Assembly (NCBI RefSeq): GCF_018141525.1
Contig: NZ_CP064655.1
Coordinates: 1,954,501 to 2,018,500, forward strand
DNA from: Miltoncostaea marina
GTDB taxonomy: Bacteria > Actinomycetota > Thermoleophilia > Miltoncostaeales > Miltoncostaeaceae
Direction of reading: 5' to 3'
Length of the DNA stretch: 64,000 bases
The notes under the pieces are model-generated. The model had not been told where the DNA came from, did not search any database, and worked only from the letters and a program-made list of their open reading frames with translations. The translations under genes and the position numbers were made by a program. Positions 1 through 64,000 of the stretch are shown here, piece after piece; the first letter of the stretch is position 1, and each line of letters starts with the position of its first letter.

Positions 1-120
1 GGGTCGGCCACGCCCGATGAGCTGCTCGGGGGGCTCGGCGTGGACCTCTCGGACCCGGGGGTCTGGGAGCCCGGGTTCCGCGAGATGGAGCGGATGGTGG
101 AGGCGGCCGAGGCGGGCTGA
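1..120 (+). CDS. M3 family oligoendopeptidase, C-terminal end (partial)
   Basis: Only the last 39 codons lie in the window; the gene runs off the left edge. The tail contains a DELLGGLGVDLSDPGVWEPG segment followed by a short acidic helix and a TGA stop. That pattern (a helix with 'LL..LGVDL.DP..W..G' near the end) is typical of the C-terminus of PepF-like M3 zinc oligoendopeptidases, cytoplasmic enzymes that cut short peptides. The catalytic HExxH motif is outside the window, so the call rests on the tail alone. Confidence 0.55.
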   Translation, partial: GSATPDELLGGLGVDLSDPGVWEPGFREMERMVEAAEAG

Positions 121-155
121 GCCCACCCCGGCGCGCCCCGCGCCACCCGCGGCGA

Positions 156-518
156 TCAGCCCTTCGAGGCCTTCTTGGAGGCCTTCAGCGGGTTGAGCGC
201 CTTCTGCACCTGCTCCGGCAGCTCGCCGATCGGGTAGAGCTGGCGCCCGCACTCGGAGCGCCGCGTCGGACGCGCGCGGCAGGTGGTGGGCTCGCTCCAC
301 ACCGAGACGGTCCGGTGGCCGCGCTCGCAGAGGTAGACGCGCGCCTGGCGGCCCGCGGCGGGGCCGACCGGCTGCGGGATCGCCTCCTCGACGACCTCCT
401 CCTCGATCGCGACGACGTCCGGGTCGTCCTGCGTGGCCTGCGCGGCGTCGGCGTCGGCCTGCTCCGGCGCGGCCACCTCGTCCGCGACGGCCTCGGCCGT
501 CACCTCGCTCTCGCTCAT
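156..518 (-). CDS. Small acidic protein with a C-terminal zinc-ribbon-like motif
   Basis: This is a 120-residue protein of unknown function. Residues 1-50 are acidic, Ala/Glu-rich and probably disordered. Residues 60-95 carry C64, H68, C80 and C90 in a compact region that looks like a metal-binding ribbon. The C-terminus is basic, Lys/Ala-rich and ends KKASKG. The start is supported by an AAGGAG ribosome site a few bases upstream. The start codon overlaps the stop of the upstream HTH gene by four bases (ATGA), so the two are probably translated together. A role in nucleic-acid binding is inference only. Confidence 0.75.
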   Translation of the reverse strand: MSESEVTAEAVADEVAAPEQADADAAQATQDDPDVVAIEEEVVEEAIPQPVGPAAGRQARVYLCERGHRTVSVWSEPTTCRARPTRRSECGRQLYPIGELPEQVQKALNPLKASKKASKG

Positions 519-949
519 GCACGCTCCTTCGACGGACTGCTGACCGGGCCAGGATAGCGCCCCGCCCCGGGCTCGTCGTCGACCCACGTGAGCCCGCGCC
601 GGCCGCGCATGCGGGCGAAGTTGGCCATCGCCCGGTCGAAGCCGACGACCGCCGGGTCGAGCAGCGCCCGCGCCCGCCAGAGCCGGTACTCCGCGAAGTG
701 GCCCGGGTGCACGCCCAGCACCGACGCCAGCCGCTCCATCTGCTCGGCCGTCGGCGCCGCCCCGGTGCCCGTGCAGAGCTGGTGCAGGCGCGTGCGGCTG
801 ATCGCCACGCCCTCGGCGCGCAGCAGGCTGCCGAGGCCGGAGACGGTCAGCCCGCGGCGGTCGAGCAGCCGCGACAGGGCCACGGCGAGCGGCTCCTCGC
901 TGATGGCCGACGCGGGCCGGCTCGAGGCGATGTGCGGGGCGTTCGGCAT
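515..949 (-). CDS. XRE-type helix-turn-helix protein
   Basis: This is a 144-residue protein. Residues 18-80 fit a Cro/XRE-like HTH: an LAVALSRLLDRRGLT helix, a second helix in SLLRAEGVAISRTRLHQL, then PTAEQMERLASVLGVHP. The rest is helical (FAEYRLWRARALL, then a region rich in Arg). It probably binds DNA and regulates transcription. It is the first gene of a two-gene unit, with an ATGA overlap to the zinc-ribbon protein, and is divergent from the methyltransferase 55 bp away. The start chosen is the ATG directly before the recognisable protein; longer in-frame extensions run into the divergent gene. Confidence 0.75.
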   Translation of the reverse strand: MPNAPHIASSRPASAISEEPLAVALSRLLDRRGLTVSGLGSLLRAEGVAISRTRLHQLCTGTGAAPTAEQMERLASVLGVHPGHFAEYRLWRARALLDPAVVGFDRAMANFARMRGRRGLTWVDDEPGAGRYPGPVSSPSKERA

Positions 950-1004
950 GCGGATCGCGCACACTACGCACGCCCCGCCCCCTCCGGAAGGACCACGACC
1001 GCGC

Positions 1005-1718
1005 ATGACCGGCCCCTCGGCGGGTTCGCACACGATCGGTGACGCCTCCGACCCGGTCGCCCGGCTGCGCCCGGTGCGCGAGCAGGTCGCGGTCGGCCCC
1101 CTGCGCCTGCGGATCGCGCGGCCGCCCTCCGCCGAGGACCTCATCGACGAGGACGACTACGCGCGCGACGAGCGCCTGCCCTACTGGGCCGAGCTGTGGC
1201 CGAGCGCCCGCGTGCTCGCCGAGCGCCTGGCGGTGGGCGGGCGCCCGGCGACCGCCGGCCGCCGGGTCGTGGAGCTCGGCTGCGGCGTCGGCGTGCCCGC
1301 CATCGTCGCCGCCCTCGCCGGCGCCGACGTGCTGGCCACCGACTGGTACGAGGAGGCGCTGGCCTTCACCCGCCACAACGCCGCCGCGAACGGCGCCCGC
1401 CTCGGCACGCTGCACGTCGACTGGAACGCCCCGCCCCCCGCCCTGCTCGACCGCCCGGCCGCCGACCTCGTGATCGGCGCCGACCTGCTCTACGAGGCCC
1501 GCAACGGCGGCGCCCTCGCCGCGCTGCTGCCGCGCATCCTGCGCCCCGGGGGCGAGGCGCTCGTCGCCGACCCGCGCCGCCCGCACGCCGACGCCCTCAT
1601 CGACCCCCTCGTCGCCGCCGGCTGGCGGCACGACCTCGAGGAGGTCCGCTACGCGGGCCGGCCGGACGAGTCGGGCTCGCTCATCCGCCTCCACCGGCTG
1701 ATCGCGCCGGGAGGCTGA
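1005..1718 (+). CDS. Class I SAM-dependent methyltransferase (lysine-methyltransferase-like)
   Basis: This is a 237-residue Rossmann-fold methyltransferase. After an N-terminal region with DERLPYWAELWPSARVLAE, typical of the PF10294-like lysine methyltransferases, it has motif I VVELGCGVGVPAIVAALAG, then ATDWYEEAL (motif II acidic residue) and DLVIGADLLYEA (motif IV). It should transfer a methyl group from SAM to a protein or small molecule; the substrate cannot be read from the sequence. The ATG chosen has a GGAAGGA site about 13 bases upstream, and the reading frame further upstream overlaps the divergent HTH gene. Confidence 0.85.
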   Translation: MTGPSAGSHTIGDASDPVARLRPVREQVAVGPLRLRIARPPSAEDLIDEDDYARDERLPYWAELWPSARVLAERLAVGGRPATAGRRVVELGCGVGVPAIVAALAGADVLATDWYEEALAFTRHNAAANGARLGTLHVDWNAPPPALLDRPAADLVIGADLLYEARNGGALAALLPRILRPGGEALVADPRRPHADALIDPLVAAGWRHDLEEVRYAGRPDESGSLIRLHRLIAPGG

Positions 1719-1762
1719 CGGCCGGGAGCCGCTCGGCTACAGTGCCGCGCGCCACCGTTCGA

Positions 1763-1768
1763 TACAGT
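1763..1768 (+). promoter_or_regulatory. -10 box for tRNA-Asn
   Basis: TACAGT (TANNNT form) ends 13 bases before the mature tRNA, placing the start site a few bases upstream of it. A second TACAGT lies at 1738-1743. No clear -35 hexamer is visible. Confidence 0.45.
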
Positions 1769-1781
1769 GGTCGCTGAGCGA

Positions 1782-1853
1782 TCCTCGGTAGCTCAATGGT
1801 AGAGCATCCGGCTGTTAACCGGAGGGTTGCAGGTTCGAGTCCTGCCCGAGGAG
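1782..1853 (+). tRNA. tRNA-Asn (anticodon GTT)
   Basis: This 72-base cloverleaf folds without mismatches. The acceptor stem pairs TCCTCGG with CCGAGGA, the D stem pairs GCTC with GAGC, and the anticodon stem TCCGG/CCGGA encloses the loop CTGTTAA with anticodon GTT. The T stem GCAGG/CCTGC has the standard TTCGAGT loop, and the discriminator base is G. The CCA end is not encoded, so it must be added after transcription. A terminator follows directly. Confidence 0.97.
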
Positions 1854-1860
1854 CTTCCGA

Positions 1861-1888
1861 AAAGCCCCGCTATCGGCGGGGTTTTTCG
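1861..1888 (+). terminator. Rho-independent terminator of tRNA-Asn
   Basis: A CCCCGC arm (1866-1871), a five-base loop and a GCGGGG arm (1877-1882) are followed by TTTTT. An AAAA run on the 5' side can extend the stem. It starts eight bases after the tRNA and is the only classical T-tract terminator seen in the window. Confidence 0.92.
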
Positions 1889-2000
1889 TTGGCCGGGGTC
1901 AGGCCGGAGTCGCCAGATCCTGGTCCGTGACCCCGTCGGACCCAGGCGCCCGCGTCGCGCCACCATCCCCGGGGCCGTCCCGCGGTGGACGACCGGCGAT

Positions 2001-2570
2001 TCAGCGGCCGGCGCCCGCCTCGGGGAGCAGCACGACCGGGATGCCCGCGCGCCCCGCGCAAGCGATCGCGTGCACCGTGCGCCCGCGGGGGCGCTCGCCG
2101 CGGTGTGCGGCCACGCAGATCGCCGCGGCCGGGCCGAGGCCGTGGCCGCCGAGCACGATGCCCCCGTTGCGGGCCAGCAGGCGCTGGTCGTCGTGGTCGC
2201 GCGGCGCGCCCCGGCCGGGGTCGGCGTCGCGGGCGAGCGCGACCCAGTCGGCGTGCAGGGCCGGGTCGAGCGCGACCACCGCCGCGCCGGGCGGGCGCGC
2301 GGCCGGCTCGAAGCCGCTCCACGGCACCACGAGCTCGACCGCCCCGCCGCCGGCGGTGGCGCCGGCGGCGTAGGCCTGATCGGCGCCCGGCGAGCCACCG
2401 GTGCGGACGGTGTGGCCGGCGCGCGCCAGCGCGGCGCCGACGCGCGCGCAGAGCTCCAGGCCGGCCGGCGACAGCTCGCGCTCGCCGACCGCCGCCACGA
2501 CGGCCGGCCGCCGCAGCGCCGGGTGGGCGAGCAGGCGCTCGAGCGCGGGCCGGTCGCCCATGCCGGACAC
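2001..2570 (-). CDS. SLOG-superfamily nucleotide-binding protein (DprA/Smf-like fold)
   Basis: This is a 189-residue Rossmann-like protein. An AAVGERELS strand near residue 28, HTVRTGGSPGADQAYAAGA around residues 53-71 and a C-terminal HAIACAGRAGIPVVLLPEAG are the hallmarks of the DprA/Smf and LOG-like (SLOG) fold, where the GGSPGAD loop binds a nucleotide or phosphate. It lacks the DNA-binding surroundings of true DprA, which is present at 51.7-52.8 kb. The substrate is unknown; a nucleotide-sensing role is inference from the family. A second possible start lies three codons downstream. Confidence 0.7.
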   Translation of the reverse strand: MSGMGDRPALERLLAHPALRRPAVVAAVGERELSPAGLELCARVGAALARAGHTVRTGGSPGADQAYAAGATAGGGAVELVVPWSGFEPAARPPGAAVVALDPALHADWVALARDADPGRGAPRDHDDQRLLARNGGIVLGGHGLGPAAAICVAAHRGERPRGRTVHAIACAGRAGIPVVLLPEAGAGR

Positions 2571-2833
2571 CCTACGCCGACGGGCCGCCGCGCCCGTGCG
2601 GCCGCCGCAGGGGCCGGTCAGCCCGGGGCCGGCGGCGCCTGGGATTCTCGGACTCCGACCTCCACCACCGCCAGGGCGGCCCCGGCGGGTTCATGGGCGT
2701 GGAGGAAACCTGGGCTGACGGCTTCGCCCTGGCGGCCATCGCCGGGGCGCGACCCCTGCGCCAGGTTCGGGCAGGTGGCCGGCGTGAACGAAGGGTTCCT
2801 CGACGCTACGGCTGGCGGGGCGACGCTCGTGCC

Positions 2834-3004
2834 ATGTTCCCGCGCCTGCGCGACGACGGCACCATCCTCCTGCCCCTGCGCGCGGAGGGGCAGGACGGCG
2901 TGGCGGGGGAACGCGCGGAGGTCATCGGGCCGGACGACGCCCGGTACGAAGCCCTGGCGGCCGCGTTGCGTGAGCGGCAGGCCGCGGAGGCGCCGGAGGA
3001 CTGA
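2834..3004 (+). CDS. Hypothetical 56-residue protein
   Basis: This short ORF starts MFPRLRDDGTILLPLRAEG, continues with GPDDARYEALAAALRERQ and ends in an acidic tail. Third codon positions are almost all G or C, as in genuine genes here, which supports coding. There is no membrane segment, no Cys and no recognised domain; a short beta hairpin followed by one helix is likely. It sits tail to tail with the radical SAM gene (59 bases between stops). The 263 bases before it hold no other ORF that can be supported. Confidence 0.45.
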   Translation: MFPRLRDDGTILLPLRAEGQDGVAGERAEVIGPDDARYEALAAALRERQAAEAPED

Positions 3005-3063
3005 GCCGACCGGGGCCGGCCCACCCTGCGGGGTGTGCCGGCAGTCCTGGTGATCAGCGGGAC

Positions 3064-4110
3064 CTACGCCGGGCGGCCGGCGCGGCTGGAGTGGTGCCCC
3101 ACCTGCGCAGGCCTCGCGGGGCGCGCCGCGCTGTCGCGGAGGCCGTCGACCTGACCTCCCTCGGCGGCCGCCGCGACCAGCGCCTCGTGCCAGTTGACCA
3201 GCAGCCGGTCGCCCGCGAGGAACGCGCCCCAGACCCGCTCGCAGAGGCGCTCGACGGCCGGCCGGCGCACGGCGGCGAAGCGCGCCCAGGCGTCGCGGAC
3301 GCGTGTGCGGGTCACGTCGCAGACCGCGTACCGCCGATCGAGCCCGTACGTGGACGGCACCAGCGTCCCATCGTCCTGCAGGCAGAGCACGCCGAGCGGG
3401 TGCGGCGGCCCGGCCTGCTCGTCGCGGTGGACCAGGTCGAGCTGCACCACCATCGCGCCGCGGTAGAGCACGCGCAGCGCCGCGGTCAGCACGTGGACCT
3501 GGAGCAGCACCTCGTCGTCGGGCCGCTCGCCCCCCAGCCCCTGCGTCGCCCGCCCCGCCGCCTCGAGCGCGTGCAGTTGCAGCAGGCGCGCGCCGTGGGC
3601 GTGGGCGAAGCCGGCCGCCCAGGCGACGTCGCGCCACGAGGACCGGCCGACGGTGTACACCACGCCGAAGGGCACGCCGGCGTCCCGCGCCCGGCCGATG
3701 CCCGCCTCGAGCCGGGCGAAGGCCCCGCGACCGCGGATCCGGTCGTGCAGGTCCGGCGGCCCGTCGAGGCTCACGGCCAGCACATCGACGCGCCCGGCCA
3801 GGAGGTCCAGGCGGCGGGCGTCCAGCAGCGTGCCGTTGGTGGTCACGGTGGTGCGCAGCCCCGCGGCGCGGGCGCCGTCGAGCAGCGCCGGCAGGTCGGC
3901 GAACAGCAGCGGCTCGCCGCCCGACACGGCCACGGTGCCGTAGCCCAGCGCCGCGCAGTCCTCCAGCGCCCCGACGATCGCCCGCACCGGCAGCGCCGCG
4001 CGGGCGCGTGGCCCGGACATCGAGTAGCAGTGGGCGCAGCTCAGGTTGCAGCGCAGCGAGGGGTGCACCTGCACGACGCCGGGCGGGGGCGCGGCCGACG
4101 TGCCGGCCAC
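3064..4110 (-). CDS. Radical SAM protein with SPASM/twitch-like C-terminus, candidate peptide maturase
   Basis: This is a 348-residue protein. The N-terminal cluster motif is LRCNLSCAHCYS (CxxxCxxC for the 4Fe-4S cluster that cleaves SAM). It is followed by VSGGEPLLF (SAM-binding GGEP), TTVTTNGTLL and VLAVSLDGPPDLHDRIRG, a segment typical of SPASM-type peptide modifiers. The C-terminal part has LCLQDDGTLVPS, AVCDV and RLCERVW, so only three Cys remain where full SPASM domains have about seven. The start is a GTG with GAGGGG upstream; an ATG is absent in this frame before the cluster. It lies 29 bases downstream of the FPKGI-repeat protein and is probably co-transcribed. A role in modifying that protein is inference from context. 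Confidence 0.8.
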   Translation of the reverse strand: MAGTSAAPPPGVVQVHPSLRCNLSCAHCYSMSGPRARAALPVRAIVGALEDCAALGYGTVAVSGGEPLLFADLPALLDGARAAGLRTTVTTNGTLLDARRLDLLAGRVDVLAVSLDGPPDLHDRIRGRGAFARLEAGIGRARDAGVPFGVVYTVGRSSWRDVAWAAGFAHAHGARLLQLHALEAAGRATQGLGGERPDDEVLLQVHVLTAALRVLYRGAMVVQLDLVHRDEQAGPPHPLGVLCLQDDGTLVPSTYGLDRRYAVCDVTRTRVRDAWARFAAVRRPAVERLCERVWGAFLAGDRLLVNWHEALVAAAAEGGQVDGLRDSAARPARPAQVGHHSSRAGRPA

Positions 4111-4139
4111 CGCGTCGCCCCTCGCCCGGCGCGCGCCGC

Positions 4140-4496
4140 CTACCGGAAGCCGATCTCCGCCTCGAGGATGTCGGGGAACGGGATGCCCTTCGGGAAGATG
4201 CGGATCTCGTCGATCTGCGGCAGCTCGCGCAGCAGGTCGACGAGCCGCCCGGCCCCCTCGAGCCCGACGATGGTCTGCACCCGCACCCCGTCCGGGATGA
4301 CGATGCCCTTCGGGAAGACGCGCATGGGCCGCACGCCGGCCGCGTTCATCGCGGCGACGGCCTTGCTCATCTGCTTGAGCGCGTCGCCCTTCAGGCCCCC
4401 GGCCTGGAGGGTCCTCACCAGGTGCGACTCGAGCTCCCGTTCCGGGACCGGATCCTGCGGGAGCGAGATCCCCGCCTCGCGTGTCGCTGTCGCCAT
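4140..4496 (-). CDS. FPKGI-repeat protein, candidate substrate of the adjacent radical SAM enzyme
   Basis: This 118-residue protein is not recognised as a known family. Residues 15-55 look helical and could act as a leader (PERELESHLVRTLQAGG...). Residues 59-69 and 99-109 are two near-identical segments, R-[VI]-FPKGI-[VP]-[IF]-PD, exactly 40 residues apart, and the second lies only nine residues from the C-terminus. There is no Cys and no membrane segment. AGGAG sits seven bases before the ATG. A leader-like N-terminus, repeated C-terminal cores and a downstream radical SAM gene suggest a RiPP precursor. The alternative is an ordinary small folded protein with an internal duplication. Confidence 0.7.
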   Translation of the reverse strand: MATATREAGISLPQDPVPERELESHLVRTLQAGGLKGDALKQMSKAVAAMNAAGVRPMRVFPKGIVIPDGVRVQTIVGLEGAGRLVDLLRELPQIDEIRIFPKGIPFPDILEAEIGFR

Positions 4497-4529
4497 GTCG
4501 GCACTCCTGTCTCGGTGCGAGCACAGAGT

Positions 4530-4545
4530 CCACCGCTGACGGTGG
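4530..4545. promoter_or_regulatory. Perfect inverted repeat upstream of the FPKGI gene
   Basis: CCACCG-CTGA-CGGTGG has two perfect 6-bp arms. It lies 34 bases upstream of the FPKGI start codon, between it and the divergent LigD-type gene. It could be an operator or an RNA hairpin in the leader; which one is not visible from sequence. Confidence 0.3.
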
Positions 4546-4675
4546 CCTGCCGAGTGTCGTGGACGCCGCGGGCGGGGCGCCATCACCTCCTGTGGTGACG
4601 GGACCGGGTGCGCCGCCCGGTTCTCACGCTTCGGGCCCGCGCACCCGGGCGCGCGACGCCGTCGGGCGCCTGCGG

Positions 4676-4681
4676 TAGCGT
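4676..4681 (+). promoter_or_regulatory. -10 box, leaderless start of the LigD-type gene
   Basis: TAGCGT ends six bases before the ATG at 4688. No Shine-Dalgarno sequence fits between them, so transcription probably begins at or next to the start codon. Confidence 0.5.
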
Positions 4682-4687
4682 CACCCC

Positions 4688-5716
4688 ATGGCGGCGGAGC
4701 CCGAGCCCCTCGAGCTGGACGCGGGCGGGCGCACCGTCGCGATCAGCAACCCGGACAAGGTCATGTTCCCCGAGCACGGGGAGACGAAGGCCGACCTCGC
4801 CCGCTACTACCTGGCCGTGGCCGAGCCGCTCATGGCGACGGCCCGCGGCCGGCCCGCGCTGCTGCAGCGCTTCCCGAACGGGGCGACCGGGCAGTCGTTC
4901 TTCCAGAAGCGCATCCCCCAGTCGGCGCCGGGGTGGCTGACCACGACGACGGTGTCGACGCCCAACGGCACGACCTCGCGCGCCCTCGTGCTCGCCGACG
5001 TCGCGCACGTGCTGTGGGCGGCCAACATGGGCTGCCTCGGCTTCCACGTGTGGCCGTACCGGGCCGCGCGCCCCGATGAGGCCGACGAGCTGCGCCTCGA
5101 CCTGGACCCCTCCCCCGGCGTCACCTTCCCCATGGTGCGCGAGGCGGCGACGGAGGTGCGGGCCCTCCTCGGCGAGCTCGGGATCGCGGCGTACCCCAAG
5201 ACCACCGGCAACCGCGGGCTGCACCTGTACGTGCGCGTGGAGCCGGGGCGCGACTCGTTCGCGGTGCGCCAGGCCGCCGTGGCGGTGGCCCGCGAGATGG
5301 AGCGCCGGCGCCCCGACCTGATCACGGGCGCGTGGTGGAAGGAGGAGCGCGGCGCGCGGGTGTTCGTCGACTTCAACCAGAACGCGCCGCACAAGACCGT
5401 GTTCGGCGCCTGGTGCGTGCGGGCGCGGCCGGGGGCGCAGGTGTCGGCACCGTTCGCGTGGGACGAGATCGATGCGATCGAGCCGGACGAGCTCACCATG
5501 CGCACCGTGCCGGAGCGGCTCGCCCGGCTCGGCGACCCGTGGGCGGGCATGGACGACGCGCCGCAGTCGATCGAGCCGCTCGTGGAGCGGTACCGGGCCG
5601 ACCTGGCCCGCGGCGTCCCGGACGCCCCGTGGCCGCCGGTCTACCCGAAGATGCCCGACGAGGCGCCGCGGGTGGCCCCGAGCCGCGCGCGCGGCGCGCG
5701 AGGGGGCGGGGGCTGA
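4688..5716 (+). CDS. LigD-type DNA polymerase/primase (PolDom)
   Basis: This 342-residue protein matches the polymerase module of bacterial LigD, an archaeo-eukaryotic-primase fold that fills gaps in non-homologous end joining. Signs include ISNPDKVMFPEHGETKADLARYY at the start, WAANMGCLGFHVW, the metal-binding LRLDLDPSPG (DxD), KTTGNRGLHLYVR and FVDFNQNAPHKTVFGAWCVR. There is no ligase or nuclease domain on this polypeptide and no ku gene in the window, so any partners must lie elsewhere. The last 20 residues are a low-complexity Arg/Gly tail. It begins an operon with the ATL-AlkA fusion and a Nudix gene. Confidence 0.9.
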   Translation: MAAEPEPLELDAGGRTVAISNPDKVMFPEHGETKADLARYYLAVAEPLMATARGRPALLQRFPNGATGQSFFQKRIPQSAPGWLTTTTVSTPNGTTSRALVLADVAHVLWAANMGCLGFHVWPYRAARPDEADELRLDLDPSPGVTFPMVREAATEVRALLGELGIAAYPKTTGNRGLHLYVRVEPGRDSFAVRQAAVAVAREMERRRPDLITGAWWKEERGARVFVDFNQNAPHKTVFGAWCVRARPGAQVSAPFAWDEIDAIEPDELTMRTVPERLARLGDPWAGMDDAPQSIEPLVERYRADLARGVPDAPWPPVYPKMPDEAPRVAPSRARGARGGGG

Positions 5717-6684
5717 GCGCGCCCCCGCCCGCACCGGCGCCGACGCCGCCCGGCGACGCCCGCGCCGAGCGCATCCTGGCCGCGGTGCGGGCGATCCCGC
5801 GTGGCTTCGTGCGCACCTACGCCGACCTCGACCCGGCCGCGCCGCGGCTGGCGGGGCGGGTGCTCGCGACCACGGCCGAGGAGGTGCCGTGGCACCGCGT
5901 GGTGCGCGCCGACGGCACGGTGCCGAAGGGCGAGCGCCAGCTCGAGCGGCTGCGGCGCGAGCGGGTGCCCATGCGCGGCACGCGGGTCGACCTGGCCGCG
6001 GCGCGCTACCCCGCCCCGCCGCCGGACGGGGCGCCGGCGGGGCGCCGCGGCGCCGCGCTGGAGGAGGCGATCGCCGCCGTGGCGGCCGCCGACCCGGTGA
6101 TGGCGGCCCTCGTGCGCGCCGCGGGGCCGGTCGAGCACCGGCCCCGCAACCCCGACGGCCACTTCGGCGCGCTCGTGCGCTCCATCGTCTTCCAGCAGCT
6201 CGCCGGGCGGGCGGCGAACGCCATCCACGGCCGGGTGCGCGCGCTGGTGGACGGGCCGCTCACCCCCGCGGCCCTCGCCGCCGTGCCGGACGACGCCCTG
6301 CGCGCCGCGGGCCTGTCGGCCGGCAAGCTGGCCTCGATCCGCGACCTGACGGCGAAGGTGCTGGACGGGACGGTGGTGCTCGAGCCGAACGAGGGCCTGG
6401 ACGATGAGGAGGTCATCGCCCGCCTCGTCGCCGTGCGCGGCATCGGCCGCTGGACGGCGGAGATGTACCTGATGTTCGAGCTGCGCCGGCTGGACGTGTG
6501 GCCGGTGGACGACCTCGGCGTGCGCCAGGGCTACGGCATCGTCTGGGGCATCGACCCGCCGCCGCCGGCCGCCCGCATGGGGCGCCTGGGCGACCGCTTC
6601 CGGCCCTATCGCAGCGTGGCGGCCCGCTACTGCTGGGAGGCCGTCGCGCTGGCCCGGGCCGGCGCCGACACGAGCCTGCGCTGA
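5713..6684 (+). CDS. Fusion of an alkyltransferase-like (ATL) domain and an AlkA-type 3-methyladenine DNA glycosylase
   Basis: This 323-residue protein has two repair domains. Residues 17-95 match the DNA-binding domain of O6-alkylguanine transferase (RAIPRGFVRTYADL), but the acceptor motif PCHRV reads VPWHRVV, with Trp at residue 60. That is the signature of ATL proteins, which bind O6-alkylguanine without repairing it and hand it to other repair systems. Residues 115-323 form an HhH-GPD glycosylase with LVRSIVFQQLAGRAA, a hairpin RGIGRWTAEMYLM and catalytic VDDLG (Asp pair 266-267). No ATG or GTG precedes the ATL domain in frame; a CTG overlapping the upstream stop is the best start. A GTG at 5785 would truncate the domain. 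Confidence 0.82.
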   Translation: MSAPPPAPAPTPPGDARAERILAAVRAIPRGFVRTYADLDPAAPRLAGRVLATTAEEVPWHRVVRADGTVPKGERQLERLRRERVPMRGTRVDLAAARYPAPPPDGAPAGRRGAALEEAIAAVAAADPVMAALVRAAGPVEHRPRNPDGHFGALVRSIVFQQLAGRAANAIHGRVRALVDGPLTPAALAAVPDDALRAAGLSAGKLASIRDLTAKVLDGTVVLEPNEGLDDEEVIARLVAVRGIGRWTAEMYLMFELRRLDVWPVDDLGVRQGYGIVWGIDPPPPAARMGRLGDRFRPYRSVAARYCWEAVALARAGADTSLR

Positions 6685-7175
6685 TGCCGCGGCGCAGCGC
6701 CGGCCTGCTGCTGCACCGCCGCGCCGGCGAGGGCGTGGAGCTGCTGATCGCCCACATGGGCGGGCCGTTCTGGGCGCGCCGCGACGAGCGCGCCTGGTCG
6801 ATCCCGAAGGGCGAGTACGAGGACGGCGAGGAGCCGCTCGCCGTGGCGCTGCGCGAGTTCGCGGAGGAGCTCGGGCGGCCACCGCCGCCGGGCGAGCCGG
6901 TCGAGCTCGGCGAGTTCCGCCAGTCGGGCGGCAAGCGGGTGGTGGTCTTCGCGCTGGAGGGCGACCTCGACGTGTCGCGGGTGCGCAGCAACACCTTCAC
7001 CACCGAGTGGCCGCCCGGCTCGGGCCGCCGGCGCAGCTTTCCGGAGGTGGACCGCGCCGAGTGGGCCTCGCCCGAGCGGGCCCGGGTGGCCCTCGTGGCG
7101 GGCCAGGTGCCGGCCGTGGAGGCGCTGCTGGAGCGGCTCGCCCGGGACGACCCGGCCGCCGCCCGCGCCGGCTAG
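6684..7175 (+). CDS. Nudix hydrolase
   Basis: This 163-residue protein has an exact Nudix box, GEYEDGEEPLAVALREFAEELG in the Gx5Ex7REUxEExGU pattern, starting near residue 48. It should hydrolyse a nucleoside diphosphate linked to another group. The N-terminal RSAGLLLHRR and the WSIPKGEYEDGE segment resemble the NTP pyrophosphohydrolase group that cleans damaged nucleotides or acts on diadenosine polyphosphates; the substrate is not certain. The ATG overlaps the stop of the ATL-AlkA gene, so the three genes from 4688 form one operon. Its end overlaps the convergent nicotinamidase by four bases. Confidence 0.88.
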   Translation: MPRRSAGLLLHRRAGEGVELLIAHMGGPFWARRDERAWSIPKGEYEDGEEPLAVALREFAEELGRPPPPGEPVELGEFRQSGGKRVVVFALEGDLDVSRVRSNTFTTEWPPGSGRRRSFPEVDRAEWASPERARVALVAGQVPAVEALLERLARDDPAAARAG

Positions 7176-7771
7176 CGCAGATCCACCCCGGCGGCGGCCA
7201 TCTCGGCGCGCGTGCGCGCGTCGTCGCCGGGCGTCACTTCGACCGGGCGGGTCGCGTCGAGCACGACGGTCGCGGCGTAGCCGAGGCCCCGCGCGTCGAT
7301 CGCCGTGGCCGTCACGCAGACGTCGCGGGCGAGGCCCACGACGACCACCCGCTCCACGGCCCGCTCCTCGAGGATCGCCCGCAGGCCGGTGGAGCGCTCC
7401 TCCCCGGTGACCTCGTCGCGGGCGTGGAAGCCGGAGTAGCCGTCCTCCCGCCCGGTGCCCTTGCGCACCACCGGCCCGTCCACCGTCAGCCCCGGGTGCA
7501 GCTCGGCGCCCCAGGTGTCGCGCACGCAGTGGACCGGCCAGGCGCCGCCCTCATCGCGGAAGTGGGGCGTCGACGGCGGGTGCCAGTCCTGGGTGTAGAC
7601 GACGGGGGCGCCGGCGGCGCGGGCCGCGGCGACGAGATCGTTGACCCGCGGGACGACCTCCTCGCCGCCGGTCACGTAGAGGCTGCCGGACGGATCGGCG
7701 AAGTCGTTCTGCACGTCCACCACCACGAGCGCCGTGCGCTCGTCGAACCGGATCGGGTCGTCGTCCGCCAT
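7172..7771 (-). CDS. pncA: Nicotinamidase (isochorismatase superfamily)
   Basis: This is a 199-residue cytoplasmic hydrolase that converts nicotinamide to nicotinate in NAD salvage. The catalytic triad is visible: D19 (VVVDVQNDF), K104 (VVRKGTG) and C152 (ARDVCVTAT). The metal-binding residues D62, H64 and H70 (YTQDWHPPSTPHF) distinguish nicotinamidases from other isochorismatase-like enzymes. A TAGCCT -10-like box lies 29 bases upstream of the ATG (complement of 7801-7806). The length is normal for PncA. Confidence 0.9.
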   Translation of the reverse strand: MADDDPIRFDERTALVVVDVQNDFADPSGSLYVTGGEEVVPRVNDLVAAARAAGAPVVYTQDWHPPSTPHFRDEGGAWPVHCVRDTWGAELHPGLTVDGPVVRKGTGREDGYSGFHARDEVTGEERSTGLRAILEERAVERVVVVGLARDVCVTATAIDARGLGYAATVVLDATRPVEVTPGDDARTRAEMAAAGVDLR

Positions 7772-7825
7772 GGCCGCCCCCGTGGTCGCCGCCGAAGCCG
7801 AGGCTAGCGGACCGGCCCGCGCCGA

Positions 7826-10108
7826 TCAGACGGCCGGCGCCGCCAGGGCGGGCCCGGACGCGCCGGAGGCGACCAGCAGGCGGGCGAACTCGTCGGCCGG
7901 CACGGGGCGCCCGGTGTGGAAGCCCTGCCCCACGTCGCAGCCGATGCCGCGCAGGGCATCCTGCACCTCCTGGCTCTCGATGCCCTCGGCCACCACCTGC
8001 AGCCCCAGGTTGTGCCCGAGGTCGACCGTCGAGCGCACGATGAGCTCGTCGGCCGGGTGGGCGTCCATGTTGTTGACGAAGCTGCGGTCGATCTTCAGCA
8101 CGCTGATCGGCAGCCGCTTGAGCTGGTTGAGCGACGTGTAGCCGACGCCGAAGTCGTCGATCGACAGGACGACGCCGAGGCCGCCGAGGCGCAGCAGCAC
8201 GTCGAGGGCCCGGGCCGGGTTCTCCATCAGGGCCGTCTCGGTCAGCTCGAGCTCGAGCCGCCCCGCGGGCACGCCGCTCCGCTCGAGGCTGTCGGCCACC
8301 AGGTCGGCGAAGCCGGTGTCCAGCAGGTTGCGCGCCGAGATGTTGACGGCCACGGGGAGGGCGCGGCCGGCCGCCTCCCAGCGACGGCAGTCGGCGAGCG
8401 CGCGGTCGAGCACGTACCGGGTCAGGGGCCGGATGAGCGCGGTGTGCTCGGCGACGGGGATGAACTCGCCCGGGGCCAGCAGCCCGCGCACGGGGTGCTG
8501 CCAGCGCACGAGCGCCTCGGCGCCGACCAGCCCGCCGGTCAGCAGGTCGACCTTGGGCTGGTAGTGGACGACGAGCTCGTCGCGCTCGATCGCCCGGCGC
8601 AGCTCGCCGACCAGCGCCAGGCGCTCCGGGCTGTACTCGTCCTGCTCGTCGCCGTAGGTGGCGTAGGGCAGCGACTCGGCCTTCGCCGTGTACATCGCGA
8701 CGTCGGCGCGGCGCTGGAGGGTCGCGACGTCGGCCCCGTGGTCCGGGTAGAGCGTGATGCCGATGCTGGCCTCGGTGTCGAGCTGCAGGCCGTCGACCAC
8801 GACCGGGTGGGCGATCGCCTCGCTCAGGACCGCCGCCACCCGCTCGGCGGCGCCGACGTCGGGGACGTCGGGCAGCAGCACGGCGAACTCGTCGCCCCCG
8901 AGGCGGGCGATCGTGTCGCTGTCGCGCAGCGCGCCGCGCAGCCGGCGGGCGGTCTCGTCGAGCACGACGTCGCCCGCGCGGTGGCCGAGCGTGTCGTTGA
9001 CCTCCTTGAAGCGGTCGAGGTCGATCAGCATCACCGCGGCCCGGCGCCCGTGGCGGCGCGCCTGGGCGATCGCCTGCTCAACGCGGTCGTGGAAGAGGCG
9101 CCGGTTGGGCAGGCCGGTGAGCGAGTCGGTGACCGACTGGCTGATGTTCTCGCGGAAGGTGAGCCCCGCGCGCAGCACGCACACGAGGAGCGCGGCGGCC
9201 GCCATCCAGACCACGTAGCCGGGCGAGCGCGCGTAGTGGTCGAGCACCAGGGCGCCGATCGCCGTGATCACGACCCCGCCCGGCAGCACCATGAGGCTCC
9301 AGCCCTCCAGCCGCGCGGGGGTGGCGCGCGGCGCCGGCTGCCAGGCGGCGGCCGCCATGCAGACCATGCCGAGCGGCCAGAAGAAGTCGAGCCCGCCGCC
9401 CTCGACGTAGGTGCCCTCGGTGACCTGGAAGAGGTAGACCGCGTCGGCGCCGGCGAAGGTCAGAGCGCCGGCCGCCAGCAGGGCGACGTCGCGGCCCGGG
9501 CGCCAGCCGAACAGCGCCGCCAGGCCGGTCACGATCGCGAGCACGAGCGTGTCGCCGAGCGGGTAGGCCAGGTTGGTCAGCACGGCCGCCCGGGAGGCGC
9601 CCTCGGCGCCCTCCAGGATCGGCGGCATCAGCACCCCGGCGCCGACCGCCCCGACCACGAGCGCCGCCGCGACCCCGTCGAGCCACTGGCTGGCGTGGAA
9701 CCGGCGCACGCGGGCGCGCACCATCAGCACGAAGCCGGCGTAGACCAGCGGGTAGAACGCCAGGTAGAGGCCGTCGGCCACCGACGGGTACGGGACCTGC
9801 TCGAGGCCGGAGAGCTCGACCACCCACCACACGTCGCCGGCCGCCCAGAGGAGCGCCCCGGCGCCGATCAGCAGCCAGGCGCCCCGCTCGGCGCGCACGA
9901 GCAGGGCGCGGGCCACGATGCCGACCGCGCCCACCACCACGAGCCCCGTGTAGACCCAGCGGTCCATGGTCGCCGCGCCGACCGGCCCGGGACGCACCCC
10001 GAGCCACAGGTGGAGGCCGTACGCGGCCAGCGCCGCGAGCACCAGCGGCCAGACGACCGCGGCCGCGACGGCGGCGGGCCGGGGGATGCGGGCGGGCAGG
10101 AGCTGCAC
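7826..10108 (-). CDS. Membrane GGDEF-EAL protein (cyclic-di-GMP turnover)
   Basis: This 760-residue protein begins with about 310 residues holding eight to ten hydrophobic segments, a likely sensory membrane region without a recognised named domain. A GGDEF domain follows (DSLTGLPNRRLFHDR near 326, intact GGDEF near 402), then an EAL domain (AEALVRWQHPVRG near 530, ELTETALMENP, IDDFGVGYTSLNQLKRLP, VVAEGIESQ). Both active-site motifs are intact, so it could both make and degrade c-di-GMP; which activity dominates cannot be read. It stands alone, with a GTG start. The ligand of the membrane region is unknown. Confidence 0.92.
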   Translation of the reverse strand: MQLLPARIPRPAAVAAAVVWPLVLAALAAYGLHLWLGVRPGPVGAATMDRWVYTGLVVVGAVGIVARALLVRAERGAWLLIGAGALLWAAGDVWWVVELSGLEQVPYPSVADGLYLAFYPLVYAGFVLMVRARVRRFHASQWLDGVAAALVVGAVGAGVLMPPILEGAEGASRAAVLTNLAYPLGDTLVLAIVTGLAALFGWRPGRDVALLAAGALTFAGADAVYLFQVTEGTYVEGGGLDFFWPLGMVCMAAAAWQPAPRATPARLEGWSLMVLPGGVVITAIGALVLDHYARSPGYVVWMAAAALLVCVLRAGLTFRENISQSVTDSLTGLPNRRLFHDRVEQAIAQARRHGRRAAVMLIDLDRFKEVNDTLGHRAGDVVLDETARRLRGALRDSDTIARLGGDEFAVLLPDVPDVGAAERVAAVLSEAIAHPVVVDGLQLDTEASIGITLYPDHGADVATLQRRADVAMYTAKAESLPYATYGDEQDEYSPERLALVGELRRAIERDELVVHYQPKVDLLTGGLVGAEALVRWQHPVRGLLAPGEFIPVAEHTALIRPLTRYVLDRALADCRRWEAAGRALPVAVNISARNLLDTGFADLVADSLERSGVPAGRLELELTETALMENPARALDVLLRLGGLGVVLSIDDFGVGYTSLNQLKRLPISVLKIDRSFVNNMDAHPADELIVRSTVDLGHNLGLQVVAEGIESQEVQDALRGIGCDVGQGFHTGRPVPADEFARLLVASGASGPALAAPAV

Positions 10109-10163
10109 GACCGCGCTATCGGCACCGCGCCCCGCCGATCGAGCGCCGGGGCGCGCCGCCGGT

Positions 10164-10619
10164 TCAGGCGCGACCGCGCAGCGCCGCGACGGCCGTCTTC
10201 TGGACCGCCGTCAGCAGGAAGTAGAGGCCCGTGACCGCGAAGCCCGTCAGCAGCCAGGCCGGCCACCCCTGCGCGATGCGCACGATGAGCGCCGCCGCGC
10301 ACAGCGCCCCGCCGGCCGACAGGAGGTGCGCGTTGCCCCAGATCGAGACGTGCGTCTCGCGCGGCGAGGCGGTCGGGCGGCGGACGCCGCGGGCGAGCGC
10401 CTCCAGCAGCACGAAGGCCGCGACCGCGCCGCCCATCAGGGCGAGCGCGTCGCCCAGCACCGGCCCGCCGAGCCGGTGCGCCGCCTGGGCGATGGAGCCG
10501 CCGAGGGCGATCGTGTAGCCGTACGCGCCCGCGGCCGACGACACGGTCCCCGCGAGCTGGCGGCGCAGCTCGCGGGCGCCCTCGTCGGCCCCGGCGCCCG
10601 GAGCGTCGCCGCCGTTCAC
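10164..10619 (-). CDS. Small membrane protein coupled to the macrodomain gene
   Basis: This 151-residue protein of unknown function has about four hydrophobic segments: roughly residues 28-45, 55-72, 95-112 and 118-140. Its N-terminus is charged and soluble (GADEGARELRRQLAG). No family is recognised. The GTG start overlaps the stop of the macrodomain gene (GTGA), so translation is probably coupled and the two products may act together at the membrane. There is no metal-binding or catalytic motif. Confidence 0.7.
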   Translation of the reverse strand: MNGGDAPGAGADEGARELRRQLAGTVSSAAGAYGYTIALGGSIAQAAHRLGGPVLGDALALMGGAVAAFVLLEALARGVRRPTASPRETHVSIWGNAHLLSAGGALCAAALIVRIAQGWPAWLLTGFAVTGLYFLLTAVQKTAVAALRGRA

Positions 10620-11131
10620 CGCCCGGCCAGGCGCTCGTGCGCCTCCCGGTACGGCGCGCGGAGCCGCTCGTCGAGGAAGCAGAACCGCGCCACGCGCACG
10701 CCCGGGTGCGCGGCCAGCGCCTCCGCGAGCGCGGCGACGGCGACCGGCGCTGCCAGCCCGACCGGGTAGCCGAAGATGCCGGTCGAGATGGCCGGGAGCG
10801 CGACGGAGGCGAAGCCGCGCTCGGCGGCGCGCGCCACGACGGCGCGGTGGCAGGCGGCGAGCAGCTCGTCCTCCCCCGCCCCGCCGCCCCGCCAGACCGG
10901 GCCGACGGCGTGGATGACGGCGCGCTGGGGCAGGCGGCCGGCCGTGGTCACGACCGCGCCGCCCACCGGGCAGCCACCGAGCTCGCGCGACTCGCGCACG
11001 AGGTCGGGACCGGCCGCCGCGGCGATCGCGCCGGCCACGCCGCCGCCGTGGGCGAGGTGCTCGTTGGCGGCGTTGACGATCGCGTCGACCTCCTGCGCCA
11101 GCAGGTCGGCGACGGCGAACTCGATGGCCAT
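10616..11131 (-). CDS. Macrodomain protein (O-acetyl-ADP-ribose deacetylase-like)
   Basis: This 171-residue protein is a single macrodomain. It shows VDAIVNAANEHLAHGGGVAGAI, where the Asn and Gly residues line the ADP-ribose pocket, then RAVIHAVGPVW and VALPAISTGIFGYP (phosphate loop). The family removes ADP-ribose or acetyl groups from ADP-ribose derivatives, linking to NAD metabolism or reversal of ADP-ribosylation. No ADP-ribosyltransferase is visible nearby. It is followed by an overlapping membrane protein and is divergent from an AlkA-like gene. Confidence 0.92.
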   Translation of the reverse strand: MAIEFAVADLLAQEVDAIVNAANEHLAHGGGVAGAIAAAAGPDLVRESRELGGCPVGGAVVTTAGRLPQRAVIHAVGPVWRGGGAGEDELLAACHRAVVARAAERGFASVALPAISTGIFGYPVGLAAPVAVAALAEALAAHPGVRVARFCFLDERLRAPYREAHERLAGR

Positions 11132-11173
11132 GGCCGCACGGTACCCGCACCGGCGCCCCGCCCGAACGCCCTC

Positions 11174-11179
11174 TACGCT
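11174..11179 (+). promoter_or_regulatory. -10 box, leaderless start of the AlkA-like gene
   Basis: TACGCT ends six bases before the GTG at 11186. No ribosome site lies in between, which fits a leaderless transcript. Confidence 0.45.
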
Positions 11180-11185
11180 CACCGC

Positions 11186-12070
11186 GTGGTCCTCGAGACG
11201 ACGCTCCACCCGCGCGGGCCCTACTCGCTGGCCGACTCCTCGGCCGGCACGGCGGGCGGCACGCGCGTCATGCGCGGCGGCGTGCTGCGCCTGTGGGACC
11301 TCGTGGACGGCCGCCCCGCGCTCGTGCGGCTGTGGCAGCGCGCCGACGGGGCGGTGGAGGCGCGGATGGACGGCGCCGAGCCGGAGCGGGCCGCCGACCG
11401 CCTGCGCTTCCTGCTCGCCCTCGACGTCGACCACTCGCCGTTCCTGCGCATGGCCCGCCGCGACCCGCTGGCCCGCGACGTGGCGCTGCGCACGCCCGGG
11501 CTGCGGCCGATGCGCCTGGCCACGCCCGCCCACGCGCTGCTGGCCGCCGTCTGCGGGCAGCTCGTGTCGGGCCGCGAGGCGGCCCGCCTGCAGCGGGCGG
11601 TGCTGCGCATGTGCACCGGCGAGGCCGACGGCCTGCGCCTGCCGCCCGCCCAGGCCGACCTGGCGGCGCTGCACCCGCCGCGGCTGCGCGCGGCCGGGCT
11701 CGCCGAGCGGCGGGCGGCGGCCCTCGTGCGGGTGGCGCGGGGCCCGTCGCTGGAGCGGCTCGCCGGCCACCCCACGCCGGACGTCGTGGCCGCCATCCGG
11801 CGCGAGCCGCAACTCGGGCCCTGGTCGGCCGGGGTGATCGCGATGCGCGGGCTGGGCCGCTACGACCACGGGCTGATCGACGACCTCGGCCTCGTGCGGC
11901 TGTGGGCCGCCGTGCACGGGCGGCCACCGGAGCCGGGCCAGACGCAGGAGCTGCTCGCCCCCTACGGCGAGTGGGCCGGGCTGGCGAGCGAGTACCTGCT
12001 GCGCCACCCGGTGGCCGCCCTCGGCGGCGGCTGGCACCGCGCCGGGGGCCGGCGGCCGGCGGGCCGCTAG
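11186..12070 (+). CDS. AlkA-like DNA-3-methyladenine glycosylase (HhH-GPD)
   Basis: This 294-residue protein has an N-terminal domain (ETTLHPRGPYSLADS...GGVLRLWD) like the substrate-facing domain of AlkA, followed by a helical HhH-GPD core. The helix-hairpin-helix reads LGPWSAGVIAMRGLGRYD and the catalytic region LIDDLGLVRLW (Asp pair 232-233). It should remove alkylated purines from DNA. It is the second glycosylase in the window beside the ATL-AlkA fusion, and the two differ strongly in sequence. The start is a GTG just after a -10 box. Confidence 0.85.
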   Translation: MVLETTLHPRGPYSLADSSAGTAGGTRVMRGGVLRLWDLVDGRPALVRLWQRADGAVEARMDGAEPERAADRLRFLLALDVDHSPFLRMARRDPLARDVALRTPGLRPMRLATPAHALLAAVCGQLVSGREAARLQRAVLRMCTGEADGLRLPPAQADLAALHPPRLRAAGLAERRAAALVRVARGPSLERLAGHPTPDVVAAIRREPQLGPWSAGVIAMRGLGRYDHGLIDDLGLVRLWAAVHGRPPEPGQTQELLAPYGEWAGLASEYLLRHPVAALGGGWHRAGGRRPAGR

Positions 12071-12073
12071 ACT
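12068..12073 (+). promoter_or_regulatory. -10 box before the NAGGN operon
   Basis: TAGACT lies eight bases upstream of the ATG at 12082 and partly overlaps the end of the AlkA-like gene. It may drive the three-gene osmolyte operon from a leaderless start. Confidence 0.4.
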
Positions 12074-12081
12074 CCAGCGGC

Positions 12082-13866
12082 ATGTGTGGATTCGCAGGCG
12101 AGATCCGCCGGGACGGGTCGCCCGCAGACCTCGCCGCGATCGATCGCATGTCGGCGACGATGCGCGACCGGGGCCCGGACTCCTCCGGGGCGTGGTCCCA
12201 GGGCCACGTCGCCCTGGCCCACCGCCGGCTGAAGATCATCGACCTCTCGGCCGCGAGCGGCCAGCCGCTGGTCGACCCGGCCGCCGGGCTGACGGGCGTC
12301 TTCAACGGCTGCATCTACAACTACCGCGAGCTGCGCGAGGAGCTGCGCGGCCGCGGCCACCCCTTCACCTCGCAGGGCGACACCGAGGTGGTGCTGAAGG
12401 CCTACGCCGAGTGGGGCGACCGCTTCGTCGACCGGCTGATCGGGATGTTCGCGGTCGCGATCGTGGAGCGCGACTCCGGCAGGGTCGTGCTGGCGCGCGA
12501 CCGCCTCGGCATCAAGCCGCTCTACATGGCCGAGACGCTCGACGCGGTGCGGTTCGCCAGCACCCTGCCCGCGCTGGTCGCCGGTGGGGGCGTGGACACG
12601 GGCATCGACCCCGTGGCGCTGCACCACTACCTGACCTTCCACGCCGTCGTGCCGGCCCCGCGCACCATCCTGCGCGGCGTGCAGAAGCTGCCGCCCGCCA
12701 CGGTGCGCACCATCCACCCCGACGGGCGCACGGAGGACCGGCTCTACTGGTCGGCGCCGTTCGCGCGCGACCCGGCGCGCGAGGGCTGGAGCGAGCGCGA
12801 CTGGCAGGACGCCCTGCTCGCCTCGCTCACCACGGCGGTCGAGCGGCGCATGGTGGCCGACGTGCCGGTGGGCGTGCTGCTGTCCGGCGGGCTCGACTCG
12901 AGCCTCGTGGTGGCCCTGCTGGCCCGCGGCGGCCAGGACCACCTCACCACCTTCTCGATCGGCTTCGAGTCGGTCGGCGGCCGCGAGGGCGACGAGTTCC
13001 GCTACTCGGACGTGATCGCGCGGGAGTTCGGCACCGACCACCACCAGATCCGCATCGCCGCGGCCGACCTGCTCGACCCGCTCGAGCGCGCCGTGGCCGC
13101 GATGTCGGAGCCGATGGTCAGCCACGACTGCGTCGCCTTCTACCTGCTCAGCGAGCAGGTGGCCAAGCACCTGAAGGTCGTCCAGTCCGGGCAGGGCGCC
13201 GACGAGATCCTCGGCGGCTACCACTGGTACCCGCCACTGCTCGGCGCCGACCGCGAGGACGCGCTGTCGATCTACTCCGAGGCCTTCTTCGACCGCGACG
13301 CCGCCGACATGGCCGAGCTCGTGGGCGGCGCGTTCGCCGTGCCGGGCGACCCCCCGCGCGAGTACGTGGGCGCGCACTTCGCGGCGCCGGGCGCGCAGAC
13401 CGCGGTCGATGCGGCCCTGCGCATCGACACCCACGTGATGCTCGTCGAGGACCCGGTGAAGCGGGTCGACAACATGACGATGGCCCACGGCCTCGAGGCC
13501 CGCGTGCCGTTCCTCGACCACGAGTTCGTCGAGCTGGCCGCCACCTGTCCGCCCGAGCTGAAGCTCGCCCAGGGCGGCAAGGGCGTGCTGAAGGAGATCG
13601 GCCGGCGCGTCCTGCCCCACGAGGTCATCGACCGCCCGAAGGGCTACTTCCCGGTGCCCGGAATCACCCACCTCGAGGGCAGCGTGCTGGAGCGGGTGCG
13701 CGAGGCGCTGCACGCGCCGGCCGCCCGCGAGCGCGGCCTGTTCCGCGAGGGCTACGTCGAGGCCCTCCTCGCCGACCCGAACGGCGAGCTGACGCCCCTC
13801 CGCGGCAACAAGCTCTGGCAGCTCGGCCTGCTCGAGATGTGGCTGCAGGAGCACGGCATCCGGTGA
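12082..13866 (+). CDS. N-acetylglutaminylglutamine amidotransferase (asparagine-synthetase family)
   Basis: This 594-residue protein begins MCGFAGE, with Cys2 as the glutaminase nucleophile of a class II amidotransferase domain (DRGPDSSG, YNYRELREEL). The C-terminal synthetase domain has the ATP loop LLSGGLDSSLVVALLA and GQGADEILGGYHWY. Alone it would be called AsnB. The next two genes match the other members of the N-acetylglutaminylglutamine amide (NAGGN) locus described in Pseudomonas and Sinorhizobium. The role is therefore assigned as the last amidation step that makes this osmolyte. The reading frame is complete and overlaps the next gene by four bases. Confidence 0.9.
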   Translation: MCGFAGEIRRDGSPADLAAIDRMSATMRDRGPDSSGAWSQGHVALAHRRLKIIDLSAASGQPLVDPAAGLTGVFNGCIYNYRELREELRGRGHPFTSQGDTEVVLKAYAEWGDRFVDRLIGMFAVAIVERDSGRVVLARDRLGIKPLYMAETLDAVRFASTLPALVAGGGVDTGIDPVALHHYLTFHAVVPAPRTILRGVQKLPPATVRTIHPDGRTEDRLYWSAPFARDPAREGWSERDWQDALLASLTTAVERRMVADVPVGVLLSGGLDSSLVVALLARGGQDHLTTFSIGFESVGGREGDEFRYSDVIAREFGTDHHQIRIAAADLLDPLERAVAAMSEPMVSHDCVAFYLLSEQVAKHLKVVQSGQGADEILGGYHWYPPLLGADREDALSIYSEAFFDRDAADMAELVGGAFAVPGDPPREYVGAHFAAPGAQTAVDAALRIDTHVMLVEDPVKRVDNMTMAHGLEARVPFLDHEFVELAATCPPELKLAQGGKGVLKEIGRRVLPHEVIDRPKGYFPVPGITHLEGSVLERVREALHAPAARERGLFREGYVEALLADPNGELTPLRGNKLWQLGLLEMWLQEHGIR

Positions 13867-15656
13867 GCGAGGAGCAGCGGCCCCGCACCGAGCGCGTCGG
13901 CCCCGGCGGCGACCCCTACCCGCCGGCCCAGGGCGCGCCCGAGGGCGGGGGCGGCGACGGCCGGCTCGAGGAGGTCACCCTGGACTGCGGCTGGGGCCGG
14001 CTGGTGTTCGGCAACACCTTCCGCGACCCCTCCGACGCCGCGGACGTGCTGCGCAGCGAGGCCGACGGCGCGCGGGACATCTGCGTCTACCTGGACGACC
14101 CCCACGTGCTGGTGGCGCGCCGCCACGACGAGCTGTTCATCGACCCCTCGCACACCTATCGGCTGGCCCTGCCGGCCGGGCTCGGCGGCCGCCTGGCCTC
14201 GCTCGAGGTGCGCGAGCTGCGCGACGAGGCCGACGCCGACGCCGTCAACCGCATGTACACGGCCAACGGGATGATCACGGCGCCGGTGGAGGTGCTGGTC
14301 GCCAACTCCGGCCGGCCGGAGTTCCTGCACCTGGTGGCCGAGCACGTGCCGACGGGGGCCGTCGTCGGCACGATCACCGGCGTGGACCACGTCGCCGTCT
14401 TCGGCGACCCGGAGGGCGGCACCAGCCTGTGGTGCCTGACGGTCGACATGAACGCCGCCCCGCCCGGCACCGGCCAGGCGCTGCTCACCGAGCTGGCGGA
14501 GCGCTTCGCGGCGCGCGGCCGCCGCTTCGTGGACCTGTCCGTGCTCGCCGACAACGCCGGCGCCATCCGGCTCTACGAGCGACTCGGCTTCGAGCGCATC
14601 CCCTCCCTGTTCGTGAAGCGCAAGAACCCGATCAACGAGGACCTGTTCGTCGGGCCCAAGGTGCACGGCCTCGACGTGCTCAACCCCTACGCGCGGATCA
14701 TCGCCGACGAGGCCCGCCGCCGCGGCGTGGCCGTGGAGGTGATCGACGCCGAGTGGGGCGAGATGCGCCTCACCCACGGCGGCCGCCGCCACGTGATGCG
14801 CGAGTCGCTGTCGGACCTCACCACCGCGATCGCCATGAGCCGCTGCGACGACAAGCGGATCACCCGCCGGGTGCTCGCCGACGCCGGCCTGCGGGTGCCC
14901 CGGGGGGTCACCGCCGGCGGCGGCGAGGAGGACGAGGTCTTCCTGCGCGAGGTGGGCCGGCTGGTGGTGAAGCCCGCCCGCGGCGAGCAGGGCGCGGGGA
15001 TCACGGTCGGCGTCGAGACCCCGCGGGCGCTGCGCGTCGCGGTCGAGGCGGCGCGACGCCACTGCCCGGACGTGCTGCTCGAGGAGTACTGCGAGGGCAT
15101 GGACCTGCGGGTGATCGTGATCGACAAGCAGGTGGTCGCCGCGGCCGTCCGCCGCCCGGCGACGATCGTGGGCGACGGCCGCAAGGACATCCGGGCGCTG
15201 ATCGAGGCCCAGAGCCGGCGGCGCCAGGCGGCCACCGGTGGCGAGTCGCGCATCCCGCTCGACGCGGCCACCGAGGAGGTCGTGCGCGCCGCCGGCCACA
15301 GCCTGACCGACGTCCTGCCGGCCGGGGAGGCGCTGGAGGTGCGGCGCACCGCCAACCTCCACACCGGCGGCACCATCCACGACGTCACCGCCGAGCTGCA
15401 CCCCGACATCGCCGCCGCCTGCGTGGCGGCGAGCGAGGCGATCGACATCCCGGTGACCGGGCTGGACCTGCTCGTACCCGACCCGTCCGGGTCGGAGCAC
15501 GTCTTCATCGAGGCCAACGAGCGCCCCGGGCTGGCCAACCACGAGCCGCAGCCGACGGTCGAGCGCTACCTCGACCTGCTGTTCCCCGGCACCCGCGGCG
15601 TGCCGCGGCGGTGGGTGCCCGCCGAGGCCCAGGGCGACGGCGGCGAGGAGCCGTGA
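13863..15656 (+). CDS. N-acetylglutaminylglutamine synthetase (GNAT plus ATP-grasp)
   Basis: This 597-residue two-domain enzyme has an N-terminal acetyltransferase domain: LWCLTVDMNAAPPGTGQALL, which contains the acetyl-CoA loop, then VLADNAGAIRLYERLGF. The C-terminal half is an ATP-grasp ligase with RLVVKPARGEQGAGI, LLEEYCEGMDLRVIVI and VFIEANERPGL. The combination fits acetylating glutamine and joining it to a second glutamine, the first steps of NAGGN synthesis. The GTG start overlaps the previous stop and the gene's own stop overlaps the peptidase start, so all three are coupled. Residues 1-45 are Gly/Pro-rich and probably disordered. Confidence 0.9.
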   Translation: MSEEQRPRTERVGPGGDPYPPAQGAPEGGGGDGRLEEVTLDCGWGRLVFGNTFRDPSDAADVLRSEADGARDICVYLDDPHVLVARRHDELFIDPSHTYRLALPAGLGGRLASLEVRELRDEADADAVNRMYTANGMITAPVEVLVANSGRPEFLHLVAEHVPTGAVVGTITGVDHVAVFGDPEGGTSLWCLTVDMNAAPPGTGQALLTELAERFAARGRRFVDLSVLADNAGAIRLYERLGFERIPSLFVKRKNPINEDLFVGPKVHGLDVLNPYARIIADEARRRGVAVEVIDAEWGEMRLTHGGRRHVMRESLSDLTTAIAMSRCDDKRITRRVLADAGLRVPRGVTAGGGEEDEVFLREVGRLVVKPARGEQGAGITVGVETPRALRVAVEAARRHCPDVLLEEYCEGMDLRVIVIDKQVVAAAVRRPATIVGDGRKDIRALIEAQSRRRQAATGGESRIPLDAATEEVVRAAGHSLTDVLPAGEALEVRRTANLHTGGTIHDVTAELHPDIAAACVAASEAIDIPVTGLDLLVPDPSGSEHVFIEANERPGLANHEPQPTVERYLDLLFPGTRGVPRRWVPAEAQGDGGEEP

Positions 15657-16840
15657 CGGCCCGCTCCGCGCCCCGCCTGCTGCGGATCGACCGCGACTAC
15701 CTCGAGCAGGTCATGCTGGAGCTGCTCGAGATCCCGAGCCCCTCCGGCCGCACCGACCACGTCATGCAGTACGTCGGCGAGCGCCTGGCGGCGATCGGCC
15801 TGCCGTTCACCATCACGCGCCGGGGGGCGCTGCTGGCGAGCCTCGACGGCAGCCGCGACGACGTCGACCGCACGGTCGTCGCCCACGCCGACACGATCGG
15901 CTGCATCGTCTCGGGCCTGAAGGACAACGGCCGGCTGGCCGTGCGCCCGGTGGGCACGCACAGCGCCCGCTTCTCCGAGGGCGCGCAGGTGCGTGTGTTC
16001 ACGGACGCGCTCGAGACCGTCATCACCGGCACGATCCTGCCGCTCAAGGCGAGCGGGCACCGCTACGACGACGAGGTCGACCACCAGGGCGTCGGCTGGG
16101 AGCACGTCGAGGTGCGCATCGACGAGCCGGCCGAGGGCGTCGACGACCTCCGCCGCCTGGGGATCGACGTGGGCGACTTCGTCGCCCTCCTGTCGCAGCC
16201 GGTCATCACGCCGCACGGCTACGTCAAGGCCCGCCACCTCGACGACAAGGCGGGCGTCGCCGCCGCGCTCGCCGCCTTCAAGCAGGTCATCGACGCCGGC
16301 GTGCACGTGCCCGTCAACGCGCACCTGCTGATCACCGCGACCGAGGAGATCGGCCACGGCGCGAGCCACGGCGTCGACCCGAAGGTGGCGGAGATCGTCT
16401 CGGTCGACACGGCCGTGGTCGCCCCGGACCAGCAGTCGCGCGAGAACGTGGTCTGCGTGGGCATGGCGGACGGCGTGGGCCCGTTCGACTACCACCTGTC
16501 GCGGCGCCTGCTGACGCTGGCCGCCGAGCACGGCATCCCGGCGGTGCGCGACGTGTTCGTGCACTACCGCTCCGACCTGGCCGCCGCGCTGGAGTCGGGC
16601 GCCGACAGCCGCACCGCCCTGCTCTGCTTCGGCGTCGACGCCACCCACGGGCACGAGCGCACCCACATGGACGGCCTCGTCCACCTGGCCGAGCTCCTGA
16701 CCGTCTACCTGCAGACCGACCTCGTGTTCCCCGACTGGGACCGCGAGGAGCGCGGCGATCTGCAGGGCTTCCCCTCGCTCGCGGTGCAGCCGGCCTCCGA
16801 GGAGGGCCCCCGCGAGGGGCCGATCGGGATCGGCGACTAG
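15653..16840 (+). CDS. M42-family metallopeptidase of the NAGGN locus
   Basis: This 395-residue protein has the metal ligands of the M42 aminopeptidase fold in order: VVAHADTIG (His), ARHLDDKAGVAAALAA (bridging Asp), ITATEEIGHGASHG (Glu pair), VSVDTAV (Asp) and HGHERTHMDGL (His). In NAGGN loci a peptidase of this type always follows the two synthesis genes. It may recycle the dipeptide or trim intermediates; its exact role is not established. The GTG start overlaps the synthetase stop by four bases. The protein is cytoplasmic, without a signal peptide. Confidence 0.9.
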   Translation: MTARSAPRLLRIDRDYLEQVMLELLEIPSPSGRTDHVMQYVGERLAAIGLPFTITRRGALLASLDGSRDDVDRTVVAHADTIGCIVSGLKDNGRLAVRPVGTHSARFSEGAQVRVFTDALETVITGTILPLKASGHRYDDEVDHQGVGWEHVEVRIDEPAEGVDDLRRLGIDVGDFVALLSQPVITPHGYVKARHLDDKAGVAAALAAFKQVIDAGVHVPVNAHLLITATEEIGHGASHGVDPKVAEIVSVDTAVVAPDQQSRENVVCVGMADGVGPFDYHLSRRLLTLAAEHGIPAVRDVFVHYRSDLAAALESGADSRTALLCFGVDATHGHERTHMDGLVHLAELLTVYLQTDLVFPDWDREERGDLQGFPSLAVQPASEEGPREGPIGIGD

Positions 16841-17493
16841 GCCGGCGCCCGCCCGCCCCGCCGGCGCGCGACGGCCAGCAGCGCGGCGGCGGCCGGCGCG
16901 GCGACGAGGGCCGCGACGACCGTCCAGCCGCCCAGATCCTCGGTGGCCCACGTCCCAGGCCCCGTGGAACGGCGTCGGGTGCGTGTCGCCCGAGACGATG
17001 CGGTCGCCGATGCCCACGAGCGCGGCCGCCCCGAGCAGGATCCCGAGCGAGACGAGCGCCGGGCCGCGCGGCGCGGCGCCGCCCGCGCGGAGGATCATCG
17101 CCGACGTCAGCAGCTTGGCGACCTTGGCGAGGTCGAGCACCTGCAGCATGCGGGCGGCCTGCAGGCTCGAGAGGCCCGCGCGGGGAGGCGCCCCTGGAGG
17201 ATGTTCGTGGGCAGCGGGAACGTGGCGAGCAGGATCGCCAGGCCGAAGACGTGGCCGCGCGCCCAGGCGCCGCGGTCGCGCGCCACCGAGAGCATCACGA
17301 CCGCCTCGACCGGGAACACCAGCCAGCTGCCCCACGCGAGGGACGCCGCGAGCAGCGACAGCCGCCCGCCGAGCGACGAGAAGTCGAGCAGCACGGCGGG
17401 GATCGCCAGCCAGGCGGCCGCCAGCACCGGCCGGCGCAGGCGCGCCTCCCAGCGCGCCCCGCGGGGGTCCCGTGTCGCGTCGATCCCGGCCAC
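16837..17493 (-). pseudogene. Decayed multi-pass membrane protein with two frameshifts
   Basis: A continuous membrane protein can be read only by changing frame twice. The N-terminal piece has hydrophobic helices around VLAAAWLAIPAVLLDF and LAASLAWGSWLVFPVEAVVM and reads to about 17185. The middle piece (SLQAARMLQVLDLAKVAKLL, LVSLGILLGAAALVGIGD) reads to about 16962. The last piece (LGGWTVVAALVAAPAAAALL) ends at a TAG at 16837. The first two helices and the LQAARMLQVLDL stretch resemble voltage-sensor-like domains of actinobacterial ion channels, but no TVGYGD filter is present. The GTG at 17493 is a guess. Sequencing errors could also explain the frame changes. Confidence 0.5.
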
Positions 17494-17690
17494 GGCGTTG
17501 CAGGAGAGAGCGCGGCGCGCCGATGACGACCGCGGGGCCGTGCAACCCCCCGGTGGTCCAGTCCGGCCCGGCGGCGCCCCGCCCTCCGCCGCGCGCAGGC
17601 CTGGTCGACCGGTGGAAGTTCGCACAAGCGCGCAATACATACTGTGTCGTGACAATTAGCCAGGACCCTGCGAAGAGGAGAGGCTTCCGC

Positions 17691-18839
17691 ATGGCGCTGA
17701 CCAGCCGCATCGTGTCGCTCGAGGACCTGGACCCAGGCGGCCTGGCCGCGTGGGCCGACCTCGCGGCGCGCGCGGCCGAGCCGAACGTCTTCTTCGAGCC
17801 CGAGGTCCTGCTGCCGGCCGCGCGCCATCTGGCCCCGCCCGGCGCGGTGCGCCTGGCCGTGGTGGAGGACGGGCGCGGGCGCTGGATGGCCTGCGCGCCC
17901 GTGCGGCGGGTGGCCGCGTGGCGGCGCCTGCGGCTGCCGTGCCTCACCATCTGGACGCACGAGTACAGCGGCCTCGAGGTGCCGCTGGTCGACGCGGGCG
18001 CCATCCGCCCGGCGATGGCGGCGCTGCTGGAGGGCGTCCGCGGCCCGCTCGGCGGCCTGTTCGTGACGTTCACCCAGCTGCCCGCCGACGGCCCCGTGCG
18101 CGCGGCGCTGCGCGACGTCGCCGACGGGGACGACATCGAGGTCGCGCGCTACGAGCGCGCCGTGCTGCGCCGGCGGCCGCGGTTCAGCTACCTCGACGGC
18201 ATGAAGGGCAAGCGCCGCGGCGAGCTGGCGCGCCAGCGCCGCCGCCTGGAGGAGCGCCACGCCGGCGTGGCGACGATGGACGTGGCCGCCGACCCGGCGG
18301 CCGTGGAGTGGTTCCTCGAGCTGGAGGCCAGCGGCTGGAAGGGCCGCGAGGGCACCGCCCTGGCGAGCGACCCCCGGGTCGCCGCCTTCTTCCGCGAGGC
18401 CTGCGAGCGGCTGCGCGGCGCCGGGCGCCTGGAGCTGCTGGCCCTCATGGCCGACGGCCGTCCGATCGCCATGAAGTGCAACATGCTCGGCCATGGCCGG
18501 ATGTTCGGGTTCAAGCAGGCGTTCGACGAGTCGATGGCCGCCTACGGGCCGGGCAAGCTGCTGGACATCGACACGATGCGCAGCTTCCACGAGCGCGAGG
18601 ACGTCGACATGCTCGACACCATCGCCTCGGCCGAGAACGCCTCGATCAACGCGATGTGGCCCGACCGGCGCGCGCTCGCCACCGTGCTCGTGCCGACTCG
18701 CGGACCGCTCGGCCGGGTGGCCGGCTGGGCCGTCGCCCGCGTCGCGGGCCGGCGCGCGGCGGGCCAGGACGCGGCGCCGACCGACGCCGTGGCCGCGGCC
18801 GGCGTGGAGCCGCAGGAACTGGTGCCGAGCGGCCGCTGA
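17691..18839 (+). CDS. GNAT-fold acetyltransferase (CelD/BcsL-like)
   Basis: This 382-residue protein has the two-lobed GNAT arrangement of the PF13480 group: an N-terminal lobe with WADLAARAAEPNVFFEPEVL and a C-terminal lobe with FLELEASGWKGREGTAL and MKCNMLGHGRMFGFKQAFDE, then YGPGKLLDIDTMR. Members add acyl groups in polysaccharide or envelope biosynthesis; the substrate here is unknown. The ATG is chosen because GAAGAGGAGAGG lies seven bases upstream. The 60 bases before it are unusually AT-rich for this genome (ACAATTAG and ATACATACT nearby) and probably hold the promoter. No partner genes are adjacent. Confidence 0.8.
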   Translation: MALTSRIVSLEDLDPGGLAAWADLAARAAEPNVFFEPEVLLPAARHLAPPGAVRLAVVEDGRGRWMACAPVRRVAAWRRLRLPCLTIWTHEYSGLEVPLVDAGAIRPAMAALLEGVRGPLGGLFVTFTQLPADGPVRAALRDVADGDDIEVARYERAVLRRRPRFSYLDGMKGKRRGELARQRRRLEERHAGVATMDVAADPAAVEWFLELEASGWKGREGTALASDPRVAAFFREACERLRGAGRLELLALMADGRPIAMKCNMLGHGRMFGFKQAFDESMAAYGPGKLLDIDTMRSFHEREDVDMLDTIASAENASINAMWPDRRALATVLVPTRGPLGRVAGWAVARVAGRRAAGQDAAPTDAVAAAGVEPQELVPSGR

Positions 18840-18857
18840 TCCGGGCGGCGGCCGCCG

Positions 18858-20489
18858 TCAGGCGGCGGCGAGCCAGCGCGCCGCGTGCTCCCGCCGGCGC
18901 TCCAGCTGCTCGAGCGTGGCCTCCCCCACCCGCTCGAGGCCCACGCGGCGGTTGAGCTCCGCGTTGACCTGGGCGTGCGACAGCCCCGTGATGCGCGAGA
19001 TGTGGCGCACGAGGGCGGCGTTGGCGTCGCGCAGGCGGCGGCGGCGCTCGCGCGGCGAGAGGGCCCGCTCCTCCTCCGACCCCGGCGGCGCGGGCGCCAC
19101 GAGCAGCGGCGCCGGGGCCAGCTCGAGCAGCAGGCCGTCGTCGTCGCGCTCGGCGGCCGCCGGCGCGGGCGCCACGGGCACGAGCGGCTCGGCCGCGCCA
19201 GTGGTCGCCACGGCCGAGATCGGGGCGAACAGCGAGAGCTGATCGTCCGGGTCGCCGGCCGGCTCCTCCGGCGGCTCCTCGGCGTCCTCCGGCGGGGCGC
19301 CCTCGCCGTCGTCGCGGCGCAGGCTGTGGCGGCGCTGCTCGGCGATCGCCGCGGCGTGGGCGCGCAGGCGCGGGTCGTCGGGGATGAACATGTGGCTCGG
19401 CTGCGCGCCGAGCCCGCGGGTCCAGCGCACGAGCCGCCCGACGGCCTGGCGGAAGAAGAGCTCGGTGGTGGTGGTGGTCGCGTAGACGCCGACCCGCAGC
19501 CGCGGGATGTCGACGCCCTCGGAGATCATCCGCACGGCGACGATCCACGGATCGGTGCCCTGCGCGAAGGCCCCGATGCGCGCCGAGGCCGCCGGATCCT
19601 CCGACACCACGACCGTCGCCTCCACCCCGACCCGCCGCCGCAGCAGCGCGGCGATGCCGCGCGCGTGCTCCTGGTCGATGGCGATCACCATGCCCCCGGC
19701 CCCGGGGTGGGTGCGGCGCACCTCCAGCAGGCGTTCGTGGGCGCGACGCAGGACGTCGGGCAGCCACTCCCCCTCCACCGACAGCGCGGTGCGCAGGCGC
19801 TGGGCCGCGCCCACGGGGTCGAGGCGGTCGGCGAAGGTGGCGCTCGCCTGGGTGCCGTCGGCCGCGATCCACTCCATGTGGCCGTCGGTGCGCGGGAAGT
19901 GCACCGGCCGTACGACCCCGCCGTCCTCGAGCGCGTCGCCGTAGCCGTACTCCACGTCGGCCTGGGCGAGGCCCTCGTCGTCGTAGCGCACGAACGGGAT
20001 CGCCCGCGTGTCCGAGCGGAACGGCGTGCCGGACAGGCTGAGGCGCACGGCCGCGCCGGCGAAGGCGGCGCGCACGCCGTCACCCCAGGCGCGCTCCTCG
20101 CCCGAGTGGTGGCTCTCGTCGAGCACCACGAAGGCGCCGGCCGCGATCGGGGCCAGCGCGGCGGCGCTCCCGGCCACCTGCTGGTACGTCGTCACCATGC
20201 CGTGCACGTCGGCGGGCAGGCGGCCGTCGGCCGGCGTCCACCCCGGCTCGAGGTGCAGGTCGAGGCGCTCCGCCGCGTCGGCCCACTGGGTCTTGAGGTG
20301 CTGGGTGGGCGCGACCACCACCAGCCGCCGGCGCGGGTGCTCGGCGAGGTCCTGGCGCGCCGCCGCGAGCGCGAACGTGGTCTTGCCGGCGCCCGGGGTG
20401 GCGACGGCGAGGAAGTCGGGGCCGGACCGGGCGCGGAAGGCGTCGAGGGCGGCCTTCTGCCAGCGCCGGAGTCGGATCGAGCGAGCCAT
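18858..20489 (-). CDS. SF2 DEAD/DEAH-box helicase
   Basis: This 543-residue protein has the helicase motifs in order: Q-like RLRRWQKAALDAF, Walker A TPGAGKTTFALAAA, VVAPTQHLKTQWADAA, VLDESHHSG (DEAH-type box), LSLSGTPFRSD, then the second RecA lobe with IAVRMISEGVDIPRLRV and the arginine-finger region RQAVGRLVRWT. The last 150 residues are a Pro/Glu/Ala linker and a helical tail, ERRRRLRDANAALVRHISRI, with a possible DNA-binding hairpin. The order of motifs is closest to the UvrB/XPB/restriction-subunit-like branch. No methylase or nuclease is adjacent, so a defence role is not supported. Confidence 0.88.
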   Translation of the reverse strand: MARSIRLRRWQKAALDAFRARSGPDFLAVATPGAGKTTFALAAARQDLAEHPRRRLVVVAPTQHLKTQWADAAERLDLHLEPGWTPADGRLPADVHGMVTTYQQVAGSAAALAPIAAGAFVVLDESHHSGEERAWGDGVRAAFAGAAVRLSLSGTPFRSDTRAIPFVRYDDEGLAQADVEYGYGDALEDGGVVRPVHFPRTDGHMEWIAADGTQASATFADRLDPVGAAQRLRTALSVEGEWLPDVLRRAHERLLEVRRTHPGAGGMVIAIDQEHARGIAALLRRRVGVEATVVVSEDPAASARIGAFAQGTDPWIVAVRMISEGVDIPRLRVGVYATTTTTELFFRQAVGRLVRWTRGLGAQPSHMFIPDDPRLRAHAAAIAEQRRHSLRRDDGEGAPPEDAEEPPEEPAGDPDDQLSLFAPISAVATTGAAEPLVPVAPAPAAAERDDDGLLLELAPAPLLVAPAPPGSEEERALSPRERRRRLRDANAALVRHISRITGLSHAQVNAELNRRVGLERVGEATLEQLERRREHAARWLAAA

Positions 20490-20550
20490 GCGAGCCGGGC
20501 ACGATACCCGCCGCGGCGGACGCGCGCCGCGACCCGCCCGGCACCGGGGA

Positions 20551-20556
20551 TAGGCT
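20551..20556 (+). promoter_or_regulatory. -10 box, leaderless start of the epimerase-like gene
   Basis: TAGGCT ends exactly seven bases before the ATG at 20564, the spacing expected if transcription begins on the start codon. Confidence 0.5.
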
Positions 20557-20563
20557 GCCCCCG

Positions 20564-21067
20564 ATGACGGGACGGGTGCTGGTGACGGGCGGCTCCGGGG
20601 TGCTCGGCCGGGCGGCCGTCCCGCGCCTGCGCCGGCGCGGGTGCACGGTCGACGCCCCCGCCCGCGCCGACCGGGCCCTGCTCGACCCGGCCGCGGCGCG
20701 CCACGCGGTGCGGGGCGCGGCGGCCGTGCTGCACCTGGCGTCGCGCATCCCGCTGCCGGCGCGCGCCGGCGAGGCCGGCGCCTGGATGCCGGACGGGGGG
20801 CCGGTGCCGCCGCACCTGCGCTCCGCGGCCGACGCCGAGCGCGCCGTGCCGGCCCTCGAGGGGACCGCCACGCGCGGCGTGGTGCTCCGCCCGGGGCCGC
20901 TCCACGGCCCGGGCGCCTGGACCGGCACCCCCGACCCGCGCCGGGGGGCCACCCTCCGCGTCGACGCGGCCGGCGAGGCCCTCGCGCGGGCGCTCGGCTT
21001 GCCGGGCGGGGTGCACGTGGTCGCCGACCCGGCCCCCGCCGCCGGCGCTCCGGGGGCGGGGGCATGA
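20564..21067 (+). CDS. Shortened NAD-dependent epimerase/dehydratase-like protein
   Basis: This 167-residue protein begins with a clear Rossmann loop, VLVTGGSGVLGRAAVPRL, and has AAAVLHLASRIPLP, matching beta-strand 4 of extended short-chain dehydrogenases. RGVVLRPGPLHGPGAW matches the later conserved 'LRPG.lyGPG' region. The usual family length is about 300 residues. The catalytic YxxxK segment and much of the substrate domain are missing, although the frame is open. It may be an internally deleted, inactive remnant. It overlaps the next gene by four bases. Confidence 0.6.
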   Translation: MTGRVLVTGGSGVLGRAAVPRLRRRGCTVDAPARADRALLDPAAARHAVRGAAAVLHLASRIPLPARAGEAGAWMPDGGPVPPHLRSAADAERAVPALEGTATRGVVLRPGPLHGPGAWTGTPDPRRGATLRVDAAGEALARALGLPGGVHVVADPAPAAGAPGAGA

Positions 21068-21450
21068 GCCGGCCGGCCGCCGACGGGTGGCTCGAGCGCG
21101 TGCGCGCGCTGTGCCTGGCGCTGCCCGAGACGAGCGAGCGCCCCAGCCACGGCCGGCCGGCGTTCTTCGTCCGCGGCAGGCGCTGCTTCGTGATGTTCCT
21201 CGACGACCACCACGGCGACGGCCGCCTCGCGATCTGGTGCGCGGCGCCGCTCGGCGCCCAGGACGAGCTCGTCGAGACGGCGCCCGACCGCTGGTTCGTG
21301 CCGCCGTACGTCGGCCATCGCGGCTGGGTGGGGCTGCGCCTGGACCGCGACCCGGCCGGGGCGGAGGTGGCCGCGGCGGTCGAGGACGCCTACCTCGCGG
21401 TCGCGCCAGTCCGGCTGGCCGACGCGATGCGCGCCCGGCGCCCGGCCTGA
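21064..21450 (+). CDS. MmcQ/YjbR family protein
   Basis: This 128-residue protein has the CyaY-like fold family signs: LERVRALCLALPETSERPSHGRPAFFV at the start, then CFVMFLDDHH, LAIWCAAPLGAQDELV and RWFVPPYVGHRGWVGLRLD. Members are small DNA-binding-like or metal-homeostasis proteins whose function is not settled. It follows the shortened epimerase gene with an ATGA overlap and faces the convergent MFS gene nine bases away. Confidence 0.85.
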   Translation: MSRPAADGWLERVRALCLALPETSERPSHGRPAFFVRGRRCFVMFLDDHHGDGRLAIWCAAPLGAQDELVETAPDRWFVPPYVGHRGWVGLRLDRDPAGAEVAAAVEDAYLAVAPVRLADAMRARRPA

Positions 21451-21459
21451 CCGGCCCGC

Positions 21460-22914
21460 TCAGCCCGCGGAGGCCGCCCCCACCTCGCGCGCCCGGCGGC
21501 GCGGCGCGATCGCGAGCGCCAGCAGCGCCGCCACGAGCGCCGCCGCGGCGCCCAGCCACAGCGAGGTGCTGAAGCCGCCCTCGGCCGGGATGTCGGTGCC
21601 GGCGATCGTGTCGCTCGCGATCAGCGTCACCGCGGCCTGCGCGCCGATGGCGCTGCCCACGGTGCGCACGACGGTGTTCATGCCGGTGGCGATGCCGGTC
21701 TCGGTGGGCTCGACCGCGTCGGCGATGAGCTTCGGCATCGCGCCGAAGGCGATCGCGACACCCACCGCGCCCACGGCGTAGCCGGTCATCAGCTGCCAGG
21801 GCTCCTCGTGCCAGCCGGCGAGCATCGCGGCGCCGAGGCCGGTCACGAGCAGGCCGATGGCCAGCGCGACGCGGAAGCCCACCTGGCGCCCCAGCACGCC
21901 GCCGTACGGGCCGGCGGGCAGCATCGCGACCGCGCCGGGCAGCAGGTAGAGCGCGGACACCGTCACGCTGGCGCCGAATCCGTAGCCGACCAGGTCCCGC
22001 ATCCCCTCCGGCACCCCGCTCGGCATCTGGGCGAACGTCGGGAGCACGGTGAAGATGGCGTACATCGTGAAGCCGCAGAACAGGGCGGCGAGGTTCGTGA
22101 ACAGCACGGGCCGGCGGGCGAGCATCCGCATGTCCACCAGCGGCTGGTCGGTGCGGGCCTCCACCCGGCCCCACACGACCAGCAGCACGAGGCCCGCGCC
22201 CATCAGGCCGAGCAGCCGTGGCGAGCCCCAGCCCCAGGCCTGGCTCTCGGTGAGCGCCACCAGCAGGCAGACGAGCCCCGCCGACAGCAGCAGCGCGCCC
22301 GGCACGTCGATGCTGGCCTTCGCGCGCGTCGGCGAGGGCGGCACGAAGCGCCGCACGAGCACGATGCCCGCGAGCCCGATCACCGCGCCGATCACGAACA
22401 GCAGCCGCCACGAGGCGTGGTCCACGATCAGGCCGCTCATCACCAGGCCGAGGCCGCCGCCGAGGCCGAGCATCGACGAGATCAGCCCCATCGCCACGCC
22501 CATCCGCTTGGGCGGCATCTCGTCGCGGATGATCGAGAAGCAGAGCGGGTAGACGGCGCCGCCCATCCCCTGCAGCGCCCGGAAGACGATCAGCGACCAG
22601 ATGTCCCAGGCGACGATCGACAGCAGCGACCCGGCCGTGAACAGGCCCAGCGTCACGAGCAGCATGCGGTCCTTGCCGTACTGGTCGCCCAGGCGGCCGA
22701 GCAGCGGCGTCGCCACGGAGGCGCTCAGCAGGTAGATCGAGACCGTCCACGCCACCCAGCCGGTGGTCGTGCCCAGGTCGCGCTGCACCACCGAGAGCGC
22801 CGGCACGATGACCGCCTGCATGAGGGCGAAGCTGCCGCCCGCGACGGTGAGCGCGAGCAGCAGCGGGCCGGGACGGACGGCGCTCGGCCGTGACGGTGCG
22901 GCGTGGGTCGTCAC
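21460..22914 (-). CDS. MFS drug transporter, DHA2 (14-helix) type
   Basis: This 484-residue membrane protein has about 14 hydrophobic segments. It has the MFS loop GRLGDQYGKDRML between helices 2 and 3 and motif-C-like LGLGGGLGLVMSGLI in helix 5. The family exports drugs and toxic compounds with proton antiport. AGGAGG lies six bases before the GTG start. It is divergent from a TetR-type regulator with 73 bases between them, the usual arrangement for a drug pump controlled by its neighbour. Confidence 0.92.
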   Translation of the reverse strand: MTTHAAPSRPSAVRPGPLLLALTVAGGSFALMQAVIVPALSVVQRDLGTTTGWVAWTVSIYLLSASVATPLLGRLGDQYGKDRMLLVTLGLFTAGSLLSIVAWDIWSLIVFRALQGMGGAVYPLCFSIIRDEMPPKRMGVAMGLISSMLGLGGGLGLVMSGLIVDHASWRLLFVIGAVIGLAGIVLVRRFVPPSPTRAKASIDVPGALLLSAGLVCLLVALTESQAWGWGSPRLLGLMGAGLVLLVVWGRVEARTDQPLVDMRMLARRPVLFTNLAALFCGFTMYAIFTVLPTFAQMPSGVPEGMRDLVGYGFGASVTVSALYLLPGAVAMLPAGPYGGVLGRQVGFRVALAIGLLVTGLGAAMLAGWHEEPWQLMTGYAVGAVGVAIAFGAMPKLIADAVEPTETGIATGMNTVVRTVGSAIGAQAAVTLIASDTIAGTDIPAEGGFSTSLWLGAAAALVAALLALAIAPRRRAREVGAASAG

Positions 22915-22974
22915 TCGGGTCCTCCTGCGGGCCGGTCGGGCGCCGCGTCGCGCCGCCTCGTGCTGAACGCAACG

Positions 22975-22980
22975 TATAGT
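22975..22980 (+). promoter_or_regulatory. -10 box, leaderless start of the TetR-type gene
   Basis: TATAGT ends seven bases before the ATG at 22988, and no ribosome site is present. This is the best leaderless promoter in the window. Repressor binding to the 73-bp intergenic region would affect both genes. Confidence 0.6.
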
Positions 22981-22987
22981 AACGGCG

Positions 22988-23605
22988 ATGGAGGAGGCCC
23001 GTCCCAGCCCGACCCCCGCCCCGGCCTCGACGCCGCGCCGGCGGGGGCGCCCGCGCTCGGAGGCGGTCGGCGAGGCGATCCTCGAGGCCGCCGCGCGCCT
23101 GCTCGGCGAGCGCGGCTACGCGGCGCTCACGATGGAGGGCATCGCGGCCGAGGCGGGCATCTCCAAGCCCACCCTCTACCTGCGCTACGGGGGCAAGGCC
23201 GAGGTCGTGGCCGCCGCCTTCGCGCGGCTGCGCATGGGCGCGGCGCCGGCGCCGGCGGGCGACCTGCGCGCCGACCTCGTGGCCCAGCTGCGCCACCTGC
23301 GCCGGGTCTACGCCACGGTCGGGATGTCGGTGCTCGGCGTCTGCCTGGCGGAGGAGGAGCACGAGCCCGACCTCATCGCGGGGCTGCGCGAGGGCAGCCT
23401 GGAGCCGGGGCGGCGGCTGATGCGCGACGCGATGGCGGCGGCGCGGGAGCGCGGCGAGATCGCCGCCGACGCCGACCTCGACACCGCGGTCGAGATGGCC
23501 GTCGGCGCCTTCTACGCGCACCACCTCGCGGGCACGGGCTTCGACGAGGGCTGGGCGGAGCGGGTGGTCGACGCGCTCCTGCGCGGGCTGCGCCCGGCGA
23601 GCTGA
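22988..23605 (+). CDS. TetR-family transcriptional regulator
   Basis: This 205-residue regulator has residues 1-20 rich in Pro, Ala and Arg, then the TetR HTH (AILEAAARLLGERGYAALTMEGIAAEAGISKPTLYLRYGGKAEVV, read as consecutive helices). A helical ligand domain follows. The family represses the neighbouring pump until an inducer binds; the divergent MFS gene is the likely target. The inducer cannot be deduced. Confidence 0.92.
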   Translation: MEEARPSPTPAPASTPRRRGRPRSEAVGEAILEAAARLLGERGYAALTMEGIAAEAGISKPTLYLRYGGKAEVVAAAFARLRMGAAPAPAGDLRADLVAQLRHLRRVYATVGMSVLGVCLAEEEHEPDLIAGLREGSLEPGRRLMRDAMAAARERGEIAADADLDTAVEMAVGAFYAHHLAGTGFDEGWAERVVDALLRGLRPAS

Positions 23606-23812
23606 AGCCGGGCCCCGCGTGAACGCCGCGGGGACCGGCGCCCGAGCGCAGGCGAGCGGCGATCCGCGGCGGCGCGATCGGGCGATCCGATCCCGGGTCG
23701 GCGAGGCGATCACGCGGTGGATCGACGGCCGGGGACCGGCTCTTCCTCGGCGAGCGCCCCCGCGGCGGCCCGGCGACGGGGCCGTCGCGGGGGGCACCCC
23801 GTCATCACCTGA

Positions 23813-24511
23813 TCACGGACACGTCGCGGTGGCCCCCGTGCCGGTCGCCTCGACGACGCACGAGTCGTCGGCCGCGATCGCCGTGTTGCCGTCACCGCCC
23901 GAGGCGAGCGCTTCGCTGCCGCTCCCACGGACGATGGCGGTGTTGTCGTTGCCGTTCAGCGCGTTGGCGGTGCTTCCGTCGCCGAGGACCGTCGCCGTGT
24001 TGCCTGTGCCGTCGCTCGCCCGGGCGGCGCTGTCGTCGCCGGTGACGGTCGCGGTGTTGTCGGCGCCCTGCGCGAAGGCCCGGCTCCGATCCCCGTGCAC
24101 CGTCGCGGTGTTCGCCATGCCGAGCGCCGTGGCGACGGCGTAGTAGCCGGTCGCCGTCGCCGTGTTGCCCGTCCCGGCCGCTTCGGCCCAGCTGCCCTCG
24201 CCGGTCGCCGTGGCTACGTTCGCCTCGCCGCTCGCGAGCGCGTAGCCGCCGGCGGCCATGGCGCGGTTCTGCGTCCCGCCGACGGCGTACGCGGCGCCTC
24301 CCACGCCCCGTGCGACGGCGACGGACCCTCGGCCCTCCGCGAAGCAATTCGCGCTGCCGGCCTGGACCCGCACCTCGCCGTTCGTCGCGACGCACATGTC
24401 TGCCTGAGCAGCCGCAGGCGCAGCGGCGAGCGCGCTCCCGAGCGCGACCGCACCGCTCCCGAGGAGCGCCGCCGCGCGACACCGCAGCCTGCGTCCTGAG
24501 GTGGTCGTCAT
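23813..24511 (-). CDS. Secreted repeat protein, likely beta-solenoid
   Basis: This 232-residue protein starts with a signal peptide (basic MTTTSGRRLRCR, hydrophobic ALLGSGAVALGSALAA, cleavage likely near APAAAQA). From residue 98 it carries six repeats of 18-19 residues, each starting N-T-A at 116, 134, 152, 171, 190 and 209 and following the pattern NTATVxGDxSxAxAxG. The alternation of small and hydrophobic residues resembles the head repeats of YadA-like adhesins and other beta-solenoids. Cys40/56 and Cys218/231 could form disulphides. GGAGG lies six bases before the ATG. There is no anchor sequence, so it is probably released or bound to the wall. Confidence 0.75.
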   Translation of the reverse strand: MTTTSGRRLRCRAAALLGSGAVALGSALAAAPAAAQADMCVATNGEVRVQAGSANCFAEGRGSVAVARGVGGAAYAVGGTQNRAMAAGGYALASGEANVATATGEGSWAEAAGTGNTATATGYYAVATALGMANTATVHGDRSRAFAQGADNTATVTGDDSAARASDGTGNTATVLGDGSTANALNGNDNTAIVRGSGSEALASGGDGNTAIAADDSCVVEATGTGATATCP

Positions 24512-24734
24512 CTCCGTCCTCCAGTTCCCGGTCATGCGGACGCCGGTGCAGCGCCCGCGATCCGCCGTCCGATGCGATCCTCGCCGCGTCGACTCGCATC
24601 GGAATGCGAGGGGGCTCGGATCTGCGGCTCGGGAAACCGCCGCGCAGAGAGCGGCTCGGCCGCACCGTGCTCGGCGATGGACCCGCGACCGGTGCCGGTT
24701 CAGCCCGGGTGCCACCCGGGGTCGTGGTGACCGC

Positions 24735-25151
24735 TCACGACGGGCCTCCCGCGGGCGCACCGTCGCCGGCCGCGCGCACGGGGGTGGGGCGGCCCTCCTC
24801 GTCGACCGCCACCATCGTGAAGACGCCGGCCGTGCAGAGCCGCCGGGCGTGCGTCACCGGGTCCTCCTGGTGGGCCTCCACGCGCACCCGCATGCTGGTG
24901 CGGCCGACCGACTCGACGACCGCCACCAGCTCCACGAGCTCGCCCGCGTGGATCGCCACCCGGAACTCCAGGCCGTCGACCGCCGCGGTCACCACGGCCG
25001 GCGAGCCCGCGCGGCGCATCCCGGCCACGCCGGCGGCCGTGTCCATCCACGCCATGAGCGTGCCGCCGTAGAGCGTGCCCATGTGGTTGGTGTCGCCCGG
25101 CAGCACCACGTTGCACATGCGCGTCTCGGGCGGTGCGGCGCCCTCCGTCAT
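24735..25151 (-). CDS. Hotdog-fold acyl-CoA thioesterase
   Basis: This 138-residue protein matches the YciA/ACOT-type hotdog family: VVLPGDTNHMGTLYGGTLMAWMD, in which NHMGTLYGG surrounds the catalytic acidic residue, then VELVAVVESVGRTSMRVRVEAHQED. It should release fatty acids from acyl-CoA. The ATG is chosen because it overlaps the RecQ stop by four bases (ATGA). The pairing with recQ probably reflects only operon crowding. Confidence 0.88.
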   Translation of the reverse strand: MTEGAAPPETRMCNVVLPGDTNHMGTLYGGTLMAWMDTAAGVAGMRRAGSPAVVTAAVDGLEFRVAIHAGELVELVAVVESVGRTSMRVRVEAHQEDPVTHARRLCTAGVFTMVAVDEEGRPTPVRAAGDGAPAGGPS

Positions 25152-27181
25152 GCCCTCGCCCCCTCCGTCGCCACGATCGCCAGGATGTCCGCCGCGTGGG
25201 CCTCCATCAGCCACGGGCCCACCCCCCACACGCGCTCCAGCTCGCGCCCGTCCGCCGGCGCCGCCTGCGCGATCGCCGACAGGGTGCGGTTGGAGGCCAC
25301 CCGGAAGGCCGGCCAGCCCAGCTCCTTCGCCACCCGGCCGCGCCAGGCGCGCAGCGCCTCGAACAGCGCCCGCTGCGGCCCGGTCAGCGCCTCGCCCTGA
25401 TGCGGGATGCCGGCGGCGCGCCGCCCGGGCGGCGCCTCGCCCGTGGCGACCTGCGCCAGGTCGGCCGGCATGGCGCAGCGGTCGCAGCAGCGCTCCTCGG
25501 GCGCGGGCTCGGCGGGGTCACCGAAGTGCGCCAGGAAGACCCGGCGCCGGCACCCGTCGCCGCGCACGTAGGCCACGGCCGCGTCGAGGGCGCGATGGCG
25601 GCGGCGCAGCTCGGCGGCCACCTGGCCGTCCAGCTCCTCCCGGTGCTCGGGGGACAGCCGCGCCGCGGCCAGGCGCCCGCGCCGGCCGCCGCCCGGCGCG
25701 GCCTCGACCTCCAGCGCCCCCACCCGCTCGGCCATCGCCAGCCGGAAGCCGGTCTCGTCGTCGACCTGGCCCCGCCCCAGCTCGAAGCCGCCGTCGGCCC
25801 CCGCGCGCGCCGCCAGCCGGCCGAGCAGCGCGTCGACCTGGGCCGCGTCGATGCGCGCCGCGCCGATGCGCCGGCGGATCGCCACCTCGTCGCCGGGCCC
25901 GGCCACGATCACGTGGCGCGACGGCTCGCCGTCGCGCCCCGCGCGCCCCGCCTCCTGGTAGAGCTGCTCCAGCGAGTCGGGCAGCGCCAGGTGCACCACC
26001 AGGCGCACGTCCGGCACGTTGACGCCCATCCCGAACGCGTTCGTCGCCGCCACCACCTGCGCCGCGCCGCTCGTGAAGGCCTCCTGGGTCGCGTCGCGGT
26101 CGGAGCGGCCGGCGTGGTAGGCGACCGCCGCGATGCCGTCCGCGCGCAGCGCATCGGCGGTCTCGTCGGCCAGGCGCCGGGTGCCGCAGTAGACGATCGC
26201 CTTGCCGCCGCGCGTCCCGTCGAGGGCCGCGCGCAGCGCCCGCCGCTTGCGGGCGAGCGCGCCGCGCCCCTCCGCCCAGAGGGCGTCGAAGGTGAGGTTG
26301 GGGCGGTCGAAGCCGCCGACCACCTCCACCGGCTCCTCCAGCTCCAGGCGCCGCGCGATGTCGGCGCGCACGCGGGGCGTGGCGGTCGCCGTGAGCGCCA
26401 TCGTCGCGCGGGGGCGCAGCTCGCGGCGGAAGCGGCCCACCCGGCGGTAGTCCGGCCGGAACTCGTGTCCCCACTCCGACACGCAGTGCGCCTCGTCGAT
26501 CACCAGCAGCTCCACCCGCGCGGCGGCCATCGCCGTCCGGAACGACGCCGAGTGGAAGCGCTCGGGCGCCACGTAGAGCAGGGCGAGCTCGCCGCGGCGG
26601 GCGCGCTCGAGGGCCGCGCGCGCCTCGTCGTCGGACAGCCCGGAGTGGAGCGCGGCCGCCGGCACGCCGGCCCGCAGCAGGCCGCCGAGCTGGTCCGTCA
26701 TCAGCGCGATGAGGGGCGAGACGACCACCGTGAGGCCGCCGAGGGCGGCCGCGGGGGCCTGGTAGCAGAGCGACTTGCCCGACCCGGTCGCCATCACCAC
26801 GAGCGCGTCCCGGCCGGCCAGCGCGGCGGCGATGGCGCGGTCCTGGCCCGGGCGCAGGCGGCGGACGCCGAGGCGCCCGAGCACGGCGGGCAGCGCCTCG
26901 CGCGACGGCGACGCGGCCGCGTCGCCGGCCGGCGGGCGGCGCGCGACGAGCCCGGTCACCAGGCGGCCGAGCAGGGCGCGCGCCTCGCGCCCCAGGGCGG
27001 GCCAGGCCTCGCGCAGCTCGGCGAGCAGCGCCTCGATGCGGGCGTGCGCCTCGGGTCCCTCGGCGCCGGCCCGCTCCGCGGCGCCCACCCAGCGTGCGAG
27101 CTCGGCGAGCGCGCCGAGCGGCAGCTCCGCGCCCGGGATGCCGTGGTCGGCCGTCGCCGGCCCTGCGAGCGCGCCCGTCAC
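25148..27181 (-). CDS. recQ: RecQ-type ATP-dependent DNA helicase
   Basis: This 677-residue 3'-5' helicase has an unusual N-terminal extension of about 90 helical residues. The core then follows: RLRPGQDRAIAAAL, Walker A MATGSGKSLCYQ, IDEAHCVSEWGHEFRPDY, ALTATATP, TNAFGMGVNVPDVR and QEAGRAGRDG. A RecQ-Ct zinc site (GDGCRRR...ERCCDRC) and a C-terminal HRDC domain (ALFEALRAWRGRVAKELGWP) complete the protein. It acts in recombination and fork repair. Confidence 0.93.
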   Translation of the reverse strand: MTGALAGPATADHGIPGAELPLGALAELARWVGAAERAGAEGPEAHARIEALLAELREAWPALGREARALLGRLVTGLVARRPPAGDAAASPSREALPAVLGRLGVRRLRPGQDRAIAAALAGRDALVVMATGSGKSLCYQAPAAALGGLTVVVSPLIALMTDQLGGLLRAGVPAAALHSGLSDDEARAALERARRGELALLYVAPERFHSASFRTAMAAARVELLVIDEAHCVSEWGHEFRPDYRRVGRFRRELRPRATMALTATATPRVRADIARRLELEEPVEVVGGFDRPNLTFDALWAEGRGALARKRRALRAALDGTRGGKAIVYCGTRRLADETADALRADGIAAVAYHAGRSDRDATQEAFTSGAAQVVAATNAFGMGVNVPDVRLVVHLALPDSLEQLYQEAGRAGRDGEPSRHVIVAGPGDEVAIRRRIGAARIDAAQVDALLGRLAARAGADGGFELGRGQVDDETGFRLAMAERVGALEVEAAPGGGRRGRLAAARLSPEHREELDGQVAAELRRRHRALDAAVAYVRGDGCRRRVFLAHFGDPAEPAPEERCCDRCAMPADLAQVATGEAPPGRRAAGIPHQGEALTGPQRALFEALRAWRGRVAKELGWPAFRVASNRTLSAIAQAAPADGRELERVWGVGPWLMEAHAADILAIVATEGARA

Positions 27182-27224
27182 CCCGTCAGGGTGGCATCCC
27201 GCCCGGACGGCCCGCCCGGTGGGC

Positions 27225-27230
27225 TACCGT
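27225..27230 (+). promoter_or_regulatory. -10 box before the DUF202 gene
   Basis: TACCGT lies nine bases before the ATG at 27240, with no ribosome site between; a leaderless or nearly leaderless start is likely. Confidence 0.4.
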
Positions 27231-27239
27231 CCCCGGGCG

Positions 27240-27590
27240 ATGGCCGAGGACCCCGTCGACGCGACCCGCCGCACCCGCCTCGCCGCCGAGCGGACCTACC
27301 TGGCCTGGCTGCGCGGGGGGCTCACCGCCCTCGCCGTGGGCATCGGCGCGGGCGCGGTGGTGCCGGACCTCGCGAACGGCCGCCACTGGCCGTTCGTCGT
27401 GCTCGGCGTCGGCTTCGCCGCGCTCGGCGTCGGGCTGGTCGCCTACGGGCTGCACCGCCACCGGGCCACCGAGCGGGCGCTCGACCGCGGCGGCTACGCG
27501 CCGCTCGGTGGCCGCGCGGTCACGGCGCTGACCCTGGCGGTGGGGCTGCTCGGTGTCGCGACCGTGGCGGTGCTGCTGCTCGAGGCCTGA
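27240..27590 (+). CDS. DUF202 family membrane protein (YidH-like)
   Basis: This 116-residue protein has three hydrophobic helices. The N-terminal RTRLAAERTYLAWLRGGLTALAVGIG is the characteristic DUF202 opening, in which 'ERTYLAWLR' precedes the first helix. The later segments are FVVLGVGFAALGVGLVAYGL and VTALTLAVGLLGVATVAVLLL. Function is unknown for the family; it lies in the cytoplasmic membrane. It stands alone between recQ (divergent) and the kinase gene. Confidence 0.88.
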   Translation: MAEDPVDATRRTRLAAERTYLAWLRGGLTALAVGIGAGAVVPDLANGRHWPFVVLGVGFAALGVGLVAYGLHRHRATERALDRGGYAPLGGRAVTALTLAVGLLGVATVAVLLLEA

Positions 27591-27684
27591 CGGAGGGCCC
27601 CGCGTGCAAGGAGCGGCGGAACGGGCGGCGAACCCCTCTAGGGTCCGGCGCGGAGCACGTCCGCGCGCATGTTGGAGGTCGACG

Positions 27685-29133
27685 CTGAGGCTCGTTCCGG
27701 GAGAGGAGTTCGGCCGGTACCGCATCGAGGCGGAGATCGGCCGCGGCGGCCAGGCCGTCGTCTATCGCGCCACCCAGGTCGAGCTCGACCGCCCCGTGGC
27801 GCTGAAGGTCTTCGACGAGGGCTACCTCGAGCGGGCGGGCGCGCTCGAGCGGTTCCGCCGCGAGGCGATCGCCGCCGGCCGGCTCGAGCACCCGCGCATC
27901 GTGCCGGTGTACGACGCCGGCGACGTGGAGGGGCGCGCCTACATGTCCATGCGCCTGGTGCCGGGCGACAGCCTGGCCGAGCGCATCGCCCGCAGCGGCG
28001 CCCTGCCCCCCGCGGAGGCGATGGCGGTGCTGTCGGACATGGCGGAGGCCATCGACTTCGCCCACGCCCGCGGCACCGTCCACCGCGACGTGAAGCCCGC
28101 CAACATCCTGCTCGACCCCGACGGCACCGCGTTCCTCAGCGACTTCGGCCTCGTGCGGCTCGACGACATGCCCGGGCTGACGCGCCGCGGCGACTGGCTC
28201 GGCACCGCCGAGTACGTGTCGCCGGAGCAGATCGAGGGCGAGGGCGCCACCACCTGCTCGGACATCTACGCGCTGGCGGTGGTCGCCTTCGAGACCCTGA
28301 CCGGGCGGGCGCCGTTCGTTCGCCGCGAGCCGAGCGCCGTGCTGCTCGCGCACGTGCGCGAGCCGGTGCCCGACGCCTCATCGATCGCCACCACCCTCCC
28401 CACCGCGGTCGACGCGGTGCTGGCGCGCGGCATGGCCAAGTCGCCCGACGACCGCCACGGCTCGGCCCACGAGCTGGTCGGGGAGCTGCGCCACGCGCTG
28501 GGCAGCGGCCGGCTGCGGCCCACGCTGGTGGGCGGCGCGACGCCCGCGGCGCTCGCCGCGGACGGCGGCGGCGACGGCCCGGGGGACGCGCCCGCGCCGC
28601 CGCCCGAGCGCCCCACGCAGGCCTTCGGCGACGCCGCCCGGCGCCGCGCCATGGCGCTCGGGCGCGACGCGCTCGTCGCCGCCGCCGTCGCCGCCGCGCT
28701 GCTCATCGCCGCCGCCGGCGTGGGCGGCTGGCTGCTCGGCGCGTCGAGCGCCGATGAATCCGGCGCCGAGGCGCGCGGCTTCGAGGCCGGTCGCGCCGAG
28801 GGCTTCACGGCCGGGCGGGTGGAGGGCAAGCGCGAGGGGCTCCAGCAGGGCCGGGCCGCCGGGATGAAGGCCGGCAAGAACGAGGGCCGCAAGGTGGGCC
28901 TCGCCGCAGGCCGGGAGCAGGGCCGCGAGGAGGGCCGCCAGGAGGGCTACGCCTCCGGGCTCGCCGAGGGCCGGTCCTCCGCGCTGGGCGGGCTGGCGCC
29001 CGGCGGCTGGTACATCGTGCAGGTGGGCCAGGACGGCGACGGCGCCGTCGTGAGCTCCTCCTCGCCCGTCGCGTCCGACGCCAGCCAGTGCTACGCGGTG
29101 CGCGGCGACACGGTCCTGTCGGGCGAGTGCTGA
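27685..29133 (+). CDS. Membrane Ser/Thr protein kinase with extracytoplasmic GxxxG helix
   Basis: This 482-residue PknB-like kinase has a catalytic domain at residues 7-270: IGRGGQAVVYRA (glycine loop), VALKVF (Lys), VHRDVKPANILL (catalytic Asp), LSDFGLVR (DFG) and EYVSPEQ. A Pro/Ala linker leads to one membrane helix near residues 331-352. Residues about 366-430 then have Gly at every fourth position at least 16 times, without PASTA repeats. A short C-terminal domain ends VLSGEC and contains two Cys. No ATG is available; a CTG six bases after GGAGG is the best start. TAGGGT at 27639 may be its -10 box. Confidence 0.88.
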   Translation: MRLVPGEEFGRYRIEAEIGRGGQAVVYRATQVELDRPVALKVFDEGYLERAGALERFRREAIAAGRLEHPRIVPVYDAGDVEGRAYMSMRLVPGDSLAERIARSGALPPAEAMAVLSDMAEAIDFAHARGTVHRDVKPANILLDPDGTAFLSDFGLVRLDDMPGLTRRGDWLGTAEYVSPEQIEGEGATTCSDIYALAVVAFETLTGRAPFVRREPSAVLLAHVREPVPDASSIATTLPTAVDAVLARGMAKSPDDRHGSAHELVGELRHALGSGRLRPTLVGGATPAALAADGGGDGPGDAPAPPPERPTQAFGDAARRRAMALGRDALVAAAVAAALLIAAAGVGGWLLGASSADESGAEARGFEAGRAEGFTAGRVEGKREGLQQGRAAGMKAGKNEGRKVGLAAGREQGREEGRQEGYASGLAEGRSSALGGLAPGGWYIVQVGQDGDGAVVSSSSPVASDASQCYAVRGDTVLSGEC

Positions 29134-29134
29134 C

Positions 29135-29630
29135 GGTCTGTGCATGAACTCCGGCCAAGCCGCGAGCTCTGACACAGCGGCCTTCTCGGCCGTGCCCGGG
29201 GGCGGGCTTCTCGTCCGATCGCCGAGGCGTCCAGGGGTGCCATCTGGCATCGACCATCAGCATCGAGGGGTCGAGGGTACGGCCCTTCATCAGGCGCGCG
29301 ATCTGGCGAAGGCGGGTGAGCAACTTCGCCTACACGCCTGCGTCGCGCCAGCGGCGGAACTGCTGCCAGACGGTGCCCCAGGCCGGGTACTCCGACGGCA
29401 GGTAGCGCCACGGTGACCCCGTTCTGGCGAGGTGGAGGATCGCGTCGGCGATCGCTCGCCGCGAGATGGCAGGCGGACGGCCCCGCCGGCCCGCTGCGGG
29501 CTCCAGCAGGTCGCAGACGACGCGCCACTCGTCGTCGGTGAGGTCGCTCGGGTAGGCCATGACGCACCGTTTCCATCGGTGCAGTGGCCGAGCTCCTCGA
29601 TCGGTACCGGGATCAGTTCATACACAGGCC
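29135..29630 (-). mobile_element. IS5-family insertion sequence remnant (about 0.5 kb)
   Basis: The ends are imperfect inverted repeats: GGTCTGTGCATGAACT at 29135-29150 and the complement of AGTTCATACACAGGCC at 29615-29630 (14 of 16 identical). TGA flanks both sides, one base outside the repeats (29131-29133 and 29632-29634), a possible 3-bp target duplication of the TNA type known for some IS5 subgroups. The left TGA is also the kinase stop codon. Complete elements of this family are about 0.8 kb, so an internal deletion is likely. Confidence 0.75.
29150..29560 (-). pseudogene. Truncated IS5-type transposase
   Basis: An intact 76-codon opening (29330-29560) reads MAYPSDLTDDEWRVVCDLL..., then GRPPAISRRAIADAILHLA and SPWRYLPSEYPAWGTVWQQF, and stops after RRWRDAGV. 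This is the DUF4096 N-terminal domain of IS5 transposases. In a shifted frame, LTRLRQIARLMKGRTLDPS and SMLMVDAR continue the expected protein briefly, then similarity is lost. The DDE catalytic part is missing, so it is not functional. Confidence 0.8.
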
Positions 29631-29815
29631 CTGAGCGCGTCGCCCGTCGCGGCGGCCGCCGAGGTGGAGCCGGAGCCCGGCCCGAGGCTCCCGGGGACCC
29701 CGGCCGGCGGGCGGGCGTCGTCGTGCCGGCGGGGCTGCTCGGCCGCGTCGTCGTCGGGCGACCCGCGGAGGGCGCCGCTCATGACGCGCGGGCGCTCGCC
29801 GCGCCCGCCCCCGGC

Positions 29816-30526
29816 TCAGCGCCGGGCCATCGCGCGCAGGTGGCTGCGCACCGCCCGGGCGACCGCGGCCGCGATCGGGTCGACCCGCCGCAGGAAGGCG
29901 TCGTCGGCGCCGGCGGCGCCCGCCTCCACGAGGACCCTGGCCGACGCCCGCGTGCGGTGGAAGCCGTGGTAGCGGGTCATGCGCGGGTTGCCGTCGCGCG
30001 GCTCCACGCCGCCCCACGGCGCGCGGGCCCCGCGGGCGGGCGTGCGCGCCGCCCGCAGCAGCGACGCGACCCGCAGGGCGAGGTCGCGTGAGCGGCGCTC
30101 CACCGCGGGGGTGACGGGCGTGGCGGGCCGGTGCGGCGCGCTGCCCGGGTACGGGTGGGGGCGGCCTGCGCCGAGCCCCTCGCCCCGGTACCAGTTCTCC
30201 CCCGTCCCGGCGATCGCGTGCCCCACGCCCGCCCGCCCGCCCGGCGCGTCGTGGTGCAGCGACACGAACGCCGCGCCGCGCGCGCCCAGCGGCGTCACGC
30301 GCCCCGGCGTGGCGCGCGCGTCGATCCCGGCGGCCCGCAGGCGCGCCACCACGCGCCCGGCCAGGCGCGTGGTGAAGCCGGTCTCGGCGCCGAACGGCCC
30401 CGCGCCGGCGCCGGTCTGCAGGCGGTAGCCGGGCTCCCGCGGGGCCGCGTGGCCGGCCTGCACCCACACGATCGGCGCGCCGGCCGGCACGGCCGCGTGC
30501 GCGGCCGGGCCGGGGGCGACGATCAC
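29816..30526 (-). CDS. N-acetylmuramoyl-L-alanine amidase (Amidase_3 type)
   Basis: This 236-residue zinc hydrolase cuts the bond between N-acetylmuramic acid and L-alanine in peptidoglycan. Ligand and catalytic residues are in place: H26 (WVQAGHAAP), E48 (AETGF), H91 (VSLHHD) and E201 (VLVEAG). No convincing signal peptide is visible, although the first 20 residues are mildly hydrophobic, and there is no wall-binding domain, so its route to the wall is unclear. The GTG start overlaps the trpA stop. It is the last gene of the sensor kinase-trpFBA operon. Confidence 0.85.
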   Translation of the reverse strand: MIVAPGPAAHAAVPAGAPIVWVQAGHAAPREPGYRLQTGAGAGPFGAETGFTTRLAGRVVARLRAAGIDARATPGRVTPLGARGAAFVSLHHDAPGGRAGVGHAIAGTGENWYRGEGLGAGRPHPYPGSAPHRPATPVTPAVERRSRDLALRVASLLRAARTPARGARAPWGGVEPRDGNPRMTRYHGFHRTRASARVLVEAGAAGADDAFLRRVDPIAAAVARAVRSHLRAMARR

Positions 30527-31327
30527 GGCCCCGGCACCCCCGCGGGGTCGCTCAGGGCGGCGACGGCCTCCTCGCAGAACCGCGCGACCGCGGCGCTCGC
30601 CGCCGCGGCGTCGGGCGCCGCGTCGATGAGCCGGATGAGCTCGCTGCCCACGATGACGCCGTCGGCCAGGCGGCCGATCTCGGCCACGTGACGCGGCGTG
30701 CGGACGCCGAAGCCCACGGCGAGGGGCGCCTCGATGCGCTCGCGCGCGCGGCGCAGGAAGCCGCGCAGCTCCTCGCCCACCTCGACGTCGCGTCCCGTCA
30801 CGCCGGTCATCGCGACGCAGTAGACGAACCCGTCGGCCTGGCGGCCGATCTCGGCCAGGCGGGCGTCGCCGGTGGTCGGCGCGGCCAGCGGCACCACCGA
30901 GATCCCGGCCCGGCGGGCCTGCTCGCGCAGCTCCGCGCCCTCGTCGATCGGCAGGTCCGGGATGATCACCCCGGCCACGCCGGCCCGCGCCGCCCGCTCG
31001 GCGAAGGCCCGGGGGCCCATGGCCAGCACGAGGTTGACGTACGTCATGAGGACGATCGGCGGGCCGTCGCGGTGCGCCGCGGCGAGCTCGATGACGTCCT
31101 CCAGCCGGGTGCCGCCCTCGATCGCCCGCTGCCCGGCCGCCTGGATGGTGGGGCCGTCGGCGAGCGGGTCGGAGAACGGGACGCCCAGCTCGATCAGGTC
31201 GGCGTGGGCCGCGGCGGCGGCGAGCACCTCCGCGCCGGCCGCCGGGCCGGGGTAGCCGCCCAGCACGTAGGGCATGAACAGGGGCCGGCCCGCGCCCGCG
31301 AAGGCCGCCCGGATGCGCGCGCCGCCC

Positions 31328-31335
<8 letters not shown>
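30523..31335 (-). CDS. trpA: Tryptophan synthase alpha subunit
   Basis: This 270-residue TIM barrel splits indole-3-glycerol phosphate to indole and glyceraldehyde 3-phosphate. Visible motifs are [19 protein letters not shown] with the catalytic Glu, [11 protein letters not shown] with the catalytic Asp, and FGVRTPRHV plus DGVIVGSEL, the phosphate site. The start ATG lies inside the last codons of trpB (8-bp overlap). The length is normal. Confidence 0.96.
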
Positions 31336-32526
<1,191 letters not shown>

Positions 32527-32530
<4 letters not shown>

Positions 32531-33195
32531 GCGGCCCTCCGTCCGGCGTCGCCCACGGCGCCGAGGAAGGCGCGCAGGCGGTCATGGTCCTTGCGCCCCG
32601 GGGACGCCTCGACGCCGCTCGAGACGTCCACCAGCACGGGGGCGAGGCGCTCCAGCGCCTCGCCGACGGTCTCCGCGCGCAGCCCCCCGGCCAGGCCGTA
32701 CGGGCGCCCGAGGCCGTCGTCCTCGAGCAGCGACCAGTCGAACGGCGTCCCGGTGCCGCCGTGCAGGCCGGGCACCGCGGCGTCGAGCAGCACCAGGTCG
32801 GCGGCGCTCGCGCGGGCGCGGTCGAGGGCGGCCGGGCCGTCCACGCGCACGCCCGCGATCACCGGCAGCCCGCTGGCGGCCCGGGCCTCGGCCGGGTCGG
32901 TGGCGCCGTGCACCTGCAGGTGGGTCAGGCCCACCCGGCCCGCCAGCGCGGCCATCTCGGCCGGGGCGGCGTCGACGAACACCCCGACGCGGGCGACGTC
33001 GTCCGGCAGCGCCGCGCACACGGCCGCGGCCGCCCGCTCGTCCACCCGCCGCGGGCTGCCGGGCGCGAACACCACGCCGACCGCCCACACGCCGAGGGCC
33101 GCGCAGGCGCGGGCGTCCTCCGGCACGGTCACGCCGCACACCTTCACGGCGGGCGGCGCCCCGGCCCGGCGGGCGGGGACGCGCTCAGGCGGCAT
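32527..33195 (-). CDS. trpF: Phosphoribosylanthranilate isomerase
   Basis: This 222-residue TIM barrel catalyses the third committed step of tryptophan synthesis. Recognised motifs are [12 protein letters not shown] with the catalytic Cys, [30 protein letters not shown] with the catalytic Asp, and [15 protein letters not shown]. trpC, trpD and trpE are not in the window. The ATG start overlaps the end of the sensor kinase by 11 bases; the first 15 residues are not conserved, so a slightly later start is possible. Confidence 0.94.
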
Positions 33196-34387
33196 CGATC
33201 GGCACCTCCGGCGCCGGCCCGTCCCAGCGCGGCAGGAACACCCGCACCGTCGTCCCCCGGCCCGGGGCGCTCGCGATGTCGAACGAGCCGCCCAGGATCT
33301 GGGCGCGGTCGCGCATCCCGTGCAGGCCGAAGCGCGCGAGCGGCATGCCCGGCCGGCGGCGCTGCACCGCCTCGGGGTCGAACCCGCGCCCGTCGTCGGT
33401 CACCTCCATGGTGACGCCGCGCTCGTCCTCGAGCGCGCGCACGGCCACCGCCCTGGCCTGCCCGTGCCGCTGCGCGTTGGTCAGCGTCTCCTGGAGGATC
33501 CGGTAGAGCGTGATGCGCTGGGTGATCGAGACCCCGTTGACCGGGAACTCGCCCACCCACTCCCGCGTCACCGCGCAGTCGGCCCGCGACTCGAAGGCGA
33601 CGACGGCGTCCTCGAGGATGTCGACCAGGCGGCGGTCCTCGAACTGGGCCGGGCGCAGGTGGCCGATCAGCTCGCGCATCTCGTGCAGCGCGCCGCCGAC
33701 GGTCTCGTAGATGCGGCCGACCGCCGGGCGCAGCGACTCCGGGGCCGGCATGCCCCCCTCGACGGCGTCGGCCAGGTCCGCCTCGAGCAGCTGCACCTCG
33801 AGCAGCGCCACGGAGAGCTGCTGGGTGGGGCCGTCGTGGATGTCGAGGCCCATGCGGCCGAGCATGCGCTCGTCGGTGGCGAGGATCTGGGCCATCGCGC
33901 GCTCGAGGTTGTCGCGCATGCGCAGCACGTCGATGAGCGTCTCGATGCGGGCCACGCCGGCGCGCAGGGCCGCCGCGCGCACCTCGTGGTCGAGCTCGGG
34001 GCCGGCGCCGGCCACCACCACGAGCCCCCGCGAGGCGGGCGCCACCGGCACCGCCACGCCGCGCGGCGTGCCGGCGGCGGCGAGCGCGGACTGCAGCGGG
34101 CCCTCCGTCGCGCCCAGGTCGGTGCGCGACGACAGCCCGTGGCGCGCGAGCGCCGCCAGGGCCGCGTCGGGCAGTGCCTCGGGCCCGGCGAGCGCGATCA
34201 CCCGGCCGTCGGCCTCGCGCGGATCGTGGCTCCACACGACCACCAGGTCGGCCCGGGTCGCCCCGCGCAGCGCCTCGGCGACCTCGCCGATCGCGTCGTG
34301 GCCGCGCTCCGGGTCGGCCGCGCAGCAGCTCACCGCGATGAGGCCCGCGACGGCGTCCTGGGGGGTCGATGGGGCGAGCGACGACAT
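33185..34387 (-). CDS. NarL-type sensor histidine kinase with a GAF-like input region
   Basis: This 400-residue protein has residues 1-175 that look like a degenerate GAF domain (ADLVVVWSHDP, GVAVPVAPASRGLVVVAG). The HisKA_3 dimerisation helix has LGRMGLDIHDGPTQQLSVAL with the phospho-accepting His. The ATPase domain has TLTNAQRHGQA (N box), VTDDGRGFD (G1) and FGLHGMRDRAQILGG. No membrane segment is seen, so it is cytoplasmic. It heads the trpFBA operon and is divergent from two response regulators that are its likely partners. Confidence 0.9.
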   Translation of the reverse strand: MSSLAPSTPQDAVAGLIAVSCCAADPERGHDAIGEVAEALRGATRADLVVVWSHDPREADGRVIALAGPEALPDAALAALARHGLSSRTDLGATEGPLQSALAAAGTPRGVAVPVAPASRGLVVVAGAGPELDHEVRAAALRAGVARIETLIDVLRMRDNLERAMAQILATDERMLGRMGLDIHDGPTQQLSVALLEVQLLEADLADAVEGGMPAPESLRPAVGRIYETVGGALHEMRELIGHLRPAQFEDRRLVDILEDAVVAFESRADCAVTREWVGEFPVNGVSITQRITLYRILQETLTNAQRHGQARAVAVRALEDERGVTMEVTDDGRGFDPEAVQRRRPGMPLARFGLHGMRDRAQILGGSFDIASAPGRGTTVRVFLPRWDGPAPEVPIDAA

Positions 34388-34395
34388 GGCGGCCC

Positions 34396-34401
34396 ATGCT
34401 A
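34396..34401 (-). promoter_or_regulatory. -10 box for the sensor kinase-trp operon
   Basis: On the minus strand TAGCAT ends eight bases before the ATG at 34387, again giving a nearly leaderless transcript. The 221-bp divergent region also holds TAGGGT at 34546-34551 on the plus strand for the receiver gene. Confidence 0.45.
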
Positions 34402-34608
34402 GTGGAGCGCCGGGGCGGGCAGCCAACGCTTGCGCGCGGGCGCGCGCGCGGCGCAGAATGCCTGGTGGGCCTGGACGGGATCGCCTATACCTCCTGATGC
34501 GCGGAACTACCAAGCCGTCTAGGCGACCGCGCCCATGACGGGGCGTAGGGTCCAGTCGCGGTCTCGCTCGACCGCGTCGTCGCAGGTGAAGAGGGAGGGG
34601 CTGACTCG

Positions 34609-34989
34609 GTGGTGGTGCGCGTGCTCTTGGCGGACGACAACGCCCGGTTCCGGGCGACCCTCCGCCGCCTGCTGGAGCGCGACCCCGACATCGTCGTCGT
34701 CGCCGAGGCCAACGACGGCGCCGAGGCGATCGAGCTCGCCGAGGAGGTGCGCCCGGACGTCGTGCTGATGGACGTCTCGATGCCGGGCCTCGACGGCCTG
34801 GAGGCCACCTACGCCCTCAAGTCGTCGCTCCCGGACGTCACCGTGTTGATGCTCTCGGTGGGCGACAAGGAGCAGGAGATCGCGGCCGGCCTGGCGGGCG
34901 GCGCCTCCGAGTACCTCGTCAAGGGCGGCCCGGCCGGCGAGATCGTCGAGGCCATCAAGCGCTACGGCCCGGTCCCCGGGACCGCCTGA
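34609..34989 (+). CDS. Stand-alone response-regulator receiver protein
   Basis: This 126-residue protein consists only of a receiver domain: LLADDNARFR (acidic pair), VLMDVSMPGLDGL with phospho-acceptor D55, MLSVGDK and EYLVKGG with K105. There is no output domain, so it may act through protein contacts or as a phosphate sink. GAGGGAGGGG lies eight bases before a run of three GTG codons, the first of which is taken as start. It is divergent from the histidine kinase. Confidence 0.9.
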   Translation: MVVRVLLADDNARFRATLRRLLERDPDIVVVAEANDGAEAIELAEEVRPDVVLMDVSMPGLDGLEATYALKSSLPDVTVLMLSVGDKEQEIAAGLAGGASEYLVKGGPAGEIVEAIKRYGPVPGTA

Positions 34990-35091
34990 GCGCCCCGGGC
35001 GGCGCCCGCGCGTTGGCGCGCGGACGCTGACCAGTTAGTCTCCCGGCACGGCTCCCTCAAGTCGGGCGCGTGGCGCGCCGATAGCGAGGTC

Positions 35092-35763
35092 GTGGCCACC
35101 ACCGACGTGCAGAACCCGCCCTCCCCCACCACGACGCCCCTCCGGGTCGCCATCGCGGACGACCACCGGCTGATGCTGGACGGCATCAAGCGGGCGCTCG
35201 AGACCGCCCCCGACATCAAGGTCGTGGGCGAGGCGATGTCGGGCGAGGAGATGCTCAGCCTGGTGCCGCGCGTGCGGCCCGACGTGGTGATCCTCGACCT
35301 GCGCATGCCGAAGGGCGACGGGCTCACCACCCTGGCCGCGCTGCGCAAGGACTACCCGGACCTCAAGATCATCATCCTGTCGATGTTCGAGGACTCCGAG
35401 CACATCGACCAGGCGCTCCACCAGGGCGCCTCCGGGTACGTCGTCAAGTCGATCAACCCGCTCGACCTGCCCTCCACCGTGCGGCAGGTCGTCGAGGGCA
35501 CCGTCTACCACCCGCGCGGCCGCGCCGGCGAGAGCGGCTCCGCCCCGGCGGCCAGCGCCGGGCACCCCGGCGGCCTGACCGACCGCGAGCTCTCGATCCT
35601 CCGCCTGGTCGCGGAGGGCCTGTCGAACCTCGACATCGCGAGCAAGCTCTACGTCACCGAGCAGACGGTGAAGTTCCACCTCTCGAACATCTACCGCAAG
35701 CTGGGCGTGGGGAACCGCACCGAGGCGACCCGCTACGCCTACCGCAACGGCATGATCGAGTAG
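35092..35763 (+). CDS. NarL/FixJ-type response regulator with LuxR HTH
   Basis: This 223-residue protein has a receiver domain at residues 17-135 (VAIADDHRLMLDGI, VVILDLRMPKGDGL with D69, GYVVKSINP). A short Gly/Ala linker leads to a LuxR-type HTH: LTDRELSILRLVAEGLSNLDIA, then YVTEQTVKFHLSNIYRKLGV. It should regulate transcription when phosphorylated, probably by the NarL-type kinase divergent at 34387. The start is a GTG with a weak upstream site. TAGTCT at 35036 may be its -10 box. Confidence 0.92.
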   Translation: MATTDVQNPPSPTTTPLRVAIADDHRLMLDGIKRALETAPDIKVVGEAMSGEEMLSLVPRVRPDVVILDLRMPKGDGLTTLAALRKDYPDLKIIILSMFEDSEHIDQALHQGASGYVVKSINPLDLPSTVRQVVEGTVYHPRGRAGESGSAPAASAGHPGGLTDRELSILRLVAEGLSNLDIASKLYVTEQTVKFHLSNIYRKLGVGNRTEATRYAYRNGMIE

Positions 35764-35913
35764 GTCGCGGTTCCGGGCGGGGGAACCGCCGGAATCGCCG
35801 ATGGGGTCGGGCTCAGGGGCGCGCCGAACTGTGCCACCGGCCAGTTGGGGCGGACCACGGCGGCGGGGCAGGATCACCGCCGTCCAGGTGCCCACCGACC
35901 CGAGGAGCCGCCA

Positions 35914-36732
35914 GTGCGCTCTCACCGCCCGCTCACGGCCGTCGTCGCGGCGGCCGTCGCCGCAACGCTGATCGCCACGGGGGCGACGGCCGCGACCGCC
36001 GCGCCCACGCCGGCCAAGCCGAGCTCGCAGCAGATCACGCTCGTCCGCCAGATCTCCAAGCTCGACGGGCAGTACACCTCCCTGCGCAAGCGCGTGCGCA
36101 CCTGCGCCACGGCGCGCAGCGACCTGCGCGTGGCGGACCGGCAGCGGCGCGCCGCCAAGCGGTCGGCCACCGTCCGGCGCCCCGTGCGCGTGCTGCGCGC
36201 CAAGCGCGTGAAGATGGCCGCGGCCGTGCTGCGCCTCAACCGCCGCGCCCGCCTGTGCGCCACCGCCCGCCGGCCGGTGACCCCGGTCGTGCAGGCCGTG
36301 CCCGGCGCCGCCGGCACCGCCCAGCTGCGCATGCCGGACGTCGTGACGGGGGCCTCGCTGGACCTCGGGTCGATCATCGGGTCGGTGCCGCTCGGCGACG
36401 TGGTGCGGATCGTGGACGTGCTCGACCTCGACGGGGTGCTCTGCTCGACGACCGGCGTGACCTGCGTCGGCGTCGACGGCGCGCTGCTGCGCCAGGCGCT
36501 CAACCGGCTGCTCTCGCAGAACCTCGTGACCAGCCTGCTGAGCCTCGACCTGCCCGGCACGATCGCCGCGGTGCAGGCGCTGCTCGCCGGCGGCGACGTC
36601 ACCTCGCTGCTGCGCGCCGAGGTGATCGACGGCTCCGTGCTGCGGCTGATCCCGCTGGGCCCGCTCGCCCAGCTGGCCGGCGTCGGCGTCATCCCGGACC
36701 TGCCGGTCGGCGCGATCCGCGTCGTCCCGTAG
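35914..36732 (+). CDS. Secreted protein of unknown function
   Basis: This 272-residue protein begins with a signal peptide (RSHRPLTAVVAAAVAATLIA..., cleavage likely after ATAATAA). Residues 40-120 are strongly basic and helical (QISKLDGQYTSLRKRVRTCAT, VLRAKRVKMAAAVLRLNRRARLC) and resemble a coiled coil with two Cys. The C-terminal half is hydrophobic and mildly repetitive (LGSIIGSVPLGDVVRIVDVLDL, LLSLDLPGTIAAVQALLAGG) with a Cys pair in LCSTTGVTCVG. GAGGAG lies six bases before the GTG start. No family is recognised. A strong hairpin follows the gene. Confidence 0.75.
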   Translation: MRSHRPLTAVVAAAVAATLIATGATAATAAPTPAKPSSQQITLVRQISKLDGQYTSLRKRVRTCATARSDLRVADRQRRAAKRSATVRRPVRVLRAKRVKMAAAVLRLNRRARLCATARRPVTPVVQAVPGAAGTAQLRMPDVVTGASLDLGSIIGSVPLGDVVRIVDVLDLDGVLCSTTGVTCVGVDGALLRQALNRLLSQNLVTSLLSLDLPGTIAAVQALLAGGDVTSLLRAEVIDGSVLRLIPLGPLAQLAGVGVIPDLPVGAIRVVP

Positions 36733-36744
36733 GACCACCGTCGC

Positions 36745-36780
36745 GGGGGGCGGGCGCGCGCCGCGCCGCGCCCGTCCCCC
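36745..36780 (+). terminator. GC-rich hairpin after the secreted-protein gene
   Basis: The arms 36745-36758 and 36767-36780 pair over 14 positions with a single G-T pair and an eight-base loop. It starts 12 bases after the stop codon. There is no T tract, so it may be a terminator of the type common in high-GC bacteria or an mRNA-stabilising hairpin. Confidence 0.45.
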
Positions 36781-36836
36781 GGTGTGCCAGAATCCGCCCG
36801 TGACCGCGCTCCTCCACGCCCCCGGACGGACGGACG

Positions 36837-37847
36837 ATGGCGAACCTCCCGAAGATCCGCAGAGGCCAGGGGCGCGCGGACGGCGCGGTGCCGGCGGGGG
36901 GCGAGCGCCCGCGGCCTGACGTCCAGCGCCTCGAGGCCCACGGCCTCACCTGGCTCAACATCGAGGCGCCGACCGAGGTCGAGACGGCCTGGCTGGCCGA
37001 GCACCACGAGTTCCACCCGCTGGACCTCGAGGACGTGCTCTCGCGCCGGCGCCAGCGCGCGAAGATCGACGAGTACGCCGACTACCTGTTCATCGTGCTG
37101 CACTTCCCGCGCTTCGACAAGCGCACCGGACGGCTGCAGGCGGCCGAGCTCAACGTGTTCGTGGCCGAGGACCTCGTGATCACGCTGCCCAACGAGCCGC
37201 TGAAGGCCCTCAACGCCTTCTGGTCGCGCTGCGAGCGCAGCGAGGCCGAGCGCGAGCGGCACATGAGCAAGGGCTCCGGCTACCTGCTCTACGAGATCGT
37301 CGACACGATGTACGACTACTGCTTCCCGATCCTCGACAAGATCGGCTTCAAGCTCGACGCCGTCGAGGACGCGATCTTCGAGGGCCGCAGCCACGAGATC
37401 GTGCGCGACATCTCGAACATCAAGCAGGAGATCATCAACTACCGCAAGATCATCAAGCCGCAGCGGCCCACCCTGCGGATGCTCGAGCGCAGCAACCAGC
37501 GCTACACCCCCCAGGACCTCGACATCTACTTCGACGACATCGTCGACAAGAGCGAGCGCATCTGGGACCTGCTGGAGAACTACAAGGAGGTGGGCGAGGC
37601 GCTCGAGGCCACCAACGAGTCGGTGCTCTCCCACCGGGTCAACGACATCCTGCGGGTGCTCACCGCGATCAGCGTGGTGGTGCTGCCGCTGACCCTCGTC
37701 GCGAGCATCTTCGGCATGAACGTCGGCCTGCCCGGCGGCGGCGACCCCGCCGGCGGCGCGTCGGTCAGCTTCTGGATCGTGATGGGCGGCATGCTCGCGC
37801 TGCTGGTCGGCATGGTCGCGTACTTCCGGCACAAGCGGTGGCTGTGA
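36837..37847 (+). CDS. corA: CorA-family magnesium/divalent-cation channel
   Basis: This 336-residue protein has a large cytoplasmic N-terminal domain (WLNIEAPTEVETAWLAEHHEFHPL, DVLSRRRQRAKIDEYADYLFIVLHF), a long stalk helix, then two C-terminal membrane helices. The ion-selectivity motif GMN lies at residues 293-295 (SIFGMNVGLPGG). It heads an operon continuing with HIT, phosphomannomutase and an ABC pair, all joined by four-base overlaps. The first 20 residues are basic and variable. Confidence 0.95.
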   Translation: MANLPKIRRGQGRADGAVPAGGERPRPDVQRLEAHGLTWLNIEAPTEVETAWLAEHHEFHPLDLEDVLSRRRQRAKIDEYADYLFIVLHFPRFDKRTGRLQAAELNVFVAEDLVITLPNEPLKALNAFWSRCERSEAERERHMSKGSGYLLYEIVDTMYDYCFPILDKIGFKLDAVEDAIFEGRSHEIVRDISNIKQEIINYRKIIKPQRPTLRMLERSNQRYTPQDLDIYFDDIVDKSERIWDLLENYKEVGEALEATNESVLSHRVNDILRVLTAISVVVLPLTLVASIFGMNVGLPGGGDPAGGASVSFWIVMGGMLALLVGMVAYFRHKRWL

Positions 37848-38368
37848 CGGCGCCCGGCACCCCGCCGCGCGGGCCCGACATCATGTGGTCGCCGTGGCGG
37901 ATGGCCTACATCTCGGCGGAGCACGACCACGGCTTCGAGGGCCCCTCGTGCGTCTTCTGCGCCCTGCCGGCGCGCGACGACGATGCCCGCACCTACATCC
38001 TGTACCGTGGCGTCCGCGCGTTCGTGATCATGAACCTGTACCCGTACAACAACGGGCACCTGATGATGGTCCCCTACGCGCACGTGGACTCGCTGGGCGC
38101 GCTCGACGAGGCCACGCTCACGGAGATGATGACCCTGGCCCAGCGGGCCCAGGCGGTCGTGTCGGAGGCGATGCGCCCCCAGGGCTTCAACATCGGGATC
38201 AACCAGGGGCGCGCGGCCGGGGCCGGCATCGCCGACCACGTCCACATGCACCTCGTGCCGCGCTGGGTTGGTGACACGAACTTCATGCCGGTCCTGGGAG
38301 ACGTCCGCGTGATGCCGCAGCACCTCGACGAGACCTACCAGCTGCTCCGCCCGGGGTTCGCCTCGTGA
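37844..38368 (+). CDS. HIT-family hydrolase (Ap4A phosphorylase-like)
   Basis: This 174-residue protein has the histidine triad HVHMHLVPRW and the preceding FNIGINQGRAAGAGIADH. The N-terminal MWSPWRMAYI...CVFCALPA and MNLYPYNNGHLMMVPYAHV match the actinobacterial Ap4A phosphorylase group (Rv2613c-like), which degrades diadenosine tetraphosphate. Two GTG codons are possible; the second is chosen because it overlaps the corA stop by four bases. Confidence 0.9.
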   Translation: MTAPGTPPRGPDIMWSPWRMAYISAEHDHGFEGPSCVFCALPARDDDARTYILYRGVRAFVIMNLYPYNNGHLMMVPYAHVDSLGALDEATLTEMMTLAQRAQAVVSEAMRPQGFNIGINQGRAAGAGIADHVHMHLVPRWVGDTNFMPVLGDVRVMPQHLDETYQLLRPGFAS

Positions 38369-39714
38369 CGATCGACCCGGCGGTCTTCAAGGCGTACGAC
38401 GTCCGCGGCCTCTACGGCACCGAGCTGGACGAGGACGGCGCCGAGGCGGTGGGCGCGGCCTTCGTCGCGGTGACCGGGGCGACGCGTGTCGCCGTGGGCC
38501 ACGACACGCGCCTGTCGTCGCCCTCCATGGCCGCCCGCTTCGCCGACGGCGCGGCGGCGGCCGGCGCCGACGTGGTCGAGCTCGGGCTCTGCGCCACCGA
38601 GATGCTCTACTTCGCGGTCGCCGACGCCGGGCTCGACGCCGGCGCCTGCATCACCGCGAGCCACAACCCGCCGCAGTACACCGGCGCCAAGCTCGTCACG
38701 GCCGGCGCGCTGCCGCTGTCGGGCGACGAGGGCATCGGCGAGGTGGGCCGCGTGGCGATGGCCGGCCCGCCCCTGGCGGCCTCCCCCGGCCGGCGCGAGC
38801 GCGACGAGACGCTGCTCGAGCGCTTCGTCGACGCCTGCATGGGCTTCATCGACCCGTCGGCCGTGCGCGGCCTGCGCGTCGTGCTCGACGCGGCCAACGG
38901 CATGGCCGGCCTCTACCTGCCGCCGGCGCTCGAGCGGCTCGGCATCGACGCGGTGCCGTACTACCTCGAGCTCGACGGGCGCTTCCCCAACCACGAGCCC
39001 AACCCGCTGCTGCCGGAGAACCGCGAGTTCGTCATGGGCGCGGTGCGCGAGCAGGGCGCCGACCTCGGAATCGCCTTCGACGGCGACGCCGACCGCTGCT
39101 TCTTCATCGACGACACCGGCGCCTTCGTCGACGGCGACTTCCTCACCGCCCTGCTGGCGCGCCACCTGCTGGCGCGCAGCGGCCCGGCGACGGTCGTCTA
39201 CGACCTGCGCGCCTCGTGGGCGGTGCGCGACACGATCACGGCCGCGGGCGGCACGCCCGACATGTTCCGCGTGGGCCACGCCTTCATCAAGCGGCGCATG
39301 CGCGAGGTCGACGCCCTGTTCGCCGGCGAGGTGAGCGGCCACTACTACTTCCGCGACTTCTCGTTCGCCGACAGCGGCCTCATCCCGGCGCTGCTGGTGA
39401 TGGAGATGCTCGCGACCACCGGCGAGCGCATGTCCGACCTCGTCGCCGGCTTCCGCGAGCGGTACCACATCTCCGGCGAGATCAACTCCACCGTCGACGA
39501 CGCCCCCGCGGCGATCCAGCGCCTGCGCGAGCGCTACGCCGACGGCCGCCAGAGCGAGATCGACGGCCTGTCGGTCGAGTACGACGACTGGCACTTCAAC
39601 GTGCGCCCCTCCAACACCGAGCCGCTGCTGCGCCTCAACCTGGAGTCGCTGGCATCGGAGGCCGACATGGAGCGCCGGCGCGACGAGGTCCTCGAGGTGA
39701 TCCGCACCGCGTGA
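38365..39714 (+). CDS. manB: Phosphomannomutase/phosphoglucomutase
   Basis: This 449-residue alpha-phosphohexomutase interconverts mannose 6- and 1-phosphate (and probably glucose phosphates). It has FKAYDVRGLYGTEL at the start, the phosphoserine loop TASHNPPQYTG, the metal loop FDGDADRCF, the sugar loop GEVSGHYYF and the phosphate site RPSNTEPLLRLN. It supplies GDP-mannose for cell-envelope sugars. The GTG start overlaps the HIT stop. Confidence 0.94.
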   Translation: MTIDPAVFKAYDVRGLYGTELDEDGAEAVGAAFVAVTGATRVAVGHDTRLSSPSMAARFADGAAAAGADVVELGLCATEMLYFAVADAGLDAGACITASHNPPQYTGAKLVTAGALPLSGDEGIGEVGRVAMAGPPLAASPGRRERDETLLERFVDACMGFIDPSAVRGLRVVLDAANGMAGLYLPPALERLGIDAVPYYLELDGRFPNHEPNPLLPENREFVMGAVREQGADLGIAFDGDADRCFFIDDTGAFVDGDFLTALLARHLLARSGPATVVYDLRASWAVRDTITAAGGTPDMFRVGHAFIKRRMREVDALFAGEVSGHYYFRDFSFADSGLIPALLVMEMLATTGERMSDLVAGFRERYHISGEINSTVDDAPAAIQRLRERYADGRQSEIDGLSVEYDDWHFNVRPSNTEPLLRLNLESLASEADMERRRDEVLEVIRTA

Positions 39715-40334
39715 GCGACCCCGTGGCCGTCGTGGAGGCCGAGGAGCTGGAGGTGCGGTACCACGGCGGCCCCGAGCCGGCCGTGCGCGGCGTCTCCCTG
39801 CGCCTCGGCCCGGGAGAGGGGCTCCTCGTGTCGGGCGCGCCCGGCGCCGGCAAGACGAGCCTGCTGCGCGGGCTGCTCGGCCTCGTCGAGCACCGCGGCG
39901 GCGCGTCGCTGCTGGGGGCGCCCGTCGGCGCGCCCGCGAACCGCGGCCGGGTGGGCTACGGGCCCGAGGGGGAGGGCTTCGCGGCGGGCCTGCGCGTGCG
40001 CGAGGCGGTGGCCGCGGTCGTGGCGCTGCGCCGCGACGCGCCGCGCGGCGCCGTCGACGACGCGCTGGAGCGCGCCGGCCTCGCCTACGTCGCCCGCTGG
40101 CGCACCGCCCGGCTCGACCTCGAGGGCCACCGCCGGCTGAGCCTCGCGCTCGCCGTGGCGGGCGACCCCGCGCTCGTCGTGCTCGACGACCCCTGGGTGC
40201 TGTCCGAGACGCTGCGCGAGATCGCCGCCGCCCGCGCCCGCGGCGGCGCCGTGCTCGTCGCCGCCGAGCGGCCCGGGGGCCTCGCGCCCGCCCTGGGGCG
40301 CCGCGCCGTCCTGCGCGACGGGGCCCTGCGGTGA
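39711..40334 (+). CDS. ABC transporter ATP-binding protein with altered signature motif
   Basis: This 207-residue protein has Walker A SGAPGAGKTSLLRGLLG, and VVLDDPWVL is the Walker B position, with Asp instead of the usual catalytic Glu. The LSGGQ signature reads LEGHRRLSLAL. The switch His is not clear (AAERPGG). These changes suggest weak or no ATP hydrolysis, although the general fold and length are right for a small ABC ATPase. It overlaps the permease gene that follows and is translated together with it. Confidence 0.8.
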   Translation: MSDPVAVVEAEELEVRYHGGPEPAVRGVSLRLGPGEGLLVSGAPGAGKTSLLRGLLGLVEHRGGASLLGAPVGAPANRGRVGYGPEGEGFAAGLRVREAVAAVVALRRDAPRGAVDDALERAGLAYVARWRTARLDLEGHRRLSLALAVAGDPALVVLDDPWVLSETLREIAAARARGGAVLVAAERPGGLAPALGRRAVLRDGALR

Positions 40335-41146
40335 CGGCGACGACCGCCCTCGCCGCCCTCCAGCTGCGCCGGCTCGCCCGCCGGCGCTGGCTGCAGGTGG
40401 CGCTCAGCGCCGGCCTCGCGGCGGCGGTCGTCGTGGCCCTGGTCGCCGCCGCCGACGAGGGCCTCGCCCGTGAGGACGCCCTGCGCCGCGGCGCGGCCTC
40501 CGTCCTGCTGCTCGGCGGCCTCGCCCTCGCCGTCCTCCTCGGCTCCGCCGCGATCAACCGCGACGGCGACGCCGGCCACCTCGGCATGCTCGCCGGCGCC
40601 GGCGCCACCCGGCCTCAGCTGGTCACCGCCGCCGTCGGCGCGCGCGTCGTCGCCCTCCTCGCGGTCGTCGCCGCGTGGGCCGTCGTGGTGCAGGCCGGCT
40701 CGCTCGCGCTCGGGATGGGGCTCGACGGGCCGCTCGCCGTGCACACGCTGGCCGTGGCCGAGGGCCTGCTCCTGGCGATGATCGCCTGCGCCGCCGCGAG
40801 CGCCGTCGTGGGGCCCGTGGCCGCCGGCGCCTTCGGCGTGGCCGTCTACGTGCTCGCCCAGGCCGCCGTCAACCTCAAGACCGCCGCCGACCAGAACCTG
40901 ATCGGCACCGCCGACACGCTCGTCACCGCGCTCTACCACGTCGCCCCGCGGACGGTCACCTCGCCGATGATCGCCGAGATGCAGTTGCGCGACGTCGCGG
41001 GCCCCGCCGCCCCCCGGGTGGAGATCAACGAGAACCCGGTCTTCGTCCCCGCCGCCGAGTGGGACACCGTCGTCTGGACGCTCGCCTGGTGCCTCCTGCT
41101 CGGGATCCTCTGCGCCGCCGGCCTCCGACGGCGCCCCCTCGTCTAG
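40331..41146 (+). CDS. ABC-2-like membrane permease
   Basis: This 271-residue protein has about six hydrophobic helices: roughly 24-42, 58-76, 95-118, 140-160, 163-182 and 245-265. The opening LAALQLRRLARRRWLQ is a typical cytoplasmic lead-in of ABC-2 exporters. Between helices 5 and 6 is a longer outer loop with AEMQLRDVAGPAAPRVEINE. With the preceding ATPase it forms a two-gene transporter; the substrate is unknown. Confidence 0.75.
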   Translation: MTATTALAALQLRRLARRRWLQVALSAGLAAAVVVALVAAADEGLAREDALRRGAASVLLLGGLALAVLLGSAAINRDGDAGHLGMLAGAGATRPQLVTAAVGARVVALLAVVAAWAVVVQAGSLALGMGLDGPLAVHTLAVAEGLLLAMIACAAASAVVGPVAAGAFGVAVYVLAQAAVNLKTAADQNLIGTADTLVTALYHVAPRTVTSPMIAEMQLRDVAGPAAPRVEINENPVFVPAAEWDTVVWTLAWCLLLGILCAAGLRRRPLV

Positions 41147-41185
41147 CGTCCCGCCGGGGCGCCGCCGCACGGTCGTCGGGGAGCT

Positions 41186-41388
41186 TCGATCGGGCGGCCC
41201 GCCGCGATGCTCACTCGGGCGCCGTTCTGCGGCTCGATCGGGCGGCCCGCCGCGATGCTCACTTGGGCGCCGCTCTGCGGCTCGCTCGGGCGGCCCGCCG
41301 CGATGCCCACTTGGGCGCCGCTCTGCGGCTCGATCGGGCGGCCCGCCGCGATGCTCACTTGGGCGCCGGGCCGCCGCTCGATCGGGCA
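41186..41388. repeat. Tandem repeat, 48-bp unit, four copies plus 11 bases
   Basis: Copies start at 41186, 41234, 41282 and 41330, with a partial one at 41378. The unit begins TCGATCGGGCGGCCCGCCGC, continues through GATGCTCACTTGGGCGCC and ends GCTCTGCGGC. The copies differ by only one to a few bases. The period is a multiple of three and contains no stop in several frames, so both strands show open frames of 16-residue repeats; coding is not supported. It fills most of the 325-bp gap between the permease and mqnE genes; nothing else is visible there. Confidence 0.95.
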
Positions 41389-41471
41389 TGTCGCAGCCGT
41401 CCGGGCCGGCGGCGCCCCCGGCGCCGGGCGGACCACGACGGCCCGCGCGCGGCGCGGGCGGCCCTGAGGGG

Positions 41472-42557
41472 CTAGGCGGCCACCTCGTCGCGCTGGACGC
41501 GCTCGTAGAGCGTGCCCCGCTCGGCCGGGGTCTTGCCGCCGGCCGTGATGAGCGCGCGCATGCGGTCCTGGGACAGCCCGAGGGGCGTCTGCACGGTGGT
41601 GGCGTGGGCGATCCGCTCCTCGGTGAGCGTGCCCGAGAGGTCGTCGAGGCCGTAGCGGAGCGCCTCGGAGGTGATCTCCTCGCCCAGCATGACCCAGTGC
41701 CCCTTGATGTGGGGGAAGTTGTCGAGGAACAGGCGGCCCACGGCGATCGTGCGCAGCTTCTCCTCGCGGGTCGGGCCGGGGAGGTAGGCGAAGTCGGTGT
41801 TGCCGGGCAGGAACGGCAGCGGGATGAAGGCCTGGAAGCCGCCCGTGTCGTCCTGCAGCTCCCGCAGCCGGCGCATGTGGTCGACCTGCTCCTCGGGCGT
41901 CTCGAAGTGCCCGAAGAGGAGCGTCGCGTTGGTGCGCAGGCCCTGCGCGTGCGCCTCGCGGTGCACGGCGAGCCAGGTCTCAGCGGGGACCTTGCGGTCG
42001 GCGATGATCTTGCGGACGCGCGGCGAGAAGACCTCGGCCCCGCCACCCGGCATCGTGTCGTGGCCCGCGGCGCGCAGCCGGCGGAGGGCCTCGGCGTGGC
42101 TGACCTTGGACACCCGCGCGATGAAGTCGACCTCGACCGCGGTCAGCGCCGTCAGCGACACGTGCGGCAGCGTGGCCTTGAGCTCGGAGAAGAGCTCCTC
42201 GTAGTACGGGAGGTCGTACTCCTTCGTCATGCCGCCGACGATGTGGAGCTCGGTGATGCCGAGGTCCGAGAGCTGGACGGCCCGGTCGACGAGCTGGTCG
42301 ACGCTGTAGGCGTAGGCGCGCTCGTCCTTCTCGGTCCAGACGGCGAACGCGCAGAAGCCGCACCCGACCACGCAGATGTTGGTGGGGTTGAGGTGCGCGT
42401 TGACGTTGTAGGTGATCTCGTCGCCGTAGCGGCGCCGGACCACCGCGTCGGCGGCGGCGCCGAGCTCCTCGAGCGGCGCCTCGCGGTAGAGCAGGACCGC
42501 CTCATCGGGGGTGATGCGACCGCCGTCGGCCGCGCGGGAGAGGATGGCGTCGGTCAT
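41472..42557 (-). CDS. mqnE: Aminofutalosine synthase, radical SAM enzyme of menaquinone synthesis
   Basis: This 361-residue protein has the cluster motif NPTNICVVGCGFCAFAVW (CxxxCxxC). It then has LHIVGGMTKEYDLPYYEEL, SLTALTAVEVDFIARV, TMPGGGAEVFSPRVRKII, TNATLLFGHFETPEEQVDHM and DDTGGFQAFIPLPFLPGNT. The 'ATLLFGHFETPEE' and 'LTAVEVD' segments fit MqnE rather than MqnC. It makes aminofutalosine in the futalosine route to menaquinone. No other mqn genes are adjacent. On the minus strand TAACGT lies eight bases before the ATG. Confidence 0.9.
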   Translation of the reverse strand: MTDAILSRAADGGRITPDEAVLLYREAPLEELGAAADAVVRRRYGDEITYNVNAHLNPTNICVVGCGFCAFAVWTEKDERAYAYSVDQLVDRAVQLSDLGITELHIVGGMTKEYDLPYYEELFSELKATLPHVSLTALTAVEVDFIARVSKVSHAEALRRLRAAGHDTMPGGGAEVFSPRVRKIIADRKVPAETWLAVHREAHAQGLRTNATLLFGHFETPEEQVDHMRRLRELQDDTGGFQAFIPLPFLPGNTDFAYLPGPTREEKLRTIAVGRLFLDNFPHIKGHWVMLGEEITSEALRYGLDDLSGTLTEERIAHATTVQTPLGLSQDRMRALITAGGKTPAERGTLYERVQRDEVAA

Positions 42558-42595
42558 GTGGAGCTACGTTACCAGGGGCTCCCGTCACGGTGATC

Positions 42596-42744
42596 GGACA
42601 CCCGTCCCGCGCGAGGCTGCGGCGATGCCCGGACACGCGTCCCGCGCGAGGCTGCGGCGATGCCCGGACACGCGTCCCGCGCGAGGCTGCGGCGATGCCC
42701 GGACACGCGTCCCGCGCTAGTCTGCGGCGATGCCCGAACACGCG
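42596..42744. repeat. Tandem repeat, 35-bp unit, overlapping the start of the DUF1802 gene
   Basis: Four copies start at 42596, 42631, 42666 and 42701, with a partial fifth at 42736. The unit is GGACACGCGT-CCCGCGCGAG-GCTGCGGCGA-TGCCC. Copies 1-3 are nearly identical; copy 4 has CTAGTCTG in place of CGAGGCTG. The ATG of the DUF1802 gene (42730) lies in copy 4, and each other copy also carries an ATGCCC. There are no unique spacers, so it is not a CRISPR array. Confidence 0.95.
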
Positions 42745-43305
42745 CTGAAGGAATGGGCCGTCGCCGTCGCGGCGCTCGCGGCCGGCGACCAGGTCCTCAT
42801 CGTCCGCAAGGGCGGCATCGGGGAGAAGCGGTTCGAGCTCCCCCATCCGCGCTTCTACCTCTTCCCCACCTACGCCCACCAGCGGCCCGAGCTGGTCAAG
42901 CCGGCCGCGCGGGAGCGCTTCGGCGACCCGCTGGCCCAACGGGAGGACCCCGAGCGGCTGCCGCTGGCGGTCTACGCCGAGCTGGTCGGCGCCCACCCGA
43001 TCGCCGACCCCGACGCGCTGGCGGCCATCGACCACCTGCACGTGCTGACCCCCGACTACGCGTCGGAGCGCCTGCGCTGGCGCCGCAAGCACCCGCTGTG
43101 GGCGGCGATCCTGCGCGTGTGGCGCGTGCCGGAGCCGCCGGTGCTGGCCGTGGGCCCCGAGCACGGCGGCTGCGTGAGCTGGGTGGAGCTGCCGGCGGAG
43201 ATCGGCGCGCCGACGGGCCGGGTGCCGGCGCTCGACGACGAGGCCTTCGCCCGCGCCGCCGCGGACGTCGAGGCCGCGCTCGCCGCCGCCGGGGTGACCG
43301 GCTAG
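42730..43305 (+). CDS. DUF1802 family protein
   Basis: This 191-residue soluble protein begins ALKEWAVAVAALAAGDQVLIVRKGGI and has FELPHPRFYLFPTYAHQRPELV, the conserved core of DUF1802, then LHVLTPDYASERLRWRRKHPLW. The family occurs in cyanobacteria and other bacteria with no established function. The start lies inside the 35-bp repeat; TAGTCT in copy 4 ends six bases before the ATG and may be its -10 box, present only in that copy. It heads a five-gene operon. Confidence 0.85.
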   Translation: MPEHALKEWAVAVAALAAGDQVLIVRKGGIGEKRFELPHPRFYLFPTYAHQRPELVKPAARERFGDPLAQREDPERLPLAVYAELVGAHPIADPDALAAIDHLHVLTPDYASERLRWRRKHPLWAAILRVWRVPEPPVLAVGPEHGGCVSWVELPAEIGAPTGRVPALDDEAFARAAADVEAALAAAGVTG

Positions 43306-43607
43306 TGCGCGCGCACGTCCTCGTGTGCCGCGGCCCGGACTGCCGCTCGCGCGGGGCCCAGGACGTCTACACCGCGATGGCGACCGAGCTCCACGCCGCC
43401 GGCGCCTCCGACGAGGAGGTGGTGCAGACCCAGTCGGGCTGCGTCGGCCCCCTCTGCGGCAGCGGGCCCGTCGTCTGCTGCTACCCGAGCGGCGCCTGGT
43501 ACGCCGGCGTGACCCCGGAGGACGTGGCCGAGATCGTGTCCGAGGACGTCGAGGGCGGGCGGATCGTGGAGCGCCTCGCCGCCCGCCGGGTGAAGGGAGC
43601 CGCATGA
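43305..43607 (+). CDS. Thioredoxin-like [2Fe-2S] ferredoxin
   Basis: This 100-residue protein has VLVCRGPDCRSRGAQDVY (C8, C13) and TQSGCVGPLCGSGPVVCCYPSG (C46, C51, C58, C59). The first pair plus two of the later Cys match the cluster ligands of thioredoxin-fold ferredoxins like those in hydrogenase and Shethna-type proteins. YAGVTPEDVAEIV is the usual C-terminal helix. The GTG start overlaps the last base of the DUF1802 stop. It may carry electrons for a partner encoded in the same operon, but no oxidoreductase is visible. Confidence 0.88.
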   Translation: MRAHVLVCRGPDCRSRGAQDVYTAMATELHAAGASDEEVVQTQSGCVGPLCGSGPVVCCYPSGAWYAGVTPEDVAEIVSEDVEGGRIVERLAARRVKGAA

Positions 43608-43930
43608 CGCACACGGAGGCCTTCGACGAGCTGCTCGCGCAGCAGCCGTCGGACTGGGCGTTCTTCGAGGTCTACGTGACGCTCGACGACGCGCGCCGGC
43701 TGACCGACGCGCGCGTCTGGCTCGCGCGGGCCAACGCCCGCCCGGAGTACGGGCCGTCGGACCACGACTTCCAGATCACCGTGGCCAACACCCACGGCCA
43801 CGGCGCCGCGCCGGGCGTGGTGCGCTCGGCCCTGCGGATCCTCGACGACCGCGGCGTGACCGGCCGCACGTGGGCGGGCCAGACCCGCACGCTCATCCGC
43901 CCGGCCCCGCCGCACCGCTACGGGCCCTGA
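43604..43930 (+). CDS. Hypothetical 108-residue protein
   Basis: This small soluble protein has no recognised domain. It has FEVYVTLDDARRLTDARVWLA and HDFQITVANTHGHGAAPGVVRS, suggesting a mixed alpha/beta fold, and a Pro/Arg tail. There is no Cys, no signal peptide and no membrane helix. It overlaps the ferredoxin gene by four bases (ATGA) and is followed directly by the MarR-like gene, so it belongs to the same operon. Confidence 0.75.
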   Translation: MTHTEAFDELLAQQPSDWAFFEVYVTLDDARRLTDARVWLARANARPEYGPSDHDFQITVANTHGHGAAPGVVRSALRILDDRGVTGRTWAGQTRTLIRPAPPHRYGP

Positions 43931-43931
43931 G

Positions 43932-44372
43932 GTGTACCGCAGCGACGACGACATCCAGCTGCTCACCGAGCTGGCCGGCGTGCTCGACCAGACAGTCGGC
44001 GCGGCCGGCCTGTCCTCGGGCTCGTACCTGATCCTGCGCGACCTCGTCGCCCACCCGGGGCCCAACGCGGTCGCCGACCTGTCGGAGCGCCTCGGGGCCG
44101 AGCCCGACGAGCTCGCGCCCCTCTGCCAGCGGCTGGTGCTGCTGCGGATGGCCGCCATGCGCCCGAACGGCATCGAGGTCACCGAGACGGGCGTCGGCAA
44201 GGCCGCCACCATCGAGCACGACGCCAACGAGGCGATGCGCGCCTACGTCACCGAGCGCCCCCACACCGCCACCGTCTACGGCCTGGTGGCCGCCATGCAG
44301 AGCGGGCGCTTCACCGTCGAGGACCTGCTGGAGTTCCTCGCCCAGGGCCCCTCGGACGCCGACGAGGGGTGA
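43932..44372 (+). CDS. MarR-like winged-helix protein
   Basis: This 146-residue helical protein has the layout of a MarR regulator. An N-terminal dimerisation helix (IQLLTELAGVLDQTVGAAGL) is followed by YLILRDLVAHPGPNAVADLSERLGAEPDELAPLCQRLV, matching the winged HTH, then a short wing (MRPNGIEVTETG) and a C-terminal helix pair. It may regulate its own operon. The GTG start comes one base after the previous stop. The match to MarR is by pattern only. Confidence 0.65.
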   Translation: MYRSDDDIQLLTELAGVLDQTVGAAGLSSGSYLILRDLVAHPGPNAVADLSERLGAEPDELAPLCQRLVLLRMAAMRPNGIEVTETGVGKAATIEHDANEAMRAYVTERPHTATVYGLVAAMQSGRFTVEDLLEFLAQGPSDADEG

Positions 44373-44467
44373 CCCCGGTCAACATCCTCCCGGTCGCCCT
44401 GCTCGTGGCGATCGTCGCGCTGATCGTGGTCCTGATCGTCGTCCGCAACCGCCGCGGCCCGGGGTGA
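44369..44467 (+). CDS. 32-residue single-span membrane peptide
   Basis: This tiny ORF starts GTG in a four-base overlap with the MarR-like stop and ends TGA. It encodes one hydrophobic helix (ILPVALLVAIVALIVVLIVV) followed by RNRRGPG, a positive end that should stay in the cytoplasm. The overlap and the well-formed membrane helix support a real product. Similar tiny proteins often bind and modulate larger membrane complexes; no target is evident. Confidence 0.6.
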   Translation: MTPVNILPVALLVAIVALIVVLIVVRNRRGPG

Positions 44468-44474
44468 CCGGCCC

Positions 44475-45569
44475 CTAGTAGCGGAGGGTGCTCTCCCCGA
44501 GCGCCGACCACACGTCGAGCTTCGTGCGCACGCGCTTGATGACCTCGTCGGTGAACTCGTCCATCGCCGCGCCGCCCCCGAGGTCGGCCGTGCGCACGCC
44601 GTCGCCGATCGCCTCGAGCGCGCTCTCGTAGATCGCCCGCGAGGCCACGGGGGCCTGGCCGTCGCCCATGTAGGGCAGCACGGAGGCGCCGGCCAGGATC
44701 ATGGCGAGCGGGTTGGCGACGTTCTTGCCCTGGAGCGTCGGCGCCGTGCCGTGCGGGGCCTCGGCCATGACCGCCGACGCGCGGAAGTCGTCGCCGAACG
44801 CCAGCAGCTGCGACTCGGCCCCGGCGATCGACCCGAACAGCTGCAGCACCATGTCCGACAGGCAGTCGCCGTCGCGGTTGAGCGCCGGCACCACCAGCGC
44901 GTCGCCCGAGTGGCTCACGAGCGCGGCGTAGAGGGCGTCGATCAGGATCGGCCGGTAGCGCACGTCGGGGTGGCGCTCGGCGGCCGCGTCGAGCTCCTCC
45001 TTGAGCATCCCCTCGTACACCGGGGAGACCGTCCACTTGGGCCCGCCGAAGACCGTGGCGTGCATCCGCCGCGCCTGCTGGAACGAGAACTCCGCGACCG
45101 CGCGGCACGTGCGGCGGGAGATGCGCTCCACCCGCCAGGCGAGCTCATCGTCGCCGTCGTCCTCGCGGTACTCGCGCGCGTTGTAGGCGTCGTCGACCGC
45201 CATGCGCACCACGGAGATGGGGGCGTGGATGCCGCCGAGCGGCCGCACCCCCGACAGGCGCCGGCCGGTCCGGATGATCACCTTGCCGCCGATCGCCTCC
45301 CGCAGCAGCGCGTTGGGGCTGCCGACGTCGCCGGCGCCCTCGGGGGTGATGGTCGCCGCCTTCAGACCGAAGCCGTGACGCAGGGTGGCCTCGGCGGCGT
45401 CGAAGACCACCTGGTTGCGCGTGCGCCGGCGGTGCTCCAGCGACAGGTCGTAGCGCTCGAACGCGATCGGCAGGCCGGTGATGTCCGGATCGAGGACCCG
45501 CAGGGCCTCCTCGAGGAGCTCCTGGCCGGTCTGGTCCCCCTCCATGACGACCAACGTCCGCTGTTCCAT
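44475..45569 (-). CDS. Isocitrate/isopropylmalate dehydrogenase-family protein
   Basis: This 364-residue NAD(P)-dependent beta-decarboxylating dehydrogenase fold has EGDQTGQELLEEALRVL at the start, LGGIHAPISVVRMAVDDAYN with substrate-binding Arg, KWTVSPVYEGML (Lys), LIDALYAALV and LNRDGDCLSDMV with metal-binding Asp, then APHGTAPTLQGKNVANPLA for the cofactor. The sequence departs from typical leuB and icd, so the substrate is open: isocitrate is likely, but other 2-hydroxy acids are possible. The start is the ATG seven bases after a -10 box. Confidence 0.85.
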   Translation of the reverse strand: MEQRTLVVMEGDQTGQELLEEALRVLDPDITGLPIAFERYDLSLEHRRRTRNQVVFDAAEATLRHGFGLKAATITPEGAGDVGSPNALLREAIGGKVIIRTGRRLSGVRPLGGIHAPISVVRMAVDDAYNAREYREDDGDDELAWRVERISRRTCRAVAEFSFQQARRMHATVFGGPKWTVSPVYEGMLKEELDAAAERHPDVRYRPILIDALYAALVSHSGDALVVPALNRDGDCLSDMVLQLFGSIAGAESQLLAFGDDFRASAVMAEAPHGTAPTLQGKNVANPLAMILAGASVLPYMGDGQAPVASRAIYESALEAIGDGVRTADLGGGAAMDEFTDEVIKRVRTKLDVWSALGESTLRY

Positions 45570-45576
45570 CGGGCCG

Positions 45577-45582
45577 AGTATA
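45577..45582 (-). promoter_or_regulatory. -10 box, leaderless start of the dehydrogenase gene
   Basis: On the minus strand TATACT ends seven bases before the ATG at 45569, with no ribosome site between. The spacing is identical to that before the TetR-type gene. Confidence 0.6.
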
Positions 45583-45596
45583 GACACGGCTCCCCG

Positions 45597-45890
45597 TCAC
45601 CCCGGCGGGCACTCCTCCATGGCGTACAGGCGCACGCGCGGCGCGGCGCCGGTGCGCGCGGCGAGCCGCTCGAGCGCCCGCGCGGCGGCGGGGCGGGCCG
45701 CGAAGCCCTCGGCGTCCCCGCGCCGGTCCCACTCGGCCAGCACCCCGTAGGCGCCGGCGGCCTCGTCGAGGAACAGCACGTGGCGGCGGCAGCCGGCGGC
45801 CGCGGCCGCCAGCTCGGCCGCGACCGCGCGGGCCTCGTCGGCCGTGCCCGGGCCGAGCTTGAAGGCCACCTCGGTGCCGAAGCCGCTCAC
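45597..45890 (-). CDS. Small protein, possibly dimeric alpha-beta barrel (ABM-like)
   Basis: This 97-residue protein is not assigned with certainty. The layout of beta strand (EVAFKLGPGT), helix (ADEARAVAAELAAAA), strand (RRHVLFLDEAAGAYGVLAEW) and helix (AEGFAARPAAARALERLAA) resembles the antibiotic-biosynthesis-monooxygenase fold, whose members often act in heme or small-molecule oxidation. The catalytic residues are not conserved enough to judge. The ATG overlaps the previous gene by four bases. Confidence 0.65.
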   Translation of the reverse strand: MSGFGTEVAFKLGPGTADEARAVAAELAAAAAGCRRHVLFLDEAAGAYGVLAEWDRRGDAEGFAARPAAARALERLAARTGAAPRVRLYAMEECPPG

Positions 45891-46594
45891 CGGCGCCCCG
45901 CGGCCGGGTCGCGCAGCCGGGTGACGTGGGCGGCCACCATCTGGTCGGCGCCGTCCTCACAGGCGGACATCGCCGCGGCCAGGCGGTCGGCGAGGCGCTC
46001 GGCGGCGCCCGCGCGCACCGCCGCCTCCTCCACGGCGCGCAGCCCGTCGACCGTCGCCGGCTCGAGCTCGTCCTGGCGCGCCACGAGCGGCTCGGAGGCG
46101 CGCACGAAGCGGGCCCAGGCGCCCACGAGGCGCTCGTGCAGCGCGGCGCCGCGCTCGAGCTCCGGCAGCGAGGCCAGGGCGCGCAGCGGCTCGTCCCGCC
46201 ACGCCGCGACCTCCAGCGCGCGGGCGCCGACCGGCTGCAGCGTGCCGAGCACGCCGCCCGGGTCGTCGCCCGCGGCCAGCAGGCGGCCGATCGCCTGCAC
46301 CAGCCCGCGCAGCGCCGCCGCGTCGACGAGCGCCTCGGCCTGCTCCCACAGGAGGCTGGCCGAGGCCGCCTCGCGCGCCCGGCGCAGGTCGGCCTCGGGC
46401 GCCATTGAGGCGTCGAGGCACAGGAACGCCGGCCCGGCGAACGCGGCCACGTAGCCGCGCCGGCCGGCGGACGGCTCGACGGCGCGCACGCCGAGCGGCG
46501 GGCGGCCGGCGACGGCCTCGGCGGCCGCGCGCGCGGCGCCGAGCTGCCCGACCAGTTGCTGCACGGCCTTGGCCGCGGGGTCGTCCACGCTCAC
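45887..46594 (-). CDS. Hypothetical alpha-helical protein
   Basis: This 235-residue soluble protein is almost entirely helical (AVQQLVGQLGAARAAAEAVAG, ADLRRAREAASASLLWEQAEAL, GLRAVEEAAVRAGAAERLADRL). It has one strand-like segment GYVAAFAGPAFLCLDAS near residues 53-69. No signal peptide, membrane segment or catalytic motif is visible. The start is a GTG. It is followed by an overlapping small protein and is divergent from a Nudix gene. Codon use is like its neighbours, so it is an ordinary but unrecognised gene. Confidence 0.65.
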   Translation of the reverse strand: MSVDDPAAKAVQQLVGQLGAARAAAEAVAGRPPLGVRAVEPSAGRRGYVAAFAGPAFLCLDASMAPEADLRRAREAASASLLWEQAEALVDAAALRGLVQAIGRLLAAGDDPGGVLGTLQPVGARALEVAAWRDEPLRALASLPELERGAALHERLVGAWARFVRASEPLVARQDELEPATVDGLRAVEEAAVRAGAAERLADRLAAAMSACEDGADQMVAAHVTRLRDPAAGRR

Positions 46595-46642
46595 GCACGG
46601 GACTGTTGCAGACGCGGCGGCCGGGCCGCCGCGCGACGCGCG

Positions 46643-46648
46643 TACACT
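46643..46648 (+). promoter_or_regulatory. -10 box, leaderless start of the CoA-type Nudix gene
   Basis: TACACT ends six bases before the GTG at 46655, with no ribosome site. Confidence 0.5.
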
Positions 46649-46654
46649 CGGCGG

Positions 46655-47302
46655 GTGACCCCCGCCCCGGCGCCGCACCACGATCCGTTGCCCGGCGCCG
46701 CCGAGCTGGCGGCGCTGCTCGAGGCCCGCCTGCGCGGCCGGTCGGTGGCCGAGCTGCCGGGGCCGGGCCGCCGCGCCGCCGTGCTGATCGTGCTCTACGA
46801 CATCGACGATGCGCCGCACCTCATGCTCACCAAGCGCAGCGACGATCTGCCCTCCCACCCCGGCCAGATCTCGCTGCCCGGCGGGGTGATCGACCCCGGC
46901 GACCGCTCCGGCCGCGACGCCGCGCTGCGCGAGACGGAGGAGGAGGTCGGCCTGCCGCGCAGCGCCCTGCGCGTGCTGGGCGAGCTGGACGACGTCCACA
47001 CGATGACCTCCGGCTTCATCATCCGGCCGTTCGTGGCCCTGCTCGAGCGCCCGGCGCGGGCGGTGCCGAGCGACGCCGAGGTGGCCCGGATCATCGACGC
47101 CCCGCTCGCCGACCTGCTGCGCGCCGACGCGGCGCTGCCGGCCGAGCCGGCGCCGCTCGCGCTGCGCTACCCGCTGGCGGGCGAGGACGTGTGGGGCGCG
47201 ACCGCGCGGGTGCTGCGGATCCTGGTCCGCGTCACCCGGGAGGCGCTCAGCGCGGGCCGGGCTCCGACAGCGAGCGCCGCGGCGGCAGATCCGGGTCGGT
47301 GA
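46655..47302 (+). CDS. Nudix hydrolase, coenzyme A pyrophosphatase type
   Basis: This 215-residue protein has LMLTKRSDDLPSHPGQISLP, the signature that precedes the Nudix box in CoA pyrophosphatases, then GGVIDPGDRSGRDAALRETE, EEVGL. The box has one extra residue, as is usual in this group. It should split CoA or its derivatives into 4'-phosphopantetheine and adenosine diphosphate. The 3' end overlaps the convergent small gene by 56 bases. Confidence 0.88.
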   Translation: MTPAPAPHHDPLPGAAELAALLEARLRGRSVAELPGPGRRAAVLIVLYDIDDAPHLMLTKRSDDLPSHPGQISLPGGVIDPGDRSGRDAALRETEEEVGLPRSALRVLGELDDVHTMTSGFIIRPFVALLERPARAVPSDAEVARIIDAPLADLLRADAALPAEPAPLALRYPLAGEDVWGATARVLRILVRVTREALSAGRAPTASAAAADPGR

Positions 47303-47513
47303 CGCCCGCCGCCTCGCCCTTGTAGCCGAGCGCCTCGAGGCGCTCGAGGTGGCGCGCGAGCTCCGCCTGGCGCGGGTGCCCGGGCGGCAGCGCGTCGGCG
47401 TACTGGCGCACCCGGTCGCGGATCTGGAACGCGAAGTGGGGCGTCGCGGCCCCGACGAGCTGGGCCAGCGTGTCCTCGGAGGGGATCTCGTGGACGTGCA
47501 GCGATGCGGCCAT
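47247..47513 (-). CDS. Hypothetical 88-residue protein
   Basis: This small soluble protein opens MAASLHVHEIPSEDTLAQLVGAATPHFAFQI and then has a helix-rich stretch, ELARHLERLEALGYKGEAAG. Its proline-rich tail overlaps the end of the Nudix gene. No domain or motif is recognised. Third-position GC is high in this frame outside the overlap, supporting coding. It is divergent from the UbiA gene, 43 bases away. Confidence 0.6.
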   Translation of the reverse strand: MAASLHVHEIPSEDTLAQLVGAATPHFAFQIRDRVRQYADALPPGHPRQAELARHLERLEALGYKGEAAGVTDPDLPPRRSLSEPGPR

Positions 47514-47545
47514 GGCGGCAGGGTACCAGCGGCCCCGGCCGTGGG

Positions 47546-47551
47546 TACGAT
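47546..47551 (+). promoter_or_regulatory. -10 box before the UbiA-family gene
   Basis: TACGAT ends five bases before the ATG at 47557; a leaderless transcript is likely. Confidence 0.4.
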
Positions 47552-47556
47552 GCCCC

Positions 47557-48585
47557 ATGGACGGCGCACGGCGGGCGCTGCTGGGCCTCTGGCTGGAGAT
47601 CCGGGTCATCCCCGTGCTCCAGTGGTCGTTCACCGCGATCACGCTCGGCACCGCGCTGGCCTGGCGCGACGGCGGCGGCGTGTCGGTGCCGGGCTACCTG
47701 GTGGCGGTCGCGGTCGGCGTGCTGCTGCAGGGGCTCGTGGCCCACTCGGTCAACGAGATCGTCGACTGGCGCTCGGGCACCGACCGCGACCCCGCCCCGC
47801 GGGTGATCAGCGGCGGCAGCAAGGTGATCGCCTCGGGCCTGCTCGGGCCCCGGGCCCTGGCGGGCGTGGCCTGGGCCGCGGGCCTGTCCACCGCGGCGCT
47901 CGGCGCCCTCGCCGCCGTGGCGTGGGGCTGGCCGCTCGCGCTCTACGGCGTCGCCGGGCTGGCGGGGGCGGTGCTCTACACGCTGCCCCCGGTGCGGGCG
48001 GCCTACCGGCCATACCTCGGCGAGACGATCGCCTTCGCCTGCGTCTGGGCCTGCGTGACCGGGGCCTACGTCGTGCAGCGCGGCGAGATCGGGGGCGCGC
48101 CCGCCGCCGCGGGGCTCGTCTACGCCGCCTCGTGCGTCGCGATGCTGATGATGCACCACTACCTCGACCGCGGGCCGGACAGCCGCGCGGACCCCCCGAA
48201 GCGCACCACGATCGTGGTGCTGGGCCCGGGCGGGCGGCGTTACGCGGTGCTCTGGGCGGCGGCCGCCCTGGCCGGCGCCCTCGCGCTGACGGCGGCCGTC
48301 GACGCCGCCTTCGCCCTCGCCGCCGCCGGCTTCGCGGTGGCCCTCGTCCTGCACCGCGCCGTCGACCCGGACGATCCGGCGTCGGTCACCCGCGCGGAGC
48401 TCGGCGTGATCCTCACCGGCATGGCGGGCGGCCTGGCCGCGGCGGTCGCGCTCGCCCCCGGCCTGGCCTGGGCGCTCGTGCCGGTGGTGGTGCTGGTGCC
48501 GCTCGAGCTCGCGGTGGCCGGCGCGGCGCACCGCGACCTGATGGCCGCGCGGGCGCCCGCCCCCGCCGCGGGGCGGCGCCCCTGA
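47557..48585 (+). CDS. UbiA-family prenyltransferase (MenA-like)
   Basis: This 342-residue integral membrane protein has about eight or nine helices. The prenyl-diphosphate and Mg-binding motif is VNEIVDWRSGTDRD (NxxxDxxxxxxD type). A second acidic motif is weaker (YLDRGPDSRADPPK). It should attach a polyprenyl chain to an aromatic acceptor, plausibly in menaquinone synthesis, since the same window has mqnE. A MenA or MqnP role is inference. Confidence 0.82.
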   Translation: MDGARRALLGLWLEIRVIPVLQWSFTAITLGTALAWRDGGGVSVPGYLVAVAVGVLLQGLVAHSVNEIVDWRSGTDRDPAPRVISGGSKVIASGLLGPRALAGVAWAAGLSTAALGALAAVAWGWPLALYGVAGLAGAVLYTLPPVRAAYRPYLGETIAFACVWACVTGAYVVQRGEIGGAPAAAGLVYAASCVAMLMMHHYLDRGPDSRADPPKRTTIVVLGPGGRRYAVLWAAAALAGALALTAAVDAAFALAAAGFAVALVLHRAVDPDDPASVTRAELGVILTGMAGGLAAAVALAPGLAWALVPVVVLVPLELAVAGAAHRDLMAARAPAPAAGRRP

Positions 48586-48604
48586 CCGGGCGCCGACGCG
48601 GCCG

Positions 48605-48627
48605 CCCGGGGCGGAACGCGCCCCGGG
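48605..48627 (+). terminator. Perfect GC hairpin after the UbiA-family gene
   Basis: Nine-base arms CCCGGGGCG and CGCCCCGGG enclose a five-base loop, 19 bases after the stop codon. No T tract follows. It probably ends the upstream transcript before the PafBC promoter (TATCAT at 48656). Confidence 0.45.
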
Positions 48628-48698
48628 GGACGCGGCCCTGCGGGGTCGCCTGGGCTATCATCGAGCGCCCCGGACGACCGGGGCGGACCTTCATCGCC

Positions 48699-50855
48699 AT
48701 GGCCTCCAGAGACGACGACAAGCTGGTCCGCCAGCTCTCGCTGATCGCCTTCCTCATGTCGCAACAGCGACCGGTGACGGCCGACGAGATCCACGAGGCG
48801 GTGGAGGGCTACGGCGGCATGACCGAGCAGGCGTTCCTGCGCCGGTTCTACGCCGACCGCGCCGAGATCGAGTCGATGGGCCTGCGGCTGGCGGTCGAGC
48901 GCCCCGGCGACGACCCGTTCCAGGGCGACCTCTACGCGCTGCCGCCCGAGAACTACTACCTGCCGGAGCTCGACTTCGACGAGGCCGAGCTGTCGGCCCT
49001 CCAGACCTGCCTCTACCTGCTGGAGGGGCAGTTCGCATACGCCGAGCCGCTGCGCCTGGCGCTGCAGCACCTGACGCTCGGCCGGCCGAGCCCGCTCGAC
49101 GACCGCGCCGCGCGGACCGTCTCGGTCAACCTGCTCGGCGGCGACTACTCGCCCGAGGTGGCGGCCCACCTCACCAAGATCGAGTCGGCGATCAGCCGCC
49201 GCAAGACGATCCGCTTCACCTACTACACGATCGGCCGCGACGAGCGGGCCGAGCGCGAGGTCGACCCGTACAGCCTGCTCTACAACGCGGGCAACTGGTA
49301 CATGATCGGCCACTCGCACGAGCGCGACGCGATGCGCATCTTCCGCCTGTCGCGCATCGAGGGCCGCATCACGTTCAAGACGCGCGCCGAGCACGACTTC
49401 CGCGCCCCGGCCGACTTCGACCTGTCGCGCTACCGCGACCGCGCGCCGTGGCAGCTCGAGGGGCCCGAGCAGACCGCGACGATCGCCCTCACCCCCACGA
49501 TCGCCTGGTGGGTGGAGGGCATGTTCGGCGCCTACGGCACGACGGCGATGGAGCCCGACGGCTCCGCGGTCTACACGACCCGCTACAGCAGCCGGCGCGA
49601 GCTGCTCGCCTGGATCCTCGGCCTCGGCGCGGACGCCCGCGTGCTCGACCCGCCCGAGCTGCGCGAGGCGGCCATCGCCGCGCTCGAGCTGGCCGCCGAG
49701 CGCCACCAGGGCGGCGGCGGCCGTCCCGCGCCGCCCGCGGCGCCCGCCGCCGGCGGCGCGCCGCCGGCGCCGGCGTCCGAGGCCGCCCCGCCCGCCGGGG
49801 GCGCCTCCGCCGCCGCGGCCGAGCGGGTGGTGCCGGCCGAGCGCTTCGCCCGCCTGCTGGCGCTGATGACCCGGCTGCTGGCCGCCTGCGGCGAGTCTGC
49901 CGAGGCCCAGATCCCGGTCGCGGAGCTCCGCCAGGCCCTCAACCTCGACAAGCGGGTGCTCGAGGACGACATCGGCCTGCTCAACCTGATCAACTTCGGC
50001 GGCGGCTGCTACGCGCTGTTCGCGCAGATCGACGGCGACACGGTCGTGGTGCAGAAGGAGACCTACGGCGACCGCTTCGCCCGACCGGCGCGGCTGTCGC
50101 CGCTCGAGGCGAAGGCGCTCCTGTGGGCCCTCGACTTCATCGGCGACCGCCTGCCCATCGAGGCCGGCAGCTCGCTGAGCTCGGTCCGCGCCAAGCTGGA
50201 GGCGGCGCTCGGCGGCGACAGCCTGCCGACGGTCGAGCTGGGCCAGGCCCAGGTCGCCGACACCGGCGTCGCCGCCGCCGTGAGCCACGCGATCCGCGAG
50301 GACCGCCTGCTCGAGATCGAGTACTGGACCGAGTCGCGCGGCGCCATCACCCGCCGCACGATCGAGCCCCACCTGCTCGTCAACGCCCAGGACGCCTGGT
50401 ACGTCGTCGCCTACTGCCGTCGCGCCGAGGGCCAGCGCACCTTCCGCCTGGACCGGGTGCGCAGCGCCTCCGTGCTGGAGGAGCGCTTCGCCCGCCGGCC
50501 GGACATCGGCTCCGCCGGGCCGTACATGCCGTGGGGGGCGCGGCCGCCGCTCGGCGGGGAGACCGTGGCCCAGAGCGCCTCGGTCTGGTGCGCCCCCTCC
50601 CTCGCCCGCTGGATGCTCGAGAAGCACGGCTCCCGCGAGCGCTTCGCCGACGGCTCGGTGTTGGTCGAGATCCCGTACGCCAGCGAGGAGTGGCTCGTGC
50701 GCGAGCTGCTCAAGTACCAGGGCGAGGCGGTGCTGTTCGAGCCGGTCGGCCTGCGGCGCACGGTGGCCGACCTCGCCGAGGACGTCCTCGCCCGCTACCG
50801 CGACGGCGCCGACCACCCGAGCGGCGGCCAGCGCAGGCGGGCGCCCACCCGCTGA
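48699..50855 (+). CDS. pafBC: Fused PafB-PafC WYL-domain regulator
   Basis: This 718-residue protein contains two consecutive HTH-WYL units joined by a Pro/Ala linker at about residues 335-375. Unit 1 has KLVRQLSLIAFLMSQQRPVT (HTH) and IRFTYYTIGRDERAEREVDP, YNAGNWYMIGHSHER (WYL core). Unit 2 has LLALMTRLLAACGESAEAQI (HTH) and LEIEYWTESRGAITRRTIEP, NAQDAWYVVAYCRRA (WYL). In mycobacteria, separate PafB and PafC form the activator of the main LexA-independent DNA-damage response. The fusion should act the same way. A 43-base leader follows the TATCAT box. Confidence 0.9.
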   Translation: MASRDDDKLVRQLSLIAFLMSQQRPVTADEIHEAVEGYGGMTEQAFLRRFYADRAEIESMGLRLAVERPGDDPFQGDLYALPPENYYLPELDFDEAELSALQTCLYLLEGQFAYAEPLRLALQHLTLGRPSPLDDRAARTVSVNLLGGDYSPEVAAHLTKIESAISRRKTIRFTYYTIGRDERAEREVDPYSLLYNAGNWYMIGHSHERDAMRIFRLSRIEGRITFKTRAEHDFRAPADFDLSRYRDRAPWQLEGPEQTATIALTPTIAWWVEGMFGAYGTTAMEPDGSAVYTTRYSSRRELLAWILGLGADARVLDPPELREAAIAALELAAERHQGGGGRPAPPAAPAAGGAPPAPASEAAPPAGGASAAAAERVVPAERFARLLALMTRLLAACGESAEAQIPVAELRQALNLDKRVLEDDIGLLNLINFGGGCYALFAQIDGDTVVVQKETYGDRFARPARLSPLEAKALLWALDFIGDRLPIEAGSSLSSVRAKLEAALGGDSLPTVELGQAQVADTGVAAAVSHAIREDRLLEIEYWTESRGAITRRTIEPHLLVNAQDAWYVVAYCRRAEGQRTFRLDRVRSASVLEERFARRPDIGSAGPYMPWGARPPLGGETVAQSASVWCAPSLARWMLEKHGSRERFADGSVLVEIPYASEEWLVRELLKYQGEAVLFEPVGLRRTVADLAEDVLARYRDGADHPSGGQRRRAPTR

Positions 50856-50903
50856 CCCGGCCGGCGGCCACCCGCCGCCAGGCCCTCCGCCGGCCGCCCC
50901 TCG

Positions 50904-51680
50904 TCAGGCCAGCGCGGTGATCACCAGGTAGCCGCTCGTGCAGCGGAACGAGGAGGCGTCCTCGCTGGCCGCCTCCAGGGCCGCCACGGTCTCGGCGCGC
51001 AGCCGCGGCCAGTCGGCCAGCTCGCGCCGCGCGAGGCGCCACACCGAGTGGTGGGCCTCCTGGTCGGCCATCCACGCCTCGGCCGACGGGCGGGAGAACG
51101 CCACCGCGCGCTCGTGGATCGCCACCTCGCGGGCGCCCGCGTCCCGCAGCAGCGCCGTGACGGCCTCGCGGTCCGCCCAGGGCGGCGGTGGCCGGTCGCC
51201 CCCCTCCGGCGGCGGCCAGAGCGCGGTCGACACGATCCGCCCCGCCTCCCCGATCGCCCCGCCGGGCAGCCAGGCCGTGAGCGCGATGCGGCCGCCCGGC
51301 CGGGCCGCCCGCACCATCTCGGCCGCCGCGGCCGGCGGGTCGTCGCTGAAGATGACGGCGAACACGCTCACCACGAGGTCCGCGACGCCGTCGGCCACGG
51401 GCAGCGCCTCGGCCCGCCCGGCGACGAACGTGACCGGCAGCCCCTCGGCCGCCGCCCGCCCACCGGCGACCGCCAGCAGCCGCTCCGACGGGTCGACCGC
51501 CGTGACCACCGCGCCCCGGCGGGCGGCCGCGAGCGCCGCGTTGCCCGTGCCGGTGCCCACGTCGAGCACCCGCGCCCCCGCGGCCACTCCGGCGACCGCG
51601 AGCGCCTCGTCGGCGACGGGCGCGATCTCCTGCGCCGTGCGCGAGTAGTCGCCGTCGCCCCAGTCGACCGTCCGCCCCAT
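50904..51680 (-). CDS. Class I SAM-dependent methyltransferase
   Basis: This 258-residue UbiE-like methyltransferase has motif I VLDVGTGTGNAALAAARRGA, an acidic AVDPSERLL after beta-2, FVAGRAEALPVADGVADLVV (post II) and PGGRIALTAWLPGG (motif IV/post III). The C-terminal half has AWMADQEAHHSVWRLARREL for the substrate side. A small-molecule substrate is likely but not known. It is upstream of, and convergent to, no shared pathway gene. Confidence 0.88.
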   Translation of the reverse strand: MGRTVDWGDGDYSRTAQEIAPVADEALAVAGVAAGARVLDVGTGTGNAALAAARRGAVVTAVDPSERLLAVAGGRAAAEGLPVTFVAGRAEALPVADGVADLVVSVFAVIFSDDPPAAAAEMVRAARPGGRIALTAWLPGGAIGEAGRIVSTALWPPPEGGDRPPPPWADREAVTALLRDAGAREVAIHERAVAFSRPSAEAWMADQEAHHSVWRLARRELADWPRLRAETVAALEAASEDASSFRCTSGYLVITALA

Positions 51681-51693
51681 GCGGCCGAGTCTC

Positions 51694-52836
51694 TCATCCC
51701 CGCCCGCCGCCCGTCGCCCCGGGGGCGCCGCGCAGTGGCGCCGCCCAGAAGCGCTGGCCCTCGCCCCGTACCGCGAGCCCCTCGACCTCCAGCAGGGCGA
51801 TCGCCGCGGCGATCGCGCCGGGGTCCTCGCCGAGCGCCTCGGCGAGCGCGTCCGCCGCCATCGGCTCGCGCGCGAGGCGCTCGTGCACACGCCCCATGAG
51901 CCCCTCGAGGGCGGGCGGCCGCGGCGGCGCGACCTCGCGCCAGCCCGGGTGGCGCAACTCGGCCACGACGTCGTCCGCCGACTCGAGCAGGGCCGCGCCG
52001 GCGCGCAGCAGGCCGTTGCAGCCCTCGGAGGCCAGCGCGCCGGGCCACCCCGGCACGGCCAGCACGGGCCGGCCCAGCTCGAGGGCGAAGTCGGCGGTGA
52101 TCAGCGCGCCGGACCGCCGCCCCGCCTCCACGACCGCCACCGCGCCGCAGAGGCCGGCGACGATCCGGTTGCGGGCGGGGAAGCGCCACGGCGCGGGCGG
52201 CGTGCCCGGCCAGAACTCCGACACGAGGGCGCCGGTCTCGGCGATGCGCCGCGCGAGGCCCCGGTTGCGGCGCGGGTACGGCACGTCGACCCCGCAGCCG
52301 AGCACCGCCACGGTCGCCCCGCCGGCCTCGAGCGCGCCCTCGTGCGCGGCGGCGTCGATGCCGTGCGCGAGCCCGCTCACCACCACGGCGCCGCGGCGCG
52401 CCAGCTCGCCCCCCAGCTCGCGCGCGAAGGCCGCACCCTGGACGGTGGCCCGGCGGGCCCCGACGACGGCGACCGCCGGGCCCTCGGCGAGCCGCGCGAG
52501 CGCCTCCTCGGCGCGCCCGCGCAGGAACAGGCAGAACGGCGGATCGACGAGCTCGCGCAGAGCCGCCGGGTAGGCCGCGTGCGGCGGGCCGACGTGGGCG
52601 ATGCCCGCCGCCCGCAGCGCCGCCGCGTCGGCGGCCGGGTCGATGCGCGCCCGCGCCCGGTGCGCGACGTCGAGGTCCCCGCCCGCGGCGCGCAGCGCCC
52701 GGCCCAGGCCGGGCCGGTCGCACGACCAGAGCCGCTCCGGCCCGCCCGCCGCGCGCGCGGCGCGCTGCAGGTCGCGGCCGAGCGCCTGCGCCAGCCGGGC
52801 GAGGCCGACTGGCCAGGCGGGCGCCGGGCCGCTCAC
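51694..52836 (-). CDS. dprA: DNA-processing protein DprA
   Basis: This 380-residue protein guides incoming single-stranded DNA to RecA during transformation. An N-terminal helical region is followed by the Rossmann core: YPAALRELVDPPFCLFLRGR, VAVVGARRAT, VVVSGLAHGIDAAAHEGAL (the conserved SGxAxGID motif), YPRRNRGLARRIAETGALVSE and GLCGAVAVVEAGRRSGALIT. A winged C-terminal domain (LEGLMGRVHERLAREPMAADAL) completes it. The GTG start overlaps the comM stop. Confidence 0.95.
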   Translation of the reverse strand: MSGPAPAWPVGLARLAQALGRDLQRAARAAGGPERLWSCDRPGLGRALRAAGGDLDVAHRARARIDPAADAAALRAAGIAHVGPPHAAYPAALRELVDPPFCLFLRGRAEEALARLAEGPAVAVVGARRATVQGAAFARELGGELARRGAVVVSGLAHGIDAAAHEGALEAGGATVAVLGCGVDVPYPRRNRGLARRIAETGALVSEFWPGTPPAPWRFPARNRIVAGLCGAVAVVEAGRRSGALITADFALELGRPVLAVPGWPGALASEGCNGLLRAGAALLESADDVVAELRHPGWREVAPPRPPALEGLMGRVHERLAREPMAADALAEALGEDPGAIAAAIALLEVEGLAVRGEGQRFWAAPLRGAPGATGGGRG

Positions 52837-54371
52837 GCGGCCTGCGCGGCGGCGGACGCGCGGTACCCGACGGCCTCGGCGAGGTGGTGGGCATCGACCG
52901 CGTCGGCCCCGTCGAGGTCGGCGATCGTGCGGGCGACACGCAGGATGCGGTCGTGCGCCCGCGCCGACAGGCCGAGCCGGTCCACCGCGCGGCCCAGCAG
53001 CTCCCGTGCCGGCGGGCGGAGGGCCGCCGCCGCGCGTGCGGCGGCGGGGCCGAGCTCGGCGTTGGGGCGGTCCTGGCCGCGCGCGGCCGCGCGCCGGCGG
53101 GCGGCCACGACCCGCGCGCGCACGGCGGACGTGGCCTCGCCCGCCGCCTCCGCGGGCGCGCCGCCGAGCAGCTCCTCGCGCTCGAGGCGCGGCACCTCGA
53201 CGTGCAGGTCGATCCGGTCGGCGACCGGCCCGGAGATGCGCGCCCGGTACGACTCGGCGCGTCCCGGCGGGCACACGCACCGCCGCACCGGGTCGCCGTC
53301 GAACCCGCAGGGGCACGGGTTGCCGGCGCAGACGAGCAGCGGGCGGGCGGGGAAGCGGGCGCTGCCCATCGCGCGGGAGACGTCGATGCGCCCCTCCTCG
53401 AGCGGCTGGCGCAGCGCGTCGAGCACCGACGGCGCGAAGGCGCAGACCTCGTCGAGGAACAGGACGCCGTGGTGCGCCAGGCTGACCTCCCCCGGCCGCG
53501 GGACCCGCCCCCCGCCGACGAGCCCCGCGGCCGAGATCGTGTGGTGCGGCGCCCGGAACGGGCGTCGCACCACGAGCGGACACCCCGGGTCGAGCAGGCC
53601 GGCGACCGAGTGGATGCGGGTGACCGCGATCGCCTCCTCCAGGAGCAGGGGCGGCATGACGCCGGGCAGGCGGCGCGCGAGCATGGTCTTGCCCGCCCCG
53701 GGCGGGCCGATCATGAGCATCGAGTGGCCGCCGGCGGCGGCGATCTCGAGCGCCCGGCGCGCCGCGCCCTGGCCGCGCACCTCGGCGAGGTCGGGCCCCG
53801 GCGCCGCCTGCGCGCCCGCCAGCAGGGCGCCCGCGTCGAGGCGCACCAGCGACGGCCCGGCCCGGCCCTCGAGCTGATCGACCGCCGCCCGCAGGGTCGC
53901 CGGCCCGAGGACCTCGACGCCCGGCACGAGCGCCGCCTCCGCCGCGTTGGCCCGCGGCACGAGCAGCCGCCGCCACCCGGCGCGCGCGGCGTGCTCCGCC
54001 ATCGCGAGCACGCCGGGCACCGGCCGCAGCGCGCCGTCGAGGGCGAGCTCGCCGACCGCCCCGACGCCCGCGAGCGCGTCCGGGGCGAGCTGGCCCGACG
54101 CCGCCAGGATGGCGAGGGCGAGCGGCAGGTCGTACTGCGGCCCGGCCTTGCGCAGGTCCGCCGGGGCGAGGTTGGCGACGATCCTCCGGGACGGCACCGC
54201 GAACGCCTGGTTGACGATGCCCGACCGGACCCGCTCGCGCGCCTCCTGCACGGCCACGTCGGCCAGCCCCACGACGGAGAAGGCCGGCAGGCCGGCGCGC
54301 AGGTCGACCTCCACCTGGACGGTGGAGGTCTCGAGGCCGAGGACGGCCGGGCTGACGAGGTGGGCGACCAT
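52833..54371 (-). CDS. comM: YifB/ComM family Mg-chelatase-like AAA ATPase
   Basis: This 512-residue protein is a hexameric helicase-like ATPase that extends branches during transformation. An N-terminal Lon-like domain (GLPAFSVVGLADVAVQEARERV, ANLAPADLRKAGPQYDLPLA) precedes Walker A GPPGAGKTMLARRLPGVM. GVLFLDEVCAF is Walker B, and the zinc Cys are in CAGNPCPCGFDGDPVRRCVCPP. SGPVADRIDLHVEVP follows. Its coupling to dprA is the common arrangement in actinobacteria. Confidence 0.95.
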   Translation of the reverse strand: MVAHLVSPAVLGLETSTVQVEVDLRAGLPAFSVVGLADVAVQEARERVRSGIVNQAFAVPSRRIVANLAPADLRKAGPQYDLPLALAILAASGQLAPDALAGVGAVGELALDGALRPVPGVLAMAEHAARAGWRRLLVPRANAAEAALVPGVEVLGPATLRAAVDQLEGRAGPSLVRLDAGALLAGAQAAPGPDLAEVRGQGAARRALEIAAAGGHSMLMIGPPGAGKTMLARRLPGVMPPLLLEEAIAVTRIHSVAGLLDPGCPLVVRRPFRAPHHTISAAGLVGGGRVPRPGEVSLAHHGVLFLDEVCAFAPSVLDALRQPLEEGRIDVSRAMGSARFPARPLLVCAGNPCPCGFDGDPVRRCVCPPGRAESYRARISGPVADRIDLHVEVPRLEREELLGGAPAEAAGEATSAVRARVVAARRRAAARGQDRPNAELGPAAARAAAALRPPARELLGRAVDRLGLSARAHDRILRVARTIADLDGADAVDAHHLAEAVGYRASAAAQAA

Positions 54372-54503
54372 GCCCGGGCAGCCTGGCGGCCGCGGGCGCG
54401 CGGGTGAGGGCGCGACCGTGCCGGAACCCGCACGGGATCGTCACAGCGCGCGGCACGCCCCACCCCGTAACCTCTCCCCCACACCGTCCGGGAGGAGCGC
54501 CTC

Positions 54504-54827
54504 GTGAGGTTCGACCACGTCGCCCAGCAGGTCCCCGACATCGCCGAGGCCGTGGAGTGGCAGCGCGCCACCGTGCCGGGCACCACGGTGCTCTACCAGG
54601 ACGCGACGTGGGCGCTCGTGGACTCGGCGGGCGTGCGGATCGCGTTCGTGCTGCCCGAGCAGCACCCCAACCACCTCGCCTTCCGGGTCGACGACGCGGA
54701 GCTGGAGCGGCTCGCCGCCGAGCACGGGGCGGAGATCGCGACCCACCGCGACGCGACGCGCAGCATCTACCTGCGCGGGCCGGGGACCGTCGCCACGGAG
54801 ATCATCAGCTACCCGCCCGGCCGGTGA
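54504..54827 (+). CDS. VOC (glyoxalase/dioxygenase-fold) protein
   Basis: This 107-residue protein has a single vicinal-oxygen-chelate half: VRFDHVAQQVPDIAEAVEWQ, VRIAFVLPEQHPNHLAFRVDDAEL and the final strand GTVATEIISYP. The His of FDHVAQQV and the Glu of ATEIIS occupy metal-ligand positions. Substrate unknown. GGAGGAG lies several bases before the GTG start, and TAACCT at 54467 may be its -10 box. It overlaps the subtilase gene by four bases. Confidence 0.85.
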   Translation: MRFDHVAQQVPDIAEAVEWQRATVPGTTVLYQDATWALVDSAGVRIAFVLPEQHPNHLAFRVDDAELERLAAEHGAEIATHRDATRSIYLRGPGTVATEIISYPPGR

Positions 54828-56200
54828 CCCGGCGGGCGGTCCTCGCGCTGCTGGCGGCGGGCCTCGCGGCGCCGGCGACGGCCTCCGCCCAGGACGACGA
54901 CGCCCGGCTCGTCGTGGGGCTGCACGACGGCGCCGGGCCCGCCGCCCGGGCGGCGCTGGAGGCGCGGGCGGGGGTGGACCTGGGCCGCGTCGTGACCGCG
55001 CGCGGGGCGCGCGTGGCGACCGTCCGCGATGGCCGCGCCGAGGAGGCGCTCGCCCGCCTGCGCGGCGACCCGGCGGTGCGCTGGGCCGAGCCCGACCGGC
55101 CGGTGCGGGCGGCGGTCGTGCCGGCCGACCCCCTCTTCGGCTCGCAGTGGGGCCTGCGCAACACCGGCCAGGCGGTGGGCGGGTCGCCCGGCGCGCCGGG
55201 GGCGGACATCGGGGCGGCCGCAGCCTGGGACCGCACGACCGGGGACGCCCGCGTGCGGATCGCCGTCATCGACGGCGGCGTGGAGGCCGGCCACCCGGAC
55301 CTGGCCGCGGCGATGCCGGGGGTGAACCCGGGCGAGATGGGCGGCGGGCGCGAGGCGAACGGGCGCGACGACGACGGCAACGGGCGGGTCGACGACTGGC
55401 GCGGGTGGGACTTCGTCGCCGGCGACGCCGACCCCCGCGACGAGGACACCGTGAGCCACGGCACCGCGGTCGCCGGCGTGATCGCCGCGCGGGGCGGCGA
55501 CGGCGTGGGGGTGGCGGGCGTCGCCTGGGCCGCCACGCTGATCCCCGTGCGGGCCATGGAGCACGACGGCACCGGCACGTCATCGGCGGTGGCGGCGGCC
55601 GTCACCTACGCCGCGGAGCGCGGCGCGCGGATCATCAACCTGAGCCTCGGCGGCGCGCCGTCGAACGCGATCCGCGAGGCCATCGCGAGCGCCCCGGACG
55701 CCCTCGTGATCGCCGCGGCGGGCAACGGGCGGCCGGGCCTCGGCGGCAACGTGGGCTTCGACGTGGACGCCTCGCCGGTGCACCCGTGCGCCCTGCCGCT
55801 GGAGAACGTGGTGTGCGTGACCGCCACGGGGCCCGACGACCGGCTGGCGCCCTTCGCGAACCACGGGGACGTCGCCGTCGACCTCGCCGCGCCCGGCGTG
55901 GAGATCACGGCGCCCCGCCGGGGCGGGGGATGGACGCCGATGACCGGCACCTCCTTCGCGGCCCCCCACGCGGCCGGCGTGGCGGCCCTCGTGCTGGCGG
56001 CGAACCCGGGGGCCTCCACGCGCCAGCTCCGGCGCGCCCTGCTGGACGGCGCCCAGCCGGTCGCCGCGCTCGCGGGGCGGGTGGCGACGGGCGGGCGCCT
56101 GAGCGCCCCCGGCGCGCTCGCGGCCGTGCCACCGGCGGGCCGGGCCCCGGCGGCGCCACCGGCGAGGCGACCGAGGTGGCGGGCGGCTCCGCCCTGCTGA
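54824..56200 (+). CDS. Secreted subtilisin-like (S8) serine protease, frame broken near the end
   Basis: This 458-residue protein in the current frame has a signal peptide (RRAVLALLAAGLAAPATASAQ), an inhibitor-like prodomain to about residue 100, and the complete catalytic triad: D150 (IAVIDGG), H212 (SHGTAVAGV) and S377 (TGTSFAAPHAAGV). GDGVGVAGVAW and INLSLGG are also typical. After residue about 430 the frame runs into Pro/Arg sequence and a stop at 56200. The C-terminal domain continues in another frame to 56805. The protease core should be active if made. Confidence 0.85.
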   Translation: MTRRAVLALLAAGLAAPATASAQDDDARLVVGLHDGAGPAARAALEARAGVDLGRVVTARGARVATVRDGRAEEALARLRGDPAVRWAEPDRPVRAAVVPADPLFGSQWGLRNTGQAVGGSPGAPGADIGAAAAWDRTTGDARVRIAVIDGGVEAGHPDLAAAMPGVNPGEMGGGREANGRDDDGNGRVDDWRGWDFVAGDADPRDEDTVSHGTAVAGVIAARGGDGVGVAGVAWAATLIPVRAMEHDGTGTSSAVAAAVTYAAERGARIINLSLGGAPSNAIREAIASAPDALVIAAAGNGRPGLGGNVGFDVDASPVHPCALPLENVVCVTATGPDDRLAPFANHGDVAVDLAAPGVEITAPRRGGGWTPMTGTSFAAPHAAGVAALVLAANPGASTRQLRRALLDGAQPVAALAGRVATGGRLSAPGALAAVPPAGRAPAAPPARRPRWRAAPPC

Positions 56201-56805
56201 CCGGCGCGCTGCCCGCGTCGGCGGTGCCGCTGGCCTACCGCTGGGAGCACGGGCCGACGCCGGCGCTCGAATCCTCCACGCCGACCCGCGCCGCGCCGCC
56301 CGGCCCCGCCCGCGGCGTGTCCGAGCGGATCGACCGGCTGCCGGCCGGCGCGGTCGTGCACCAGCGGCTGGTGGTGAGCTCCGTCGGGGGCGTCACCCGC
56401 GGCGCCGACCGCCCGTTCGCGACGCCCGGGGGGCCGCCCCCGGCGGCCGCCGCCGGCCCCGTCCACGCGGCGCGGCCGGCGCCGCGTCCCGCCGCCGTGC
56501 GCCGGCCGGCCGCCCGGCTGCTGCGCGGCGGCGGCGCGTGGGTCCTGCGCCTGGGCCTGCCCTCGCGGACGACGGTCCGCGTCGTGGTCGCGCGACGCGT
56601 GACGCGGGCCGGACGCGGGCCGGCCCGCCTGCGCCTCGTGCGCCGCATCGGGCCGCGCACCGTCGGCGCCGGCGTGCGGCGCGTGCGGCTCGGCCGCCTC
56701 GCGCCGGGGCGCTACCGGGTGCTCGTGCGGATGAGGGGTCCGGCCGGCCGGGGTACGCTCACCCGCGCCCTCCTGGTGCCACCCACGCGACGAGGTGCCC
56801 GATGA
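56140..56805 (+). pseudogene. Detached C-terminal domain of the subtilase (frameshifted)
   Basis: This frame has no start of its own but continues the protein with TEVAGGSALLTGALPASAVP, YRWEHGPTPALESS and LPAGAVVHQRLVVSSVGGV, resembling a fibronectin-type or Ig-like domain. A basic segment with LPSRTTVRVVVARRVTRAGR and APGRYRVLVRMRG follows. The frame change corresponds to loss of one base somewhere in 56130-56190, a GC-rich run. It may be a true mutation or a sequencing error. It overlaps the next gene's start by four bases. Confidence 0.6.
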
Positions 56806-57860
56806 GCACGTACGACAGGATCGCCGGCCTGCCGGTGCGGATCGACGACTACGCCCTCGAGGTGCGGGCGCTGGAGCTCGGCCCGCAGATGCGCCGCCTC
56901 ACCACCGTCATCCGCCTGCGCGGCGACGGCGAGGAGGGCGTCGGCGAGGACGTCTGCTACGACCCGGTCGAGCACGAGACCCAGGCCGCGGCGGGACCGG
57001 TGCTGCCGCTGGCGGGCTCGTGCACGCTCGACGAGCTGTCGGGGCTGCTCGACGGCATCGACCTGTTCCACGCCGACCCGCCGAGCCTCGACGCCTCGCG
57101 CGACTACCGGCGCTGGGCGTACGAGAGCGCGGCCCTCGATCTCGCGCTGCGCCAGGCCGGCAGGAACCTGGCCGAGGTGCTCGGCCTGACGCCGCGGCCG
57201 GTGCGCTTCGTGGTGTCGACGCGGCTCGGCGACCCGCCGACCGCCGAGCGGGTGCGCCGCCTGCTGGCGCGCCGGCCGGGCCTGCGCTTCAAGCTCGACC
57301 CCGACGACGACTGGTCACCGGAGCTCGTCGAGGAGCTGGCGTCGCTCGGCGTCGTGGACGTGGTCGACATGAAGGGCCAGTACGGCGACGAGCTGCCCTT
57401 CGCGGTCGCCACCGACCCGGCGACGTACCGCCGGGTGGCCGAGGCCTTCCCCGACGCGCTGATCGAGGACCCCCGCCTGACGCCGCCGCTGCGCGAGGCG
57501 CTGCGCGGCCACGAGGACCGCGTGACCTGGGACGCGCCGATCCACTCGGTGGAGGACATCCTCGCCCGCGACTGGCCGCCGCGGACGGTGAACATGAAGC
57601 CATCGCGCTTCGGGCCGCTGCGGCGGCTGTTCGACGCCTACGACCACCTGCGGATCAACGGCATCGCCGCCTACTCGGGCGGGCAGACCGAGCTCGGGCC
57701 GGGGCGCGGCCAGGTGCAGTACCTCGCCTCGCTGTTCCACCCCGACGCCCCGAACGACATCGCGCCGGGCGGCTACAACGACCCGAGCGAGCCCGAGGGG
57801 CTGCCCGGCAGCCCGCTGCCGGTGGCGGCCGCGCCGGTCGGCTTCCGCTGGGGGGAGTGA
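56802..57860 (+). CDS. Enolase-superfamily protein
   Basis: This 352-residue protein has an N-terminal capping domain (VRALELGPQMRRLTTVIRLRGDGEEGVGED) and a barrel with FKLDPDDDWSPELV, VVDMKGQYGD, ALIEDPRLTPPLREAL, VTWDAPIHSVEDI and TVNMKPSRFGPLRRL. These carry acidic and Lys residues at the ends of strands, like muconate-cycloisomerase or o-succinylbenzoate-synthase relatives. Classical motifs are partly changed (KxK is not clear), so the reaction is open. The ATG overlaps the broken end of the subtilase gene. Confidence 0.7.
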   Translation: MSTYDRIAGLPVRIDDYALEVRALELGPQMRRLTTVIRLRGDGEEGVGEDVCYDPVEHETQAAAGPVLPLAGSCTLDELSGLLDGIDLFHADPPSLDASRDYRRWAYESAALDLALRQAGRNLAEVLGLTPRPVRFVVSTRLGDPPTAERVRRLLARRPGLRFKLDPDDDWSPELVEELASLGVVDVVDMKGQYGDELPFAVATDPATYRRVAEAFPDALIEDPRLTPPLREALRGHEDRVTWDAPIHSVEDILARDWPPRTVNMKPSRFGPLRRLFDAYDHLRINGIAAYSGGQTELGPGRGQVQYLASLFHPDAPNDIAPGGYNDPSEPEGLPGSPLPVAAAPVGFRWGE

Positions 57861-57940
57861 CGGCGGCCGGAACGATCCCGGCACGCCCCCGGCACGCCTG
57901 AGCCCTCCGCCGTCACGCCCGGGCCGGCGAGGATGGCGGC

Positions 57941-58300
57941 ATGGAGACGCGTGCGGAACGGGGGGTGCGGGGCGAGCGGGCGGCGGCGCGCCACCTGCGC
58001 CGCCGCGGCTGGACGATCCTCGCGACCCGCTGGCGGGGCGGCGGCGGCGAGCTCGACCTGGTCGCCGCGCGCGGGCGGGTGGTGGCCGTGTGCGAGGTCA
58101 AGACGCGCGCCGACGACGGCGCGCTCGCCGAGCCCCTCACCGCGGCGCAGCGAGGGCGCATGGCCCGCGCGGCGCGCGCGTTCCTGGCGCGCCGGCCGGA
58201 GCTCGCCGGCCACGAGGTGCGCCTGGACCTGATCGCGGTGCGTGCCGGCCGCCTGCGGGCGCGGGTGCGCCACCGCCCCGGCGCGGCGGGGCCGCCGTGA
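57941..58300 (+). CDS. YraN family (UPF0102) endonuclease-fold protein
   Basis: This 119-residue protein has the YraN core: RGERAAARHLRRRGWTILATRW, then GGGGELDLVAARGRVVAVCEVKTR, the restriction-endonuclease-like E...D...ExK pattern. It often sits next to rnhB, as here, where it is convergent. A role in Holliday-junction or other DNA processing is suggested for the family but not settled. Its stop codon lies in a duplicated segment. Confidence 0.92.
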   Translation: METRAERGVRGERAAARHLRRRGWTILATRWRGGGGELDLVAARGRVVAVCEVKTRADDGALAEPLTAAQRGRMARAARAFLARRPELAGHEVRLDLIAVRAGRLRARVRHRPGAAGPP

Positions 58301-58421
58301 GCGCCACCCGGCCGAGGCCCCGGCGAGGGGCGGGCCGTCCTCCCCCGGTCCCGCGCGGCGGGACCGCCGTGAGCGCTAGCCCGCCGACGCCCCGGCGAGG
58401 GGCGGGGCGTCCTCCCCCGGC
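58292..58421. repeat. Direct duplication with 72-bp period covering the ends of yraN and rnhB
   Basis: Two copies of about 58 bases start at 58292 and 58364 with roughly six mismatches; both contain GCCGTGAGCGC and CCCCGGCGAGGGGCGGG. The first copy includes the yraN stop codon. The rnhB stop codon (complement of CTA at 58376) lies in the second copy; the matching bases in the first copy are CCA, not a stop. Confidence 0.8.
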
Positions 58422-59095
58422 CCGGGGAACGCGAGCGGCGCGCCCGGGTAGGCCGCCGAGCGGAACGAGCGCCGGTGGAGCGGCGACAGGCCCTCGGCGC
58501 GCAGGGCGGCGTGGTGCTCGGAGGTCGCGTAGCCGACGTGGTCGCCGAACCCGAACGCCGGGTACGCCGCGTGGGCGGGGCCCGTCATGAGGCGGTCGCG
58601 CGCGGTCTTGGCGATCACGGAGGCGGCGGCGATCGCGGCGCTGCGGCCGTCGCCGCCGACGACGGCCCGGTGGGGCGGCGCGGCCGGGCCCAGCCGGAAG
58701 CCGTCGACCAGGCAGATCGTCGGGCAGGGGCGCAGCGCCGACAGGGCGCGCGCGAGCAGGCGCAGGTTGGTGCGGTGGAGGCCGTCGCGGTCGATGGTCG
58801 CGGCGCTGGCCGACAGCACCACCACCTGCTGGGCGTGGCGCATCACCGCCGCCGCCACCCGCTCGCGGACCGGGTGCGGCAGGCGCTTCGAGTCGTCGAG
58901 GTCGCCCAGGGCGCGACGGCCCGAGGGGGTCAGCGCCTCCAGGTCGAGGCAGACCGCGGCCACGACCAGCGGCCCGGCGAGGCAGCCGCGGCCGGCCTCG
59001 TCGGCCCCGGCGACGCGGCGCTCGCCGAACCCGCGGTCGTGCGCGAAGAGGCGGGCGGAGGGGCGGTGCTGCCCCGGTCTGCGGCGGGCGCCCAC
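58376..59095 (-). CDS. rnhB: Ribonuclease HII
   Basis: This 239-residue enzyme removes ribonucleotides and RNA from RNA-DNA hybrids. Catalytic acidic residues are in AGADEAGRGCLAGPLVVAA (Asp-Glu), DLDDSKRLPH, CLVDGFRLG (Asp) and ASVIAKTARDRLM (Asp). AFGFGDHVGYATSEHHAAL is the conserved C-terminal segment. The last 20 residues derive from the duplicated GC-rich segment. The GTG start gives a basic, unconserved N-terminus of about 25 residues. Confidence 0.94.
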   Translation of the reverse strand: MGARRRPGQHRPSARLFAHDRGFGERRVAGADEAGRGCLAGPLVVAAVCLDLEALTPSGRRALGDLDDSKRLPHPVRERVAAAVMRHAQQVVVLSASAATIDRDGLHRTNLRLLARALSALRPCPTICLVDGFRLGPAAPPHRAVVGGDGRSAAIAAASVIAKTARDRLMTGPAHAAYPAFGFGDHVGYATSEHHAALRAEGLSPLHRRSFRSAAYPGAPLAFPGPGEDAPPLAGASAG

Positions 59096-59111
59096 GCCGC
59101 GGGGACGGCCG

Positions 59112-59459
59112 CTAGGAGCGCTGCTTCTCGCGGATGCGGGCCTTCTTGCCGACCTTGCCGCGCAGGTAGTAGAGCTTCGCGCGGGTGACGTCGCCCTCCA
59201 TCGTGCGCTCGATGCGCTCGATCTTCGGCGAGTGGACGGGGAAGGTGCGCTCCACGCCGACGCCGAAGCTCTGCTTGCGGACGGTGAACGTCTCGCGGTT
59301 GGTCGAGCCCTGGCGCTTGATGACCGTGCCCTCGAACACCTGGACGCGCTGGCGCGTCCCCTCGATGACGCGGAAGTGCACGCGCACGGTGTCGCCGGGC
59401 TTGAACTCCGGGATGTCGTCCCGCAGCTGCTCGCGCTCCAGGCTCTCGATGACGCTCAC
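59112..59459 (-). CDS. rplS: Large ribosomal subunit protein bL19
   Basis: This 115-residue protein has [51 protein letters not shown] and [15 protein letters not shown], the standard bL19 sequence blocks. It lies at the 30S-50S interface. It is preceded by trmD in the usual order rpsP-khpA-rimM-trmD-rplS, with a 94-base gap to trmD. The start is a GTG. Confidence 0.98.
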
Positions 59460-59553
59460 GTCCAGCTCCTCGCTCGGCGATCCGGGTCGGGGCCCGGCAA
59501 AACGACGGGGAGCATATCAGGGCCGCCGCCACGGATGGGCGCCGGGGCCGCGC

Positions 59554-60231
59554 TCAGCGCTCGCGTGGCGGCAGCACCCGCTCGGCGCGCCAGCGGGCGA
59601 TCGCGCCGTGGTCGCCCGAGAGCAGCACGGGCGGCACCTCGTGGCCGCGGAACGCCGCCGGGCGGGTGTAGTGCGGGTGCTCCACCCCCCCGCCGAGCTC
59701 CTCGGAGAACGACTCGGCGCGCAGGCTCTCCGCGTTGCCGAGCGCGCCCTCCAGCCGGCGCCCCACCGCGTCGATGATCGCCATGGCGGCCACCTCGCCG
59801 CCGGCGAGCACGAACGGCCCCAGGCGGATCTCGTCGCCGGCGAGCACCTCGTGCACGCGCTCGTCGAACCCCTCGTAGCGGCCGCACAGCAGCACCAGCT
59901 CGGGCAGCGCGGCGAGCTCGCGGGCCACGGCGTCGGTGAAGGGGCGCCCGCGCGGGGTGAGCACCACCACCCGGCGGCGGTCGCGCACCCGCTCGGCGGG
60001 CTCGCCGTAGACGGCCTCGAGGGCGGCGGCCACGACGTCGACGCGCAGGACCATCCCCGGCCCGCCGCCGTAGGGGGCGTCGTCGACCTGGCCGTGGGAG
60101 AGCGGGGTGGTGTCGCGCGGCGAGAAGCAGCGCAGCTCCAGGCCCGCCGACAGGGCCGCGTTGGCGAGGTGGCGCGGCCGGCGCATCCAGTCGAACCACT
60201 CCGGGAAGAGCGTGAAGACGTCGGTCCGCAT
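59554..60231 (-). CDS. trmD: tRNA (guanine-37-N1)-methyltransferase
   Basis: This 225-residue trefoil-knot methyltransferase prevents frameshifting by methylating G37. Visible are DVFTLFPEWFDW, DDAPYGGGPGMVLR, LVLLCGRYEGFDERV (knot) and GPFVLAGGEVAAMAIIDAVGR, then HPHYTRPAAFRG. The usual DYVLTGGE is GPFVLAGGE here, a mild change. Its ATG overlaps the rimM stop region by one base. Confidence 0.97.
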   Translation of the reverse strand: MRTDVFTLFPEWFDWMRRPRHLANAALSAGLELRCFSPRDTTPLSHGQVDDAPYGGGPGMVLRVDVVAAALEAVYGEPAERVRDRRRVVVLTPRGRPFTDAVARELAALPELVLLCGRYEGFDERVHEVLAGDEIRLGPFVLAGGEVAAMAIIDAVGRRLEGALGNAESLRAESFSEELGGGVEHPHYTRPAAFRGHEVPPVLLSGDHGAIARWRAERVLPPRER

Positions 60232-60737
60232 CAGCCGAGCAGGTCCGGGCGCACGACGATGCGCCGGCCGGGCAGGTCGAGGTCGCGCACGGCGTCGGCG
60301 GTGAAGGGGACGAGCACCGGGCCGTCGGCGGTGGCGACCTCCAGCGCGTCGTTGGCCGGCGCGGCGATGACGTCGCTGACCGGCCCGAGCGGGCGGTCGC
60401 CCAGGAGCACCTCGCAGCCGACCAGGTCGCGCACGAAGAAGGTGTCGGGGTCGCCGAGCTCGGCGATGCGACCGGGCTCCACCGCGATCTCGGCGCCGGT
60501 CAGGGCGGCGGCGGCCTCGCGGTCGCCGACCTCGTCGAACCGCAGCACCGGGGCGTCGGCCATGCCGCCGCGCTCGGCCACGGTCAGCAGCCGCGGCGCT
60601 CCGTCGCGCGGGCGCGCCTCCACCACCTCGCCGCGCTCCAGCGTGCCGAGCGTCGGGCCCGAGGCGCGCGCGCGGACGCCGCCGCGCACCCCGTGGGGGC
60701 GGCCGATCGTGCCGATCACGACCCGCGACGCCGTCAT
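60231..60737 (-). CDS. rimM: Ribosome maturation factor RimM
   Basis: This 168-residue protein has VVIGTIGRPHGVRGGVRA at the N-terminus and a C-terminal PRC barrel with FFVRDLVGCEVLLGDRPLG and VLVPFTADAVRDLDLPGRR. It binds S19 and assists 30S assembly. It belongs to the rpsP-trmD operon, 15 bases after khpA. Confidence 0.96.
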   Translation of the reverse strand: MTASRVVIGTIGRPHGVRGGVRARASGPTLGTLERGEVVEARPRDGAPRLLTVAERGGMADAPVLRFDEVGDREAAAALTGAEIAVEPGRIAELGDPDTFFVRDLVGCEVLLGDRPLGPVSDVIAAPANDALEVATADGPVLVPFTADAVRDLDLPGRRIVVRPDLLG

Positions 60738-60752
60738 GGGGACGGCGCCGGC

Positions 60753-61001
60753 CTAGTCGACGATCTCGAGGGTGGCGCGCTCCCCCCGCGCGGTGCAGGC
60801 CGCGCGCAGGATGACGCGCAGCGCGCGCGCGATCCTGCCGCCCCGGCCGATGACCTGGCCGAGGTCCTCCTCGGCGACGTACAGCGAGATCACCCGGCCG
60901 TCGCCGTCGGCCTCCTCGGTGACCTCGACCCGCTCCGGGTGATCCACCAGGCCCCGCGCGAGCGCGGCGACCATGTTCGCGAGCGGGCTCGGATCGGCCA
61001 T
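60753..61001 (-). CDS. khpA: KH-domain RNA-binding protein KhpA
   Basis: This 82-residue protein has a single KH domain with VISLYVAEEDLGQVIGRGGR, in which GRGG is the RNA-binding loop, followed by IARALRVILRAA. KhpA is the usual partner between rpsP and rimM and binds RNA together with KhpB in Gram-positive bacteria. It starts two bases after the rpsP stop. Confidence 0.95.
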   Translation of the reverse strand: MADPSPLANMVAALARGLVDHPERVEVTEEADGDGRVISLYVAEEDLGQVIGRGGRIARALRVILRAACTARGERATLEIVD

Positions 61002-61003
61002 CG

Positions 61004-61252
61004 TCAGGCCGCGGCCTGGGCGCGCGCGATCTTGATCAGCTTCTTCACCGCCTGCGAGGGCTGGGCGCCCTGGGCGATCCAGGTGTCGGCCTTGGCGACG
61101 TCGATCTCGACGACCGAGGGCTCGGTCTGGGGGTTGTAGCGGCCGATCGTCTCGATGTTGCGGCCGTCGCGCGGGGAGCGCGAGTCGGCGACGACGACGC
61201 GGTAGATGGCGTTCTTCTTGCCGCCCACTCGGGCGAGGCGGATCTTGACCAC
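61004..61252 (-). CDS. rpsP: Small ribosomal subunit protein bS16
   Basis: This 82-residue protein has [40 protein letters not shown] and [20 protein letters not shown]. The GTG start is supported by AAGGAG a few bases upstream; a longer frame exists but is unconserved. It begins the ribosome-maturation part of the block, 28 bases after ffh. Confidence 0.98.
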
Positions 61253-61280
61253 GGTGCTCCTTGTCTGGGGGTCGGGCGGG

Positions 61281-62597
61281 TTACCTGCCGAGGAGAGCGG
61301 GCAGGCCACCGCGGCCCATCTGCTTCATCAGCTTCCGCATCTGCTTGAACTGTGACAGGAGTTGGTTGACCTCCTGCACGCTTGTGCCGCTGCCGGAGGC
61401 GATGCGCCGCCGCCGGCTGCCGTTGATGATCTCCGGGTGGCGCCGCTCCTGCAGCGTCATGCTGCGGATGATCGCCTCGACGCGGTCGAGCTGGCCGTCG
61501 TCGACCTGCAGGTCCCGGGCCTTCGCGGCGTTGCGGAACCCGGGGATCATGCCGAGGACCTGGGACATCGGGCCCATGCGGCGCACCTGGTGCATCTGCT
61601 CGAGGAAGTCCTCGAGGGTGAGCGAGCCGCCGCGGATCTTCTGCTCCAGGCGCTTCGCGTCGTCCACGTCGACCGTCGCCTGGGCCTTCTCGATCAGGCT
61701 CATGACGTCGCCCATGCCGAGGATGCGGGACGCCATGCGGTCGGGGTGGAAGGGCTCCAGGGCGTCGACCTTCTCGCCGGTGCCGACGAACAGGATCGGC
61801 TTGCCGCTGACCGCGCGCACCGACAGCGCCGCGCCGCCGCGGGCGTCGCCGTCGAGCTTCGTCAGCGCGACCCCGTCGAAATCGACCGCCTCGCCGAACG
61901 CCTTCGCGACATCGACGGCGCTCTGGCCGGTCATCGCATCGACCACCAGCACGACGCTCGTGGGCTGGATCGCGTCGCGCACCCGCACGAGCTCGTCCAT
62001 CATCTCGGCGTCGATCGTGAGGCGGCCGGCGGTGTCGACGATGACCAGGTCGCGGCCGGCGCGGCGCGCGGCCTCCACGCCGTTGCGCGCGATCGCGACC
62101 GCGTCCCCGCCGTCCTCGCGGTGCACGGGCACGTCGATCTGCTGACCCAGCACGGCGAGCTGCTCGGCCGCCGCCGGGCGGTGCACGTCGCAGGCCACGA
62201 GCATCGGCGCGCGGCCCTGCTGGCGGAAGTGGCGGGCCAGCTTCGCCGCGCAGGTGGTCTTGCCGGAGCCCTGCAGGCCGGCCATCAGCACGATGGTCGG
62301 GGGCTTCGATGCGAGCGGCAGCGCGACGTTCGACTCGCCCATCAGCGCGGTGAGCTCGTCGCTGACGATCTTCACGACCTGCTGGTCGGGGGTCAGCGAC
62401 TCCATCACCTCGGCGCCCTTGGCGCGGGCGGCGATCGCCGTGGTGAGCTGCTTGACGACGGGCAGGCTGACGTCGGCCTCGAGCAGGGACAGGCGGATGG
62501 CCCGCATCGCCTGGTCGATGTCGGACTCGGTCAGCTTCCCGCGGCCCTTCAGGCCCGAGAAGATCCCCTGCAGCTTGTCGGTCAGCGCGTCGAACAT
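61281..62597 (-). CDS. ffh: Signal recognition particle protein Ffh
   Basis: This 438-residue GTPase directs nascent membrane proteins to the membrane. The N domain starts [20 protein letters not shown]; the G domain has [15 protein letters not shown] (P loop), [16 protein letters not shown] and [16 protein letters not shown]. The M domain has [19 protein letters not shown] and [20 protein letters not shown]. It pairs with FtsY encoded just upstream. Confidence 0.98.
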
Positions 62598-62644
62598 CGC
62601 CAGCCGATCACTCTAGACGACGCGTCACCCCTCGGGTGGCGCGA

Positions 62645-63649
62645 TCAGCCGTCCGGCGCGAAGACCGCGCGGGCGAAGGCCTGGGCGTCGAACGGCTGCA
62701 GGTCCTCCAGCTTCTCGCCGGAGCCCACGATCTTCACCGGGATGCCGAGCTCGCGGCGGATCGCCAGCGCGATGCCGCCCCGCGCCGTGCCGTCGACCTT
62801 CGTCAGCACGACGCCGGTGAGGTCGACCGCCTCGTCGAACAGCCGCGCCTGGCTGAGGCCGTTCTGGCCGGTGGTCGCGTCGAGCACCAGGAGCACCTCG
62901 TGCGGCGCGTCGGGGTCGACCTTGCGCACCACCGCCGCAACCTTGCGGAGCTCCTCCATCAGGTTGCGCTGGGTCTGCAGCCGCCCGGCGGTGTCGATGA
63001 GGGCCACGTCGGCGCCGCGGGCGCGGGCCGACGCCACGGCGTCGTAGGCCACCGCCCCCGGGTCGGCGCCCTGACGCTGGCGCACGAGCTGGGCGCCGGC
63101 GCGGTCCGCCCACACGGCGAGCTGGTCGATGGCCGCGGCGCGGTACGTGTCGGCGGCGCCGATCACCACGCTCTTGCCGAGCTCGCCCAGCCGGTAGGCC
63201 AGCTTGCCGACGGTGGTGGTCTTGCCGCTGCCGTTGACCCCCACGATCAGGATGACCGTGGGCGACCCGTCGAGCGGGATGCGGGCCGGCTCTGGGGCCA
63301 TGTGCGCCGCCATCGTGCGCCACAGCACCTTCGAGACGTCGTCGCCGCTCACGATGCGGCCCTGAGCCGCCTCCTCGCGCAGCTCCTCGACGAGCGCCAG
63401 CGAGGCGTCCATGCCGCAGTCGGCCCCGATGAGGGCCTCCTCGAGCTCGTCCCACGTCGACTCGGTGACGAGCTTGCCGGCGTAGATGCCGGCGAGCTGC
63501 GGCGAGATCGTCTGCCGCGGGCGGCTGAGGTTCTCGCGCAGGCGCGCCATGAGGCCGCGCCGGCGCGGGGCCGCCTCCTCCGCGGGCGGCGGGGCGATCC
63601 CGAGCAGCTCCGCCCAGGCCTCGCGGTCGCCCTCCCCCGCCCCGCTCAC
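62645..63649 (-). CDS. ftsY: Signal recognition particle receptor FtsY
   Basis: This 334-residue GTPase has a short acidic N-terminus (about 35 residues, no A-domain expansion), then an N domain and a G domain: GVNGSGKTTTVGKLAYRLG, ADTYRAAAIDQLAVWA, DTAGRLQTQRNLMEELRKV, TKVDGTARGG and GSGEKLEDLQPFDAQAF. The GTG start overlaps the smc stop by four bases. Confidence 0.98.
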   Translation of the reverse strand: MSGAGEGDREAWAELLGIAPPPAEEAAPRRRGLMARLRENLSRPRQTISPQLAGIYAGKLVTESTWDELEEALIGADCGMDASLALVEELREEAAQGRIVSGDDVSKVLWRTMAAHMAPEPARIPLDGSPTVILIVGVNGSGKTTTVGKLAYRLGELGKSVVIGAADTYRAAAIDQLAVWADRAGAQLVRQRQGADPGAVAYDAVASARARGADVALIDTAGRLQTQRNLMEELRKVAAVVRKVDPDAPHEVLLVLDATTGQNGLSQARLFDEAVDLTGVVLTKVDGTARGGIALAIRRELGIPVKIVGSGEKLEDLQPFDAQAFARAVFAPDG

Positions 63650-64000
63650 CCGGCCGCGCCGCCGGGGATCGCGTGGAGCGCCCGGCGCACGTAGGGACGG
63701 GCGGGGCCCTCGACGTCGCGCGTCAGGCGGCGCGCGACGATCTGGGAGACGCCCTCGGAGCCCATGGTCACGCCGAAGATCGTATCGGCGATCTCGACGG
63801 TCGGCTGCTGGTGGGTGATCAGCAGGAACTGGGTCCGCTCGGCGAGGCGCTTCACCACCGCCAGGAAGCGGCGCAGGTTGACGTCGTCGAGGGCGGCCTC
63901 GACCTCGTCCAGCAGGTAGAACGGCGCGGGGCGGGCCATCGCCAGGGCGAGGCAGAAGGCGAGCGCCACGAGCGACCGCTCGCCGCCCGAGAGCAGCGCC
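63646..64000 (-). CDS. smc: Chromosome segregation protein SMC, C-terminal end (partial)
   Basis: The last 117 codons of smc lie in the window; the gene continues past the right edge. They include the ABC signature region LLSGGERS, then ALAFCLALAMARPAPFYLLDEVEAALDD (Walker B) and FLLITHQQPTVEIADTIFGV. The order smc-ftsY-ffh is common in actinobacteria. SMC compacts the chromosome together with ScpA and ScpB. Confidence 0.95.
   Translation of the reverse strand, partial: ALLSGGERSLVALAFCLALAMARPAPFYLLDEVEAALDDVNLRRFLAVVKRLAERTQFLLITHQQPTVEIADTIFGVTMGSEGVSQIVARRLTRDVEGPARPYVRRALHAIPGGAAG

Follow-up and report, generated by a model that had tools for sequence, protein, structure and literature searches.

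A small protein with two FPKGI motifs and its adjoining radical SAM enzyme, kept together in two phyla: a candidate enzyme–substrate pair

What does a radical SAM enzyme do beside a small protein that carries the same five-residue motif twice? The question is raised by two genes on the reverse strand of a 64-kb window, the whole stretch of Miltoncostaea marina DNA that was analysed. The first of them (4140–4496, ATG start) encodes a putative substrate of 118 residues, free of cysteine, tryptophan and tyrosine, with the segments RVFPKGIVIPD (F61) and RIFPKGIPFPD (F101): the first FPKGI motif spans F61–I65 (4302–4316), the second F101–I105 (4182–4196), and the phenylalanines are spaced 40 residues apart. 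An open reading frame of this length with two near-identical FPKGI segments 40 residues apart is what the initial annotation had described, and both shuffling analyses agree with it. The degenerate FPKGI codon pattern matches the window at the two motif sites only, with no match in 100 dinucleotide shuffles, and the internal-repeat score of the protein is 50, against 23.9 ± 4.4 (maximum 37) in 200 shuffles. Both genes have a GC3 of 0.97, as found in genuine neighbouring genes. Pfam and NCBIfam returned no match for the small protein, i.e., nothing similar is catalogued there, and an open-access text search found no paper joining “FPKGI” and “radical SAM”.

The second gene encodes a radical SAM enzyme, a class able to carry out reactions that are otherwise difficult to achieve. 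It starts 29 bases downstream (gap 4111–4139), runs over 3064–4110 from a GTG at 4110, and gives a protein of 348 residues with the motifs CNLSCAHC, SGGEP, LAVSLDG and HDRIRG, so the downstream gene and the last two segments are present as first described. The cluster-binding motif, C21xxxC25xxC28 (4027–4050), is invariant in four of four relatives; together with a Pfam Radical_SAM (PF04055) match of 85 bits (E = 8.9e-24; cutoff 29.5), it places the protein in the radical SAM superfamily. Within the superfamily, the enzyme is above the cutoff of no curated NCBIfam radical SAM family: many models match partially over the core, all far under cutoff, the best being TIGR04347 with 90.5 bits against 525 (99.7 bits against 525 is the best NCBIfam score of the Bradyrhizobium ivorense relative introduced below). 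The best PDB sequence match, SkfB (3.6e-14), covers residues 19–209 only.

One or two extra iron–sulfur clusters are bound by the SPASM and twitch domains, which lie at the C-terminus, and an RRE is found at the N-terminus of many RiPP radical SAM enzymes (PMC8326336). The C-terminal half of the window enzyme had been described as a reduced SPASM-like region with three cysteines. The cysteines are there (C243, C264 and C290), but the assignment to SPASM does not hold: none of the three is a cysteine in either Bradyrhizobium enzyme, and the cysteines of those enzymes (206, 215, 235 and 259) are not cysteines in the window enzyme. Because these residues are not conserved, the enzyme is not of the SPASM/twitch type, and the same pattern in the sequences points to catalysis without an auxiliary cluster. 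No more than about 11 residues lie ahead of the core, and searches of the enzyme with Pfam and NCBIfam gave no RRE, a domain easily missed by sequence. The window enzyme thus resembles the SPASM/twitch maturases (SkfB, PqqE, the mycofactocin maturase and CteB) in its CxxxCxxC core and in having a small-protein gene beside it, but unlike them has neither conserved C-terminal auxiliary-cluster cysteines nor a recognisable N-terminal RRE, and the similarity is confined to the core.

Relatives of the pair came from a DNA scan covering 84,980 species genomes, in which two codon strings for FPKG[hydrophobic] had to lie 35–45 residues apart. This gave 87 stretches, two of which are a small ORF adjoining a radical SAM gene, in Bradyrhizobium semiaridum (L080) and B. 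ivorense (L091). In both, the small gene lies upstream and ends 1–2 bases from the enzyme gene. Their small proteins share about 30% identity with that of the window, a relation scoring 66 against 28.4 ± 5.9 (maximum 56.5) in 1,000 shuffles, and their enzymes are 40–41% identical to the window enzyme over the full length, forming one clade with it in the tree (support 100/99). The FPKG positions are 61/101 in the window protein and 39/79 and 53/93 in the Bradyrhizobium proteins, i.e., the spacing is 40 in all three, and the window, L080 and L091 each encode two such motifs at this spacing directly ahead of an enzyme whose C-terminal module is common to them. The small gene and the enzyme gene alike show a dN/dS of about 0.19 when the two Bradyrhizobium species are compared, indicating purifying selection, and the region of the first motif is wholly unchanged. 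Of the remaining double-motif stretches, some were repeats or large ORFs of no relation and others did not lie in one open frame; repetitive FPKG[LMFI] ORFs among them (L059–L135; Treponema, Acidobacteria and others) are probably repeats rather than genes.

The two-gene unit proposed from the window alone is therefore a conserved one: in three of three genomes found, the gene of the FPKGI protein immediately precedes that of an enzyme from the one radical SAM clade. A wide occurrence of the small domain without a radical SAM gene, raised as the case against the proposal, was not seen, since every one of the three FPKGI proteins has its enzyme. The flanks drift while the two FPKG motifs, their spacing and the radical SAM neighbour are kept; the copy number, which the initial annotation had proposed to examine for variation, is invariably two. 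As two of the three FPKGI proteins are closely related to each other, the number of independent lineages behind the conservation is two.

Within the sampled genomes, the pair is rare, three of them having the FPKGI form. Simple protein searches with the small protein returned nothing from 101 relatives and the 84,980 species genomes; pattern scans of genome and viral contigs, alignment scans of viral contigs and tblastn against plasmids gave no confirmed relative. Among the candidates scored per genome, no further member appeared in 99 Bradyrhizobium, 347 same-order and 201 genomes of one actinobacterial family, nor in 237 and 137 genomes at class level. Phylum-level matches of the small protein with E between 0.001 and 0.2 were scattered over unrelated frames and treated as noise, and one Bradyrhizobium match (L149) was set aside in the same way.

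A more distant pair is found on a plasmid of Mycolicibacterium sp. CBMA 213, where a radical SAM protein (L146:5923–7062) shares 31% identity with the window enzyme and has the gene of another 118-residue protein directly upstream (L146:5536–5892). The C-terminal module of the window enzyme (3067–3567), which contains no conserved cysteine, is common to the Bradyrhizobium and Mycolicibacterium enzymes: a profile built from the window and Bradyrhizobium C-termini recovered the Mycolicibacterium enzyme (E = 1.3e-8) as the sole non-member among 2,345 ORFs, a set that included dozens of other radical SAM proteins. The exact position of the Mycolicibacterium enzyme in the tree is not fixed. Its small neighbour has no FPKGI, with GPRGPHGPRPHVG in its place, carries GTVGPRGPHGPRPHVG, and is rich in Gly, Pro and Arg; kinship with the FPKGI proteins is not demonstrable, 41 of 300 shuffles scoring as high. 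The plasmid pair sits among Fic, PemK/MazF and RES-domain genes.

The 118-residue protein was modelled together with its two Bradyrhizobium relatives, with modest confidence (mean pLDDT 64.9, pTM 0.49). The model has helices at 19–32 and 37–52, strands at 56–61 and 71–78, a helix at 79–90, and strands at 95–102 and 110–117, so that each FPKGI runs from a strand into a hairpin loop, the first following strand 56–61 and the second lying at the end of strand 95–102. Foldseek and fold searches with this model gave weak matches to unrelated proteins (PilO, Amuc_1100 and anti-sigma factors), none of them an RRE. A duplicated hairpin unit fits the 40-residue spacing across two phyla better than free core repeats do, and, given the predicted β-β-α-β-β fold, a leader–core RiPP peptide is no likelier than a folded protein that is modified.

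On this basis, we lean, by a little, toward an enzyme–substrate pair in which the FPKGI loops of a small folded protein are the target of a radical SAM enzyme free of auxiliary clusters. The 118-residue protein would be made first and would fold into an N-terminal helical part and a small domain of two equivalent β-hairpins, with FPKGI running into each loop. The enzyme, with SAM bound on the [4Fe–4S] cluster held by CxxxCxxC, would generate a 5′-deoxyadenosyl radical and modify both equivalent loops at the same position, most likely the Phe, Lys or Gly of FPKGI. The pairing in two phyla, the kept motifs and spacing, the lack of cysteines and the purifying selection are observed; the substrate role of the small protein, the modified residue, the product and the function of the modified protein we infer. 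Known radical SAM enzymes that act on folded or protein substrates include QhpD (on the QhpC subunit) and the anaerobic sulfatase maturases, to which the likeness is by analogy, namely a protein and not a short peptide as the putative substrate; those enzymes, in contrast, have auxiliary clusters, and the window pair has no recognised oxidoreductase or sulfatase partner. A compact pair with neither SPASM clusters nor a recognisable RRE, and with twin loops at one geometry in two phyla, is small and lends itself to testing, and if the loops are modified, radical SAM maturation would reach beyond flexible core peptides and include paired sites of a folded protein.

The predicted folded domain and its exactly kept geometry would also suit a binding protein. 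The small protein may, in a reading that we consider unlikely, be a partner, i.e., an accessory or recognition subunit that positions another substrate while its two FPKGI hairpins contact the enzyme. PqqD plays such an accessory part for PqqE, and an enzyme with about 11 residues before its core, hence probably no built-in RRE, might need one. Against this, no other candidate peptide substrate was noticed beside the pair in a non-exhaustive coverage of the small ORFs, and the best Foldseek matches are weak and include no RRE.

Rather more doubtful is a leader–core RiPP, with a leader at about residues 1–55 and the FPKGI region as a core that would receive, for example, Phe–Lys crosslinks and be released by a general protease. 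The gene order, the size and the helical N-terminus of the model are as such a precursor would have them, and the F-P-K triplet spaces an aromatic residue and Lys as three-residue cyclophanes do, so that Phe-x-Lys could suit the aromatic-to-Lys crosslink of the triceptide systems. Triceptide maturases, however, carry SPASM domains; the window enzyme has no such cluster and no recognisable RRE, scores 48 bits against AmcB (NF041718; cutoff 425), and acts, if on its neighbour, on a protein predicted to be folded. It is the C-terminal half of the small protein, where the core would lie, that is conserved and predicted folded, and the number of motifs is constant. The genes beside the pair, inspected by eye, include no recognisable protease, exporter, RRE or user protein. 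Sactipeptides and ranthipeptides, named initially as possible products, share the two-gene layout of precursor and radical SAM enzyme, but no cysteine is present in the small proteins of the window and B. semiaridum or in that of B. ivorense counted from its ATG; a thioether through a cysteine of the same protein is therefore excluded.

A small molecule or a tetrapyrrole-like compound is improbable as the substrate, with the small protein no more than a loosely co-transcribed neighbour: TIGR04347, NirJ and the Ahb enzymes (AhbC, AhbD) are by score the closest curated models over the core, but their matches are all partial, far under cutoff and leave the C-terminal half unmatched, while the pairing is kept across two phyla at gaps of 1–29 bases and the related Mycolicibacterium enzyme also has a 118-residue gene just upstream.

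The enzyme–substrate reading can be carried further, although we regard the extension as speculative and unlikely in full: the cluster-poor enzyme would make an undescribed protein-derived cofactor or twin crosslink on the FPKGI loops, and the C-terminal module would mark a new maturase subfamily serving different small proteins in each lineage, the FPKGI form in the window bacterium and Bradyrhizobium, and the Gly-Pro-Arg-rich form on the Mycolicibacterium plasmid.

The setting of the pair in the window is that of an accessory segment. In three congeneric genomes, the DNA is conserved from about 4663 rightwards, and a methyltransferase–tRNA-Asn stretch (about 1050–1890) is conserved at another place, the two flanks lying far apart in at least one congener (G001). 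The intervening 1890–4663, pair included, has no DNA-level match in the three congeners, nor has the small protein any match in them. As the congeners have no matching segment between the conserved flanks, the pair lies in an accessory segment beside a tRNA gene: the segment starts just after tRNA-Asn (1782–1854), and is possibly an island or a rearrangement point. Also within the segment, at 2001–2570 on the reverse strand, is a protein that by eye resembles an SLOG/DprA-like Rossmann domain. Upstream of the pair, 4688–5716 encodes a protein that by eye is LigD-polymerase-like, 82–85% identical in the congeners and with three matches in the genome. A gene for a solute-binding protein was not seen adjacent to the window pair; in both Bradyrhizobium species, one directly follows the enzyme gene (L181:7697–8491; L182 near 10481–11413), with which it may be co-transcribed.

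Follow-up and report, generated by a model that had tools for sequence, protein, structure and literature searches.

The 35-bp tandem array at the start of the DUF1802 protein gene of Miltoncostaea marina is probably a local duplication of a leaderless gene start and near-neutral for the cell. It was found in a stretch of 64,000 nucleotides with a G+C content of 76.8%, which we call the window. The array is probably a copying accident rather than an expression dial: only the copy adjoining the gene carries an intact −10-like box, and the sister species, in which the same start is present once, carries imperfect repeats at the spacing from which such a duplication could have arisen.

TRF places the array on the forward strand at 42595–42744 (period 35, 4.3 copies, 96% matches, score 272), comprising four full copies and, falling within the DUF1802 gene, a 15-bp partial fifth. 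Every full copy contains a hexamer, then six bases, then ATG, and the unit extends through the start codon into codon 2. Copies 1 (42595–42629), 2 (42630–42664), and 3 (42665–42699) carry GAGGCT at 42613, 42648, and 42683 and ATG at 42625, 42660, and 42695, respectively, while copy 4 (42700–42734), next to the gene, carries TAGTCT and the ATG at 42730. Copies 2 and 3 are identical base for base; copy 1 differs from them by a single C for G at position 8, and copy 4 by two bases, both within the hexamer. The sequence-only reading, made from the letters and open reading frames of the window, had described four copies before and across the DUF1802 start, an altered hexamer in copy 4 alone, and a −10-like box six bases before the ATG; all three descriptions agree with these results, and the box lies where a leaderless transcript would require it.

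The DUF1802 gene itself (42730–43305, forward strand) encodes 191 amino acids (Pfam PF08819, E value 4.1e-51), and the position of its start is kept in relatives. Among named records, the protein is closest to those of Thermoleophilia, Miltoncostaea, and Miltoncostaeaceae. Divergent from it lies a gene for an MqnE-like radical SAM protein of 361 amino acids (41472–42557, reverse strand), which matches the Pfam models Radical_SAM and CofH_C. MqnE is its best NCBIfam match, at 407.3 bits under a cut-off of 434.55, and it passes the broader CofH-family model TIGR00423. A predicted −10 hexamer for this neighbor, TAACGT (42566–42571, reverse strand), lies 8 bases before its ATG.

TAGTCT at 42718–42723 (forward strand) is the predicted −10 hexamer of a leaderless DUF1802 promoter. 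In Actinobacteria, leaderless genes are described as having a TANNNT whose first T stands about 12 bp upstream of the start codon (PMC3160421, PMC3898074), and no −35 motif was found for those of M. tuberculosis. The first T of TAGTCT-N6-ATG stands at that distance, and each of the 29 family orthologues that were compared has a TANNNT 6–7 bp ahead of its start codon; these relatives are kin and hence do not amount to 29 independent tests. A DUF1802 protein search matched 39 of 42 family genomes; upstream DNA was compared for 29 relatives, nine further matching relatives lying outside the count, and 13 additional loci (L009–L021) repeat upstream sequences already present among the 29 and are no further evidence. 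A TANNNT was counted if it stood at a spacing of 5–8 from an in-frame start codon no more than 30 bases from the aligned start; the motif sits at the aligned start itself in 28 of the 29 and one codon later in L041. It is missing at all four Rubrobacter loci. A TANNNT conserved at 6–7 bp is the mark of a leaderless gene, and we infer leaderless transcription of DUF1802 from it.

The motif is also enriched across the organism's own genome (one contig, 3,370,274 bases). TANNNTN6ATG occurs 94 times versus 18 for the reversed pattern, and TANNNTN6GTG 141 times versus 74. Sixty-seven of the 94 ATG sites begin a frame that runs uninterrupted for roughly 100 codons, and in 65 of them third-position G+C is also above 0.85. 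No −35 information precedes these 65 coding-like starts, which speaks against the idea that duplication displaced a −35 box, and position 4 of the hexamer is weakly conserved among leaderless-type starts and varies freely. In 464 kb (the window and 20 other stretches, the ATG codons scanned including internal ones), T before ANNNT at coding-like ATG codons was raised only at spacings 6, 7, and 8 (10, 12, and 7 occurrences), with a mean of about 1 and at most 5 at other spacings; G before ANNNT at spacing 6 occurred four times, the same as at neighboring multiples of three. GANNNTN6ATG is found 120 times in the whole genome, three of these being the array itself, versus 35 for a reversed control that is not matched for coding composition. 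Because the coding-aware scan has no G excess at spacing 6, we read this surplus as an effect of composition, in which a weak real signal may be included.

In hexamer, distance, lack of a −35 signal, and weakly conserved middle bases, the DUF1802 start resembles the leaderless genes portrayed for Actinobacteria (PMC3160421, PMC3898074). It is unlike ordinary leaderless genes in that an array has been added to an otherwise ordinary leaderless promoter, the latter predicted here from sequence. Among the 94 TANNNT-N6-ATG sites, TRF finds an array across the start at the DUF1802 site only, in a check that extended from 60 bases upstream to 125 bases downstream of the hexamer-to-ATG segment (about 200 bases per site) and would miss long periods.

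The presence of TANNNT in all 29 relatives argues that the first T is ancestral, kept by copy 4 and lost by copies 1–3; judged by this comparison, the TA..T box is the old state and GA..T the derived one. The proposal that a change in copy 4 created the box finds no support in it. Position 4 of the hexamer, T in copy 4 and G in copies 1–3, cannot be polarized, as the congeners disagree there (G in the sister, T in the other two). The earlier description of a repeat changed in only the copy used fails for the first T and holds at most for position 4.

The origin of the array can be approached through the sister species (G001), which pairs with the window genome in a tree of 30 proteins at 86/77 support, below the tool's starred level. 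Copy number is four in the window genome, the one genome of its species in the comparison, and one in the sister, where CGGACACCCG is followed exactly 35 bp on by TGAACACGCG in the gene start. This imperfect repeat partner occupies codons 2–5 and reads TGAACACGCG in the sister and CGAACACGCG in the window genome. Copy 1 retains the sister's left edge, CGGACACCCG, and the end of the array retains the gene edge, while the inner junctions are CGGACACGCG, a mix of bases from the two repeat arms that calls for a further mutation or a repair event. Edges and junctions are thus what a duplication between imperfect repeats 35 bp apart would leave, plus one change, and the sister's repeats are a likely substrate for slippage. 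The earlier suggestion that the array grew from the gene's own start is supported by this single start unit between repeat arms 35 bp apart. No comparable array was found by TRF upstream of DUF1802 in the 29 relatives (300 bp each; 85 bp in L043), the only rows being two of 14–15 bp with at most 2.4 copies and scores of 44 or less.

We consider it likely that the array arose when a leaderless start was duplicated locally in tandem, by the course proposed here. In a one-copy ancestor like the sister, CGGACACCCG and the repeat in codons 2–5, 35 bp apart, would have let replication slip or allowed recombination, duplicating a unit made up of the −10 box, six bases, and the start codon. The −10 of the upstream copy would then have changed from TA..T to GA..T by losing its first T, abolishing an extra start from which out-of-frame leaderless products would arise, and the dead unit would have multiplied to three copies. 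The copy at the gene is proposed to have kept its promoter because the gene needs one, and the predicted first base of the transcript is the A of the 42730 ATG. Slippage, the sequence of steps, the silence of copies 1–3, and the transcription start are all deduced from comparison of sequences.

The ATG of copy 2 opens a frame of 315 amino acids (window 42660–43607) that runs out of frame across DUF1802, and those of copies 1 and 3 open frames of 31 and 17 amino acids. Such products, if copies 1–3 fired, would be a reason for selection to silence them; the unit has three variable positions, two of them in the hexamer (p about 0.08 for chance, by a hand estimate), which is too few to distinguish selective silencing from chance. 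The 315-amino-acid frame joins that of the downstream ferredoxin-like gene.

Several other identities for the array were considered and rejected. A search of the whole genome gave no strong matches to the unit elsewhere, and a two-unit query returned only two matches with E below 0.01 outside the array, both weak (7e-4 and 0.002; 77% identity), which speaks against a dispersed repeat family. The MIRU elements of M. tuberculosis are likewise short tandem repeats between genes, but they are scattered over 41 sites of the H37Rv genome as a dispersed family (PMC2734929), whereas strong matches to the unit here occur at one place. A hairpin or structured element was rejected (single strand z = +1.69, 195 of 200 shuffles folding at least as well), and a scan of 42400–42900 detected no terminator and no classical sigma-70 promoter, at a requirement of 9 of 12 consensus bases that is not suited to TANNNT promoters. 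The confinement of CGGACACSCGTCMCG to the DUF1802 promoter speaks against an operator array of a regulon: its exact matches are four in the genome, all within the array, and one in each of three congeners, beside DUF1802. This element (window 42595–42609) is kept at the DUF1802 promoter only, in four congeners (the window genome, G001, G002, and G003), and its distance to the −10 is 8 bp different between G001 and G002.

Since copies 1–3 have no −10, extra units should not add transcription starts, and tuning by promoter number is made less likely by the lack of any intact box among them; we consider such tuning unlikely. Copy number could act by other routes. The closest relatives of the array known to us from the literature are the promoter tandem repeats of M. 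tuberculosis, which PMC12817950 places at lpdA-glpD2 (58 bp), cysG-efpA (54–56 bp), and dop (57 bp). The array shares with these, as that source presents them, an origin in the Actinomycetota, repeats of tens of base pairs at gene promoters, and a small number of copies, and two of the M. tuberculosis repeats are described there as lying just upstream of leaderless promoters. Here, too, near-identical tandem units occupy the cis-regulatory region of a gene. The unit is unlike the M. tuberculosis repeats in holding a start codon and part of codon 2, its extra copies have lost the −10, and the gene that it precedes is without a known phenotype. No extra unit contains an intact promoter element, copies 1–3 being GAGGCT rather than TANNNT; that an intact promoter in each unit defines the M. 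tuberculosis type is our own reading of PMC12817950. VNTR3239 (ETR-F) before fpg1 of M. tuberculosis is likewise a set of tandem repeats reaching up to the start codon, in compound units of 55 and 79 bp as against 35 bp here, with a length tied to expression (PMC2734929). Among the matches listed from the open-access literature, by title and abstract opening, none described this array or any duplication of a leaderless start with dead extra copies.

By analogy, slippage could change the number of units and thereby raise or lower DUF1802 expression even though copies 1–3 lack a −10, perhaps by way of DNA shape, a bound factor, or an effect of distance. The repeats reported to alter expression in M. 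tuberculosis are precedents (PMC12817950, PMC2734929), among them that of fpg1, which reaches the start codon and whose longer arrays are accompanied by more mRNA (PMC2734929), and near-identical copies slip easily. Against this, the −10 is missing in three of the four copies, and CGGACACSCGTCMCG is found nowhere else in four genus genomes, so no regulon backs a bound factor. Regulation of this Mycobacterium type is, in our judgment, improbable here.

The length of the array might matter rather than its content. The 105 bases added by the three extra units might uncouple the DUF1802 and mqnE-like promoters, which would otherwise stand back to back with their polymerases obstructing each other. 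The two genes are divergent and adjacent in 25 of the 29 relatives, with start codons 39–103 bp apart, versus 172 bp here, and the calculated distance from one −10 hexamer to the other is 41 bp in the sister versus 146 bp in the window genome. An insertion of equal length and any other content would have the same effect, however, and 3 of the 29 relatives have 829–1296 bp between the genes, so close spacing is not universally kept (in the remaining relative the locus ends before mqnE). We think it very unlikely that the array serves as a spacer of this kind.

A more elaborate possibility, which we regard as highly doubtful, combines such a spacer with a one-way promoter reservoir, in which three dead starts stand beside a live one and cells differ in both genes according to the site of slippage. 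A crossover between hexamer and ATG would remove units and put GAGGCT next to the gene, turning it off; one upstream of the hexamer would leave the gene on; and the inserted length would uncouple DUF1802 from the divergent mqnE-like promoter. The order implied by the sequence-only reading, a GAGGCT array first and TAGTCT gained later by copy 4, is hardly credible, for although copies 1–3 hold the majority state and the T at position 4 of copy 4 could be a gain given the G of the sister, the first T is found in every relative examined, which would require the gene to lose and then regain its promoter, and the sister already has a single copy with TA..T.

The duplicated start is one of several arrays in the surrounding genome. 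In the 464-kb sample TRF reports 28 rows scoring at least 100, many of them overlapping, and 13 array regions besides that at DUF1802 were classed by a crude ORF rule, which left out L063:3495-3603, L068:6766-6867, and L068:19833-19936. By this rule five arrays lie at gene 3′ ends (window 41186, window 58273, L056, L058, and L059), one inside an ORF (L063), and two between ORFs (L070:3909 and L070:15514), and three in L068 have no near ORF passing the rule or none adjoining. A low-complexity array, L068:13033-13171, stops 14 bp short of a called ORF, while the two identical 140-bp copies of L070:14492-14772 overlap the beginning of a mechanically called ORF and are possibly a recent duplication; given these two regions, we do not claim that other duplicated starts are absent from the sample.

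Two of these arrays lie in the window itself. At 41186–41387, between the convergent ends of two genes, are 4.2 copies of a 48-bp unit. The genome has 24 occurrences of its core, GCCCAAGTGAGC, all but one of them grouped into five clusters, versus none for the reversed pattern; the 48-bp repeat is a dispersed, array-forming intergenic repeat. The arrays beside gene 3′ ends at L056:16430-16661, which is one of the five clusters, and L058:17872-18130 have units with CCAAGTG or CACTTGG cores like those of the 48-bp array. Two convergent called ORFs have their 3′ ends within about two copies of a 72-bp repeat at window 58273–58459.

The DUF1802 array illustrates that a leaderless start, in which box, transcription start, and start codon fit into some 20 bp, can be copied in its entirety by a single small event. 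As the sister has one copy to compare and the extra copies carry a broken promoter box, the array lends itself to the questions of how frequent duplication of self-contained starts is and whether the extras are silenced by selection. If copy number did matter, promoter repeats of the Mycobacterium type would extend to another class of the Actinomycetota.
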